Assembly (NCBI GenBank): GCA_030750865.1
Contig: JASMHE010000011.1
Coordinates: forward strand, 1 to 44,143
From: Alphaproteobacteria bacterium
GTDB lineage: Bacteria > Pseudomonadota > Alphaproteobacteria > Micavibrionales > Micavibrionaceae
Reading direction: 5' to 3'
Length of the DNA: 44,143 nucleotides
Part shown: positions 1 through 44,143 of the stretch, in pieces
Position numbering within the stretch: position 1 is the stretch's first letter
Layout: every line of letters begins with the position of its first letter
The notes under the pieces: model-generated
Seen by the model: the letters and a program-made list of their open reading frames with translations, nothing else
What the model was told of the DNA's origin: nothing
The model's database searches: none
Program-made: the position numbers and the translations under genes

Positions 1-72
1 TGTATTACTGTGTTAACACGATGATACAAGAAATCATAGAGGATATGAAAGGCTATCAGCAAAGGAAATTCC

Positions 73-966
73 ATGAGTACAGAACCACGTTTACAAATTG
101 CGATCCAGAAGTCCGGCCGTCTGTATGACGAATCCATCGACCTGCTGAAAAAATGCGGGATCAGCCTGACCCGCAGCAAAGACCAGCTTTTTTGCAAATC
201 GGGAAATTTCCCGGTCGATGTTTTCTTTGTCCGTGATGACGACATCCCCGCCTTTGTATCCGAAGGGGTCTGCCAGATCGGGATCGTCGGTGAAAATGTG
301 CTGATCGAAAAACAGGCCACCGCACAAGACGGACCGCTGGATGCCATTGACACATTACTGCCGCTGGGCTTTGGTAAATGCCGTTTGTCACTGGCCGTGC
401 CGCACGATTTCGACTATGACGGTCCGGCATCACTCGCCGGGAAAACGATCGCCACATCCTACAAAGGGATTTTGAAACAATATCTGGACGATCAGGGCAT
501 CAAAGCCAAAATCGTAACAATGGAAGGCGCGGTTGAAATTGCGCCACGCACGGGCCTTGCCGATGCGATTTGCGATCTTGTCTCCACGGGCGCGACCCTT
601 GCCACAAACGGGTTAAAAGAAACCGATATCGTTTTTGAAAGCCAGTCGGTCCTGATCCAGAACACATCCATCGATGCGGATATTCAGGATATTCTGGACC
701 GCCTTGTCCTGCGGTTAAAAGGCGTGCTGCGCTCCCGCAGCAGTAAATATATTATGCTGCACAGCCCCGTTTCAAAACTGGATGATATCCGCGATGCCTT
801 GCCGGGCAGTGAAAGCCCGACCATCGTACCGCTGGAAGGTACGGATGACCGCGTGGCCGTGCATGCCGTCTGTGACGAAGCCGTGTTCTGGGACACAATG
901 GAAGATCTGAAGGCCAAAGGCGCAAGTGCCATCCTTGTTCTGCCGATTGAAAAAATGCTGGATTAA
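73..966 (+). CDS. hisG: ATP phosphoribosyltransferase, long form
   Basis: Catalyses the first committed step of histidine synthesis in the cytoplasm: ATP plus PRPP gives phosphoribosyl-ATP. The N-terminal catalytic core opens with the AIQKSGRL strand (about residues 10-17). The PRPP-binding loop lies at residues 158-176, with PRTGLADAICD followed by LVSTGATL. Residues about 220-297 form the extra C-terminal domain typical of the long, hexameric HisG that histidine inhibits allosterically; this form does not need HisZ. Length of 297 aa fits that form. The ATG is preceded by AAAGGAA. It is the first visible gene of the his cluster, 47 bp ahead of hisH. Only 72 bp upstream are in the window, including a perfect 10-bp palindrome (GTGTTAACAC, 10-19) of unknown meaning. 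Recognition of the family is secure; feedback inhibition is inferred from the domain layout. Confidence 0.96.
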   Translation: MSTEPRLQIAIQKSGRLYDESIDLLKKCGISLTRSKDQLFCKSGNFPVDVFFVRDDDIPAFVSEGVCQIGIVGENVLIEKQATAQDGPLDAIDTLLPLGFGKCRLSLAVPHDFDYDGPASLAGKTIATSYKGILKQYLDDQGIKAKIVTMEGAVEIAPRTGLADAICDLVSTGATLATNGLKETDIVFESQSVLIQNTSIDADIQDILDRLVLRLKGVLRSRSSKYIMLHSPVSKLDDIRDALPGSESPTIVPLEGTDDRVAVHAVCDEAVFWDTMEDLKAKGASAILVLPIEKMLD

Positions 967-1013
967 CCACCGGACAACACGACAACGAAAAACACCGTAA
1001 AGGACATCATATC

Positions 1014-1646
1014 ATGACACAGCGCGATCTTGTCATCATCGATAGCGGCGGCGCCAATATTGCGTCTGTCCTGTTCGCCTTTGAACGGCTGGGGCAAAAG
1101 GCCGTACTGACGGCAGACCCTGATAAAATCAATGCCGCATCGCATGTCATTCTGCCCGGTGTCGGGGCGGCCGCCGATGCCATGACAAAACTGCGCGCGC
1201 AAGACGGGCTGATCGATTGTATTCGCGGTCTGACCCAGCCCGTTATGGGGATTTGTCTTGGCATGCAGCTTTTATTTTCCTTCTCCGAAGAAGGCGACGT
1301 TGATTTGCTGGGGCTGATTGACGGACGCGTATCCAAATTCAAACAGCACAGCGCGGATATGACCATCCCGCATATGGGCTGGAATAATGTTGTACTGGAA
1401 CAGCCGGATCACCCGCTCTTACAAAATGTTGGGCAAAATGTCGGGCAAAACCCCGCACAATCACCGTTTTTCTATTTCGTGCACAGCTATCGGGCTGATA
1501 TGAATGACCACACAATCGGCCGCTGTACATACGGCGATGACTTTACAGCCATTGTTGCACGGGGTAACGTGGCGGGGTGTCAATTTCACCCTGAGCGATC
1601 CGGAAAAGCAGGGGCAAAAATATTAGAAAATTTCTTGGCGCTCTAA
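1014..1646 (+). CDS. hisH: Imidazole glycerol phosphate synthase, glutaminase subunit
   Basis: Class I glutamine amidotransferase that releases ammonia from glutamine and channels it to HisF, which makes imidazole glycerol phosphate and AICAR. The triad is visible: nucleophile Cys81 in GICLGMQLLF, and His192 and Glu194 in GCQFHPERSG. Length of 210 aa is normal. Between the central sheet and the conserved FYFVHSY segment there is a short in-frame repeat at the DNA level (1423-1446, two 12-bp units encoding NVGQ) that looks like slippage expansion of a surface loop. The stop codon region is also odd: the 10-mer TTGGCGCTCT occurs on both sides of the TAA (1635-1644 and 1649-1658). hisA begins 34 bp downstream, in the same operon. 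Identification is firm. Confidence 0.96.
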   Translation: MTQRDLVIIDSGGANIASVLFAFERLGQKAVLTADPDKINAASHVILPGVGAAADAMTKLRAQDGLIDCIRGLTQPVMGICLGMQLLFSFSEEGDVDLLGLIDGRVSKFKQHSADMTIPHMGWNNVVLEQPDHPLLQNVGQNVGQNPAQSPFFYFVHSYRADMNDHTIGRCTYGDDFTAIVARGNVAGCQFHPERSGKAGAKILENFLAL

Positions 1647-1680
1647 GGTTGGCGCTCTCAGAAAAGAACAGGAAGATCAC

Positions 1681-2454
1681 ATGCAGATATATCCGGCTAT
1701 TGATTTATTAGAAGGCAAATGTGTCCGTTTATTCAAGGGCGATTTCGATCAATCGACCGAATACAGCGCGGACCCGATTGCCGTTGCGGCCGAATTCCGC
1801 GAACAAGGGGCGCAAACCCTGCACCTTGTTGATCTTTCGGGCGCGAAAAATCCCGACAACAGACAAACGGCACTGATTGAAACCATCATCCGCGAAACAG
1901 ACATGACCGTACAATGCGGCGGCGGTGTTCGCACGGCGGCTGATGTGCAGGCATTGCTGAACGCCGGCGTTGAACGTGTTGTCATCGGATCACTGGCGGT
2001 CAAAAGTCCGAAACTGACCAAAGACATCATTTCCAAATACGGCAATGATCATATCTGCGTGGCCATTGATGTCACCCCTGATGAAAAATACGGCTATGCC
2101 GTGGCGACATCGGGCTGGCAAATCCGCAGTTCCAAATCATTAGAAGACATTATCAGCCGCTATCGCGCCGACGGGTTAAAACATGTGCTCTGCACCGATA
2201 TCAGCCGCGACGGCACACTCGAAGGGCCGAACACCGACCTGTACAAAGCCATACAGAACATTGATCCCGACCTGATTATACAGGCCTCCGGCGGTGTCGG
2301 GTCACTGGATGATCTCAAGGCATTGTCAGACATCGGTGTCGATGCGGCCATTACCGGCAAAGCCATTTACGAAGATTGCTTTACAGTGGCCGAAGCCATC
2401 GAACTGGCCCAAAAAGACACACCCACTTTACAAACTGCCGGATCGCAACAATAA
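1681..2454 (+). CDS. hisA: ProFAR isomerase (HisA)
   Basis: Converts ProFAR to PRFAR by an Amadori rearrangement, the fourth step of histidine synthesis. It is a (beta/alpha)8 barrel of 257 aa. The first catalytic Asp is Asp8 in the opening AIDLLEGKCVRL strand and the second is Asp130 in VAIDVTPDE. Phosphate-binding Gly-rich turns are seen at QCGGGVRT and QASGGVGSLDDL. The TGKAIYE segment near residue 226 is the usual C-terminal barrel end. It lies between hisH and hisF and precedes hisF by 15 bp, so the two are probably translated from one mRNA. The short C-terminal tail (TPTLQTAGSQQ) is not conserved in the family. Distinguished from the homologous HisF by its opening sequence and the absence of the HisF RDGVVVKG segment. 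Confidence 0.96.
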   Translation: MQIYPAIDLLEGKCVRLFKGDFDQSTEYSADPIAVAAEFREQGAQTLHLVDLSGAKNPDNRQTALIETIIRETDMTVQCGGGVRTAADVQALLNAGVERVVIGSLAVKSPKLTKDIISKYGNDHICVAIDVTPDEKYGYAVATSGWQIRSSKSLEDIISRYRADGLKHVLCTDISRDGTLEGPNTDLYKAIQNIDPDLIIQASGGVGSLDDLKALSDIGVDAAITGKAIYEDCFTVAEAIELAQKDTPTLQTAGSQQ

Positions 2455-2469
2455 GGATACGATACCCCC

Positions 2470-3240
2470 ATGCTGACCAAACGGATCATTCCTTGTCTTG
2501 ATGTACGTGACGGTGTTGTCGTCAAGGGTGTGCAATTCCGCAATCACCGTGTTATGGGCGATATTCTGGAACTGGCACAGCGTTACCGCGACGAAGGCGC
2601 GGACGAGCTGGTCTTTTATGACATCACCGCCAGCAGCGATAATCGCGTCGTTGACAAAGACTGGGTTCGCAAAGTGGCCAAAATTCTGGATATTCCGTTT
2701 TGTGTCGCTGGCGGCATTCGCAGTGTCGATGATGCCCGCCGGATTTTGAATGACGGGGCGGATAAAATCTCGGTCAACTCACCCGCATTGGAACGGCCCG
2801 CCTTTATTTCCGAACTGGCCGATGCCTTCGGCGTACAGTGCGTTGTGGTCGGCGTTGACACCCGCGTCGAAGATGACGGATCGCTGGCCGTCTACCAATA
2901 TACGGGCGATGAAACCAAAACATTAAAAGCCAAACATAATACACTCGACTGGGTCCGCGAAGCCCAGCGGCGCGGCGCAGGCGAAATTGTGCTGAACTGC
3001 ATGAATAATGACGGCGTAAAACAAGGCTATGATATTGCCCAGCTGAAAGCCGTGCGCGAGGCCATTTCCATTCCGCTGATTGCCTCGGGCGGGGCGGGCG
3101 ACATGGTACATTTCAAGGATGTATTCGAACAGGCCCATGTTGATGGCGCGCTTGCCGCATCTGTCTTCCATTCGGGCCAAATTCCTATTCCCGATCTGAA
3201 AGCCTATTTAAATGACAATAATATTCCTGCCAGACAGTGA
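2470..3240 (+). CDS. hisF: Imidazole glycerol phosphate synthase, cyclase subunit
   Basis: Cyclase partner of HisH. It uses nascent ammonia to turn PRFAR into imidazole glycerol phosphate plus AICAR, linking histidine synthesis to purine synthesis. The 256-aa barrel begins with [18 protein letters not shown], carrying catalytic Asp11, and the second Asp is Asp130 in [10 protein letters not shown]. Phosphate-binding loops are at [12 protein letters not shown] and IASGGAGDM. Length and start are standard. It follows hisA by 15 bp. Between it and hisIE there are 90 bp holding a short repeat shared with the fabG leader, so hisIE may have a separate translation or regulatory leader. Confident identification. 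Confidence 0.97.
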
Positions 3241-3264
3241 TTTTTAAAGCGATAAAATGGAATT

Positions 3265-3293
3265 AAAATTGTACCGCGCGACTACGATGCGCG
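3265..3293. repeat. 29-bp repeat, copy A, in the hisF-hisIE gap
   Basis: Begins AAAATTGTACCG and matches positions 25842-25870 (in front of fabG) at 25 of 29 bases by eye. The second half, CGCGC...GCGCG, can form a small hairpin. A purine-rich stretch follows and runs into the hisIE start. Function unknown; it could be a small intergenic repeat family or a shared regulatory leader. Confidence 0.5.
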
Positions 3294-3330
3294 CAGCGAA
3301 AAAAAACGAGAAGAAAAAGAGATAACAAAA

Positions 3331-3951
3331 ATGGCCATAAATTTTAAAACCGACGATGTTGATTGGGACAAAATGGACGGGCTTGTCCCCGCCATCGTGC
3401 AAAATGATATAACGGGCAAAGTGCTGATGCTTGGCTATATGAACAAAGACGCACTGACAAAAACCATCGACAGCAATCAGGTCACCTTTTTCAGCCGCAG
3501 TAAAAATGCACTCTGGACCAAAGGGGAAACCAGCGGCAATGTTCTGACTCTGGCCTCCGTGCAACTGGATTGCGATCAGGATGCCTTTCTTGTCCGCGCC
3601 ATCCCGAACGGGCCGACATGCCACACCGGTACAATATCTTGTTTTGATGATGAAACAGGCAGCGATTCGCTGCACTTCCTCGGCACGCTGGCACGCATTA
3701 TCGCATCACGGCGCGGCGAAGATGCCGGCACAAGCTATGTCGCCAGCCTGTTTGAAAAAGGCGCGGCAAAAATCGCACAAAAAGTCGGCGAGGAAGGTGT
3801 CGAAGTCGCCCTTGCCCACACGCAAAAAGACCGCGCCGAAACCATCGAAGAAGCATCGGACCTGCTGTTCCACCTGATGGTGTTGCTGGAAGATGCGGAT
3901 TTATCGCTTGGCGATATTGTCGCCAATCTCGAAACACGGCATAATTCATGA
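3331..3951 (+). CDS. hisIE: Bifunctional phosphoribosyl-AMP cyclohydrolase / phosphoribosyl-ATP pyrophosphatase
   Basis: Fused enzyme for steps two and three of histidine synthesis. The HisE half hydrolyses PR-ATP to PR-AMP and the HisI half opens the adenine ring to give ProFAR. Residues about 1-115 are HisI: MLGYMNKDAL, FFSRSKNALWTKGETSGN, the metal-binding LDCDQDAFL, and the Cys in GPTCHTG. Residues about 117-206 are HisE, an all-alpha MazG-like domain, with GEEGVEVALA and EEASDLLFHLMVLL. The 206-aa length matches fused HisIE of gammaproteobacteria and Bacteroidota. Many alphaproteobacteria carry hisI and hisE separately, so the fusion is worth noting here. The Shine-Dalgarno is weak (purine-rich GAGAAGAAAAAGAG). 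The TGA stop is one base before the alr start. Confidence 0.95.
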   Translation: MAINFKTDDVDWDKMDGLVPAIVQNDITGKVLMLGYMNKDALTKTIDSNQVTFFSRSKNALWTKGETSGNVLTLASVQLDCDQDAFLVRAIPNGPTCHTGTISCFDDETGSDSLHFLGTLARIIASRRGEDAGTSYVASLFEKGAAKIAQKVGEEGVEVALAHTQKDRAETIEEASDLLFHLMVLLEDADLSLGDIVANLETRHNS

Positions 3952-3952
3952 C

Positions 3953-5056
3953 ATGACATCGCAAAAACCGAATAATTTCCTGAGCATCAATCTCGGCGCT
4001 ATCGCCGAGAATTTCGGTATTTTGCAAAAAACGGTTGGACCGCACTGTCAGGTCGGCGCAGTGGTCAAAGCCGATTGTTACCGTCTGGGCGCAGATCGCA
4101 TCGTGCCCGTTCTGGAACAGGCAGGCTGTGATTTCTTTTATGTCGGCAGCCCCGACGAAGCCCTGTTCGTCCGCACCCTGACTGATAAGCCGATCGGCAT
4201 GTTAAACGGCCCGTCACAAGGCCGCGAAGATGCCCTGATCGCCGCAAATATCATGCCCGTTTTGCAATCACTGGCCGATATTGAATCATGGCTATCCCGT
4301 GATGCCCCCGCCATGATCCATTTCGATACAGGGATGAATCGTCTGGGCCTGCGCGCCGATGAAACCACCATTTTATGCGACCGCATCGCCACTGATCCGG
4401 CTTATCAGGCATTTGCAATGCGCGTTCCTGTTATCATGAGTCATCTGGCCTGCGGTGATGACGTTGACGATCCGCTGAACAAAGATCAGCGCGAACGCTT
4501 TGCCGCCATTGCAGACCATTTTCCGGCCGCACAAAAATCACTGGCCAATTCATTCGGTATTTTCTGCGGTGATGATTTCCATTTCAATCAGGTTCGTCCG
4601 GGCATGGCGCTTTATGGCCTGAACCCGCAACCGGGATACGATAACCCCATGACACATGTCGTGTCATATCATGCGCGCATCCTGCAAATTGCCACAGCAC
4701 AGCCCGATGAAACGGCAGGCTATGGCGCAACACATGCTTTCTCGCGCGAGACGCTGACCGCCACCATTTCCACAGGGTATAAAGACGGCTTTTTACGCAC
4801 GCTGGGCAATAGCGGCGCTGTTTATATCAACGGCCATGCCTGCCCGATCGTCGGACGTATTTCAATGGATTTGACAATTATTGATATCGGCCATCTGCGC
4901 AAAATCGGTGATGATGCCATGCCGTCTGTCGGTGATTATGCCGAACTGCTCGGCCCGCACCAAAGTGCCGATACACTTGCACTGGCGGCCGGCACGATCG
5001 GCTATGAAATTCTGACGGCGCTTGGCAACGGATCACCCAAAATCTATATTGATTAA
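3953..5056 (+). CDS. alr: Alanine racemase
   Basis: PLP-dependent racemase that makes D-alanine for peptidoglycan. The PLP lysine is Lys39 in VVKADCYRLGA, and the second catalytic base is Tyr257 in GYGATHAF. The conserved RISMD turn is in the C-terminal domain. I start at the ATG at 3953 (367 aa), because the open frame upstream of it lies inside hisIE and the conserved N-terminal SINLGAIAENF follows this Met closely. There is no clear Shine-Dalgarno. The ATG lies one base after the hisIE stop, so translational coupling is likely. Placement at the end of a his operon is unusual and has no obvious pathway logic. It converges with aacS, leaving only 54 bp between the two stop codons. Confidence 0.93.
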   Translation: MTSQKPNNFLSINLGAIAENFGILQKTVGPHCQVGAVVKADCYRLGADRIVPVLEQAGCDFFYVGSPDEALFVRTLTDKPIGMLNGPSQGREDALIAANIMPVLQSLADIESWLSRDAPAMIHFDTGMNRLGLRADETTILCDRIATDPAYQAFAMRVPVIMSHLACGDDVDDPLNKDQRERFAAIADHFPAAQKSLANSFGIFCGDDFHFNQVRPGMALYGLNPQPGYDNPMTHVVSYHARILQIATAQPDETAGYGATHAFSRETLTATISTGYKDGFLRTLGNSGAVYINGHACPIVGRISMDLTIIDIGHLRKIGDDAMPSVGDYAELLGPHQSADTLALAAGTIGYEILTALGNGSPKIYID

Positions 5057-5110
5057 ACCTGTATTGGCCACATCTATACTGACCGGCGCACGCGCACCCG
5101 CATCAAAATA

Positions 5111-7174
5111 TCAGGCACGGTACTGGAATTTTTCACGGGATTGCGATTCATAATAATCATGCAATGCCGCGCCGACCTTGTGCAGATAATCAATCAGGAA
5201 CGCGCCGTTTTCACCGTAATCATTCGGGTTTGCAACGGGCTTGCCCTGCAGTGCCTTTGCCGCGACTTTTTCGGCGTTTTTACCGCTTAGCGTCGTCAGT
5301 GTACCGGGCACGGCAATCATATGCGCAGGCACATAATTCGGCCCTTCATTATTACGGATGGCTGTGCGAATTGCTTTTTCCAAATCTTCGGGCACGCCGT
5401 TTTCGTAATCATCCAGCGCCAGTAACAAAACAGCCACTTGCTGTTTATCGGTCGGGATCGTGTAATTCACCGCCGTTGCGCCGTTAATTTGATCGCCAAA
5501 GGCTTCGAGCTGCTGGTAAATCATATGCGTACCAAACCGCACGCCATATTGATTCAAGGTCGTATCCGAACGGCCGTGAATCACAAAGCCGCCGGTCGGT
5601 GTGCGTTCCGTCAGATCGCCGTGGCGCCAGATATGCTTGCCCAGAATACCGTCATAATGATCGAAATATGCTTCTTTATACAACGTGTAATTCGCATCAT
5701 CACCGTGGAAACGCAGCGGCGCAGATGGCGTCGGATTCATGAAACACAACTCGCCCGGTTCGCCGTCCGGCATTTGCTCGCCCGTATCTTCATCCAGAAT
5801 ACGCACATCATGGCCAAGCGTCGGACCGTCAATATAGCCCGCAATCGTCGGGGTGAACTGGTTTCCGCCGATACAGCAGGCACATTTATCAGACCCGCCG
5901 GAAAAGGACACAATCTTCATCCGGTCGCTAATCTTTTCATGGGCATAGACAAAGCCCGCTTCGGGCAAGACCGATCCGGTCGATGACATGAAACGCAGTT
6001 TCGATAAATCATGCGTCTTGCCGATCTCCAGCCCCAATTCCATCCATTTGATAATCAGCGGCGCGGCCGATCCGAAATGCGTCACCCCGTGGTCGGCGGC
6101 AAATTGCCATTGCACGTCCGCATCGGGATAAAACGAATCCCCCGTATGTTTCAACAAAGTCGCCCCGCATCCCAGCGCGCCATTTTGAAAATTCCACATC
6201 ATCCATGTCGTTTTGGAATGTTGGAAATCAACATCCCCCGGATGCAAATCATTATGCAACATCCGTTCACACATCATTTCAATCAGAATGCCGCCGGAAC
6301 TATGCACAAAGCGTTTCGGCTTTCCGGTGCTGCCCGATGAAAACAGCATAAAGAGCGGGTAATTAAAATCGCGGCGGATAAAATCAATCTCGCGGGCCGC
6401 AAACGGTGCCAGAAAATCATCCAGCGCCACCGCTTTATTCTTGTCGAATTTTTTCATATCCGGCGCGGCCTGGTGATCGATGGTCGGCACGACAACCACC
6501 GTCCGTATGCTCGGTATTTTTGTCTGTAGCGACCCGACAATGGCGGCGCGATCAAAAACCTTGCCCTTATAGGCATAGCCATCACCGGTAAATAAAATCT
6601 TCGGTGCAATATCGGTAAAGCGGTCCAGCAGGCTTTGTTCCCCTGTATCCATATCGGCAGACGCAAAGATCGCACCGATATTCGAAGCCGCCAGCAGCAC
6701 CGCATCTGTTAAGGCAACATTGGGCAAATAAGCCGCCACGGTATCGCCTTCTTCAACACCAGCCTCACGCATGGCCTGTTCCAGACGGCTGACCAGATCA
6801 TACAAGCCTTGCCATGTCGTGACCTGTTCCGTATCAGCTTCGCCTTCATGACGTGAAATGATCGCGGGCTTGTCCGCGTATGCCTTGACATGCCGCAACA
6901 TATTTTCGGCATAACTGATCTGGCTGTCTGTGAAAAAACGGCCATAAGGCGGCATCGAAATCTTTTCATAAATAACATGACCCTTATCGCCGATCACACC
7001 GCAAAAATCCCAGACATCATTCCAGAAATCCGCCGGATTTTCGACCGACCATTGATGCAGGGCGTCCCACTCCGTCACATCAATATCCCTGCGACCGCTA
7101 ACATCGGCTGCAAATTGTCCCAGATAACTACGCGTTTTACTTTGTTCTGTCGGTGACCATAAAATCGAAGACAT
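5111..7174 (-). CDS. aacS: Acetoacetyl-CoA synthetase (acetoacetate-CoA ligase)
   Basis: ANL-superfamily enzyme that activates acetoacetate with ATP and CoA, feeding ketone-body or polyhydroxybutyrate-derived carbon back to acetoacetyl-CoA. The N-terminal region has the ACAS_N-like segment WSVENPADFWNDVWDFCGV. The AMP-binding P-loop SSGSTGKPKRFVHSSGG is near residues 275-292. The adenylation signature continues through SFSGGSDKC and the hinge HIWRHGDLTERT with GRSDTTLNQYGVR. The catalytic lysine is in LSGKNAEK (about Lys632). The 687-aa length is right for AacS and slightly longer than acetyl-CoA synthetase. The extended C-terminal helix after the lysine is also typical. The start has AAGGGG upstream. 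It is a single gene divergent from mlaE. Other acyl-CoA synthetases are less likely, given the overall match to the acetoacetate family. Confidence 0.93.
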   Translation of the reverse strand: MSSILWSPTEQSKTRSYLGQFAADVSGRRDIDVTEWDALHQWSVENPADFWNDVWDFCGVIGDKGHVIYEKISMPPYGRFFTDSQISYAENMLRHVKAYADKPAIISRHEGEADTEQVTTWQGLYDLVSRLEQAMREAGVEEGDTVAAYLPNVALTDAVLLAASNIGAIFASADMDTGEQSLLDRFTDIAPKILFTGDGYAYKGKVFDRAAIVGSLQTKIPSIRTVVVVPTIDHQAAPDMKKFDKNKAVALDDFLAPFAAREIDFIRRDFNYPLFMLFSSGSTGKPKRFVHSSGGILIEMMCERMLHNDLHPGDVDFQHSKTTWMMWNFQNGALGCGATLLKHTGDSFYPDADVQWQFAADHGVTHFGSAAPLIIKWMELGLEIGKTHDLSKLRFMSSTGSVLPEAGFVYAHEKISDRMKIVSFSGGSDKCACCIGGNQFTPTIAGYIDGPTLGHDVRILDEDTGEQMPDGEPGELCFMNPTPSAPLRFHGDDANYTLYKEAYFDHYDGILGKHIWRHGDLTERTPTGGFVIHGRSDTTLNQYGVRFGTHMIYQQLEAFGDQINGATAVNYTIPTDKQQVAVLLLALDDYENGVPEDLEKAIRTAIRNNEGPNYVPAHMIAVPGTLTTLSGKNAEKVAAKALQGKPVANPNDYGENGAFLIDYLHKVGAALHDYYESQSREKFQYRA

Positions 7175-7287
7175 GCCCCTGTTCCCCTTCTCATAGTGTG
7201 TCTTTAAACCTGCAGCGCAATCCTAGCACAAATATGCGCAAAACACATAGCGCTCGCATATAAAAAGACGAAAGATGAAAAAGATAT

Positions 7288-7315
7288 TTGACCTGCCGCG
7301 CTTTTGCCATAGAAT
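7288..7315 (+). promoter_or_regulatory. Sigma70-type promoter for mlaE
   Basis: TTGACC (7288-7293), a 16-bp spacer, then TAGAAT (7310-7315). Transcription would begin near 7322, about 50 nt before the preferred mlaE ATG. The surrounding 197-bp aacS/mlaE divergent region is AT-rich. Confidence 0.55.
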
Positions 7316-7371
7316 AACCTCCATCTTTGATACAGACACGGCGTTCACAACCTATTGATGAAATAAAGAAA

Positions 7372-8232
7372 ATGTCAGATAGCGGAAAAACAGATTCACA
7401 TGCAGGCGGCCACTCTGTGACCCATGCCCTCGAACAGTGCGGCAGCGGCGCGAACTTCATTTTTGATTCGTGTCAGGCGATCGGCCACACCATGTTAAAA
7501 TTATTTACCTCTGTCGGCCGCTTGTCCGTCTTTATTTTCCACGCCGTTGTCAGCTGCTTTTTGCCGCCCTATTTCGGCCGTCTGATGGTCCGTCAATTCA
7601 TCGATATCGGTTATTATTCTCTGCCCGTGATCGGCATGACGACCCTGTTCACAGGGATGGTGCTGGCGCTACAGAGCTATACCGGATTTTCCCGTTTTAA
7701 TGCCGAAAGCGCGATTGCTTCGGTTGTTGTACTGTCCATGACCCGCGAACTTGCCCCCGTGCTGGCGGGCCTGATGGTTGCCGGACGTGTCGGCGCGGCC
7801 ATTGCCGCAGAAATCGGCACAATGCGCGTCACAGAACAAATTGATGCCCTGACGACGCTGTCCGTCAGCCCGTTCAAATATCTGATCGCGCCGCGCGTGA
7901 TCGCGGGCACATTGATGTTGCCTTTACTGGTGCTGATCGGCGATGCCATCGGTATTTTCGGCGGCTATGTCATTGCCATTCATGATCTGGGCTTCAGCGC
8001 CGGATCATACCTCACCCAAACATGGGATATGCTCGAAACCGAGGACGTCATGTCCGGTGTGTACAAAGCCGCCGCATTCGGCTTTATCGTATCAATCATG
8101 GGCTGTTATCACGGCTTTAACTCGGGACGCGGCGCACAAGGCGTCGGCGCGGCCACAACCTATGCCGTTGTGTCGTCATCGATCCTGATCCTGATCTCAA
8201 ACTATCTGATGACCCAGATTTTCTTCTCATAA
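7372..8232 (+). CDS. mlaE: MlaE-family ABC transporter permease
   Basis: Inner-membrane permease of an Mla-type phospholipid transporter that moves lipids between inner and outer membranes and maintains outer-membrane asymmetry. The conserved MlaE core is clear: GMTTLFTGMVLALQSYTGF, MTRELAPVLAGLMVAGRVGAA and AEIGTMRVTEQIDAL, then several long hydrophobic helices including LMLPLLVLIGDAIGIFGG. I start at the ATG at 7372 (286 aa), with the purine-rich AAATAAAGAAA in front; the frame can be extended to a TTG at 7327. The N-terminal 30 residues are hydrophilic and non-conserved. mlaF follows 21 bp downstream in the same operon. The substrate-binding MlaD partner is not in this window. Confidence 0.92.
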   Translation: MSDSGKTDSHAGGHSVTHALEQCGSGANFIFDSCQAIGHTMLKLFTSVGRLSVFIFHAVVSCFLPPYFGRLMVRQFIDIGYYSLPVIGMTTLFTGMVLALQSYTGFSRFNAESAIASVVVLSMTRELAPVLAGLMVAGRVGAAIAAEIGTMRVTEQIDALTTLSVSPFKYLIAPRVIAGTLMLPLLVLIGDAIGIFGGYVIAIHDLGFSAGSYLTQTWDMLETEDVMSGVYKAAAFGFIVSIMGCYHGFNSGRGAQGVGAATTYAVVSSSILILISNYLMTQIFFS

Positions 8233-8253
8233 GGCAAAGGACTGATACCCGTT

Positions 8254-9045
8254 ATGACCGACTTGAAAATCCAGCTCAAAGCCGTTGAAAAAGCCTTCGG
8301 GAAAAACCATGTCCTGAACGGTGTTGATCTTGATGTGCCAAAAGGCGCATCGACGGTGATTATCGGCGGGTCCGGCAGCGGTAAATCCGTGATGCTGAAA
8401 TGTATTCTCGGTCTGATCCATCCCGATCGCGGATCGATTCTGGTCGATGGCCGCGAGGTCACCCATCTGGGCGCAAAAGACCGTGACGAAACCTTGCGCA
8501 AATTCGGCATGCTGTTCCAAAGTGCGGCCCTGTTCGATTCGCTGCCTGTCTGGGAAAATGTTGCATTCGGCCTTATTCAAGGGCGCCGCATGGACCGCAA
8601 AGACGCCTATAAAACAGCTGTTGAAAAACTCGAAGCCGTCGGCCTGAACGAAGATGTCGGCCGCCGCTTTCCGGCTGAACTGTCAGGCGGGATGCAAAAA
8701 CGTGTGGGTCTGGCCCGCGCCATTGCCGCCAACCCCGAAATTATTTTCTTTGATGAACCGACCACGGGCCTTGATCCGATCATGGCCGATGTTATTAACG
8801 ACCTGATTGTGAAAACCGTTAAGGATATCGGCGCAACCGCCCTGTCTATCACCCATGACATGGCTAGCGTGCGCAAAATCGCCGATTATGTGGCCATGAT
8901 CTATAAAGGCAAAATTGTCTGGTCCGGTCCGATTGATAAGCTGGATAATTCAGGCAATGAATATGTCGATCAATTCATCAATGGCCGTGCCGACGGCCCG
9001 ATCACCGACGAAGCCGTCAAAGAAGCCCTCGGAAAAACAGCGTAA
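8254..9045 (+). CDS. mlaF: MlaF-family ABC transporter ATP-binding protein
   Basis: Cytoplasmic ATPase that powers the MlaE permease encoded just upstream. Walker A is GGSGSGKS at residues 38-45, the Q-loop is in MLFQSAALFDSLPV, the ABC signature LSGGMQKR starts at residue 143, and Walker B FFDEPTTGLDP has Asp167 and Glu168. The switch His is in SITHDMASV. The FQSAALFDSL wording after the Q-loop is characteristic of the Mla/Ttg2A group rather than other importers. Length of 263 aa is usual. Its stop is two bases from the end of the convergent zincin-like gene, so mlaD, which often follows mlaF, is displaced or absent here. Confidence 0.94.
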   Translation: MTDLKIQLKAVEKAFGKNHVLNGVDLDVPKGASTVIIGGSGSGKSVMLKCILGLIHPDRGSILVDGREVTHLGAKDRDETLRKFGMLFQSAALFDSLPVWENVAFGLIQGRRMDRKDAYKTAVEKLEAVGLNEDVGRRFPAELSGGMQKRVGLARAIAANPEIIFFDEPTTGLDPIMADVINDLIVKTVKDIGATALSITHDMASVRKIADYVAMIYKGKIVWSGPIDKLDNSGNEYVDQFINGRADGPITDEAVKEALGKTA

Positions 9046-9047
9046 TA

Positions 9048-10262
9048 TCACGACACCAGAAACGAGTCATTGCGCGGCATTTCTTTTTCTTTGGAAAACA
9101 AAGGCTCTAACACAGGATTGCCCTGCAAACGCCCAACAAGATACCCAAGCTGCGTACCGACAACACGGCATATCTTGTCATGTTCTGCAATCATGTCATT
9201 CCGTTCGTTCAATGCCGAATAAACCGTCTCTTGGCACATCTCGCGGAAATATTCCGCATGCCGTTCTACCAATTGTTCCCGATAGACTTCGTTCAGATCG
9301 TCATCCTGGCTTGAACTTTCCAGATAATTATTTCCGCCCAGAATGGAAGAGTTCAGCGCAATCATCAAACGTGCCGAAGCAAGCGGCTGATCACCATCCA
9401 TCGCCGGATAATATTGCTTGTCTTCTTCGGGTATGGATAATTGCTCATTCAAAGGTTCTGCCGACAGCACAAGAGTCTGCTCGACCAAATGACCGAATTC
9501 ATGACTAAGCGTGCCAAACGCCATAACATACTCATCGCTATCATATGTTTCGTCTCTGTCCGTGGACCAATTTTTGGCCTGTATCATCGTCTGCACGGTT
9601 TTATCTTGCGGATTGACATGTATTTGTGCCCTGCCATCTAACCCCTCTTTATCAAAATCAACATAATCCAAATCGGGATTCTGCACGCCGTATAATCCGG
9701 CCAGCAGCGCCACATATTGCTGCCCGAAGGCCTGCTTTTGTTCGGCGGGCACATCAAAATGTCCGGCAAGGGCAATATTGTGACAAATATCGGCGACATT
9801 CCCGTCTGTCAGAATCAATTCCCGCAGTTCGGCCATTTTATTCTGGTGCAACTCAACCAGTTCGGACGGAATATCCACCGCCCGCACCAAGTTGGTTTTT
9901 ATCGAATCCGCCAATGCGGGGTCTTGTGCCCGTATTTCAGGTTCTTCGCGCAAGAAAATGGAAACCAGAAATTTCTGCTCTTGCTCATCCAGTGATGCAT
10001 ATTGATACGGCTCATAATTTTCCAGCACAAGTCGTCCGGCTTGTTGGATAAAATCAGCCGTGGATTGGTCAATCGGGACCACATCGATCATGTCATTGGA
10101 AAGATCATCATAGAGCGCCGCCATATCGGGGGAAAGACCGGCCCGAAACTGCGCCAAAACATCATTATCCAGCGCAGGCAGCACATCATTCACCAACACA
10201 TGCAGATCCTGATGATCATAATCGCCTGAACATAAATTAAACTGGTATGATAATTTCCGCAT
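9048..10262 (-). CDS. Zincin-like protein of unknown function (HEFGH motif)
   Basis: I do not recognise the family. The 404-aa product has an HExxH motif, His254-Glu255-Phe-Gly-His258, in a hydrophobic context (MAFGTLSHEFGHLVEQ), the normal form of a gluzincin or metzincin zinc site. A downstream segment, YREQLVERHAEYFREM, supplies His and Glu residues that could give the third ligand. The first 240 residues are acidic and helical with no known motif. There is no signal peptide or membrane segment, so it appears cytoplasmic unless exported by a non-classical route. The start at 10262 is chosen for its GGGGGA Shine-Dalgarno at 8-bp spacing; the frame extends 10 codons further without support. 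It stands alone, tail to tail with mlaF. Confidence 0.75.
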   Translation of the reverse strand: MRKLSYQFNLCSGDYDHQDLHVLVNDVLPALDNDVLAQFRAGLSPDMAALYDDLSNDMIDVVPIDQSTADFIQQAGRLVLENYEPYQYASLDEQEQKFLVSIFLREEPEIRAQDPALADSIKTNLVRAVDIPSELVELHQNKMAELRELILTDGNVADICHNIALAGHFDVPAEQKQAFGQQYVALLAGLYGVQNPDLDYVDFDKEGLDGRAQIHVNPQDKTVQTMIQAKNWSTDRDETYDSDEYVMAFGTLSHEFGHLVEQTLVLSAEPLNEQLSIPEEDKQYYPAMDGDQPLASARLMIALNSSILGGNNYLESSSQDDDLNEVYREQLVERHAEYFREMCQETVYSALNERNDMIAEHDKICRVVGTQLGYLVGRLQGNPVLEPLFSKEKEMPRNDSFLVS

Positions 10263-10391
10263 TAGATCGGTCCCCCAAATGACCATCCACAAGCGCGCAC
10301 ATTTATCCTTCTGCGCCCGTTTTCTTCTTCATTCCTTCGCGCATTGTCGCAGAAAATCCTTAAATTCCGGTATAACCCCGGCAAATCCCAT

Positions 10392-10419
10392 AAAAAAAGC
10401 CGCGATATTCGCGGCTTTT
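10392..10419 (-). terminator. Rho-independent terminator, works on both strands
   Basis: Perfect 7-bp GC stem (10399-10405 with 10409-10415, loop TAT). A run of Ts on the minus-strand side serves the small gene ending at 10469, and a shorter T run follows on the plus strand. Confidence 0.8.
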
Positions 10420-10468
10420 GTGAATCATATCTCTTTACGTGACGCAGAGCTGTGTCTGCCTGCGCATT

Positions 10469-10795
10469 TTACTGCGGCTTGAATTCATTTGCGGCATTGC
10501 CCAATGACTGCACCGCATCGGATACATGATCCAGCGCCGCGCCAATCTTACCGTCAGGGTCTGTGTACGCGTAATGTGCGGCGGCACCGGCGGCCATAAA
10601 GATTGCCGCGAAAACAGTACTGCGCGCAAAGTTACGGGCATGGCCCAAAACGCCCGGACCGGCAAGGTTAAATTCTTCCGAACAGCGCGGACATGTCACA
10701 CGGTGATCGGGTTTACGTGAATCTTCTGTTGCAACTTTTTCGACCTTTACGGTGTGCAATTCTTCCTGTGCATCGTGTGCGAAATCATCTGACAT
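10469..10795 (-). CDS. Small single-pass membrane protein with a CxxC motif, unknown function
   Basis: Unrecognised 108-aa protein. The acidic N-terminal half carries VTCPRCSEEFNLAGPG, a single CxxC pair like half of a zinc ribbon. It is followed by a hydrophobic segment (STVFAAIFMAAGAAAHYAY, roughly residues 59-77) and an amphipathic tail. This suggests a cytoplasmic metal-binding or redox head anchored to the inner membrane. The start at 10795 has the strong Shine-Dalgarno AGGAGAAA; two upstream in-frame ATGs lack one. A clear terminator follows, so it is probably a single-gene transcription unit between the GST and the zincin-like gene. Function cannot be assigned. Confidence 0.72.
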   Translation of the reverse strand: MSDDFAHDAQEELHTVKVEKVATEDSRKPDHRVTCPRCSEEFNLAGPGVLGHARNFARSTVFAAIFMAAGAAAHYAYTDPDGKIGAALDHVSDAVQSLGNAANEFKPQ

Positions 10796-10906
10796 GGCGG
10801 TTTCTCCTGCGTTGACGTTCATCGTTTTATTATTTTTCCATATTACGGAAAGTCTTATCGCAGAGTTTGACACGCCTGTCAATAAATTCGCATCATGAAA
10901 CGCGCA

Positions 10907-11533
10907 TCAGGCGGCCAGCGCCGTATATTCGATCTGTTCCGTCTCGATCGCCCGTTGATAGGCCGGACGGCTTGTCACGGCTTCCAGCAAGGCCTTTGTC
11001 TTCGGTCCGAATTTCGGTTTTTGCGGGAAGAAATCCCAGTTCGCCACAACCGCAACATAAATGTCACCGGCCGTGAAATTTTCACCGCACAGATACGGCC
11101 CGCCGCTTTCATCCAGCTGCTGTTCAACCAGACCCCATTGTGTCTGGATCGCATCGCAAGCAATCTTCATCGCCTCATCGCCCAGATCGTTTTTCTTGCA
11201 AAACAGCGCCTTGCCATACGCCGGATGCAATGTGGAATTGGCAAACATCAACCACTGCAACGCTGTGGCGCGGGCATAGCCTTCTTTGGGAATCAGATGT
11301 CCGTCATGGGTGTCATTCAGATAAATAATCATGGCGGCATTTTCGGTGACCAGACCATCGGGCGTCATCAACGCGCCAACCTGTCCACGCGGATTAATCT
11401 TCAGATATTCAAGGGAACGCTGTTCGCCCTTTGCTAAATCGATTTTATGGGGTTCGAACGCGACACCCAACTCTTCCAGTGCAACATGTACGGACATAGA
11501 ACACACACCCGGCGAATAATAAAGCGTATACAT
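10907..11533 (-). CDS. Glutathione S-transferase, beta-class type
   Basis: Cytosolic GST of 208 aa that probably conjugates or reduces electrophiles using glutathione. The N-terminal thioredoxin-fold domain opens MYTLYYSPGVCSMSVHVALEEL, with Cys11 at the position of the catalytic Cys10 of bacterial beta-class enzymes. The conserved cis-Pro region is seen around NPRGQVGALMTPDG and the glutathione-binding LVTENAAMIIYL. The C-terminal all-helical domain includes the N-capping box FTAGDIYVAVVANW. Length is typical. The start has an in-frame ATG with AAGGAGG close upstream (revcomp of cctccttt). Substrate cannot be deduced. It is an isolated gene divergent from the PBP1A gene across a C-rich region. 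Confidence 0.9.
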   Translation of the reverse strand: MYTLYYSPGVCSMSVHVALEELGVAFEPHKIDLAKGEQRSLEYLKINPRGQVGALMTPDGLVTENAAMIIYLNDTHDGHLIPKEGYARATALQWLMFANSTLHPAYGKALFCKKNDLGDEAMKIACDAIQTQWGLVEQQLDESGGPYLCGENFTAGDIYVAVVANWDFFPQKPKFGPKTKALLEAVTSRPAYQRAIETEQIEYTALAA

Positions 11534-11913
11534 TTGACGGCCTCCTTTTGCCTTTCAGACTCATAATGACTTGCCCCATAAAGGTAATGCAGACTTTGCC
11601 GCTGACCAGCCCCGCGCGCCGATATTTTTCCGTCCGTCCATATCTCTCGTTCATACCACACGTGCAAACCACGCGCCCGCGCCACTCCACGCCCCCCCAC
11701 ACGCGCGCCTGTCCGTCTGCGATAAATCAGGGCTATGCCGACACCACCCATTCCAAACCATCTTTCTCCTTACCTCATTCCCGCACGCCGTCCCCGCGCC
11801 CCCAAAACACCGGGAATCAATCAGATGACCCGCGCACGCTCATCAAGGTCTTTGATGGCTAAAATCCGTAAAAATCTGCATTAGAGTCTTTCTTCTGCCA
11901 CAAAGCTGTGCCA
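11534..11913. other. Gene-free C-rich divergent region between GST and PBP1A
   Basis: About 380 bp with no supported gene. From about 11600 to 11850 the plus strand is visibly rich in C and poor in G, with runs such as CGCCCCCCCACACGCGCG. The short frames crossing it have unnatural composition and no start signals. It resembles the C-rich tracts found after other plus-strand genes, but here lies upstream of one. Confidence 0.6.
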
Positions 11914-11919
11914 TATAAT
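11914..11919 (+). promoter_or_regulatory. Possible -10 box (TATAAT) in front of the PBP1A gene
   Basis: Perfect TATAAT only four bases before the ATG at 11924; there is no Shine-Dalgarno. A matching -35 box is weak. If used, the mRNA would start at or just inside the start codon, so this may be a chance match or a leaderless arrangement. Confidence 0.3.
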
Positions 11920-11923
11920 TGGC

Positions 11924-14362
11924 ATGCGGATTTTATGGTATGGATTTCTGGCACTTTTTTCTCTCGGCATGCTCGGCCTGATGGCCGGTGTGATCGGGGC
12001 TGTGTATCTGATTTCGCAATTCGGCAAAGACCTGCCTGACTATACATCCCTGAAACATTACGAACCGCCCGTTGTGACCCGCGTTTACGCCGGTGACGGC
12101 CGCCTGATGTCCGAATTCGCCGAAGAAAAGCGCGTGTTCGTGCCGATTGATTCCATTCCCGATATCGTGAAGCAGTCCTTTATTTCTGCCGAAGACCAGA
12201 ATTTTTACAGCCATAACGGCATTGATTATGTCGCCATCGTCCGCGCCATGCTGAAGAACATTAAAAATCTGGGCACCGGCCGCCGTCCCGAAGGGGCGTC
12301 AACCATTACACAGCAGGTTGCCAAAAATTTCCTGCTGACCAACGAAGTCTCCTATAAACGGAAAATCCGCGAAGCCATTCTGGCCTTCCGTATGGAACGC
12401 GCCATGAGCAAAGACCGCATTCTGGAACTATACCTGAACGAAATTTATCTGGGCGGCGGCACATACGGCGTTGCCGCAGCCGGCCTGTATTATTTCGATA
12501 AATCGCTCGAGGAGTTGAGCATCGATGAAGCCGCATTTCTGGCCGCCCTGCCCAAAGCACCGAACAATTATCACCCCGTCCGCCAGCATGACGCGGCGCT
12601 TGCACGGCGCAACTGGGTGATTTCACGCTTGAAACATAACAACTATATCACCGGCGATCAGGCCGACGCGGCCCGCGCCGAACCGCTTGTCATGTCCGAT
12701 CACAGCAGTTCGAACATTGTCTCCGCCTCTTATTTCGCCGAAGAAGTCCGGCGCGAAATTGCCGACCGTTACGGCTCTGATGCGCTGTATGGCGGCGGAC
12801 TTGCCGTGCGCACATCGATCGACCCGCATCTGCAAAACATTGCCGAAGTGACCCTGCGTGACGGCATCATTGATTATGACCGCCGCCACGGTTATCGCGG
12901 GCCGCTCGATCACTGGGATGATCTTGAAAACTGGCAGGAAAAGCTGACTGATTTCACCCCGCCTGCGGGCAAAATTGATCGCTGGCGTCTGGCTGTTGTG
13001 CTGAACGTCACGCACAATAATGCACTGGTCGGGTTTGAAGATGGCCGCAAAGGCGAATTGGAACTGCGTTACCTCAGCTGGGCGCGCAAAGCTCTGCCAA
13101 AAGGCAAGCGCGGCGCGGCACCAACCTCTGTAACACAAGTCCTCAGCAAGGGCGATGTCATCATGACCGAAGATGTGCAGGTTGACGGTGAAACCGTTCT
13201 GGGCCTGCGGCAAATTCCGGAAATTAATGGCGCGCTGATCGCACTTGATCCGCATACGGGCCGCATTCTGGCCATGCAAGGCGGCTGGAATTTCGACGCC
13301 AGCGAATTTAACCGCGCCACACAAGCAAAACGCCAACCGGGTTCGGCTTTCAAACCGTTTGTTTATCTGGCTGCGCTAGACAAAGGCTTTACGCCGGCCA
13401 CCCTTGTGCTGGATGCACCGTTCGTGATTGACCAGGGCGCAGGGCTGGGCCTGTGGCGACCAAGCAACTACACCAAAGAATTCTATGGCCCGACACCGAT
13501 CCGCGTCGGCATCGAAAAATCCAAAAACCTGATGACCGTCCGTCTGGCTGATTTCGTCGGCATGGATTACATCATCAAAATGGCCGAAAAATTCGGTGTC
13601 CAGAACGACATGAAACCATTGCTGGCCAACGCGCTTGGTTCGGGGGAAACAACATTGCTGCAACTGACTGCGGCTTACGCACAGCTTGTTAATGGCGGCA
13701 AGAAAATCAACCCGACCATGATCGACCGGATTCAAAACCGGCGCGGTGAAACCATCTTTATTCATGATGACCGCGACTGTCCTGATTGCGGTGATCTGAT
13801 CGAATGGAACGGCCAAGACGTGCCCGAACTGCCCGATAACCGCGCACAAATCGCCGATCCGCGCAAAGCCTACCAGATTGTTTCAATGCTCGAAGGGGTC
13901 GTCAAACGCGGCACAGGCGTGCGTATCCGCGCGCTGGGACGGCCGCTTGCCGGCAAAACGGGCACGACCAATGCCTCGCGCGATACATGGTTTATCGGCT
14001 TTTCACCGGACCTGACAGTCGGTGTTTTTGTCGGGTTTGATGAGCCCAAAACACTGGGCAAAGGGGAAACAGGCTCCTCCGTGGCTGTGCCGATTTTCCG
14101 TGATTTCATGGCCGAAGCACTGGCCGACACACCATCCATACCCTTCCGCGTGCCCGCAGGGGTTCGCCATGTGCGCATTAATGCCGATACAGGCGCGCGC
14201 GCCAAACCCGAAGATGAACGGGTCATCTGGGAAGCCTTCCTGTCCGGTACAGAACCGACCGATGATGTTTATATCCTCGACGGCAAAGGCATCAGCCTGA
14301 TGCCGAATATTGACAGCGCCCGTATGGATTCGGCCACATCCGGCACAGGCGGCCTGTACTAA
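11924..14362 (+). CDS. mrcA: Penicillin-binding protein 1A (bifunctional glycosyltransferase/transpeptidase)
   Basis: Class A PBP that polymerises lipid II and cross-links peptidoglycan in the periplasm, anchored by an N-terminal helix (about residues 5-31). The glycosyltransferase domain (about 50-225) has catalytic Glu90 in SAEDQNFYSHNG, followed by EGASTITQQVAKN and RKIREAILAFRMER. An OB-like insert precedes the transpeptidase domain, which has the SxxK motif Ser474-Lys477 in GSAFKPF, SxN at Ser533-Asn535 (KSKNL) and KTGTT at residues 678-682. The 812-aa length fits alphaproteobacterial PBP1A (MrcA/PonA). The start at 11924 gives a proper short cytoplasmic segment before the anchor but has no Shine-Dalgarno. 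yqgE follows 128 bp downstream with its own promoter. Confidence 0.95.
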   Translation: MRILWYGFLALFSLGMLGLMAGVIGAVYLISQFGKDLPDYTSLKHYEPPVVTRVYAGDGRLMSEFAEEKRVFVPIDSIPDIVKQSFISAEDQNFYSHNGIDYVAIVRAMLKNIKNLGTGRRPEGASTITQQVAKNFLLTNEVSYKRKIREAILAFRMERAMSKDRILELYLNEIYLGGGTYGVAAAGLYYFDKSLEELSIDEAAFLAALPKAPNNYHPVRQHDAALARRNWVISRLKHNNYITGDQADAARAEPLVMSDHSSSNIVSASYFAEEVRREIADRYGSDALYGGGLAVRTSIDPHLQNIAEVTLRDGIIDYDRRHGYRGPLDHWDDLENWQEKLTDFTPPAGKIDRWRLAVVLNVTHNNALVGFEDGRKGELELRYLSWARKALPKGKRGAAPTSVTQVLSKGDVIMTEDVQVDGETVLGLRQIPEINGALIALDPHTGRILAMQGGWNFDASEFNRATQAKRQPGSAFKPFVYLAALDKGFTPATLVLDAPFVIDQGAGLGLWRPSNYTKEFYGPTPIRVGIEKSKNLMTVRLADFVGMDYIIKMAEKFGVQNDMKPLLANALGSGETTLLQLTAAYAQLVNGGKKINPTMIDRIQNRRGETIFIHDDRDCPDCGDLIEWNGQDVPELPDNRAQIADPRKAYQIVSMLEGVVKRGTGVRIRALGRPLAGKTGTTNASRDTWFIGFSPDLTVGVFVGFDEPKTLGKGETGSSVAVPIFRDFMAEALADTPSIPFRVPAGVRHVRINADTGARAKPEDERVIWEAFLSGTEPTDDVYILDGKGISLMPNIDSARMDSATSGTGGLY

Positions 14363-14455
14363 ACCTGTACTAAACCCGTACTAACGTCCTCGCAGCACTC
14401 ACTACCGCGCGCCACCGCATCCGCAACACCGAACAGATTATAACGCATTCGGCGC

Positions 14456-14484
14456 TTGAACTCTGGCATCGAACGCAATAGATT
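14456..14484 (+). promoter_or_regulatory. Promoter of yqgE
   Basis: TTGAAC (14456-14461), 17-bp spacer, TAGATT (14479-14484). The expected transcription start falls on or next to the yqgE ATG at 14491, which fits a leaderless mRNA because no Shine-Dalgarno is present. Confidence 0.5.
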
Positions 14485-14490
14485 ATTGTT

Positions 14491-15108
14491 ATGACAGACG
14501 AAGAAAAATCAAAACCATCGCCTTTGAAGCGTTCCTCCGCGAAACATTCCTTTGCCGGTAAAATTCTGCTGGCGATGCCGTCCATTGACGACCCGCGTTT
14601 TGACCAGTCTGTCATTTATCTGTGCAGTCACGGCGAAGACGGCGCAATGGGGCTTGTCATCAATCAGGTTCTGCCCGGTATCGATATGGTCGAATTGATT
14701 GAACAGCTCAATATCGAAAAAGATATGACCCACAAAGCCGACTTGCTGTCGATGGATGTCTTAAGCGGCGGTCCGGTTGACAGTTCACGCGGGTTCTTGT
14801 TGCATTCGCTGGATTTCAATATGAAAGACACGCTGATCGTCAACGACAATATCGGCATCACAGGCACAATCGAAAGTCTGGAAGCCGTCGCCACAGGCGA
14901 CGGACCAAAAGACCGCCTGTTTATTCTGGGCTACGCCGGATGGTCCGCCGGTCAACTCGAAGAAGAAATCCAGAACAATGTCTGGCTGGTCACCGAACCG
15001 GACCGCGCCATGTTGTTCGACACACATCCTGAAGAAAAATGGAAAAAAGCCATTGATGATATGGGGATCGACCCGACCATGCTGTCCGCCACCGCCGGAC
15101 ATGCATAA
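14491..15108 (+). CDS. yqgE: YqgE/AlgH family protein (UPF0301/DUF179)
   Basis: Conserved cytoplasmic protein of unknown biochemical role. Diagnostic segments are FAGKILLAMPSIDDPRFDQS, then YLCSHGEDGAMGLVIN, then the GGPVDSSRGFLLHS motif, and FILGYAGWSAGQLEEEI near residue 150. Length of 205 aa matches the family (about 185-205). The first 25 residues are a charged, non-conserved extension. There is no Shine-Dalgarno, and the promoter -10 box lies only six bases from the ATG. The gene is convergent with the GNAT acetyltransferase. No function beyond the family name can be given. Confidence 0.92.
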   Translation: MTDEEKSKPSPLKRSSAKHSFAGKILLAMPSIDDPRFDQSVIYLCSHGEDGAMGLVINQVLPGIDMVELIEQLNIEKDMTHKADLLSMDVLSGGPVDSSRGFLLHSLDFNMKDTLIVNDNIGITGTIESLEAVATGDGPKDRLFILGYAGWSAGQLEEEIQNNVWLVTEPDRAMLFDTHPEEKWKKAIDDMGIDPTMLSATAGHA

Positions 15109-15184
15109 TATGATCGCGGAACGCGCGCGCCACATCACACGCCGCCCACAATAATACCTACAGAGAACGCCGCTAACCGTACCC

Positions 15185-15910
15185 CTAAACCTGTTTTGGA
15201 ACAGACGATTGCCGCGCTATAAAATCGCGCCGCGTCAGATGAAAAATATGGTGGTCCTGCAAACGGCCGTTAATCTGCATATAGTTCTTTTTCACGCCCT
15301 GATATGTGAAAGATAAGCGCCGCGCGACATTCATGCTTTTTTCATTGTCGGACAAGCAGGCAATCTCGATCCGGTCCAATGCCAGAAAATCAAAACAATA
15401 TTTCAACAAGGCCGCCAGCGCTTCGGTCATATAGCCCTGCCCCTGCCGGTCTTCGGCAATCCAGTACCCGAATGTGGCTGTGCCGACCGTCCGTGTCTGC
15501 GGCGGCGCATTCGCCGCACCAGCATCAGCCTCCGCATCTGCCACATCGCCTGCGGCGGGCCGCTTTACCGTTTTGCGTTTGACATTATTCACGTTCACCC
15601 CGCCGATAATCGCGCCGCTATCCCGCGCGCAAATCACAAACGCATAGCGCTTGTCATTATGCCATTGCCGGTACAGTTTTAACTGGCGGCGCATCCAGAA
15701 TGATTGCTCCAGCGCATTATCCGGCCATGCCGGTTCATACGGAGTCAGGTAATCACGGTTATCAGCCCGAATTGTCCGCCAGCGCGCCCAATCATCGGCG
15801 CGTGGCGGGCGCAGCACCACACGATCCGCCTGCAAGCGGACATCCGGCAAAGCGGGCGGCGTGATATCGCCCTTAACCTCTTTATACAGCATGGTGAAAA
15901 ACTGGCTCAT
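15185..15910 (-). CDS. GNAT N-acetyltransferase, RimJ/RimL-like
   Basis: Probable acetyl-CoA dependent N-acetyltransferase resembling RimJ/RimL, which acetylate N-termini of ribosomal proteins or small amines. Family hallmarks are VVLRPPRADDWARW at the N-terminus, FGYWIAEDRQGQGYMTEAL (the Q-G-Q-G acetyl-CoA pyrophosphate loop), and RIEIACLSDNEKSMNVARRLSF. Between the two core halves sits an Ala/Asp/Glu-rich low-complexity insert of about 25 residues (near positions 124-150), which is unusual and probably a surface loop. The start at 15910 (241 aa) is chosen for alignment with the family; the Shine-Dalgarno is poor, and the frame could open up to 17 codons earlier. Substrate unknown. Single gene, convergent with yqgE. 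Confidence 0.82.
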   Translation of the reverse strand: MSQFFTMLYKEVKGDITPPALPDVRLQADRVVLRPPRADDWARWRTIRADNRDYLTPYEPAWPDNALEQSFWMRRQLKLYRQWHNDKRYAFVICARDSGAIIGGVNVNNVKRKTVKRPAAGDVADAEADAGAANAPPQTRTVGTATFGYWIAEDRQGQGYMTEALAALLKYCFDFLALDRIEIACLSDNEKSMNVARRLSFTYQGVKKNYMQINGRLQDHHIFHLTRRDFIARQSSVPKQV

Positions 15911-16033
15911 GATTCCAATATGCCAGCCGGGTTTAAAAAAAGCCATAACAAGACGGCACATTTACCACGCACAGGGGGTGCTTGCACCACACGCCACACC
16001 CCTCCTATTTCCTAATTTTATGTAAAAAACATA

Positions 16034-16062
16034 TTGACATTGTGTATTTCATATATTATGGT
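16034..16062 (+). promoter_or_regulatory. Strong promoter of the 106-aa gene
   Basis: Consensus TTGACA (16034-16039), 17-bp spacer, TATGGT (16057-16062). The same -10 hexamer recurs in front of acpP, the M48 gene and the 70-aa gene. The mRNA would have a leader of about 65 nt. Confidence 0.65.
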
Positions 16063-16132
16063 TATGTTAAATCGTGTGAGGCGATAAGCGGATGCAAACG
16101 GGCGCATCACAATAAACCAAGCGGAGGGCAAC

Positions 16133-16453
16133 ATGGATACCACGGAAAACACAACCGGCGACATGAACGACAAAACAACACTGCGTCATCTGGGCGATAC
16201 TTTTATGGGCGCGGCGAAAATGACACTGGGCGGACCATTGACGATTATGTTCGGTATCGCGGCGGCATGTGCGCATATGACAAAAACCGGTCTTGCCATG
16301 AACGGGTTTGATATTGATGCCGCCGTTGATAACGGCACAACAGATGGCGGTGAAATCCTCCGTCACGGGTACGACATCACAAAGAGCGGCGCATCACAGA
16401 TGAGTGGCGGCATACAAGGTCTTGCAAAACCGCTGATGAACGCGATGGGCTAA
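16133..16453 (+). CDS. Small unknown protein with one hydrophobic segment
   Basis: 106-aa protein I do not recognise. Residues about 30-47 (MTLGGPLTIMFGIAAACAHM) are hydrophobic and Gly/Ala-rich, enough for one membrane helix or a signal-like anchor. The rest is polar with many Gly and Asp residues and no catalytic motif. The start is well supported: consensus promoter upstream and a GGAGGGC Shine-Dalgarno five to seven bases from the ATG. It precedes the M32 peptidase by 81 bp and could be co-transcribed, though a TATAGT hexamer (16497-16502) hints at a separate promoter there. Coding is likely because of the strong expression signals. Confidence 0.68.
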   Translation: MDTTENTTGDMNDKTTLRHLGDTFMGAAKMTLGGPLTIMFGIAAACAHMTKTGLAMNGFDIDAAVDNGTTDGGEILRHGYDITKSGASQMSGGIQGLAKPLMNAMG

Positions 16454-16534
16454 AACCGTTTCAAGATTAATTGTCGCCTTTTCAGGCAAAACCAGCTATA
16501 GTGGACGTGAAGATGAGTTAAACAGGTAATTTTC

Positions 16535-18295
16535 ATGTCCACGCTTCGGTCGTTTCTGACCACTGTTACACGCTTTTTAAAAAATAATGTATTCGCACCA
16601 TTCACGCCGCAATGGTGGAAATCCCGTGTGCTGAGCAAAATTCCTTTTATAGGGAGAGGTGCAAAAAAGCAGGCTCTTCCAGACACAGACGCGCAAACAG
16701 CGCCGGTCGCACCACAAGCGCCGACCGTCGTCCGCCAATATGAAGAACACCCCAGCACCGCCTATATGGAGCTGAAATATAATTTCCGTGATGTCGGCCG
16801 CATGCAGGCCATCTCGGAAACGCTGGGCCGCGACTTCCTGACCGCCATGCCCGAAGGGGCGTGGAAATCGCGCCTCGGCCAAATCGCATTCCTGCACCGC
16901 CGTATTCACGAAGACATTACCTCAACACGCATGTCGGACCTGATTGAACGCGCCAAAAGCCACCAATCCAACCACCCCGATGACTGGGATGAATGGGATA
17001 CGGCCAATCTGCGCGAAATGGACACGATGCATTCCCATTACAAACCGGTCAGCCCTGATCTGATCGAAAAACGCGCCCGCATGTCCTACGAAGGCCGCCG
17101 CCAGCACCGCGACTGCCTGTCTGCGGGGGACTGGCCTGCCGCCCGCGAATATCTGACCCGCGTCATTGACCTGAACAAGCAAATTGCCGAAGCCAAATGC
17201 CAAGCCTGCAACACCAATTCGCCTTACGAAGCGCTGATGGATGAATATATGCCGGGCATCAAGCTGTCTGATGTTGAAAGCTGGTTCGGCACAATGGAAA
17301 AACGGCTCAGCACTTTGTTGCCGGAAATTCTCGAGCGCCAGAAACAGACCGAGCCGCCAAAAGATATGCATGATTTCTATCCGGCCAAAGCGCAAATGTG
17401 GCTCAATCAGGCCATGTTATCTGCGATCGGGTTCGATTTTCAGCGCGGCGGGCTTTACGAAACAGGCCATAACCCTGTCGAGGGCGGCACGCCCGAAGAT
17501 ACACGCCTTGTGATTAAGAATGTCGATATCCATAATTTCATGGATTCATTGAAAAGCGCCCTGCACGAAGGCGGACACGGTATTTATATTCAGGGCCTGC
17601 CGCGCACCACATGGCGTTATCAGCCCGTGGCACAGGATATGGGCGCGGCCGTCCATGAATCACAGGCGCTTATCATCGAAATGATTATGGCCCGTACACG
17701 CGCCTTTTATTCTTATATATCACCCCGCGTCGAAGGGCTGTTCCACGGCTTGCAAAACCCGACCTTATCGGCCGATAACATGCACAAAAACAAAATCTGG
17801 GTGCAACCGACAACCCAGCGCAAATCCGCCGACGAAGTGACTTATTTCCTGCATGTTCTGCACCGCTTCAAACTGGAACGTGATCTGATTAACGGCAAGC
17901 TGAAAGTCGCCGACCTGCCCGACGCATGGAATGCGGGCATGCGCGATCTGCTCGGTATCGAGCCGGACAGCGTCAAAGACGGCTGCCTGCAGGACGTGCA
18001 TTGGTTCGTTGGTAAATTCGGTTATTTCCCGTCTTATGCCATCGGTCATATGCTGGCCGCACAGCTTTACCAGACCATGCGCAAAGATGAAGGCAGCGAT
18101 CTGTTCGAACATATCGCACAAGGGAATTTCATGCCTGTGACCAGCTGGATGCGCGAGAAAATCCATAAAAAAGGCCGTTTATTGCAATTTGACGATCTGG
18201 TCACAGAAGCGACAGGCAAAAAACTCTCGCCAAAACCCTTGATTGCACATCTGGAGTCACGCTATCTAAAAGATAACGCGCTGATCTCAGCATAA
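16535..18295 (+). CDS. M32 family metallocarboxypeptidase (carboxypeptidase Taq type)
   Basis: Zinc carboxypeptidase that trims residues from peptide C-termini. The zinc site is His344-Glu345-Gly-Gly-His348 in LHEGGHGIY, with the second conserved motif AAVHESQALIIEM (His374-Glu375). Other family landmarks are the C-terminal GYFPSYAIGHMLAAQLY and DLPDAWN segments. The M32 fold starts near residue 73 (AYMELKYNFRDVGRMQAISETL); the preceding 70 residues are a basic, partly hydrophobic extension (LTTVTRFLKNNVFAPF...) not found in typical 500-aa members. This makes the protein 586 aa. The extension is not a clear signal peptide. The ATG at 16535 has only a modest AGGT upstream, so a later start is possible. 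thrC follows 81 bp downstream. Confidence 0.93.
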   Translation: MSTLRSFLTTVTRFLKNNVFAPFTPQWWKSRVLSKIPFIGRGAKKQALPDTDAQTAPVAPQAPTVVRQYEEHPSTAYMELKYNFRDVGRMQAISETLGRDFLTAMPEGAWKSRLGQIAFLHRRIHEDITSTRMSDLIERAKSHQSNHPDDWDEWDTANLREMDTMHSHYKPVSPDLIEKRARMSYEGRRQHRDCLSAGDWPAAREYLTRVIDLNKQIAEAKCQACNTNSPYEALMDEYMPGIKLSDVESWFGTMEKRLSTLLPEILERQKQTEPPKDMHDFYPAKAQMWLNQAMLSAIGFDFQRGGLYETGHNPVEGGTPEDTRLVIKNVDIHNFMDSLKSALHEGGHGIYIQGLPRTTWRYQPVAQDMGAAVHESQALIIEMIMARTRAFYSYISPRVEGLFHGLQNPTLSADNMHKNKIWVQPTTQRKSADEVTYFLHVLHRFKLERDLINGKLKVADLPDAWNAGMRDLLGIEPDSVKDGCLQDVHWFVGKFGYFPSYAIGHMLAAQLYQTMRKDEGSDLFEHIAQGNFMPVTSWMREKIHKKGRLLQFDDLVTEATGKKLSPKPLIAHLESRYLKDNALISA

Positions 18296-18376
18296 AACAC
18301 CAAACAGCAACACACGACCAATGCGAATCGACATCATCGATTCAAGATTGAAAAAGGATCAAAGGATACCGGCCCG

Positions 18377-19786
18377 ATGCTTAGCTACCTCTCGACACGT
18401 GGTGACGTAACCAACAAGAATTTTACAGATGTCTTATTATCCGGTCTGGCGTCGGATGGCGGGTTATTTATTCCATCCTCCCATCCCGATCTTGATACAA
18501 ACAGATTGCGGTCTTTTCAGGGATTGTCCTATGCGCAAATTGCCATGCAAGTCATCAAGCCTTTTGTGAATAATGACATTGACGATGATGTACTGGCCGC
18601 CCTGATCGCCGACACATACAGCGCAGATAATTTCGATCATGATGCCATTGCGCCGCTGGTGCAAATCGGACCGAATGCGTGGATTCTGGAACTGTTCCAC
18701 GGGCCGACATTCTCATTCAAAGATTACGCGATGCAACTTCTCGGCAAGCTGTTTGACCATGTTCTCGAACAGCGCGGCCAGCGCATTACCATTGTCGGCG
18801 CGACATCGGGCGACACGGGATCGGCCGCAATCGAAGCCTGCAAAAACTGTAAAAATATCGATATTTTTATTCTGCACCCCGAAGGACGCACCTCGGACGT
18901 GCAGCGCAAACAAATGACCAGCGTGGATTCGCCCAATGTGCATAATATCGCCCTCAAAGGCACGTTTGATGATTGTCAGGCCTTTGTCAAAGACCTCTTC
19001 GCCGATACAAAAACCGCCGAAAAAATCGGCCTGTCCGCTGTCAACTCCATCAACTGGGCGCGCATTATGGCGCAGACGGTTTATTATGCCGCCGCATCGG
19101 CCGCACTTGGCGCGCCGGACCGGTCCGTGTCCTTTGCCGTGCCGACTGGAAATTTCGGCAATGTCTATGCCGCATGGACGGCAAAACAGGCGGGCCTGCC
19201 GATTGAAAAACTGGTGATCGGCACCAACCGTAACGACATCCTGACACGCTTTTTCGAAACAGGCCGCATGCAGGTCGGGTCGGTCGAACCGTCTTTGTCC
19301 CCCAGCATGGACATTCAGGTCTCCAGCAATTTCGAACGCTATCTGTGTCACCTGATGCAGCATGATTACACCAGTCTGCAAAAGATGATGAACAGCTTTA
19401 AAACAGAAAAGACGTTCAACATTTCAAATGATCTGATGGATGCCGTGCGGCATGACTTCCGCGCCTATCGCTGCACGGATGAGCAAACGACAGACATGAT
19501 CGGCACAACCTATGCCAGCACCGGCTATACGATCGATCCGCACACGGCCGTGGCATTGCATGCGGCGACGCAAGTTCTGCCGTCCGATCCATCCACCCCG
19601 ATGGTCACGCTGGCCTGCGCCCATCCGGCCAAATTCCCCGATGCGGTGAAAAAGGCAACCGGCGTTGCCCCCGCCATGCCGGAAAAACTCGCGGCTGTGA
19701 TGGATATGAAAGAACATTTCACGGTGCTGGACAATGACTATGACAAGGTCAGGGATTTCATCGTATCCGAAAGCAGCGCGGCGTAA
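18377..19786 (+). CDS. thrC: Threonine synthase
   Basis: PLP enzyme that converts O-phosphohomoserine to threonine. The N-terminus YLSTRGDVTNKNFTDVLLSGLASDGGLFIP is a diagnostic signature of the long proteobacterial form. The PLP lysine is Lys115 in TFSFKDYAMQ, and the phosphate-binding loop is in GATSGDTGSAA. The cofactor-binding SVNSINWARIMAQ and PTGNFGNVYAAW segments follow. Length of 469 aa is standard. AAAGGAT stands about 10 bp before the ATG, preceded by another AAAGGATC. Threonine biosynthesis partners (hom, thrB) are not in the window. The gene is convergent with dnaB across about 210 bp of gene-free sequence. Confidence 0.96.
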   Translation: MLSYLSTRGDVTNKNFTDVLLSGLASDGGLFIPSSHPDLDTNRLRSFQGLSYAQIAMQVIKPFVNNDIDDDVLAALIADTYSADNFDHDAIAPLVQIGPNAWILELFHGPTFSFKDYAMQLLGKLFDHVLEQRGQRITIVGATSGDTGSAAIEACKNCKNIDIFILHPEGRTSDVQRKQMTSVDSPNVHNIALKGTFDDCQAFVKDLFADTKTAEKIGLSAVNSINWARIMAQTVYYAAASAALGAPDRSVSFAVPTGNFGNVYAAWTAKQAGLPIEKLVIGTNRNDILTRFFETGRMQVGSVEPSLSPSMDIQVSSNFERYLCHLMQHDYTSLQKMMNSFKTEKTFNISNDLMDAVRHDFRAYRCTDEQTTDMIGTTYASTGYTIDPHTAVALHAATQVLPSDPSTPMVTLACAHPAKFPDAVKKATGVAPAMPEKLAAVMDMKEHFTVLDNDYDKVRDFIVSESSAA

Positions 19787-19999
19787 TCACCGCCCTTCAT
19801 TCAAAGGATCAAAATATCACCAAACGACGTGATGATCGCGCCCACGGCATGCGGCGCGCATAGGCACACATGGGCAAGTATGGGCGATCATACACGGCAT
19901 GCACTATGATATCTGCACACGGCCACAGGCAAACAGATCCACAAGACAAGCCTGCCGCCAGACAGACGGACAGACAAGACAGAAAACAAGATTGATTGA

Positions 20000-21499
20000 T
20001 TAAAATTCGTGATTTTCGTCCAGATCGGAGAATCGGGTCGTGTCCGCGTTAAAGTGCAAGCGCACCGTGCCGATCGGACCGTGACGCTGCTTGCCGATAA
20101 TCACCTCACCGATATTCATGGCGCGGCTGCATTTTTCCTGCCAGGCGGAATATTTCTCGTGATCTTCCATCGATGGTTCTTCGCGGCTCAGGTAATATTC
20201 TTCACGATACACGAACATCACCACATCCGAATCCTGTTCGATCGAACCGGATTCACGCAGATCGGAAAGCTGCGGTTTTTTATCATCGCGCTGTTCGACC
20301 TGACGCGACAACTGCGACAGCGCCACGACCGGAATTTCAAGTTCTTTGGCAATCGCCTTCAACCCTTGTGTAATCTCCGAAATCTCGAGCACACGGTTTT
20401 GCTGGCTTTGGGATGATCCCGTACCGCGCAGAAGCTGCAGATAATCGATCACCAACATATCCAGACCGTGCTGGCGTTTCAAACGGCGCGCCCGCGTCCG
20501 CACAGCGGAAATCGACAAGGCAGGCGTATCATCAATATAAATCGGCACTTGTGACAGCGTGTGGCTGGCCGCAACAAAACGGCGGAAATCATCTTCGCTC
20601 AGATTCCCTTTCCGGATCGCATCACCGGAAATATCGGCTTCGTCGGTCAGAATACGTGTTGCCAGCTGGTCGGACGACATCTCGAGCGAGAAGAACCCGA
20701 CACGGCCGCCTTCTTTGCCACCTGTTTCGGCATAACGTTTGGCCGCGTTATAGGCAATATTCACGGCCAGCGATGTTTTACCCATCGACGGGCGACCGGC
20801 CAAAATCAACAAATCAGAATTATGCAGACCGCCCAGCTTGTTATCCAGGTCACGCAAGCCGGTTGTACAGCCCGTCACATGTCCGTCTGTTTTATAGGCT
20901 TGCTCGGCAATATCAATCGCTGTCATCACCGAATCGCGCAATGTGACAAACCCGCCACGCGAATCGCCGCTTTCGGCCAAACCAAACAGCCGTCCTTCGG
21001 CTGTTTCAATCAGGTTCGATGCATTGCGGTCCAGCGTGTGTTCATACGCATCATTGACGATATCTTCGCCAAGCGTCACCAACTCGCGCCGCAAAAACAG
21101 CTCGTAAATCGTCTGGCCGTAATCGGCCGCGTTAATCACGCCAATCACACTGGATGCCAGATCAACCAGATACGCGGCGCCGCCGACCTGTTCCAGATCG
21201 GAATCTTTTTCAAAGTAATTTTTGAGTGTCACAGGGGATGCCGTCTGGCCGCGATCAATCATCGTATGAATGGCGGCATAGATTCGCTGGTGCGCAGGGG
21301 CAAAGAAATGTTCGGCCCGCAGAAAATCGGTGACTTTTTCCATCGCGCGATTATCAACCAGCAGTGCGCCAAGCAGCCCTTGCTCTGCCTCCAGATTGTG
21401 GGGCAACATGCGGTATGCCTGCTCGTCGGTATTGATACCGACAACTTCATTTTCGCCACCGTTTGGCGATTCTTTTGTGACTGCGTTTTCTGTAACCAT
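20000..21499 (-). CDS. dnaB: Replicative DNA helicase
   Basis: Hexameric 5'-3' helicase that unwinds the chromosome at the replication fork. The N-terminal primase-interacting domain begins with PHNLEAEQGLLGALLVDN (about residues 33-50). The RecA-like motor has Walker A GRPSMGKTS with Lys241, and later the conserved FFSLEMSSDQLATRIL, DYLQLLRG (Walker B) and LSQLSRQVEQRDDKKPQLSDLRESGSIEQDSDVVMF segments, the last with the arginine-finger region. Length of 499 aa is normal and no intein interrupts it. The ATG at 21499 lacks a strong Shine-Dalgarno. Upstream, in the dnaB/slyX region, is a pair of inverted DnaA boxes, suggesting control by DnaA. Confidence 0.97.
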   Translation of the reverse strand: MVTENAVTKESPNGGENEVVGINTDEQAYRMLPHNLEAEQGLLGALLVDNRAMEKVTDFLRAEHFFAPAHQRIYAAIHTMIDRGQTASPVTLKNYFEKDSDLEQVGGAAYLVDLASSVIGVINAADYGQTIYELFLRRELVTLGEDIVNDAYEHTLDRNASNLIETAEGRLFGLAESGDSRGGFVTLRDSVMTAIDIAEQAYKTDGHVTGCTTGLRDLDNKLGGLHNSDLLILAGRPSMGKTSLAVNIAYNAAKRYAETGGKEGGRVGFFSLEMSSDQLATRILTDEADISGDAIRKGNLSEDDFRRFVAASHTLSQVPIYIDDTPALSISAVRTRARRLKRQHGLDMLVIDYLQLLRGTGSSQSQQNRVLEISEITQGLKAIAKELEIPVVALSQLSRQVEQRDDKKPQLSDLRESGSIEQDSDVVMFVYREEYYLSREEPSMEDHEKYSAWQEKCSRAMNIGEVIIGKQRHGPIGTVRLHFNADTTRFSDLDENHEF

Positions 21500-21552
21500 G
21501 ATCCAGAATTAATCATATTCTGCGCGCATGCGCATTAAATCTTTTATTTATT

Positions 21553-21573
21553 TATGCACAGCATGTGCATAAC
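21553..21573. promoter_or_regulatory. Two inverted DnaA boxes upstream of dnaB
   Basis: TTATGCACA (21553-21561) and its exact inverse TGTGCATAA (21565-21573), separated by GCA. Both match the DnaA consensus TTATNCACA at all fixed positions. An AT-rich stretch (21537-21556) adjoins. They lie 54 bp from the dnaB start codon and can equally be read as a 9-3-9 dyad operator. Confidence 0.6.
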
Positions 21574-21734
21574 GGGAAAAGCGCGCAGACCGTCTGTGCC
21601 GTCCATCTGCTCACCTGCCCCGCAGGCCGTTTAATTATATGATGCGCGCCGCCCGCAAGCAAGATAAACAGCGCCGCTATCGCCGCAACGGAAAAAGCTT
21701 GCGCAAATTACGCCCCGCCGTTATGGATGAAGGC

Positions 21735-22013
21735 ATGAGCAAAAATGACCCCACGGCAGACGCCGCACAGATTCAAAACGACAAGATACAAAGCCTTGAA
21801 ATTGCGATGGCCCATCAGGAACAGCAAATTCACGAGCTGAGCGATATCGTCACCGCACAATGGAAAGATATCGAACGCCTGCGCGCCGCCTTGCGGAAAA
21901 CCGAAGCAAAAATCGAAGCCATACAAGACGATATTGATAATCAATCCGGCGACGACGGTCAGTCATTATCCGTCACCGCACAAGCCGCCCGCGACAAACC
22001 CCCGCATTATTAA
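21735..22013 (+). CDS. slyX: SlyX family protein
   Basis: Small coiled-coil protein of the SlyX family, whose biochemical function is not established. From about residue 14 it runs KIQSLEIAMAHQEQQIHELSDIV, then TAQWKDIERLRAALRKTEAKIEAI, a continuous heptad pattern. The C-terminus ends in PPHY, which is the conserved SlyX terminus. I start at the ATG at 21735 (92 aa) with GGA seven bases upstream. The frame opens further upstream to 21639, adding a very basic 32-residue stretch that is unlike the family. It is divergent from dnaB and followed by a long C-rich tract. Confidence 0.85.
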   Translation: MSKNDPTADAAQIQNDKIQSLEIAMAHQEQQIHELSDIVTAQWKDIERLRAALRKTEAKIEAIQDDIDNQSGDDGQSLSVTAQAARDKPPHY

Positions 22014-22354
22014 CGCGCCACATTCACGTGGTCCATCACCACCGCGCCCCGACAGCGCGGCACATCATCAACAAATCCCGATCAAAGTGCATGGTAAACG
22101 CCCATGCCGCACCCGCGCCGAATCGCCGCAAAAAAACCGCCTCTCCCGGCACATACTCCCGACACACATCCAAGCGGCACACACCCAAGTGACATACCCG
22201 CACCATAACAGCCACACAACACAGCTGGACGCACCACCCCAAAACACTGCCTCAAGCGCAACTCAAGCACACCACCAAACACAACCCGCAAGCCACACGC
22301 CTCAAACCCAGCGCGCCGCGTACAGCCGAACACCACCCTGCAACACCCCCAAAG
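22014..22354. other. C-rich, G-poor gene-free tract after slyX
   Basis: About 340 bp in the convergent slyX/rplI gap with no gene. The plus strand is strikingly rich in C and A (for example ACACACCCAAGTGACATACC) and poor in G and T. An RNA of this composition would be unstructured and YC-rich, as at Rho utilisation sites, so it may terminate slyX transcription. Long open frames in it are artefacts of composition. Confidence 0.55.
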
Positions 22355-22356
22355 AA

Positions 22357-22384
22357 AAAGGCCGCAACATGTGCGGCCTTTATT
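22357..22384 (-). terminator. Rho-independent terminator of the rpsF-rpsR-rplI operon
   Basis: AAGGCCGCA (22358-22366) pairs perfectly with TGCGGCCTT (22372-22380) around a five-base loop. A T run follows on the minus strand. It lies 27 bp beyond the rplI stop. Confidence 0.85.
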
Positions 22385-22410
22385 TAATTTGTACAGAAAG
22401 AAAGCAGCGC

Positions 22411-23052
22411 TTATTCAGCGGCTTTTTCTTCTTCCTTTGTTTCTTCTTCGGCTTTATCGGCTTCAGCCGCTTCAGCGTCTGCTTCTGCATTTGCAGCGGC
22501 TTCCGCCTCGGCTTTGGCTGCCGCTTCTTCTTGTTCTGCTTCAGCAGCAGAAACAATAATCAACGGTTTGCCTGTTTCTTCCTGAATCTTCGCTTCATCT
22601 TCACTACGGGCAACGTTCACAACAACGTCAACTTTGACCTCTGGGTGAAGGGCGACATTCACGTCGAAAAGACCGATTGTCTTGAACGCATCGTTCAATG
22701 TCACCATACCGCGACCGATTTTCAGGCCGATTTTTTCGGAAATTGTTTCAGCGATATCACGCGCAGACACAGAACCGTAAAGCTGACCGCCTTCGGCTGC
22801 GTGACGGATCACGGCAACTTTCAAGCCTTTCAGTTTTTCGGCGTCTTTTTCCGCATCTTTTTTCTTCGCGTCGTTTTTCTTTACAATTTCGGCTTTTTGC
22901 GCTTCGAAATATGCAATATTTGCTTGTGATGCACGCAGGGCTTTGCTCTGCGGGATCAGGTAATTGCGCGCAAAACCGGGTTTGACTGAAACAACATCGC
23001 CCAGTTCACCCAGATTATCAACGCGCTCTAACAATATAACTTGTGTAGACAT
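22411..23052 (-). CDS. rplI: 50S ribosomal protein bL9 with acidic C-terminal extension
   Basis: Large-subunit protein bL9, which binds 23S rRNA near the L1 stalk. The N-terminal domain VILLERVDNLGELGDVVSVKPGFARNYLIP and the connecting Lys/Ala-rich helix are typical, and the C-terminal domain ends near residue 150 (SEDEAKIQEETG). Beyond it is an extra tail of about 45-60 residues made almost only of Ala, Glu, Asp and Lys, giving 213 aa against the usual 149 or so. Such acidic tails occur in some alphaproteobacterial L9 proteins. The start has AGAAGGA upstream. It is third in the operon, 24 bp after rpsR. Codon choice favours T-ending codons like other highly expressed genes here. Confidence 0.95.
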   Translation of the reverse strand: MSTQVILLERVDNLGELGDVVSVKPGFARNYLIPQSKALRASQANIAYFEAQKAEIVKKNDAKKKDAEKDAEKLKGLKVAVIRHAAEGGQLYGSVSARDIAETISEKIGLKIGRGMVTLNDAFKTIGLFDVNVALHPEVKVDVVVNVARSEDEAKIQEETGKPLIIVSAAEAEQEEAAAKAEAEAAANAEADAEAAEADKAEEETKEEEKAAE

Positions 23053-23076
23053 TTTCTTATTCCTTCTCTTTAAACC

Positions 23077-23337
23077 TTAGCTATCCTGCTCTTTTTTCAG
23101 ATATGGCAGCAAAGCCATGTGGCGGGCACGTTTGATTGCAACGGAAAGCTCGCGCTGTTTCTTTGCAGAAACGGCTGTAATACGGCTTGGTACAATCTTG
23201 CCACGCTCTGAAATAAAGCGGCTAAGTGTTTTTGTATCTTTCCAATCAATATCCATACCGTTCGGGCCACTGAAAGGGCATGTTTTACGGCGTTTGAAGA
23301 AAGGTTTTTTCACTGTTGGTGTATCTGCTGCACTCAT
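23077..23337 (-). CDS. rpsR: 30S ribosomal protein bS18
   Basis: Small-subunit protein bS18, 86 aa, which binds the platform of the 30S subunit as a heterodimer with bS6. Recognised by [12 protein letters not shown], then [46 protein letters not shown]. The start overlaps the end of rpsF almost directly: the ATG is one base beyond the rpsF stop, and its perfect Shine-Dalgarno AAGGAGG lies inside the last codons of rpsF. Translation of the two is therefore likely to be coupled, which suits their equimolar assembly. Confidence 0.97.
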
Positions 23338-23338
23338 T

Positions 23339-23674
23339 CTATGCTGCCTCCTTATCGCTTTCCATCATGACAGACGGTCCGTCAGACAGTTTTTCAAGTT
23401 TGATTGTCATGTAACGCAAAACATCGTCAGACAGGCGCATCTGGCGTTCCATTTCAAGCAGTGCAGGTGCTTCTACGTCGCTTTCAATCAGAACGTAGTG
23501 ACCTTTACGGCTTTTTTCGATTTTGTATGCGAATGTACGCATACCCCAGTTTTCTGTTTTTGAGACTTTACCTTTGGCGTCAGTCAGGATTTTGCAGAAA
23601 GTTTCAGTCAGGCTATCGACCTGCGCAGTTGAAAGTTCCTGCCGTGCGATAAACACGGTTTCGTATAAAGGCAT
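23339..23674 (-). CDS. rpsF: 30S ribosomal protein bS6
   Basis: Small-subunit protein bS6, partner of bS18. The ferredoxin-like fold is recognised from [48 protein letters not shown] and [14 protein letters not shown]. The start at 23674 (111 aa) gives the exact family N-terminus and has GAGGAG seven bases upstream; a Met five codons earlier is not needed. It leads the rpsF-rpsR-rplI operon, with a structured leader and a sigma70-like promoter upstream. Confidence 0.97.
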
Positions 23675-23711
23675 ATTTGCACTCCTCACGGTTATTCATT
23701 GATTTGGTTCA

Positions 23712-23763
23712 ACCGGCCCATCCGGTCTCTCCCCCATAACAGTGACGGAAACCATTTCCGTCA
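23712..23763 (-). promoter_or_regulatory. Structured leader of rpsF mRNA (possible S6:S18 autoregulatory site)
   Basis: Two perfect inverted repeats lie in the rpsF 5' leader. One is a 9-bp stem with a 3-nt loop (23743-23751 with 23755-23763). The other is ACCGG (23712-23716)/CCGGT (23722-23726) with a five-base loop. Bacterial rpsF leaders often hold an RNA element bound by the S6:S18 dimer that exposes CCG. Position fits; I cannot confirm the consensus by eye. Confidence 0.35.
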
Positions 23764-23821
23764 TGTCTGTCAATGACAGCCGATATTCAAACGATACCGG
23801 CGAGGTTTATGAATGAGGGGC

Positions 23822-23849
23822 AATATACGGCTTTTCCGCACGATTGCAA
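23822..23849 (-). promoter_or_regulatory. Promoter of rpsF-rpsR-rplI
   Basis: Read on the minus strand: TTGCAA (23849-23844), 16-bp spacer, TATATT (23827-23822). This would give a leader of about 140 nt containing the two hairpins. Confidence 0.55.
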
Positions 23850-23872
23850 GAAAAAACATCGGGATAAAGCGC

Positions 23873-23905
23873 AAAAAAAAATGCCGGCGCGAGGCCGGCA
23901 TTTCT
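23873..23905 (-). terminator. Rho-independent terminator of the 104-aa gene
   Basis: ATGCCGGC (23881-23888) pairs perfectly with GCCGGCAT (23894-23901) around GCGAG. Nine Ts follow on the minus strand. Confidence 0.88.
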
Positions 23906-23949
23906 CATTCTTTGTTCAACTTGGAATGAAAAGAGAAAATCTGTACGGG

Positions 23950-24264
23950 CTAGACAAGCCGTTCGGCAATCTGGTTATTATTGGCCGTTTGCTGGATATG
24001 ACCGGCCAGAAAGCTTTTCCAATGTTCTGATTTCACGCCGCTTTTGCGCTTGTTCTTGAAGCCCTGACGCAACATCGCGGCCAGTGCAACACGGCTCAGA
24101 TCAGGATTTTGCAACGCGCTGCGGAAACGGTTGATACTCGTCCGTGCGACATAATCGGCATAATCCATATTCGGATGCCCGCCGGCTTCGGCAAGCATAC
24201 GGAACGCCGTTCCTGTTTCATCTAATAGAATTTCGATTTTTCGGTTCATCATCATACAATTCAT
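23950..24264 (-). CDS. Small hypothetical protein
   Basis: 104-aa protein of unrecognised family. It is hydrophilic and basic towards the C-terminus, with no signal peptide, membrane segment or catalytic motif. The middle part (DYADYVARTSINRFRSALQNPDLSRVALAAML) looks helical. The start at 24264 is supported by a strong GGGAGGA Shine-Dalgarno; the N-terminus MNCMMMNRK offers several alternative Met starts. It has its own terminator and a candidate -10 (TATAAC, 24300-24295) with a dyad symmetric site over the -35 region, so it seems to be an individually regulated gene. Not related to its neighbours by any feature I can see. Confidence 0.65.
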   Translation of the reverse strand: MNCMMMNRKIEILLDETGTAFRMLAEAGGHPNMDYADYVARTSINRFRSALQNPDLSRVALAAMLRQGFKNKRKSGVKSEHWKSFLAGHIQQTANNNQIAERLV

Positions 24265-24303
24265 TTTGTCCTCCCTTTCGTTGTGGCGGATAATGTTATA
24301 ATC

Positions 24304-24321
24304 GCTGTCGAATGTGACAGC
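24304..24321. promoter_or_regulatory. Dyad site upstream of the 104-aa gene
   Basis: GCTGTC-N6-GACAGC, a perfect 6-6-6 inverted repeat. On the minus strand it covers the region where the -35 would lie relative to TATAAC at 24300-24295, so a repressor or activator could bind there. Confidence 0.35.
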
Positions 24322-24348
24322 TTTTTGACAGGGGAAGGGTCGTATCAT

Positions 24349-24847
24349 GGCAATAATTTGTCATGTATACGTAAAACACCAATTCTGAAAAATAACACGT
24401 CTTTAACGGCTTCGTCTGATGGCGTGATCTTCTTGATTTCATTATGATATACAGAAATGTATATGTTTCATGATCACGCGGCGCAAACAGACGGCTTTAT
24501 CCCTGTCTTGTGTCCCCTCAACGATGGCCAAATTACAGCGCTGTGCGCGCTTTCCCTATCCATCATTGAAATATTCAGTATCCGGAGCCTAGCATAAAAA
24601 TCATAAACTTTCAAAAAAATTGTGGTCTTCGGTATATTTTTATTAAAAAACAAAAGATTACGCCCGCAACATTCCCCTGATTACATCCCCGCGCATGACG
24701 ACGTCACACGCAGATCAGACTCGCAAGAAATCCTATTTTCACGAATCGGGGCACAATATCCTCTATCTTCCCCTCTTGAATATTCATCCATTTATGCGTA
24801 TCAATGCAGGCAGAAAGAGTAAAACCATAAGCTTAAGGTGACAATTT
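24349..24847. other. Gene-free region upstream of fabD
   Basis: About 500 bp without a convincing gene. It is more AT-rich than the coding regions, especially 24590-24660. An 8-bp perfect inverted repeat (GCGTGATC at 24422-24429, GATCACGC at 24472-24479) encloses a second one (ATATAC/GTATAT), giving a possible long hairpin. A 66-codon frame (24622-24822) has no start signals. A fabD promoter must lie here but I cannot place it confidently. Confidence 0.5.
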
Positions 24848-25795
24848 ATGACACGTGCATTTCTATTCCCCGGTCAGGGATCGCAATTCATCGGCATGGG
24901 CAAAGATCTGGCAGACGCCTTTGCGGATGCCCGCCACACATTCGAAGAAGTCGATGACGCACTGGGCGAAAAACTCAGCGACCTGATCTTTTCCGGTTCA
25001 CAGGAAGAGCTGAACCTGACAGCAAATACACAACCTGCATTGATGGCCGTTTCAATGGCTGTGGTCAATGTGATCACACGCGAAGGCGGTATCGGTCTTG
25101 AAGATAACTGCCAGTTTATGGCGGGCCATTCCCTGGGTGAATATGCAGCCCTGACCGCATCCGGCGCACTTGAACTGGGCGATACGGCCAAATTACTGCG
25201 CCTGCGCGGACAAGCCATGCAAGATGCCGTGCCTGTTGGCGAAGGGGCGATGGCAGCCATTCTCGGCCTTGACTTTGATACGGTTGTCGCCATTGCCGAC
25301 GAAGCCTCGACAAAGAACAGCAAATGCGAACTGGCCAACGATAATTCCGACGGGCAAATCGTCATCAGCGGCCACAAAGACGCGGTTGAACGCGCATCCG
25401 AACTGGCCAAAGAAAAAGGCGCAAAGCGCGCCCTGCCACTGCCGGTCAGCGCACCGTTCCACAGTACATTGATGGCCCCTGCGGCACAACGCATGGCCAC
25501 GGCCCTTGCCGATACGAATATCCGCCCGCCATTTGTGCCGGTTGTATCAAACGTCACAGCCACCGCTGTTGCCGAGCCATCTGACATTCGCCGCCTGCTG
25601 GTGGATCAAATCACACACCGCGTCCGCTGGCGCGAAAGCGTACAGGCAATGGCGGCCGACGGCGTCACGGAAATGGTTGAACTTGGCGCAGGCAAAGTGC
25701 TGGCCGGTCTGGTCAAGCGCATCGCGCCTGATGTCACGGTGTCTTCCGTTGGCACGGCCGAACAGGTTGAAGAACTAATCAAGAGACTACAATAA
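24848..25795 (+). CDS. fabD: Malonyl-CoA:ACP transacylase
   Basis: Transfers malonyl from CoA to acyl carrier protein, supplying the extender unit for fatty acid synthesis. The N-terminal FLFPGQGSQFIGMGKDL is diagnostic. The catalytic Ser95 is in GHSLGEYAAL and the catalytic His205 in APFHSTLM. GAGKVLAGLVKRI closes the domain. Length of 315 aa is normal. The ATG is preceded by CTTAAGGTGACAATTT, with AAGGTG as Shine-Dalgarno. It opens the block fabD-fabG-HAD-acpP-fabF; 154 bp separate it from fabG. Confidence 0.96.
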   Translation: MTRAFLFPGQGSQFIGMGKDLADAFADARHTFEEVDDALGEKLSDLIFSGSQEELNLTANTQPALMAVSMAVVNVITREGGIGLEDNCQFMAGHSLGEYAALTASGALELGDTAKLLRLRGQAMQDAVPVGEGAMAAILGLDFDTVVAIADEASTKNSKCELANDNSDGQIVISGHKDAVERASELAKEKGAKRALPLPVSAPFHSTLMAPAAQRMATALADTNIRPPFVPVVSNVTATAVAEPSDIRRLLVDQITHRVRWRESVQAMAADGVTEMVELGAGKVLAGLVKRIAPDVTVSSVGTAEQVEELIKRLQ

Positions 25796-25841
25796 CCAAG
25801 CCCCGCACCGATCGTGATTTTGGATCATTCATAACTGAGCC

Positions 25842-25870
25842 AAAATTGTACCGAGCGACTGCGAGGCGGG
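25842..25870. repeat. 29-bp repeat, copy B, in the fabD-fabG gap
   Basis: Begins AAAATTGTACCG and agrees with the copy before hisIE (3265-3293) at 25 of 29 bases. It is followed directly by a small inverted repeat (CGGGT/ACCCG, 25867-25879), then by a purine-rich stretch leading to the fabG ribosome binding site. Confidence 0.5.
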
Positions 25871-25949
25871 TTTAACCCGAAAAGCCAAGTGCGGCAGCAC
25901 GCGGCGATTGAGTTTAAAAAGAGAATGATAAGAAGAAGGAAAATTTATT

Positions 25950-26687
25950 ATGTTCGATTTAACAGGTAAAAACGCACTGGTCACCGGCGCAACAGGCGGC
26001 ATTGGCGGCGCAATTGCAAAAGCCCTGCACGGCGCAGGCGCAACCGTCATTATCAGCGGCCGCAACGAAGAAAAACTCAGCGCCCTTGCCGGTGAACTCG
26101 GCGACCGCGTGCATGTTGTTCCGGCGGATTTATCCTCGACCGAAGCCGCAGATGCGCTGATCAAATCCGCGATTGAAGCCGCAGGCTCTGTCGATATTCT
26201 GGTGAATAATGCGGGCCTGACACGCGATGGCCTGTCCATGCGTATGAAAGACGAAGACTGGCAACAAGTGATTGATGTCAATATGACCGCAACATTCCGC
26301 CTTGCCCGCGCCGTCCAGCGCGGCATGATGAAAGGGCGCTTTGGCCGCATCATCAATGTGGCCTCTGTGGTCGGCGTCACCGGCAATCCGGGCCAGACAA
26401 ATTACTGCGCATCCAAAGCCGGTATGATCGGCTGGTCCAAAGCAATGGCCGCCGAAGTCGCCTCACGCGGGATCACCGTCAACTGTATCGCCCCCGGCTT
26501 TATCGCCACAGCGATGACAGATGCGCTGAATGACGATCAGAAAGCATCCATCAACGCCAACATCCCCGCCGGACGCATGGGGTCTTCCGACGATATCGCC
26601 GCCGCTGCGCTTTACCTCGCCAGCGACGAAGCCGCATACGTGACTGGTCAAACCATCCACGTCAATGGCGGCATGGCCATGATCTAA
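25950..26687 (+). CDS. fabG: 3-oxoacyl-[acyl-carrier-protein] reductase
   Basis: NADPH-dependent short-chain dehydrogenase that reduces 3-oxoacyl-ACP in the elongation cycle. It has the cofactor loop TGATGGIG, the NNAG motif, and the catalytic triad Ser139, Tyr152 and Lys156 in NYCASKAGM. The C-terminal ending VTGQTIHVNGGMAMI is characteristic of FabG. Length of 245 aa is standard. AGAAGGAAAATTT precedes the ATG. It follows fabD after a gap holding the 29-bp repeat and precedes the HAD gene by 21 bp. Confidence 0.96.
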   Translation: MFDLTGKNALVTGATGGIGGAIAKALHGAGATVIISGRNEEKLSALAGELGDRVHVVPADLSSTEAADALIKSAIEAAGSVDILVNNAGLTRDGLSMRMKDEDWQQVIDVNMTATFRLARAVQRGMMKGRFGRIINVASVVGVTGNPGQTNYCASKAGMIGWSKAMAAEVASRGITVNCIAPGFIATAMTDALNDDQKASINANIPAGRMGSSDDIAAAALYLASDEAAYVTGQTIHVNGGMAMI

Positions 26688-26708
26688 CCCGAAAGGAAAC
26701 CATATAAC

Positions 26709-27401
26709 ATGCCCCAAACCCCTTATGATCTGATTATTTTTGACTGTGACGGCACGCTGGTTGACAGTGAATATCTGAATTGCCTGTCCTGTTCGGAAAT
26801 CATCCGCGAAGCGGGGTTTGACGGTTATACGGTTGACTATATTTATAATAAAATGGTCGGCATGACGCTGGTCGATATACGCGCCGCCATCGAACAAAAG
26901 CACGGCCGTAAATTGCCCGATGATCTGCGCGACCGGATCATCAAACGCATCAGCCAAAACGCCCCGACCCATTTGCGCCGCATTGACGGCGCGCTGCGCA
27001 TGGTATCATGGGCGGATGAAAACGGATTTCCACTCTGCGTGGCTTCGAACGGCGAACGCCCGAACGTGCTCGAATCCCTGCGCATTGCCGAACTGGATAC
27101 GTATTTGCCGCCGGAACGAACCTTCACCGCCGATCAGGACGAGGTTGCAAAAGGCAAACCCGCCCCCGATCTGTTCCTTTACGCCGCATCGCAAACAGGC
27201 GGGCATGATCCGGCGCGCTGTCTTGTGATCGAAGACACCACCGTCGGTGTGCGCGCTGCCAAATCGGCAGGCATGACTGTGTTTGGCCTGACATCGTCCC
27301 ACGCCAATATTCCGGGATATGATGACCGCCTGCGCGAAGCGGGGGCGGATGCCATCATGGAAAGCTGGGCCGATTTCCCTGCACAAATCAAAGACGCGTA
27401 G
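26709..27401 (+). CDS. HAD-superfamily phosphatase, subfamily IA
   Basis: Predicted cytoplasmic phosphatase or phosphomutase of 230 aa. The nucleophile motif is FDCDGTLVDSE with Asp12 and Asp14. Motif II is the Ser in VASNG. Motif III is the Lys in KGKPAPDLF. Motif IV is VIEDTTVGVRAAKSAGM. The helical cap between motifs I and II resembles the phosphoglycolate phosphatase/beta-phosphoglucomutase group. The natural substrate cannot be told. It sits 21 bp after fabG with GAAAGGAAACC upstream, so it is in the fab operon. Such a gene is not a usual member between fabG and acpP and may be a house-cleaning phosphatase. Confidence 0.88.
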   Translation: MPQTPYDLIIFDCDGTLVDSEYLNCLSCSEIIREAGFDGYTVDYIYNKMVGMTLVDIRAAIEQKHGRKLPDDLRDRIIKRISQNAPTHLRRIDGALRMVSWADENGFPLCVASNGERPNVLESLRIAELDTYLPPERTFTADQDEVAKGKPAPDLFLYAASQTGGHDPARCLVIEDTTVGVRAAKSAGMTVFGLTSSHANIPGYDDRLREAGADAIMESWADFPAQIKDA

Positions 27402-27669
27402 ATCAAAGCTTTTGCCTGATCCCCCGCCACCCCCCGCAACACAGCCCCCATTCAGGTACGCTTCTTATCTCAGGACACATATAGCGCACACATATAGGGC
27501 ACATATCGACCTAAACGGCCCATAAATACCTTTTCTAAACACCCTGCGCCCCGTCTCGCACGCAAACAGGCCCAAATCATTTATCCACAAAATCAGGCCG
27601 CAGATCGCGGTGGATAAAGGATAAAAGACTTTGACGCGGTGCGATATTGTGGTAACGAAACAAAATTGC
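27402..27669. other. C-rich tract and DnaA-box region upstream of acpP
   Basis: The HAD-acpP gap has no gene. Its first part (27410-27570) is rich in C, as in other intergenic tracts here. Then come a perfect DnaA box TTATCCACA (27581-27589) and an inverse near-match GGTGGATAA (27609-27617, eight of nine). Confidence 0.5.
27581..27617. promoter_or_regulatory. DnaA box and inverse near-match upstream of acpP
   Basis: TTATCCACA (27581-27589) is the canonical DnaA box. The inverted partner at 27609-27617 reads TTATCCACC on the minus strand. They lie 53-89 bp upstream of the candidate acpP promoter. Confidence 0.5.
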
Positions 27670-27698
27670 TTGATTTCGGCAAAAAAGGCCTATATGGT
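27670..27698 (+). promoter_or_regulatory. Promoter of acpP
   Basis: TTGATT (27670-27675), 17-bp spacer, TATGGT (27693-27698). Gives a leader of about 100 nt. An independent promoter is expected, because ACP is needed in large amounts. Confidence 0.5.
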
Positions 27699-27805
27699 CC
27701 GTTTTTTTCCGCAAGGAACCAAAAAAGAACCGAAAGGCGTTTGCCAGAAAGCATTTTTGGGGTAAAACGTAATAACAGTAAAACTAAACAAAGGTAAGGT
27801 AAGCG

Positions 27806-28045
27806 ATGAGTGACATTGCAGAACGCGTAAAGAAAATTGTTGTTGAGCACTTGGGTGTAGACGAAGCTAAAGTCGAGGAAAGCGCAAGCTTTATCGATGA
27901 TCTTGGTGCTGACTCTCTTGATACAGTTGAGCTGGTTATGGCTTTTGAAGAAGAGTTCAACGTTGAAATTCCTGATGATGCAGCTGAAAAAATCCAGACT
28001 GTTGGTGATGCTGTAAACTTCATCAAAGAAAACGCAGCCGAATAA
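27806..28045 (+). CDS. acpP: Acyl carrier protein
   Basis: Small acidic carrier (79 aa) that holds growing fatty acids on a phosphopantetheine arm. The attachment site is Ser37 in [21 protein letters not shown]. Length and the four-helix pattern are typical. AAGGTAAGGTAAGCG precedes the ATG. Codon use differs from the neighbouring genes, with many GCT, GTT and GAA codons and few C-ending ones, as in the ribosomal protein genes of this window; this is the usual mark of very high expression rather than of transfer. fabF follows 92 bp downstream. Confidence 0.97.
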
Positions 28046-28137
28046 TTCTTTCGGTTCCCGTAATTACCATTCAGACTGCCCGCCGATGACATGCAAACTA
28101 TTTATACCTTCAACACAGAAGATGATAGGAGCTTGAT

Positions 28138-29412
28138 ATGACACGGCGGGTTGTTATTACAGGACTTGGTATTGTATCCCCTCTGGGTGTCGGCGTTGAC
28201 CATAACTGGGCACGCATCACAAACGGGGATTCCGGCATTTCGAAGATCACACATTTTGATGCCTCTGATATCACATCACAAATTGCAGGCCGTCCGCCTG
28301 TTTCCGACGATGAAAATCCGCAAAACGGTGAATTTAATATCAATCTTGTTGTTCCGCCAAAGGAACAAAAGAAGATGGATAAATTCATTGCCTATGCCAT
28401 GTGCGCCGCACAGGAAGCATTGGACGATGCGGGCTGGAAACCAGAAGACGAAGAATCCCTTGAACGCACAGGCGTTCTGATCGGCTCTGGCATCGGCGGT
28501 CTTGAATCCATGTATAATACATCGGTGACACTGCACGAACGCGGACCGCGCCGTCTGTCTCCGTTCTCATGTCCGGCGATGTTGATTAACCTTGCCTCTG
28601 GCTGGGTATCCATCGAACACGGCTTTAAAGGGCCAAACCATTCTGTGGTCACGGCCTGTGCCACAGGCACACATGCCATTGGCGATTCAGCCCGCCTGAT
28701 TGCCTATGGCGATGCCGACGTGATGGTCGCAGGGGGCGCCGAAGCCGCTGTAAACCGTCTTGGCCTGTCCACATTTGCCGCCGCACGTGCGCTGTCAACG
28801 GGTTATAACGATGATCCTGTTCATGCCTCCCGTCCGTGGGACAAAGACCGCGACGGGTTCGTCATTGCCGAAGGGGCGGGCATTGTCATTCTGGAAGAAT
28901 ACGAGCACGCCAAAGCGCGTGGCGCGACAATTTACGGTGAAGTGGCCGGATACGGCCTGTCCGGTGATGCACACCATATTACATCCCCTGCCGAAGATGG
29001 TGATGGCGGTTTCCGCGCCATGAAAGCCGCCCTTCGTAACGCAGGCATGAACCCCGAAGATATCGATTATATCAACGCGCACGGCACATCCACACCTGTC
29101 GGTGACGGTATTGAATTCGGCGCGGTGAAGCGCATGTTCGCAAACACGCTGGACACAATCAGCATGTCATCAACAAAATCAGCCATCGGCCACTTGCTTG
29201 GCGCGGCTGGCGCTGTTGAAGCCATTTATGCAACAAAAGCGATGCAGACAGGCACATTGCCGCCAACGCTGAACCTGCATAACCCGTCCGACGGATGTGA
29301 CGGCATCGACCTTGTGCCCCTGACAGCCAAAGAAAAACCTGTCAAAACGGTCCTGTCCAACTCGTTCGGATTTGGCGGCACAAACGCATCGCTGATTATC
29401 AAAGCCGTATAA
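28138..29412 (+). CDS. fabF: 3-oxoacyl-[acyl-carrier-protein] synthase II
   Basis: Condensing enzyme that elongates acyl-ACP with malonyl-ACP. The thiolase-fold triad is Cys174 in VTACATGTHAIGD, His315 in NAHGTSTP and His352 in SAIGHLLGAAG. The terminal NSFGFGGTNASLI is diagnostic for KAS I/II, and the VVITGLGIVSPLG start is the FabF form. Length of 424 aa is slightly longer than the usual 412, with a small insert near residues 55-70 (DENPQNGEFN). AGGAG stands six bases before the ATG. It is immediately downstream of acpP. Confidence 0.96.
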   Translation: MTRRVVITGLGIVSPLGVGVDHNWARITNGDSGISKITHFDASDITSQIAGRPPVSDDENPQNGEFNINLVVPPKEQKKMDKFIAYAMCAAQEALDDAGWKPEDEESLERTGVLIGSGIGGLESMYNTSVTLHERGPRRLSPFSCPAMLINLASGWVSIEHGFKGPNHSVVTACATGTHAIGDSARLIAYGDADVMVAGGAEAAVNRLGLSTFAAARALSTGYNDDPVHASRPWDKDRDGFVIAEGAGIVILEEYEHAKARGATIYGEVAGYGLSGDAHHITSPAEDGDGGFRAMKAALRNAGMNPEDIDYINAHGTSTPVGDGIEFGAVKRMFANTLDTISMSSTKSAIGHLLGAAGAVEAIYATKAMQTGTLPPTLNLHNPSDGCDGIDLVPLTAKEKPVKTVLSNSFGFGGTNASLIIKAV

Positions 29413-29904
29413 TCACGGCCCTCTCTGTTTCCCGCACTATAACAGAACGGCACAAGGCCACACGCGCCGATACAAAAAACAACATCACGCACGCCCGTTC
29501 TTCTCGTTCCGCACCCGCGCCATTTTGCGCCGCTATCGCCGTGTGTCTGTGTGCGGTCAATCTGCATCACGGTGTCCTTGCAATGCGGGTGAATGCAAAT
29601 AACAACGATCCCGTCACAACAACGCGAGGCGAACCTCCTTTTTGTTCTTGTCTCTATTCTCACCCCCGCAACTCTGATTTCCCATCTTGCACACGACGCG
29701 CCACACTGCACCCGCACGCCGCCGCACAGCGTGTTTACCCATCGCGCCACTGCACCAACGTTCCGCCACCGTAATGTTGCACCCACAGTCCTGCCTTCTT
29801 CACCGTCCCCGCCATCCCGCATAACATCGGCCACAATCTGCGGCCTTACCGTCCGCGATATCTTGAAGTTTTGCGATGCTGTTATTTCATGCACCTGATT
29901 TTAT
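29413..29904. other. C-rich gene-free tract after fabF
   Basis: About 490 bp with no supported gene. The plus strand is pyrimidine- and C-rich, with runs such as CCCCGCCATCCCGCATAAC, and G is scarce over long stretches. Short open frames lack start signals and show no known protein features. It may act as a Rho-dependent terminator for the fab operon before the M48 gene's own promoter. Confidence 0.5.
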
Positions 29905-29932
29905 TTGCTTGTATTCCCCCGTGATCTATGGT
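29905..29932 (+). promoter_or_regulatory. Promoter of the M48 peptidase gene
   Basis: TTGCTT (29905-29910), 16-bp spacer, TATGGT (29927-29932), about 60 bp before the ATG. Confidence 0.45.
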
Positions 29933-29992
29933 TGATTATGGCAAATAATAAGAACGGATCATAAAAAACAGGTTACCGGGAGCGCGTATCAC

Positions 29993-31051
29993 ATGGTCGC
30001 CACAGACACACCATCCAAACCGGAAAAGCTGGTCAATCGATGGCAGGACAAGGTGCAATATTACAGTCATCTTGGTCTGACCGGTATCTTTGCAGCCGCC
30101 GCCTGCGCGGATGCAGGGCTCAGCCTTTGGTTTCCGATCGGGCTAACGCTCGCCGCCCGATTATGGTCGAAACAGGATGCATTTATAGACGATCAGCATG
30201 ATCCGGAAAATCCGCTGCATCACACAAGAAGCGCGGCATTACATGACCGGATCGTCACCTATGCCGATCGCCTCGGCACCAGAAAAGCACCGCGATTTTA
30301 CCATATCAATGATGATAACCAGCGATACATGGTCGCCGCCTCGGATAAAGGTATTTTGCTGAACGAGGCCAAATATAACAGATATAACCTGAACGATGCA
30401 CAAACCGACACGGTTCTGGCGCACGAAGTCGCCCATTTTGCGAACAAAGATTACACAAAGGCAACAACCATCACCGCAATGGGACTTGCCGCCATATCTG
30501 CCGCCTTTGGCAACTTCGTCGATGCCCTTGCCCAAAACCCGTCGGATCTCTGGCTATCACTCGATCTGACCATCGGCGCGATGGTGGCCTGCGTGACACC
30601 CGCCCTCACACAAGAAAAAATCACACTGAAAAACGCACTGCCCCTGCGCTGCGCCCCGATGATTACGGCCTTTACCATTGCGGCCGGCACAGCAATCGGC
30701 GGCAGTGCGGCCGTATCCGAAGCCGCCTTGTCTTTCGCCCTTGTCCTGACGGGCACGTCACTACTGAAAAATAATTATGAGCGCCGCCGCGAATACCGCG
30801 CCGATGAAATCGCCGCCCACCTCACCGAACAGCCCGAACAATTGGTTTACGCGCTGACAACAATGGAAGTCTGTGACGGCGAACAACCGCGCATCAACAA
30901 AAACTGGAAACAGCGGCTCGGCAATGATTTTGTTGAAGCGTTTGAAAGCCACCCCTATCTTGAACACCGCGTTGCCAACCTTGATGCGGTCGGCGAAGAA
31001 CTGGATGCGCGCAAGGCACACCGCACACAATCCTCAACACCCGCTCCGTAA
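29993..31051 (+). CDS. M48-family (HtpX/Ste24-like) membrane metallopeptidase
   Basis: Zinc peptidase of 352 aa. The zinc site is His144-Glu145-Val-Ala-His148 in VLAHEVAHFANKD, and the third ligand is Glu267 in RREYRADEIAAH, the standard M48 pattern with Asp271. Hydrophobic segments lie near residues 35-60, 155-175 and 220-255, so the active site is probably on the cytoplasmic face of the inner membrane as in HtpX, which degrades misfolded membrane proteins. The sequence before the catalytic domain differs from HtpX proper, so I give no symbol. The ATG has GGGAG 12 bases upstream. It stands between fabF and mltG, which are usually adjacent in alphaproteobacteria, and has its own promoter. The last 15 residues are polar and non-conserved. 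Confidence 0.87.
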   Translation: MVATDTPSKPEKLVNRWQDKVQYYSHLGLTGIFAAAACADAGLSLWFPIGLTLAARLWSKQDAFIDDQHDPENPLHHTRSAALHDRIVTYADRLGTRKAPRFYHINDDNQRYMVAASDKGILLNEAKYNRYNLNDAQTDTVLAHEVAHFANKDYTKATTITAMGLAAISAAFGNFVDALAQNPSDLWLSLDLTIGAMVACVTPALTQEKITLKNALPLRCAPMITAFTIAAGTAIGGSAAVSEAALSFALVLTGTSLLKNNYERRREYRADEIAAHLTEQPEQLVYALTTMEVCDGEQPRINKNWKQRLGNDFVEAFESHPYLEHRVANLDAVGEELDARKAHRTQSSTPAP

Positions 31052-31101
31052 AAATAAAAACGGGCTTGGTTTTTACCGCAAAACTCAGTACATCTTACAC
31101 T

Positions 31102-32094
31102 ATGAAGCGCGTTATTCTGGTCATTTCTGTCTTGTGTCTGGTCGGTAGTCTTATTGGCGGCGGCATTGCCGTTTACGGGGCTAATCTGTATGAAACGCCC
31201 CTGCGCACCATGACACAGCAAACATTATTTCTTGTGCCGAAAGGCGCAAGCTTTTCCGCTATTCTCACCGATCTACAGCAGCAGGATATCATTGACGACC
31301 GCACAGCGCTTGTCATGAAGATCGCAGGCCGCCTAACCGATGCCAACCCGAAGGCCGGTGAATACGCCCTGCATTCCGGCCAGTCTCCCAAAGATATCCT
31401 GACCCTGTTACAAAGCGGCGATGTCTATGTGCGCAGCTTTACCGTGCCCGAAGGACAGACAAGCTGGCAAATCGTACAGCAGTTAAAGGCGATTGATACA
31501 CTCAGCGGTGATATCACAACCCTGCCACCGGAAGGATCGCTTCTGCCCGAAACTTATCATTTCACGCGCGGCGATGACCGCAACGCGAAAATCAAGCGCA
31601 TGCAAAGCGCAATGGCCGAAACGCTGGATGAACTCTGGCAAACACGGGCCGATAACCTGCCGATTAAAACCAAAAAAGACGCTGTGATTCTGGCCTCAAT
31701 CGTTGAAAAAGAAACAGGCATGACCGGTGAACGCAAGGATGTGGCGGGTGTCTTTATCAATCGTTTGCGCATGGGCATGGCGCTGCAAACAGACCCGACC
31801 GTTATTTATGCCATCACCAAAGGTGAAATCGAGGAAAACGGCCGCGGACCGCTGGGGCGGCGGTTACTGCGCAAAGATCTGAAGATCGATTCGCCCTACA
31901 ACACCTATCTGTATCCGGGCCTGCCGCCGGGGCCGATTGCCAATCCGGGACGCGCGTCAATCGCGGCGGTTTTGCAACCTGCCACACATGACTATATCTA
32001 TTTCGTCGCCGACGGCAGTGGCGGCCACGCCTTTGCAAAAACGCTGGACGAACATAACCGCAATGTCGCCGCATGGCGCAAAATCAGACCATAG
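31102..32094 (+). CDS. mltG: Endolytic peptidoglycan transglycosylase (YceG/MltG)
   Basis: Inner-membrane lytic transglycosylase that cuts nascent glycan strands and sets their length. The start at 31102 gives a short N-terminal anchor (VILVISVLCLVGSLIGGGIAVYG, about residues 4-26), followed by a LysM-like domain (LVPKGASFSAILTDL) and the YceG catalytic domain. The catalytic Glu is Glu202 in ASIVEKETG, followed by VFINRLRMGMALQTDPTVIYA and SPYNTYLYPGLPPGPIANPG. Length of 330 aa is typical. A longer frame from a TTG at 31066 is less likely. No Shine-Dalgarno is visible. It follows the M48 gene by 50 bp. PBP1A, encoded elsewhere in this window, is a known functional partner of MltG. Confidence 0.94.
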   Translation: MKRVILVISVLCLVGSLIGGGIAVYGANLYETPLRTMTQQTLFLVPKGASFSAILTDLQQQDIIDDRTALVMKIAGRLTDANPKAGEYALHSGQSPKDILTLLQSGDVYVRSFTVPEGQTSWQIVQQLKAIDTLSGDITTLPPEGSLLPETYHFTRGDDRNAKIKRMQSAMAETLDELWQTRADNLPIKTKKDAVILASIVEKETGMTGERKDVAGVFINRLRMGMALQTDPTVIYAITKGEIEENGRGPLGRRLLRKDLKIDSPYNTYLYPGLPPGPIANPGRASIAAVLQPATHDYIYFVADGSGGHAFAKTLDEHNRNVAAWRKIRP

Positions 32095-32352
32095 GTAAAG
32101 TGGCCGCGCCTGCGCACATCCCCCGCACGCGGCATATGCGACACATGACGCCCCATACACCCATTATGCGGCCATAAAGAAAACCAACCATCGCACGCAC
32201 AGACGACCACCCCCTTGCATCCCCACACCAACGCAAGGCCCAACACCACGCGCCGCCCACAACCACAGACCAAGCACACGCGCGCGCCGCCGACACAAGG
32301 CGTCTACCACCTCCATCCGCGCGGATCACCCGCGCACATCATCCCCCCGCAA
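32095..32352. other. C-rich, G-poor gene-free tract after mltG
   Basis: About 260 bp between the convergent mltG and dps genes. The plus strand is strongly C- and A-rich (for example ACCACCCCCTTGCATCCCCA) and has no gene. Candidate Rho-dependent termination zone for the mltG transcript. Confidence 0.5.
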
Positions 32353-32353
32353 T

Positions 32354-32385
32354 AAAAAAAGCGCCGCGATCATGCGGCGCCTTTC
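32354..32385 (-). terminator. Rho-independent terminator of dps
   Basis: GCGCCGC (32361-32367) pairs perfectly with GCGGCGC (32374-32380) around GATCAT, followed on the minus strand by seven Ts. Confidence 0.88.
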
Positions 32386-32431
32386 GTTCATTTTCTTTCT
32401 GTGCCGGCTTTTTATGTGCCGACAACTGACC

Positions 32432-32908
32432 CTATTCTTTGGCTGTGCTCCGCAACATCCACGCTGTTTTTTCATGCACTTCAATGCGGCCGACCATCAT
32501 ATCAACCGTTGCTTCGTCGCCGGCCTCTTCGGCAGCGCGCAAGGCAGGGTAAAGCGCATCGGCAACAAGGGCCGCATGATCGTCTGCCAACCGCACCAGC
32601 ATTTCAGGCGCATCAGGGCGCTGTCCTGTTTCTTCGCTCAGGCTCGCTGTTTTTACCAAATCAGCAAAGCTGACAGGCGCATAAGAATTCAGGGCACGAA
32701 TACGTTCTGCAATCTCGTCTGTGGCTTCCCACATTTCCGTATATTGTTCGCCGAACAACTCGTGCAATGATTTAAAATGCGGTCCTTCGACATTCCAGTG
32801 ATATGCGTGGGTTTTAAAATAAAGCACGAACGTATCGGCCAGCACCTTCGTCAGCGCATCGGCAATCGTCTTGCTCTGCTTGTCTTTCAAATAATCTGTA
32901 TGTCCCAC
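32432..32908 (-). CDS. dps: Dps-family DNA-binding ferritin-like protein
   Basis: Mini-ferritin of 158 aa that forms a dodecamer, oxidises Fe(II) with peroxide and protects DNA under starvation or oxidative stress. The ferroxidase site is in THAYHWNVEGPHFKSLHELFGEQYTEMWEATDEIAERI: the first His pair is followed by the Asp/Glu of the subunit-interface site. The N-terminal tail is short and lysine-poor, so DNA binding may be weak. It starts at a GTG with AGGAGAAT upstream. It has a strong terminator 47 bp downstream. Regulation by an OxyR-like factor would be expected, but I see no clear operator. Confidence 0.94.
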   Translation of the reverse strand: MGHTDYLKDKQSKTIADALTKVLADTFVLYFKTHAYHWNVEGPHFKSLHELFGEQYTEMWEATDEIAERIRALNSYAPVSFADLVKTASLSEETGQRPDAPEMLVRLADDHAALVADALYPALRAAEEAGDEATVDMMVGRIEVHEKTAWMLRSTAKE

Positions 32909-32989
32909 AATATTCTCCTATGCGTTTTTCAATACGGCATTCATTTTACATGCATAAAGCTAATACAAGAATGACAAAAGTCAAAGGGG

Positions 32990-33625
32990 TTAATCGTCTT
33001 CGCCCCATTCATCACGATTACCACCGCGTCCGGCCTGTCCGTTTCCGCCGCCGCTTGTATGACCGCCTCCTCTATAGCCGCCACCGCCGCCGGACCCGCC
33101 AAGCCCCAGACCGGGCACGCTTGGTGCAACGCGCGGTGCGGCTTCCATGTTCCGCTGACGTGCCAGATGTGGCGCAAAGTCCAGAACAGCTTTGTTCAGA
33201 CCCGCCATCACCCCTTCGAGCGAATCTTCATCACCCAAATCATCACGGTAAAGCGGCTGGCCTGTTACGGCATTTTTCAAAAAGCTTTCAAACGCCATCA
33301 CGGATGATTTCACGCGTCCCCCGCCTTGAAAATGCGGCGGCGGTCCGAAAGTCGGCTCGCTTAACAACATCAATTCAACGGCGCGGGCATCCTGCACGGC
33401 GCGGTTATGGATCACCCCGAACTGCAAGACAGGCGTATAGCACAAGCTGCTCAGAAACTCTTCGCTGACAGGAATATTCATTTCGATTGAATCAAGATCG
33501 TCCGTTTCCAGATTCATGATACCGGCAATCGGATCAAGCAGCACCGTCGTCACAGGATGTTCCAACGGCTGGTCTGTCACGATTCCGGCTGCACCGCTTG
33601 ATGTCATTAATAGATCAATATTCAC
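32990..33625 (-). CDS. Unknown protein with Gly-rich C-terminal tail
   Basis: 211-aa protein I do not recognise. Residues 1-165 are a mixed, slightly acidic region (IPVSEEFLSSLCYTPVLQFG, then ARAVELMLLSEPTFGPPPHF). Residues about 170-211 are a low-complexity tail of Gly, Ser, Arg and Asn with GGSGGGGGYRGGGHTSGGGN, like an RNA-binding RGG-type tail or a flexible linker; it ends in an acidic cap. No signal peptide or membrane segment. The start at 33625 is a GTG without a good Shine-Dalgarno; an ATG six codons later (33607) is the alternative. A perfect TATAAT (33649-33644) lies just upstream on the minus strand. Confidence 0.7.
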   Translation of the reverse strand: MNIDLLMTSSGAAGIVTDQPLEHPVTTVLLDPIAGIMNLETDDLDSIEMNIPVSEEFLSSLCYTPVLQFGVIHNRAVQDARAVELMLLSEPTFGPPPHFQGGGRVKSSVMAFESFLKNAVTGQPLYRDDLGDEDSLEGVMAGLNKAVLDFAPHLARQRNMEAAPRVAPSVPGLGLGGSGGGGGYRGGGHTSGGGNGQAGRGGNRDEWGEDD

Positions 33626-33643
33626 GCTTGACTGCTATCTGTT

Positions 33644-33649
33644 ATTATA
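33644..33649 (-). promoter_or_regulatory. -10 box (TATAAT) for the Gly-rich protein gene
   Basis: Perfect TATAAT on the minus strand, 18 bp from the GTG start. A -35 at 15-16 bp is weak (CTTTGG/TTTGGA). The predicted 5' leader would be only about 12 nt. Confidence 0.4.
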
Positions 33650-33812
33650 CGCTCGGTTTTCCTGTCCAAAGACGATCCCTGTTTTAAACCATATAAGCCA
33701 ATAATGTAAGCTTTTTTCGGCGCAGGTAAAGGCGACGGTTGATATTCGGCGCATGATCCCTTTCCCTGCCGCGCGGTTTTGTTTATTATACAGGGAACGG
33801 AAAGGACACATT

Positions 33813-34811
33813 ATGATTGTGCTTACAGGGGCGGCCGGTTTCATCGGCTTTCACGTCGCAAAGATGCTGCTATCACAAGGTCATCATATTATCGGCATTG
33901 ATAATATGAATGATTATTATGACGTGTCCTTGAAAAAGGGGCGGCTGGCACAACTCGCACAGAACGATCAATTCCATTTCTATCAGGCCGACATCAGCGA
34001 TGCGGCAGCCATCACAGATATTTTCAAACGCCACGGCAACGACATTACCGAAATTGTGCATCTGGCCGCACAAGCGGGCGTACGCTACAGCCTTGAAAAT
34101 CCGATGGCCTACAGCGCCAGCAACCTGACCGGACAGGTCGTTATGCTCGAAGCGGCGCGCCATGCCAAACAGCTGAAACATTTTGTCTATGCCTCCAGCT
34201 CATCCGTTTATGGCGGCAATACAAAACAGCCCTTCTCGGTCGATGATCCGGTCACAAACCCCGTGTCACTTTACGCCGCCACAAAACGCGCGAGCGAACT
34301 TCTGACCCAAAGCTATGCAAATCTTTATGATATTCCGTCAACGGGCTTGCGCTTTTTCACCGTGTACGGCCCGTGGGGACGGCCCGATATGGCCTATTTC
34401 AGCTTCACCCGCGATATTCTGGACGGCAATCCCATTACCATTTTTAACAAAGGTGAAATGAAGCGCGATTTTACATGGATCGATGATTGCGTTCGCGGCA
34501 TTATCGGCGCGCTGTATAAACCGCCGGGCGGCGGCGATGATAAATATTGTCTGCACGGCACACCGCACCGCATTTTTAATCTGGGCAATAACAAGCCGGA
34601 AAAATTAATGGATTTTGTCGATGTAATCGAACAGGCCGTCGGCATCAAAGCCAACAAGAAACTGATGGACGTCATGGCCCCCGGCGATGTTGCCGAAACC
34701 TATGCCGATATTAATCCGGCCGTCGATGTGCTGGGCTATCACCCCAAAACCCCGATCAGCGAAGGCATCCCGCAATTTGTCAAATGGTATAAAGAATATT
34801 ATAAAATATAA
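33813..34811 (+). CDS. NAD-dependent nucleotide-sugar epimerase (UDP-glucuronate 4-epimerase type)
   Basis: Extended short-chain dehydrogenase, 332 aa. The NAD-binding motif is TGAAGFIGFHVAKMLL at the N-terminus. The specificity-determining DNMNDYYDVSLKKGRLAQL segment is typical of the UDP-glucuronate 4-epimerase (LspL/CapI) group. Catalytic Tyr154 and Lys158 are in SLYAATKRASE, with the SSSSVYGG serine motif before them. The likely reaction is UDP-glucuronate to UDP-galacturonate, for surface polysaccharide. The start at 33813 has AAAGGA seven bases upstream; the frame's 20 earlier codons are not needed. No other polysaccharide gene is nearby. Other epimerases of the same family cannot be fully excluded. 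Confidence 0.88.
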   Translation: MIVLTGAAGFIGFHVAKMLLSQGHHIIGIDNMNDYYDVSLKKGRLAQLAQNDQFHFYQADISDAAAITDIFKRHGNDITEIVHLAAQAGVRYSLENPMAYSASNLTGQVVMLEAARHAKQLKHFVYASSSSVYGGNTKQPFSVDDPVTNPVSLYAATKRASELLTQSYANLYDIPSTGLRFFTVYGPWGRPDMAYFSFTRDILDGNPITIFNKGEMKRDFTWIDDCVRGIIGALYKPPGGGDDKYCLHGTPHRIFNLGNNKPEKLMDFVDVIEQAVGIKANKKLMDVMAPGDVAETYADINPAVDVLGYHPKTPISEGIPQFVKWYKEYYKI

Positions 34812-34881
34812 GAAGAATTTCTTGCAGAGCCATTTCCCTTTATGCTATTCGTTTACATAATTAAAAACGGGGTAAATCATA

Positions 34882-35499
34882 ATGTCATTAAAGAAGCATT
34901 TTTACGATGCAGCTTCGCCCGAATGCCAACGGGAAAACGGCCTTTACAAACCTGCGGCCGCATTTGCTATTAAGAACGGCATTACAGGCATCGCTACATA
35001 TTACACATATCCGAACAATATGACCGCAAGCGAATTTGAAAATTATCGCGGGTACACCAGTGAATCTTTTGCATGCTACGTCCCTCCGCGCGATTGTGAT
35101 TTTCAACAAATTCTTATCAAAACGCCGCCGAAGTCCTTGATGGATCGCATGAACAAAGAGTGGGATGGGCTCGTAAAGCTTAATCCATGGCTCAGCCAAC
35201 TTAAATTTGATCGCACCAGCCCTTACAGCCTCCATAACGCAATCGAAGGCGTTGCCTGTCAATTAAACCTGAGCGATATACAGCACTTTATATCTGTTAT
35301 CGAAGAGCATAATCGTTGGGATGTTTATCGTATTGTCTTTTCAAATCCAGAATATGCGGAAAAAATGGAGCGCGCAAATAAACTGGCACCAACCGAAGAA
35401 ATCAGATGGGTTCCTGCACCACAGACACTTGACCAAATCATTAATAAGCTTGAGGCGAAATACGAGCGTAAAGTCGGCACACAGCCGCAACCATCATAA
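34882..35499 (+). CDS. Hypothetical protein, no recognised family
   Basis: 205-aa protein with no motif I recognise. It is hydrophilic with scattered aromatic residues, no signal peptide and no membrane helix. A segment GITGIATYYTYPNNMTASEFENYRGY is rich in Tyr. The base composition and codon choice are more AT-rich than neighbouring genes, with many T-ending codons, which may mean recent acquisition. GGGGTAAATC precedes the ATG. It stands alone between the epimerase and the convergent pncA gene. Coding is probable from the intact 205-codon frame and Shine-Dalgarno, but no function can be proposed. Confidence 0.68.
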   Translation: MSLKKHFYDAASPECQRENGLYKPAAAFAIKNGITGIATYYTYPNNMTASEFENYRGYTSESFACYVPPRDCDFQQILIKTPPKSLMDRMNKEWDGLVKLNPWLSQLKFDRTSPYSLHNAIEGVACQLNLSDIQHFISVIEEHNRWDVYRIVFSNPEYAEKMERANKLAPTEEIRWVPAPQTLDQIINKLEAKYERKVGTQPQPS

Positions 35500-35540
35500 A
35501 ACACGACATATCTAACGCATAAAAAATGACGAACAGCGTA

Positions 35541-36242
35541 TTACGGTTGTGGCACGCCGAGTGTTTGCGGCAGGTCGGCGGCGGAGACAACCTTGACACC
35601 GTTTTGTGCAAGCTGCGCATCCATATCCTGTTTGGAATCGCTCTGACCGTCTTCGGTCGGCATGCCGATGGCGCGTGTTGCATCATCAACCACAACCACC
35701 TCGAAACCGTCTTTCACAGCATCCAGACCATGCCAGCCGACACAGAAATCATAGGCAAGGCCCGTCAGCACAACGCGCGTAATGCCCGCATCATTCAATG
35801 TTTCCGTCAATGTTTTACCATTTGCAAAACGCGGCTGTGTTTTCTGGTCATTCTCATAGAACCCTGAATAGGAATCGATATCCTGATGCGTGCCTTTTTC
35901 AAGCCACAGATCGGTGTCTTGTACGATCAAATCCTTGTGGAACTTCACGCCCTCGGACCCGTCTTCACAGTGATCCGGCCACAAGACCTGTGTCCCGTAA
36001 GGCATTTCGACTGTTTCGAACGGCGCTTTGCCGTCATGGGAACTGGCAAATGAACAATGGCCGGACGGGTGTTTGTCCTGTGTCAGGACCACCAAATTGA
36101 AATGATCGCGCAGCGCGTTCACCACCGGAATAATCTCATCACCGCCATCAACAGCCAGCGCGCCGCCGGGGCAGAAATCATTCTGGGCATCAACGATAAT
36201 CAACGCTGTATCTGCTGGGGCTGTCCAATTTGCATTTGTCAT
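35541..36242 (-). CDS. pncA: Nicotinamidase
   Basis: Hydrolyses nicotinamide to nicotinate and ammonia, the entry to Preiss-Handler NAD salvage. The isochorismatase-like fold has the catalytic triad Asp18 (IIVDAQNDF), Lys116 (WLEKG) and Cys167 (AYDFCVGW). The metal site is formed by Asp56 and His58 in TQDKHPSGH and by His91. Length of 233 aa is near the E. coli enzyme (213), with a longer loop around CEDGSEGVKFHKD. AGAGGAAAAGAC precedes the ATG. It follows pncB by 80 bp of very AT-rich DNA, where TATAGAATA occurs twice. The product feeds directly into PncB. Confidence 0.95.
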   Translation of the reverse strand: MTNANWTAPADTALIIVDAQNDFCPGGALAVDGGDEIIPVVNALRDHFNLVVLTQDKHPSGHCSFASSHDGKAPFETVEMPYGTQVLWPDHCEDGSEGVKFHKDLIVQDTDLWLEKGTHQDIDSYSGFYENDQKTQPRFANGKTLTETLNDAGITRVVLTGLAYDFCVGWHGLDAVKDGFEVVVVDDATRAIGMPTEDGQSDSKQDMDAQLAQNGVKVVSAADLPQTLGVPQP

Positions 36243-36322
36243 GTCTTTTCCTCTTTTTCTTCTCTGCTTGTCTCTTTTATATTCTATATATTTTATTCTA
36301 TACGCTCTGTGTATCAGGCATC

Positions 36323-37990
36323 CTATGGCTTCGCAACGGGGTGCGGAGCGCGGACCTTTTGCTTGATACTGCCCATACGGCCCTGACGGTATTGATACAG
36401 GCTTTCTTCGATGCCCACACCGTAAATATGCGGGTTCAGGCGGCGTTTGTGCGACGGATCAAGCATCGCCAAGCTTTCCATCGCGCGGTCGCGGGCCTGA
36501 TGGATTGTTTCAAGCTCACTCACAAACACACCCTCGTTAAAGATACGCTTCAACGGACGGTATGCCGATACGCCGGTCTGGAAACGCATCTGACCTGTGA
36601 TATTGCCTTTCGGCACAGACACAATATCGCGCTCCAGTTTGCCAACCGCATCACGGCCGCCGGTTGCCGCCGCCACAGGATCGGGCGCGTTATTCTGCAG
36701 AATTGTATCGCCGTCAAACCGCAAGCTGCCATCGGCTGCCGGACATAAATAACGGATCAAATCCAGCTCACCGGGGATCGTGACTTTCACTTCGTCCTGC
36801 GACATCTTGATCACATTGCGGACAAAATCCGGATCGTTCGGGCTTTGCCCCTGCTTGATCAATTTGCGTGTTGCGTCAATTTCGGCTTGTGTCAGCCCGC
36901 TGCCATACACAGCGCCCAGCTTATACACAGCGCCCAGCGCCGGTTGCGCTCTTGATGTCACAAGATTTGTTCCGACACCCCAGACATTGACTTTACCGCC
37001 TTCATCCTTGATTTGCTGGATGGACTCCTCTTCCAGATCGTTCGATGCCACAATATTCGCATTTGTGAATCCGGCATCGTCCAGAATGGCGCGGGCCTCG
37101 ATCGACAGATAGGCAAGGTCACCGGAATCAAGACGGATACCGGCCAGTTTAATGCCCTTTTCTTTACAGGCCTGCACGGCGCGCTTTACACCTTCGACCG
37201 TGTCATAGGTATCCACTAGAAAGACACCGTTATACGGCATTGCTTCGGCATATTCCTTGAACGCATCCATTTCATCTTCGTACATCATGACAAACGCGTG
37301 GGCGAACGTGCCTTTGGTCGGGATGCCGTAATGTTTTTCGGCCAGATTATTCGATGTGCCGTCAATGCCGCCCAGATACGCGCCGCGTGTCGGTTCCAGC
37401 CCGCCGATACATTGGGCGCGGCGCAGCCCGAATTCCAGAATCGGTTCACCGTTTGTCACTTCTTTCAAACGGGCGGCCAATGTTGAAAACAGGCTTTGTG
37501 AATTGGTCGCGTTCAAAATCGCGGCCTCCACCATCAGACATTGCCACAGCGGACCATGTACGCGGTAAATCGGTTCATCACGGAAGGCAATCTCGCCTTC
37601 GGGCATGGCATCGATTGTCAGCTCACATTTGGAATTGGCGACAAAATCAATAAAATCATCGCTGTAAACGCGGTGCTCTTTGCCTGTATCCGGATCAACC
37701 GTGACTTTATTGCGCATATTTTCAATATCGCGTTCGTCGAATTCCCAATGATCACGCAGCCATTCGAAAATAATGTTCTGACCGCCGGTTAACAGAAAAG
37801 ACCCGCCAAACGGCTCTTTACGGATATAGGCATGGAACGTTGTATTCACATCATGCTTGCCTTGCGTAAAAAAGGCCTGCGACATCGTCAGCGCATACAT
37901 ATCCGACCACATGGCACTTTTATGCGCCAGCGGCTCCTCGTAATAACTATCCGTATCACGCAATGCATATTTGGAATTGATGTCCACCAT
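36323..37990 (-). CDS. pncB: Nicotinate phosphoribosyltransferase
   Basis: Joins nicotinate with PRPP to give nicotinate mononucleotide, using ATP hydrolysis. Diagnostic segments are MWSDMYALTMSQAFF near the N-terminus, EFGLRRAQCIGGLEPTRGAYLGG in the middle, VFLVDTYDTVEGVKRA, then IRLDSGDLAYLS, and WGVGTNLVTSRAQPALGAVYKL with the phosphate loop. The 555-aa form from 37990 is longer than the E. coli enzyme (400), through insertions towards the C-terminus, but resembles other long bacterial NAPRTases. This start has AGAGGGA eight bases upstream; 30 upstream codons lack support. Near residue 360 the DNA has a 16-bp tandem repeat (36905-36920 and 36923-36938) duplicating GAVY. It is transcribed from a promoter with a perfect dyad about 185 bp upstream. 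Confidence 0.95.
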   Translation of the reverse strand: MVDINSKYALRDTDSYYEEPLAHKSAMWSDMYALTMSQAFFTQGKHDVNTTFHAYIRKEPFGGSFLLTGGQNIIFEWLRDHWEFDERDIENMRNKVTVDPDTGKEHRVYSDDFIDFVANSKCELTIDAMPEGEIAFRDEPIYRVHGPLWQCLMVEAAILNATNSQSLFSTLAARLKEVTNGEPILEFGLRRAQCIGGLEPTRGAYLGGIDGTSNNLAEKHYGIPTKGTFAHAFVMMYEDEMDAFKEYAEAMPYNGVFLVDTYDTVEGVKRAVQACKEKGIKLAGIRLDSGDLAYLSIEARAILDDAGFTNANIVASNDLEEESIQQIKDEGGKVNVWGVGTNLVTSRAQPALGAVYKLGAVYGSGLTQAEIDATRKLIKQGQSPNDPDFVRNVIKMSQDEVKVTIPGELDLIRYLCPAADGSLRFDGDTILQNNAPDPVAAATGGRDAVGKLERDIVSVPKGNITGQMRFQTGVSAYRPLKRIFNEGVFVSELETIHQARDRAMESLAMLDPSHKRRLNPHIYGVGIEESLYQYRQGRMGSIKQKVRAPHPVAKP

Positions 37991-38170
37991 TGAAAATCCC
38001 TCTTTCTTCCATCGTTCTCTTTTATCGTTTGCCTTTATCACCATCTGACAGCCATCTTGTATAATGACTGGCCCGATCACACAGTTTCAACCACTCGGTT
38101 CAACCACACAGTCCCAATCGTACAGCCCCGTTTCCACAGGCCGTGTTATACCGACATTTTCCGTGTATTC

Positions 38171-38203
38171 TGACGTTATAAGAAACCGGTGCTATAACGT
38201 CAA
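38171..38203 (-). promoter_or_regulatory. Promoter of pncB-pncA overlapped by a perfect 10-12-10 operator dyad
   Basis: On the minus strand TTGACG (38203-38198), 17-bp spacer, TATAAC (38180-38175). The inverted repeat TGACGTTATA (38171-38180) and TATAACGTCA (38193-38202) overlaps both promoter hexamers, with half-site centres 22 bp apart, about two helical turns. This is the layout of a repressor operator. The half-site ATAACGTCA recurs before nadD (40479-40487). Confidence 0.62.
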
Positions 38204-38235
38204 CTGAATTATGGATAATCTATGCCGTGCGGCAC

Positions 38236-39129
38236 TCATCCGAATGTCAGACGGGCTTTATGATAACAATACCGTACCAGACTGACCGGTCCTTGTACAT
38301 CACGCCACTGTGATGTCCGCCAGACATTTTCATCCGGATTATGATGCATCAACAATGTGGCCGTTTTATCTTGCGCGCGGCGAATCGTCAGTGATTTAAT
38401 CGGGCTATCCATATCATAGGCTGTATAGGCAACCCCGCTGCCAAACCCGACCCCCAGCGGCCGCTTGTTATAGGTACGCGGCGGCGCTGTAATCGTAATC
38501 ACCGTATCAGGATCAAAAACATGTTCACCGAAATGACGCGGCTTATACGGCGTAATCGCGCTGAGCGTCACTCTATCATTCCGCAAACTGATCGGACGGC
38601 CGCCATTGGATAAATGATATCCTGTCGAAGCCAGCGGCGTGGCCACCACCAGTCCGTTTGACCCGATACGCGGCATATCCAGCATTGCGTTACCGTTAAA
38701 TTCCGCTTTCAGGTCCAGCGTCGTTCCGCCATTGACCTTTAATTTTTCGATCACAATATCGGCGCAGGTATGATGCGTTTCCGTATGGCCGTTTTCAAAT
38801 TCGACCGTGCCCTCCAGCACCGTCAGATCATACGGCGTGCAATCATTCACAATATCCATCAGATTAGAAGCGCCAACCACCTTGTGACAGGTCAAAAAGC
38901 CTTCGCTGGATTTGATACCGGGCATTGTCATGGCAAAAACGGGCACGCCGTTTGCGTGATCCAGCGCGTACAAAGCCGTGCCATCACCGCCAATGGCGAC
39001 AATCAGATCGGCTTCGTCCGGGGCGGCTTGATTGAATAATGCGGTCATTTGATGGGCGAACGCACACACATCGGGTTTGTGCGGGTCCCAGATGAAGTGG
39101 ATTTTTTTCTGTGCGGCGCCCCTGCTCAT
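38236..39129 (-). CDS. nadK: NAD kinase (divergent)
   Basis: Predicted to phosphorylate NAD to NADP. It has the GGDGT motif at residues 47-51 (IVAIGGDGTALYAL) and the second NAD-kinase signature at residues about 158-178 (SNGLVVATPLASTGYHLSNGG), where most enzymes read TPTGSTAY; here the Gly-Ser order is altered to LASTGY. A ligand loop MPGIKSSEGFL matches the usual INxGxLGFL. The conserved His-containing C-terminal segment is present (AITPYKPRHFGEHVFD). Length of 297 aa is right. The divergence makes annotation as a NAD-kinase family member safer than a proven NadK, though the position among NAD genes supports it. It lies 123 bp after prs. Confidence 0.82.
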   Translation of the reverse strand: MSRGAAQKKIHFIWDPHKPDVCAFAHQMTALFNQAAPDEADLIVAIGGDGTALYALDHANGVPVFAMTMPGIKSSEGFLTCHKVVGASNLMDIVNDCTPYDLTVLEGTVEFENGHTETHHTCADIVIEKLKVNGGTTLDLKAEFNGNAMLDMPRIGSNGLVVATPLASTGYHLSNGGRPISLRNDRVTLSAITPYKPRHFGEHVFDPDTVITITAPPRTYNKRPLGVGFGSGVAYTAYDMDSPIKSLTIRRAQDKTATLLMHHNPDENVWRTSQWRDVQGPVSLVRYCYHKARLTFG

Positions 39130-39252
39130 ACAATAATCCTGCTGTTATCTCATGCGCTTTTATACCGTGCGCTTTCGTTTGATGCCCATGCCCCATTCCG
39201 TGCGGGGCCGTATCACGATCATCCTATACCGACCGTTCATGATGTCATTCAC

Positions 39253-40386
39253 TTACGGTTTCGGTGCCGGGGCATCGTCTTTTTTCTGCATCACCGGATG
39301 CGTCATAATATCTTCGGTAATATGTTTCCACAACAACGGCGCAAAATCCATGATCTTCACGCGGGATTTCACCACATCTTCCAGATATTCACTTTCCAGA
39401 TTGTGGATGCGTTCGCGCTGCGAAATCGCATTGGACACATAAATCTGTTCAAATAGCGGCGCGCCGTTTTTGGCTTTGGCTTCGAACATTTTTGTCAGAC
39501 CGTCACTGCCGAACGTACCGGCTGCGGCCATTGCAAAAATGCGTTCCGCGCCTTTGCGTTTTAATTCACGCGCACAGCCGATGGCCGTGCCGCATGTGTT
39601 GAAAATATCATCAATAATCAGCACGTCTTTGCCCTCAACATCACCTTCCATTGATTGCACAGACGATGTGGACGGGCCGATACCTGCGTTATTGCGGTCT
39701 TTGCTGGCCGAGGCCCGCTCTGTAAAGCCTGTGGCCTGACGCAGTTTTTCCGCCCGCGCATCTGCGCCCATATCCGGATTCACAATGACCAGATCCTCAA
39801 TACCCAGCGCTTTGGCATATTCCGCATAGACTTCGGTCGGGTCCACATTAATCACGTTATCCGCGCCAAATTCATCTTGATAAAAGCCGAGCGCCATATC
39901 GGAATGGATATCGACTGTGGAATAACCGTCTGCACCGCCGAATTTCTTATACGCGGCCAGTGTTTTCGCACTGACGGATTCCAGATAAAATTCACCCGTG
40001 CGCTGTCCGTCTTCATCACGGATTTCGGTCGGCTTGTCCTGACGCATATATCCGGCATAGGGTTCAACAAGCCAGATCGGCCCCGCCCCTGCATCTTTTA
40101 ATGTGCGCAACGTAATCAGCGTCCGCAGAGCATATTCATCGGCCGAGGCCCGGATGGTCGTGCCGCTGGATTGCACCAACACCACAGGTTCACCCTTCAG
40201 ATCATCGGCGCTCACATCACGATAGACATCATTGCCGCCGATTGTCTGCATGCGCGCGAACGATTCCTTGTCCTTGAACGCGGCAATACTGGCGCGTACC
40301 ATTTCAAGATCGGACCCGGCTGTCGTCTTTTTATTAAAGTAACGGAACAAGGCCGGATCGGCGCTGTTGCGGAGAAGTATCTTCAT
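39253..40386 (-). CDS. Ribose-phosphate pyrophosphokinase (divergent PRPP synthetase)
   Basis: Makes PRPP from ribose 5-phosphate and ATP; PRPP is the co-substrate of PncB and HisG in this window. The ATP-binding region has RQDK at residues 115-118, and the metal-binding His161 is in VDIHSD. The nucleotide flexible-loop part and VIVNPDMGADARAEKL follow. The PRPP-binding loop VLIIDDIFNTCGTA is at residues about 255-268. At 377 aa it is longer than the usual 310-320 aa, with an extra stretch after RQDK (PTEIRDEDGQRTGEFYLES) and a polar C-terminal tail. This looks like a divergent paralogue, so the housekeeping prs is likely elsewhere. It has its own promoter (TTGACA, 17 bp, TATGAA) and heads the minus-strand NAD genes. 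Confidence 0.85.
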   Translation of the reverse strand: MKILLRNSADPALFRYFNKKTTAGSDLEMVRASIAAFKDKESFARMQTIGGNDVYRDVSADDLKGEPVVLVQSSGTTIRASADEYALRTLITLRTLKDAGAGPIWLVEPYAGYMRQDKPTEIRDEDGQRTGEFYLESVSAKTLAAYKKFGGADGYSTVDIHSDMALGFYQDEFGADNVINVDPTEVYAEYAKALGIEDLVIVNPDMGADARAEKLRQATGFTERASASKDRNNAGIGPSTSSVQSMEGDVEGKDVLIIDDIFNTCGTAIGCARELKRKGAERIFAMAAAGTFGSDGLTKMFEAKAKNGAPLFEQIYVSNAISQRERIHNLESEYLEDVVKSRVKIMDFAPLLWKHITEDIMTHPVMQKKDDAPAPKP

Positions 40387-40416
40387 AACATATATGCCCT
40401 TTTTATCGATGCCTTC

Positions 40417-40445
40417 TTCATAAGGAACTATTTGTTTTATGTCAA
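40417..40445 (-). promoter_or_regulatory. Promoter of the prs-nadK unit
   Basis: Minus strand TTGACA (40445-40440), 17-bp spacer, TATGAA (40422-40417). It lies in the 105-bp divergent region between the PRPP synthetase gene and nadD. Confidence 0.6.
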
Positions 40446-40462
40446 TCTAATTTTCATGGACA

Positions 40463-40487
40463 TGACGCGGCTTTTTGCATAACGTCA
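40463..40487 (+). promoter_or_regulatory. Operator-like half-site before nadD
   Basis: ATAACGTCA (40479-40487) equals nine of ten bases of the pncB dyad half-site, and TGACG (40463-40467) faces it. The spacing between TGACG and CGTCA is shorter (15 bp) than in the pncB dyad (22 bp). It ends four bases before the nadD ATG. Confidence 0.35.
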
Positions 40488-40491
40488 TTCC

Positions 40492-41142
40492 ATGACAACA
40501 GAAAACACCACCGCAAAAAAACGCATCGCCATTTACGGCGGATCGTTCAACCCGCCGCACGAGGGGCATTTAAACGTCCTGCGGCATATTCATCAAGCCT
40601 TAGGCGCGGATGAAATCTGGATGGAATTTTCCGAAAACCCGTTCAAGGATGCCGCCGATTACGTGTCCTTAAAAGACCGCTTCAACATGGCGGCCCTGCT
40701 CTGGCAAAGCCAGCCGGACCTGCCGTTAAAATTCACTGCCATCGGCACGCAAACCGGATCGAACCGCACGATTGATGTGTTGCGTCACTGCAAAGCCACC
40801 CACCCCGATCACGAGCTGATCTGGGTGATGGGATCAGACAGTCTGAACGATTTACCACAATGGACAGCCGCCGCATCTTTGCTCGAAGAATTTAAAATCG
40901 CCGTGCTCAAGCGTGACGGATCGCCCCTGCAACCTGCAGAGATGCTGGCCGCGCACGAACGCACCGCCGATCATTTCGATGACCCAGCCACAACAGGCTG
41001 GACCGTGCTGAACGTGCCGACAGGACCGGATATCTCATCGTCTTTCTACCGCGCCGCCTTTGCCAAAGACCCGCACATGCAAACCTCGGCCATCTTTACG
41101 CCCGTAGCCAATTATATCCGCGATCGCGGCTTATATTTGTAA
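40492..41142 (+). CDS. nadD: Nicotinate-nucleotide adenylyltransferase
   Basis: Transfers AMP from ATP to nicotinate mononucleotide to give deamido-NAD, the step after PncB. The nucleotidyltransferase motif GGSFNPPHEGH is at residues 16-26 (T/HxGH type). Further NadD features are VMGSDSLNDLPQW and the C-terminal ISSSFYR motif (ISSTxIR in most members). Length of 216 aa is typical. No strong Shine-Dalgarno is seen; an operator-like half-site occupies the usual place. It is divergent from the PRPP synthetase gene and completes a salvage chain in which only NAD synthetase is missing. In many bacteria nadD instead lies beside obg, proA or rsfS, so this neighbourhood is notable. Confidence 0.94.
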   Translation: MTTENTTAKKRIAIYGGSFNPPHEGHLNVLRHIHQALGADEIWMEFSENPFKDAADYVSLKDRFNMAALLWQSQPDLPLKFTAIGTQTGSNRTIDVLRHCKATHPDHELIWVMGSDSLNDLPQWTAAASLLEEFKIAVLKRDGSPLQPAEMLAAHERTADHFDDPATTGWTVLNVPTGPDISSSFYRAAFAKDPHMQTSAIFTPVANYIRDRGLYL

Positions 41143-41430
41143 CATCCGCACGCGCCGCCGCCACAACAACATCCCGCGCCATCTGTGTCGCCACCCTGTC
41201 ACGGCGCAGCGGCATCACATTACATTGTCCCGCGCATCGCCCCGCCCGCACTATGCCCGCACACCGCCTCCACACTGCACAGACCCGCACGCCTCCTCCC
41301 CTATCACGCTCTATCGCTCTGACCCATACCCCCAACACGAACCACCCCGCAAAAACCACACCTAAAAAACACCACCGTTAAGGGATTTTTAACAGAAGGT
41401 TGGTATTTTAGGGACAATATAAAGCGGTAA
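41143..41430. other. C-rich gene-free tract after nadD
   Basis: About 290 bp without a gene. From 41150 to 41370 the plus strand is C-rich and G-poor (for example CGCCTCCACACTGCACAGAC); the last 60 bp become AT-rich and probably hold the promoter of the amidase gene, with ATATAA near 41417. Candidate Rho-dependent termination zone for nadD. Confidence 0.5.
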
Positions 41431-41445
41431 AAACGTGAGGGTATA

Positions 41446-43569
41446 GTGGGTACAGCCACGCAAGAACAGATTAACAGCGTCCTTGAGATATTAGGACAAA
41501 GCGCCGCGCCCGACGGTGACACACTCGTGCAGCTACAGGAAAGACTGGCCGAAGCCGGCTATTTCGAAGGCGGCACGTACCCGAATTTTGGCCCGAAAAC
41601 AACAGATTCCATTATTTCATTCATTTCCGAAAATCCCGAAACCGCAGGCCGTGTCGGGAACTGGGCGATGGTTGAAATCCAGGAACGCGGCCGCGCCGGT
41701 GAAATCCAGCAAGCGGTCGAGACAGGCGCGGAACAAATCAGCGACGCCCAGCAAATGCAGGCCGAAAACGCGCTGACGGATTTACTGTCAAAACAAGGGC
41801 AATGGAACAATACCGAACAGCTCGAAGTCCAAGCCAGCCTGTCACGGCTCGGCGTTGATTACGGACGGTTTGACGGTGATGTCGGACCACGATCCAGCGC
41901 CGCCATTACAGAATATATTGCCGATCATCCCGACTTACTGGCACAGGTCAGCGATGAAACCTTTATGCACCTGATCCGCAACGGGCAAGGCGACGAATTA
42001 CAACAAATCGTGCAAGGCGATCCCGTCCACCAGCAAATCATCGATCAACGGATCGACGGCATTCTGGACAAGGTCGATAATAATGCCGCCAATCTACAAT
42101 GGCAGGATACATACGAATTACAGACATTGATGGCCTTAACAGGCGATAATTCAATGCACAATATTGACGGCGTGTACGGCGGACAGACCGAGACCGCCAT
42201 CACGCAATATCAAACCAGAATCAGCATGGAAGCGGTCGGCGCGCCGCCGGAAAGACCGGATACACTGCCGGATCAGCCCGCACCGGATGCCCCCGCAACC
42301 GCAGAACCGGCCACGGCAGACCCCGTTGCACCGACAACTGTGCCGCCGCAACAGGTCATACCGCCTCTGCGACCACCTGAACCGGGCACAGAGCCGGACA
42401 GCGCAGCAGATGCAGACATACCGCCATATATCGCAGCGCCGCCGGTTGCACCGCTGGCACCGTATGACGGTCTGACCGACGAAGCGGTGGAAACAGCCTG
42501 GTCGTTGACACGTCTTCAGGCCAGCATCAGCACAGTTTGGGAAGCACAAAACCTCGTGGAACAAGACCCGTCAATGGGCCTGATTGCCGATGGCCGCATT
42601 GCCGATCTGATTGAAAAGGCAGACGGCGATCCGTATTCCCTGCCCGAACAGGATGTCTCTGAATTACAGCATCTTCTGGCCGTGCGCGGTGACAATCCGC
42701 CGCACAATATTGACGGCGCAATGGGCGGCACAACGCTCAGCGCAATTGAATCATTCACCGCCCGTACCGAGGGCGAAGAGCTGACAACCACCAGCCGGTT
42801 TGCCGATCCGGACAGACCGCTGATTGTCATCGATCTCGGCCACGGCGCGATACTCGACGAAGGCAACCCGATTGATGAAGGTGCAGTCTCTCCCCATAAT
42901 AATCTGAGCGAAATGGATGTTGTTGACAGACTCGGCCCCGAAATTGCCGAAGAACTCGAAGCACAAGGCTATAACGTCGCCTTCACACGCGACCCCGGTG
43001 AAATCCTGCGCATTCAGAACGATTACGGCGATACACTGGAATCCAGAGCGGAATTTGCCCACAGCCTTGCCAATATCACAGGCGCAGGCAACGTAACATT
43101 CCTCAGCCTGCATTTTGATTCCGCCGGACCACACGCAGATGATCCGCGTATCTATATCAGAGGCAGCGCCGGACAAGGCGTGTCCGAGTTGGACGGTGAT
43201 CTGGCCGCACGCCTCAGCGAAAATTACAGACTCGGTGACGAAGAAACAACGCAACGTCTTGGCAATTACAGCGTCCTGCGTCAATTCGACGAACGCACAC
43301 CGGACGGCGCGCCGGCACATTCAGGCGGCCTGCTGGAACTCGGCTTTGGCTCGAACGCCGAAAATGCCGCCGACCTGCAACGCATGTATGACAATCCCGA
43401 TCCCGACGCACGTGAAATCGCAACCGGCCTGATCGAACATATCGAACATAAACATCAACTGGCCGGCCTCGACATGCCTGCCCGCTCTATGGGTCAACCC
43501 GCCCCCGAACGCGAAGGCGGCATTGATTTCAGCAGCCCGTTTTCAACATGGAACCCGTTAATGCCGTAA
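41446..43569 (+). CDS. N-acetylmuramoyl-L-alanine amidase with four peptidoglycan-binding-like repeats
   Basis: Predicted zinc amidase that cuts the bond between N-acetylmuramic acid and the stem peptide. The C-terminal Amidase_3 domain (about residues 458-690) has His466 in VIDLGHGA, Glu478 in DEGAV, His556 in SLHFDS and catalytic Glu631 in LLELGFGSN. The N-terminal two thirds hold four PG_binding_1-like repeats (near 10-60, 105-157, 208-262 and 388-442), each with a G-YGG or GxMGG turn, and a Pro/Ala/Glu-rich linker (residues about 264-345). No signal peptide or membrane helix is seen at the N-terminus, although the substrate is outside the cytoplasm. It starts at a GTG with GAGGG five bases upstream. 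Single gene; self-lysis, phage-like release or a dedicated export route are possible. Confidence 0.87.
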   Translation: MGTATQEQINSVLEILGQSAAPDGDTLVQLQERLAEAGYFEGGTYPNFGPKTTDSIISFISENPETAGRVGNWAMVEIQERGRAGEIQQAVETGAEQISDAQQMQAENALTDLLSKQGQWNNTEQLEVQASLSRLGVDYGRFDGDVGPRSSAAITEYIADHPDLLAQVSDETFMHLIRNGQGDELQQIVQGDPVHQQIIDQRIDGILDKVDNNAANLQWQDTYELQTLMALTGDNSMHNIDGVYGGQTETAITQYQTRISMEAVGAPPERPDTLPDQPAPDAPATAEPATADPVAPTTVPPQQVIPPLRPPEPGTEPDSAADADIPPYIAAPPVAPLAPYDGLTDEAVETAWSLTRLQASISTVWEAQNLVEQDPSMGLIADGRIADLIEKADGDPYSLPEQDVSELQHLLAVRGDNPPHNIDGAMGGTTLSAIESFTARTEGEELTTTSRFADPDRPLIVIDLGHGAILDEGNPIDEGAVSPHNNLSEMDVVDRLGPEIAEELEAQGYNVAFTRDPGEILRIQNDYGDTLESRAEFAHSLANITGAGNVTFLSLHFDSAGPHADDPRIYIRGSAGQGVSELDGDLAARLSENYRLGDEETTQRLGNYSVLRQFDERTPDGAPAHSGGLLELGFGSNAENAADLQRMYDNPDPDAREIATGLIEHIEHKHQLAGLDMPARSMGQPAPEREGGIDFSSPFSTWNPLMP

Positions 43570-43618
43570 AAAACCGCAAGGATGGCAGGCAACAGCACAG
43601 CAAAACATCATAACAATT

Positions 43619-43649
43619 GAAAAAGCCCGCTACCATCAGCGGGCTTGTA
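43619..43649 (-). terminator. Rho-independent terminator of the 70-aa gene
   Basis: AGCCCGCT (43624-43631) pairs perfectly with AGCGGGCT (43638-43645) around ACCATC. Five Ts follow on the minus strand. It may also stop readthrough from the amidase gene. Confidence 0.82.
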
Positions 43650-43677
43650 CTATTCTAATAAACGATAAGCCAAAATA

Positions 43678-43890
43678 TCATGGCTCACGTCTATAATCTT
43701 TCCAGGCATTAACGGTAAGCGCACTGCCTATTCCCGCGCTCACTCCGTTCACGGTGGCCGCAAACCATGCAATATCATGCGGAGGCAGATAAATTGATGC
43801 CACAGCAGAACCAACCGCGACCGTTCCGGCAGCCGCCGTCAAGAAACTAACACACAACGCAGAACCAAGTAATTTTGTTTTGTTAGACAT
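43678..43890 (-). CDS. Small membrane protein, unknown function
   Basis: 70-aa protein with two hydrophobic segments (about residues 8-33, LGSALCVSFLTAAAGTVAVGSAVASI, and 40-60, IAWFAATVNGVSAGIGSALTV), so a small two-helix membrane protein. The N-terminus could also act as an uncleaved signal. No family recognised. Coding is supported by a strong GGGAGGG Shine-Dalgarno, a consensus promoter (TTGACA, 18 bp, TATGGT) and a terminator. The Gly/Ala-rich helices may mediate packing. Confidence 0.72.
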   Translation of the reverse strand: MSNKTKLLGSALCVSFLTAAAGTVAVGSAVASIYLPPHDIAWFAATVNGVSAGIGSALTVNAWKDYRREP

Positions 43891-43924
43891 TGCGCCCTCC
43901 CTTTTTCATATTATCAATGAACAG

Positions 43925-43954
43925 ACCATACACCGCAGGCATGAGATATGTCAA
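43925..43954 (-). promoter_or_regulatory. Promoter of the 70-aa membrane protein gene
   Basis: Minus strand TTGACA (43954-43949), 18-bp spacer, TATGGT (43930-43925). Confidence 0.6.
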
Positions 43955-44027
43955 TTATATTATCGGACCGCAGGTTCGATTGTGCTATAGTATTTTGGAG
44001 AGGAGTAAGCGCTAGGGCCGTGTAAAA

Positions 44028-44102
44028 TGGAGCGGGTGAAGGGATTCGAACCCTCGACTTCAACCTTGGCAAGGTTGCGCTCTACCCCTGAGCTACACCC
44101 GC
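44028..44102 (-). tRNA. tRNA-Gly (anticodon GCC)
   Basis: Folds as a complete cloverleaf on the minus strand. The acceptor stem GCGGGTG (44102-44096) pairs with its complement at 44038-44032. The D-arm contains AGCTCAGGGGTAGAGC. The anticodon loop reads CTTGCCAAG with anticodon GCC, and the T-arm has GGTTCGAATCC. The 3' CCA is encoded (44030-44028). It decodes GGC and GGU. Confidence 0.97.
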
Positions 44103-44143
44103 ATATTGCCAATGGAATTGGTAAAAACGGACTATAAGGATTT

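Follow-up and report, generated by a model that had tools for sequence, protein, structure and literature searches.

The short DNA between nadK and pncB in an alphaproteobacterium of the family Micavibrionaceae (GCA_030750865.1, contig JASMHE010000011.1) contains a perfect inverted repeat that overlaps promoter-like hexamers. This raises the question of whether the repeat is a repressor operator, as a sequence-only reading had suggested, perhaps one that belongs to a known regulator of NAD metabolism, or whether the symmetry has another origin. The window, i.e. the whole stretch of DNA that was analysed, comprises positions 1 to 44,143 of the contig. The repeat sits in a prs-nadK-pncB-pncA/nadD cluster, within the 245-bp gap between nadK and pncB. 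The genes and the two arms of the repeat are as follows.

35541..36242, minus strand: pncA, nicotinamidase (NF008623, 1.2e-47, below the curated cut-off)
36323..37990, minus strand: pncB, nicotinate phosphoribosyltransferase (TIGR01513, over cut-off)
38171..38180, plus strand: left arm of the dyad, TGACGTTATA
38193..38202, plus strand: right arm of the dyad, TATAACGTCA
38236..39129, minus strand: nadK, NAD kinase, the upstream gene (NF003406, 5.2e-24, below the curated cut-off)
39253..40386, minus strand: prs, ribose-phosphate diphosphokinase (TIGR01251, over cut-off)
40492..41142, plus strand: nadD, nicotinate-nucleotide adenylyltransferase, divergent from prs (TIGR00482, over cut-off)

The likely start of pncB is the ATG at 37990; its open frame extends to 38080.

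The dyad TGACGTTATA-N12-TATAACGTCA, equivalent to TGACGTTATAAGAAACCGGTGCTATAACGTCA, occupies 38171–38202, and the perfect 10-12-10 symmetry reported from the letters is thus borne out; the position 38203 given there as its end belongs to the minus-strand -35 element, whose first T it is. The arm starts are 22 bp apart, or ~2.1 helical turns, in agreement with the earlier estimate of about two. There is no other match to TGACGTTATAAGAAACCGGTGCTATAACGTCA in the window at up to three mismatches, and none was found in 100 shuffles. Perfect 10-bp arms with a loop of 0–30 are listed seven times in the window (two listings being one nested repeat), and shuffled windows have a mean of 2.0 of the same class (60 shuffles), or 0.03 when the loop is exactly 12. 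Since about two comparable inverted repeats arise per shuffled window, the dyad by itself is unremarkable.

What sets the site apart is the arrangement of hexamers within it. Promoter-like elements are found on both strands.

38198..38203, minus strand: predicted -35, TTGACG, facing pncB (10/12 together with its -10; 17-bp spacer)
38175..38180, minus strand: predicted -10, TATAAC, facing pncB (from promoter scoring)
38170..38175, plus strand: predicted -35, CTGACG, of the mirror promoter, facing the nadK 3′ end, antisense (from promoter scoring)
38193..38198, plus strand: predicted -10, TATAAC, of the mirror promoter (from promoter scoring)

The TTGACG-17-TATAAC promoter that was said to overlap both arms and to face pncB is therefore present as hexamers on the minus strand. 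Scores out of 12 refer to the E. coli hexamer consensus; with a spacer of 16–18 bp, the E. coli-type sigma-70 pair scores 10/12 on the minus strand and 9/12 on the plus strand. Each arm consists of a -35 element less its first base and of the opposite strand's -10 element in reverse complement, the two overlapping by one base, and hence all ten arm bases are hexamer bases. Inward, the symmetry extends exactly to the edge of the -10; outward, it falls one base short of the edge of the -35. With transcription assumed to start at the usual distance, 7 nt behind the -10, the predicted pncB leader is ~177 nt long. This predicted leader also contains, at 38078–38117 of the window, short 13-nt direct repeats that are imperfect.

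The Caulobacter RpoD consensus, given as TTGaCgS / GCtANAWC in PMC8144410, places the plus-strand promoter at 13/15, tied best in the window, where seven pairs in all reach 13, and the minus-strand promoter at 12/15, a score shared by 58 window pairs. The plus-strand -10 with its two preceding bases, GCTATAAC, is a full match to the -10 consensus GCTANAWC. The form TATAAC is, as far as aligned sequences tell, at home in the family of the host: the aligned prs promoter reads, by eye, TTGACA-17-TATAAC in three family genomes (G034, G114, G115) and TTGACC-17-TATAAG in G001. A simple promoter scan does not list the 38171–38202 site because it demands T as the last base of the -10; it lists TTGAAA-18-CATTAT at 38090–38061 instead, a result of which 1.0 is expected in shuffles.

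The coupling of dyad and promoter was compared with 400 shuffled windows, which contained 866 dyads. None of the 866 has a promoter of at least 10/12 spanning both arms, as the 10/12 site at 38171 does; five reach at least 9/12 on a strand, and only one does so on both. The dyad upstream of pncB scores 10 on one strand and 9 on the other, and another dyad of the window, at 33884, scores 9 and 7. This comparison was framed post hoc, once the site had been seen, and is accordingly supportive and not proof. The combination of a dyad with a promoter across both arms is nevertheless rare, unlike the dyad by itself.

The explanation favoured here, at a probability of roughly 0.45, is that pncB-pncA have an internal promoter of the sigma-70 type at this site, built as its own mirror image. 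It draws on what is observed at the locus: the letters themselves, hexamers that match the consensus on either strand, the neighbouring genes and the absence of recurrence. The promoter would be placed in the widened gap behind nadK, and the 34 bp from 38170 to 38203 would carry two interleaved promoters, each with a 17-bp spacer. Polymerase could engage the site in one orientation or the other, presumably not in both at once. Leftward transcription would yield the pncB-pncA message, and rightward transcription would run in antisense into the nadK 3′ end. As the arms are built of -35 and -10 elements, the symmetry would be a product of the promoter elements, and no repressor would be needed. 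The plus-strand promoter has no gene in sense behind it, which leaves a selected use for that promoter unclear. Moreover, a near-consensus promoter on both strands is unlikely unless the symmetry was selected for another reason, e.g. by a dimeric repressor.

The gene order is partly shared with relatives. In G001, the only genome of the same genus that was compared, all five cluster genes are together, and four of the five are together in G034, G114 and G115 (without nadK) and in G079 (without prs). In these five genomes pncB follows nadK or prs. Measured between aligned ends, the gap before pncB is ~24 bp in G079 and roughly 100–120 bp in G001. A third copy of the 9-mer half-site ATAACGTCA is found at 40479–40487, four bases before the nadD start codon; apart from it, the window has this 9-mer in the dyad only. 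The prs/nadD intergenic region also displays a footprint at 40440–40462, GTCAA ... GACATA/G, with 12–15 bp between GTC and GAC, aligned in five genomes. It resembles two -35 elements placed back to back, for prs and nadD promoters that diverge, and is conserved, unlike the dyad upstream of pncB.

A genome-wide search for the dyad had been proposed as a check, and it gave the operator no help: the host genome has no second copy within two mismatches, and no second dyad of 8-bp half-sites with gaps of 6–30. The 10-mer half-site occurs five times, two of these being the dyad, vs eight for a reversed control; its frequency is background. Searches with the complete dyad, with its half-site and with variable gaps thus disclose nothing else noteworthy in the host genome, and a regulon defined by recurrence was set aside. 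The sole match at three mismatches, C13:73348, falls within a reading frame of locus L002. A repeated element was also considered and rejected: a search with 244 bases of the gap returned no second copy, only chance matches of 17–20 bases.

Conservation in relatives was the other check proposed. The dyad is absent from all 15 other pncB upstream regions, which come from 14 genomes and include that of the same-genus genome G001; these regions were anchored on the ends of protein alignments, not on proven start codons. The nearest is that of G102, with five mismatches of 20, followed by one with seven; the remainder have at least eight. Five genomes with weak, partial pncB-like matches only (G018, G038, G050, G051, G054) and loci L037–L039, which are the same records as G047, G046 and G045, were left out of the comparison. 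The check thus goes against conservation, yet it is not decisive because pncB is 47–66% identical and many of the regions are differently arranged. Among 58 relatives searched at up to three mismatches, matches occur in 14 genomes, the host included. Besides the dyad itself there are 14 such loci, nine inside long reading frames and five outside (L004, L008, L011, L014, L015; by eye).

A relaxed form of the dyad, searched at up to two mismatches in 104 family genomes, is found at 18 sites, the host's included, vs eight for the reversed control; the pattern was derived from the host dyad and favours promoter-like matches. Eight of the 18 are variants, some of them one-sided, of one longer palindrome with inner GGA/TCC, TGACATTATAGGA-N6-TCCTATAATGTCA. 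This palindrome was rejected as an operator shared with the host dyad: its neighbours look unrelated to NAD and the dyad does not have the inner GGA/TCC. Complete or partial, it is present at L004, L008, L045, L046, L047, L048, L050 and G011:C5:34659, in promoter-like sequence near apparently unrelated genes. One may guess that it serves as operator for the regulator of a mobile element or of a toxin-antitoxin system.

NrtR, NadQ and NiaR had been named as known NAD-related regulators, with no claim that the dyad belongs to any of them; the idea that one of them acts here gains no support. The winged helix domain of NrtR is homologous in NadQ, according to the available text of PMC5343134. NrtR was judged by this domain and by two published motifs, mycobacterial and streptococcal. 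The domain (NrtR_WHD, PF21906), detected in 4/14 control genomes, was not detected in the host genome, in the six other genomes of the same family that were searched (seven with the host), or in the order-level genomes G041 (73% complete), G045 and G047. It is present in two of the 12 genomes searched, the order-level G040 and G046. The dyad has no resemblance to the NadQ consensus ttATRCTCannntGAGYATaa as it appears in PMC5343134, a comparison that the sequence-only reading had called for, and the 17-bp core of that consensus has no match within three mismatches in the 500 bp before host pncB. NadQ-like sites within one mismatch of the core are found just upstream of pncB in three genomes, G040, G041 and G046 (two in the last), and the remaining pncB upstream regions show none within three mismatches. 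By locus, NadQ-like sites lie upstream of pncB at L020 (two), L021 and L024, and a protein of ~330 aa with the NrtR winged helix at its C-terminus is encoded in the genomes from which L020 and L021 come. The G040 and G046 proteins have no NCBIfam match beyond this C-terminal domain, and that of G046 has no Nudix family match in Pfam; in having no further matches they are like NadQ as described in the part of PMC5343134 available.

A NadQ regulon in the host genome was rejected as well. There is no exact site, and the two sites with one mismatch are both inside long frames, which look by eye like those of an NADH-quinone oxidoreductase subunit and excinuclease UvrC. At up to two mismatches the NadQ motif has 23 matches in the host genome vs six for the reversed control. 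The mycobacterial and streptococcal NrtR motifs, compared by eye as they appear in PMC6800001, do not resemble the dyad. The NiaR motifs are given as TGT-N4-ACA or ACA-N5-TGT in the accessible portion of PMC7713382, and by eye the dyad contains neither TGT nor ACA. From these sequence comparisons, action of NrtR, NadQ or NiaR at the dyad appears unlikely, NiaR being judged by motif alone.

An operator need not belong to a known regulator. The dyad could be the single target of a yet-unknown dimeric repressor that covers the pncB-pncA promoter, in line with the general behaviour of dimeric repressors. Two perfect arms of 10 bp that span the -35 and -10 at a distance of about two helical turns are what such a protein might be expected to recognize, and ATAACGTCA recurs as a half-site just before nadD (40479–40487). 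Control of pncB transcription also seems to occur in the order, given that G040 and G046 have both NadQ-like sites before pncB and the matching winged-helix domain. The genome at large speaks against it: no second dyad exists at up to two mismatches or with gaps of 6–30, the half-site count is five vs eight in the control, no NrtR/NadQ domain was detected in the host genome, and the 15 other pncB upstream regions do not have the dyad, that of G102 coming nearest at 5/20 mismatches. Nor is a regulator gene recognized in the window: none of its 44 reading frames of at least 80 residues was recognized as a DNA-binding regulator when five were scanned with NCBIfam and 39 with Pfam, 13 of the 39 being without a family match. 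A single-target operator is on balance unlikely, while deserving serious attention.

Perhaps the symmetry has no meaning, and a one-way promoter, or no promoter at all, happens to hold an inverted repeat. Roughly two perfect dyads of such size are expected per shuffled window, the window has 16 promoter-like pairs of at least 10/12, the dyad at 33884 likewise has 9/12 on one strand, and the pncB-upstream dyad is not conserved. Against this, a dyad together with a 10/12 promoter across both arms was never encountered in the 400 shuffled windows, and the site is intergenic, in the right place and in the right direction; coincidence is considered improbable. Still less probable is an RNA hairpin in a nadK-pncB read-through message that would affect its processing or stability. 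The minus-strand RNA can form a hairpin of 12 pairs, including two G-U end pairs, at -11.1 kcal/mol (z -2.93), which 3/200 shuffles equal, and it begins ~32 nt behind the nadK stop. An intrinsic terminator, defined by a hairpin and a U run, was sought in 37900–38400 and no terminator-like site was found there; Rfam has no match in the gap with an E of 5 or less, and the hairpin would leave the promoter hexamers unexplained. A known RNA was rejected also for the wider region 36000–40700, where the single Rfam match (E 2.8) is at chance level and outside the gap.

The mirror-image promoter reading leads to the question of whether such elements recur. Eight of the 17 non-host family sites were scored for promoters, and the dyads of like outer form at five of these eight loci have high scores on both strands (plus/minus: G066 12/11, G016 11/11, G031 10/11, G011 10/11, G058 9/12); the other three are G006 12/9, G081 8/10 and G079 8/8. 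Viral contigs that have the dyad's register fill the two free positions with A and T in 5/5 cases, as the promoter consensus would. A preference for this register in the viral contigs was not seen, with five matches vs 5, 2, 4 and 1 for other arrangements, counts that carry no computed chance expectation and in some sets include near-identical or reverse-complement copies. There is a slim chance that interleaved mirror promoters are a recurring control unit in the family, which here, with polymerase in one orientation shutting out the other, would pit the pncB-pncA message against an RNA antisense to nadK and so couple NAD salvage to the conversion of NAD to NADP.

If the mirror-promoter reading is true, finding a perfect palindrome within promoter DNA does not prove that an operator is present, as two interleaved promoters would produce an identical pattern, and operator calls made from dyad scans would need a check for interleaved promoters. 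As to the family, some members have the NAD salvage cluster, and the NadQ-type regulator of the order was not detected in the seven genomes searched.

The NadQ regulon is among the nearest known systems: in the accessible text of PMC5343134 it too involves a palindrome at NAD genes in Alphaproteobacteria. The dyad differs from it in word and spacing, and the regulator domain was not detected in the host genome. Caulobacter RpoD promoters are closely matched by both strands of the dyad; in what PMC8144410 presents of them they are not described as symmetrical, and one strand suffices for a promoter. A literature search on overlapping, divergent and palindromic promoters returned, among the matches listed, divergent promoters that overlap in plasmids and no title that describes the geometry of the dyad, which does not prove its absence.

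The bidirectional sigma-70 promoters of E. coli and Salmonella (Warman, Grainger and colleagues; PMC12825309, PMC10268837) have, in the available text of these papers, a shared -10 element and starts 7–25 bp apart, mostly 18. The dyad's -10 elements are separate, each touching the opposite -35, and its predicted starts are ~37 bp apart; by coordinates it falls outside the definition in PMC10268837 of starts 7–25 bp apart with overlapping -10 elements. The likenesses, as far as these papers are available, are nevertheless several: pseudo-symmetrical DNA that polymerase can engage in two orientations, one binding event excluding the other, and a second RNA that in the known promoters is often antisense and non-coding, as the second RNA predicted for the dyad would be.
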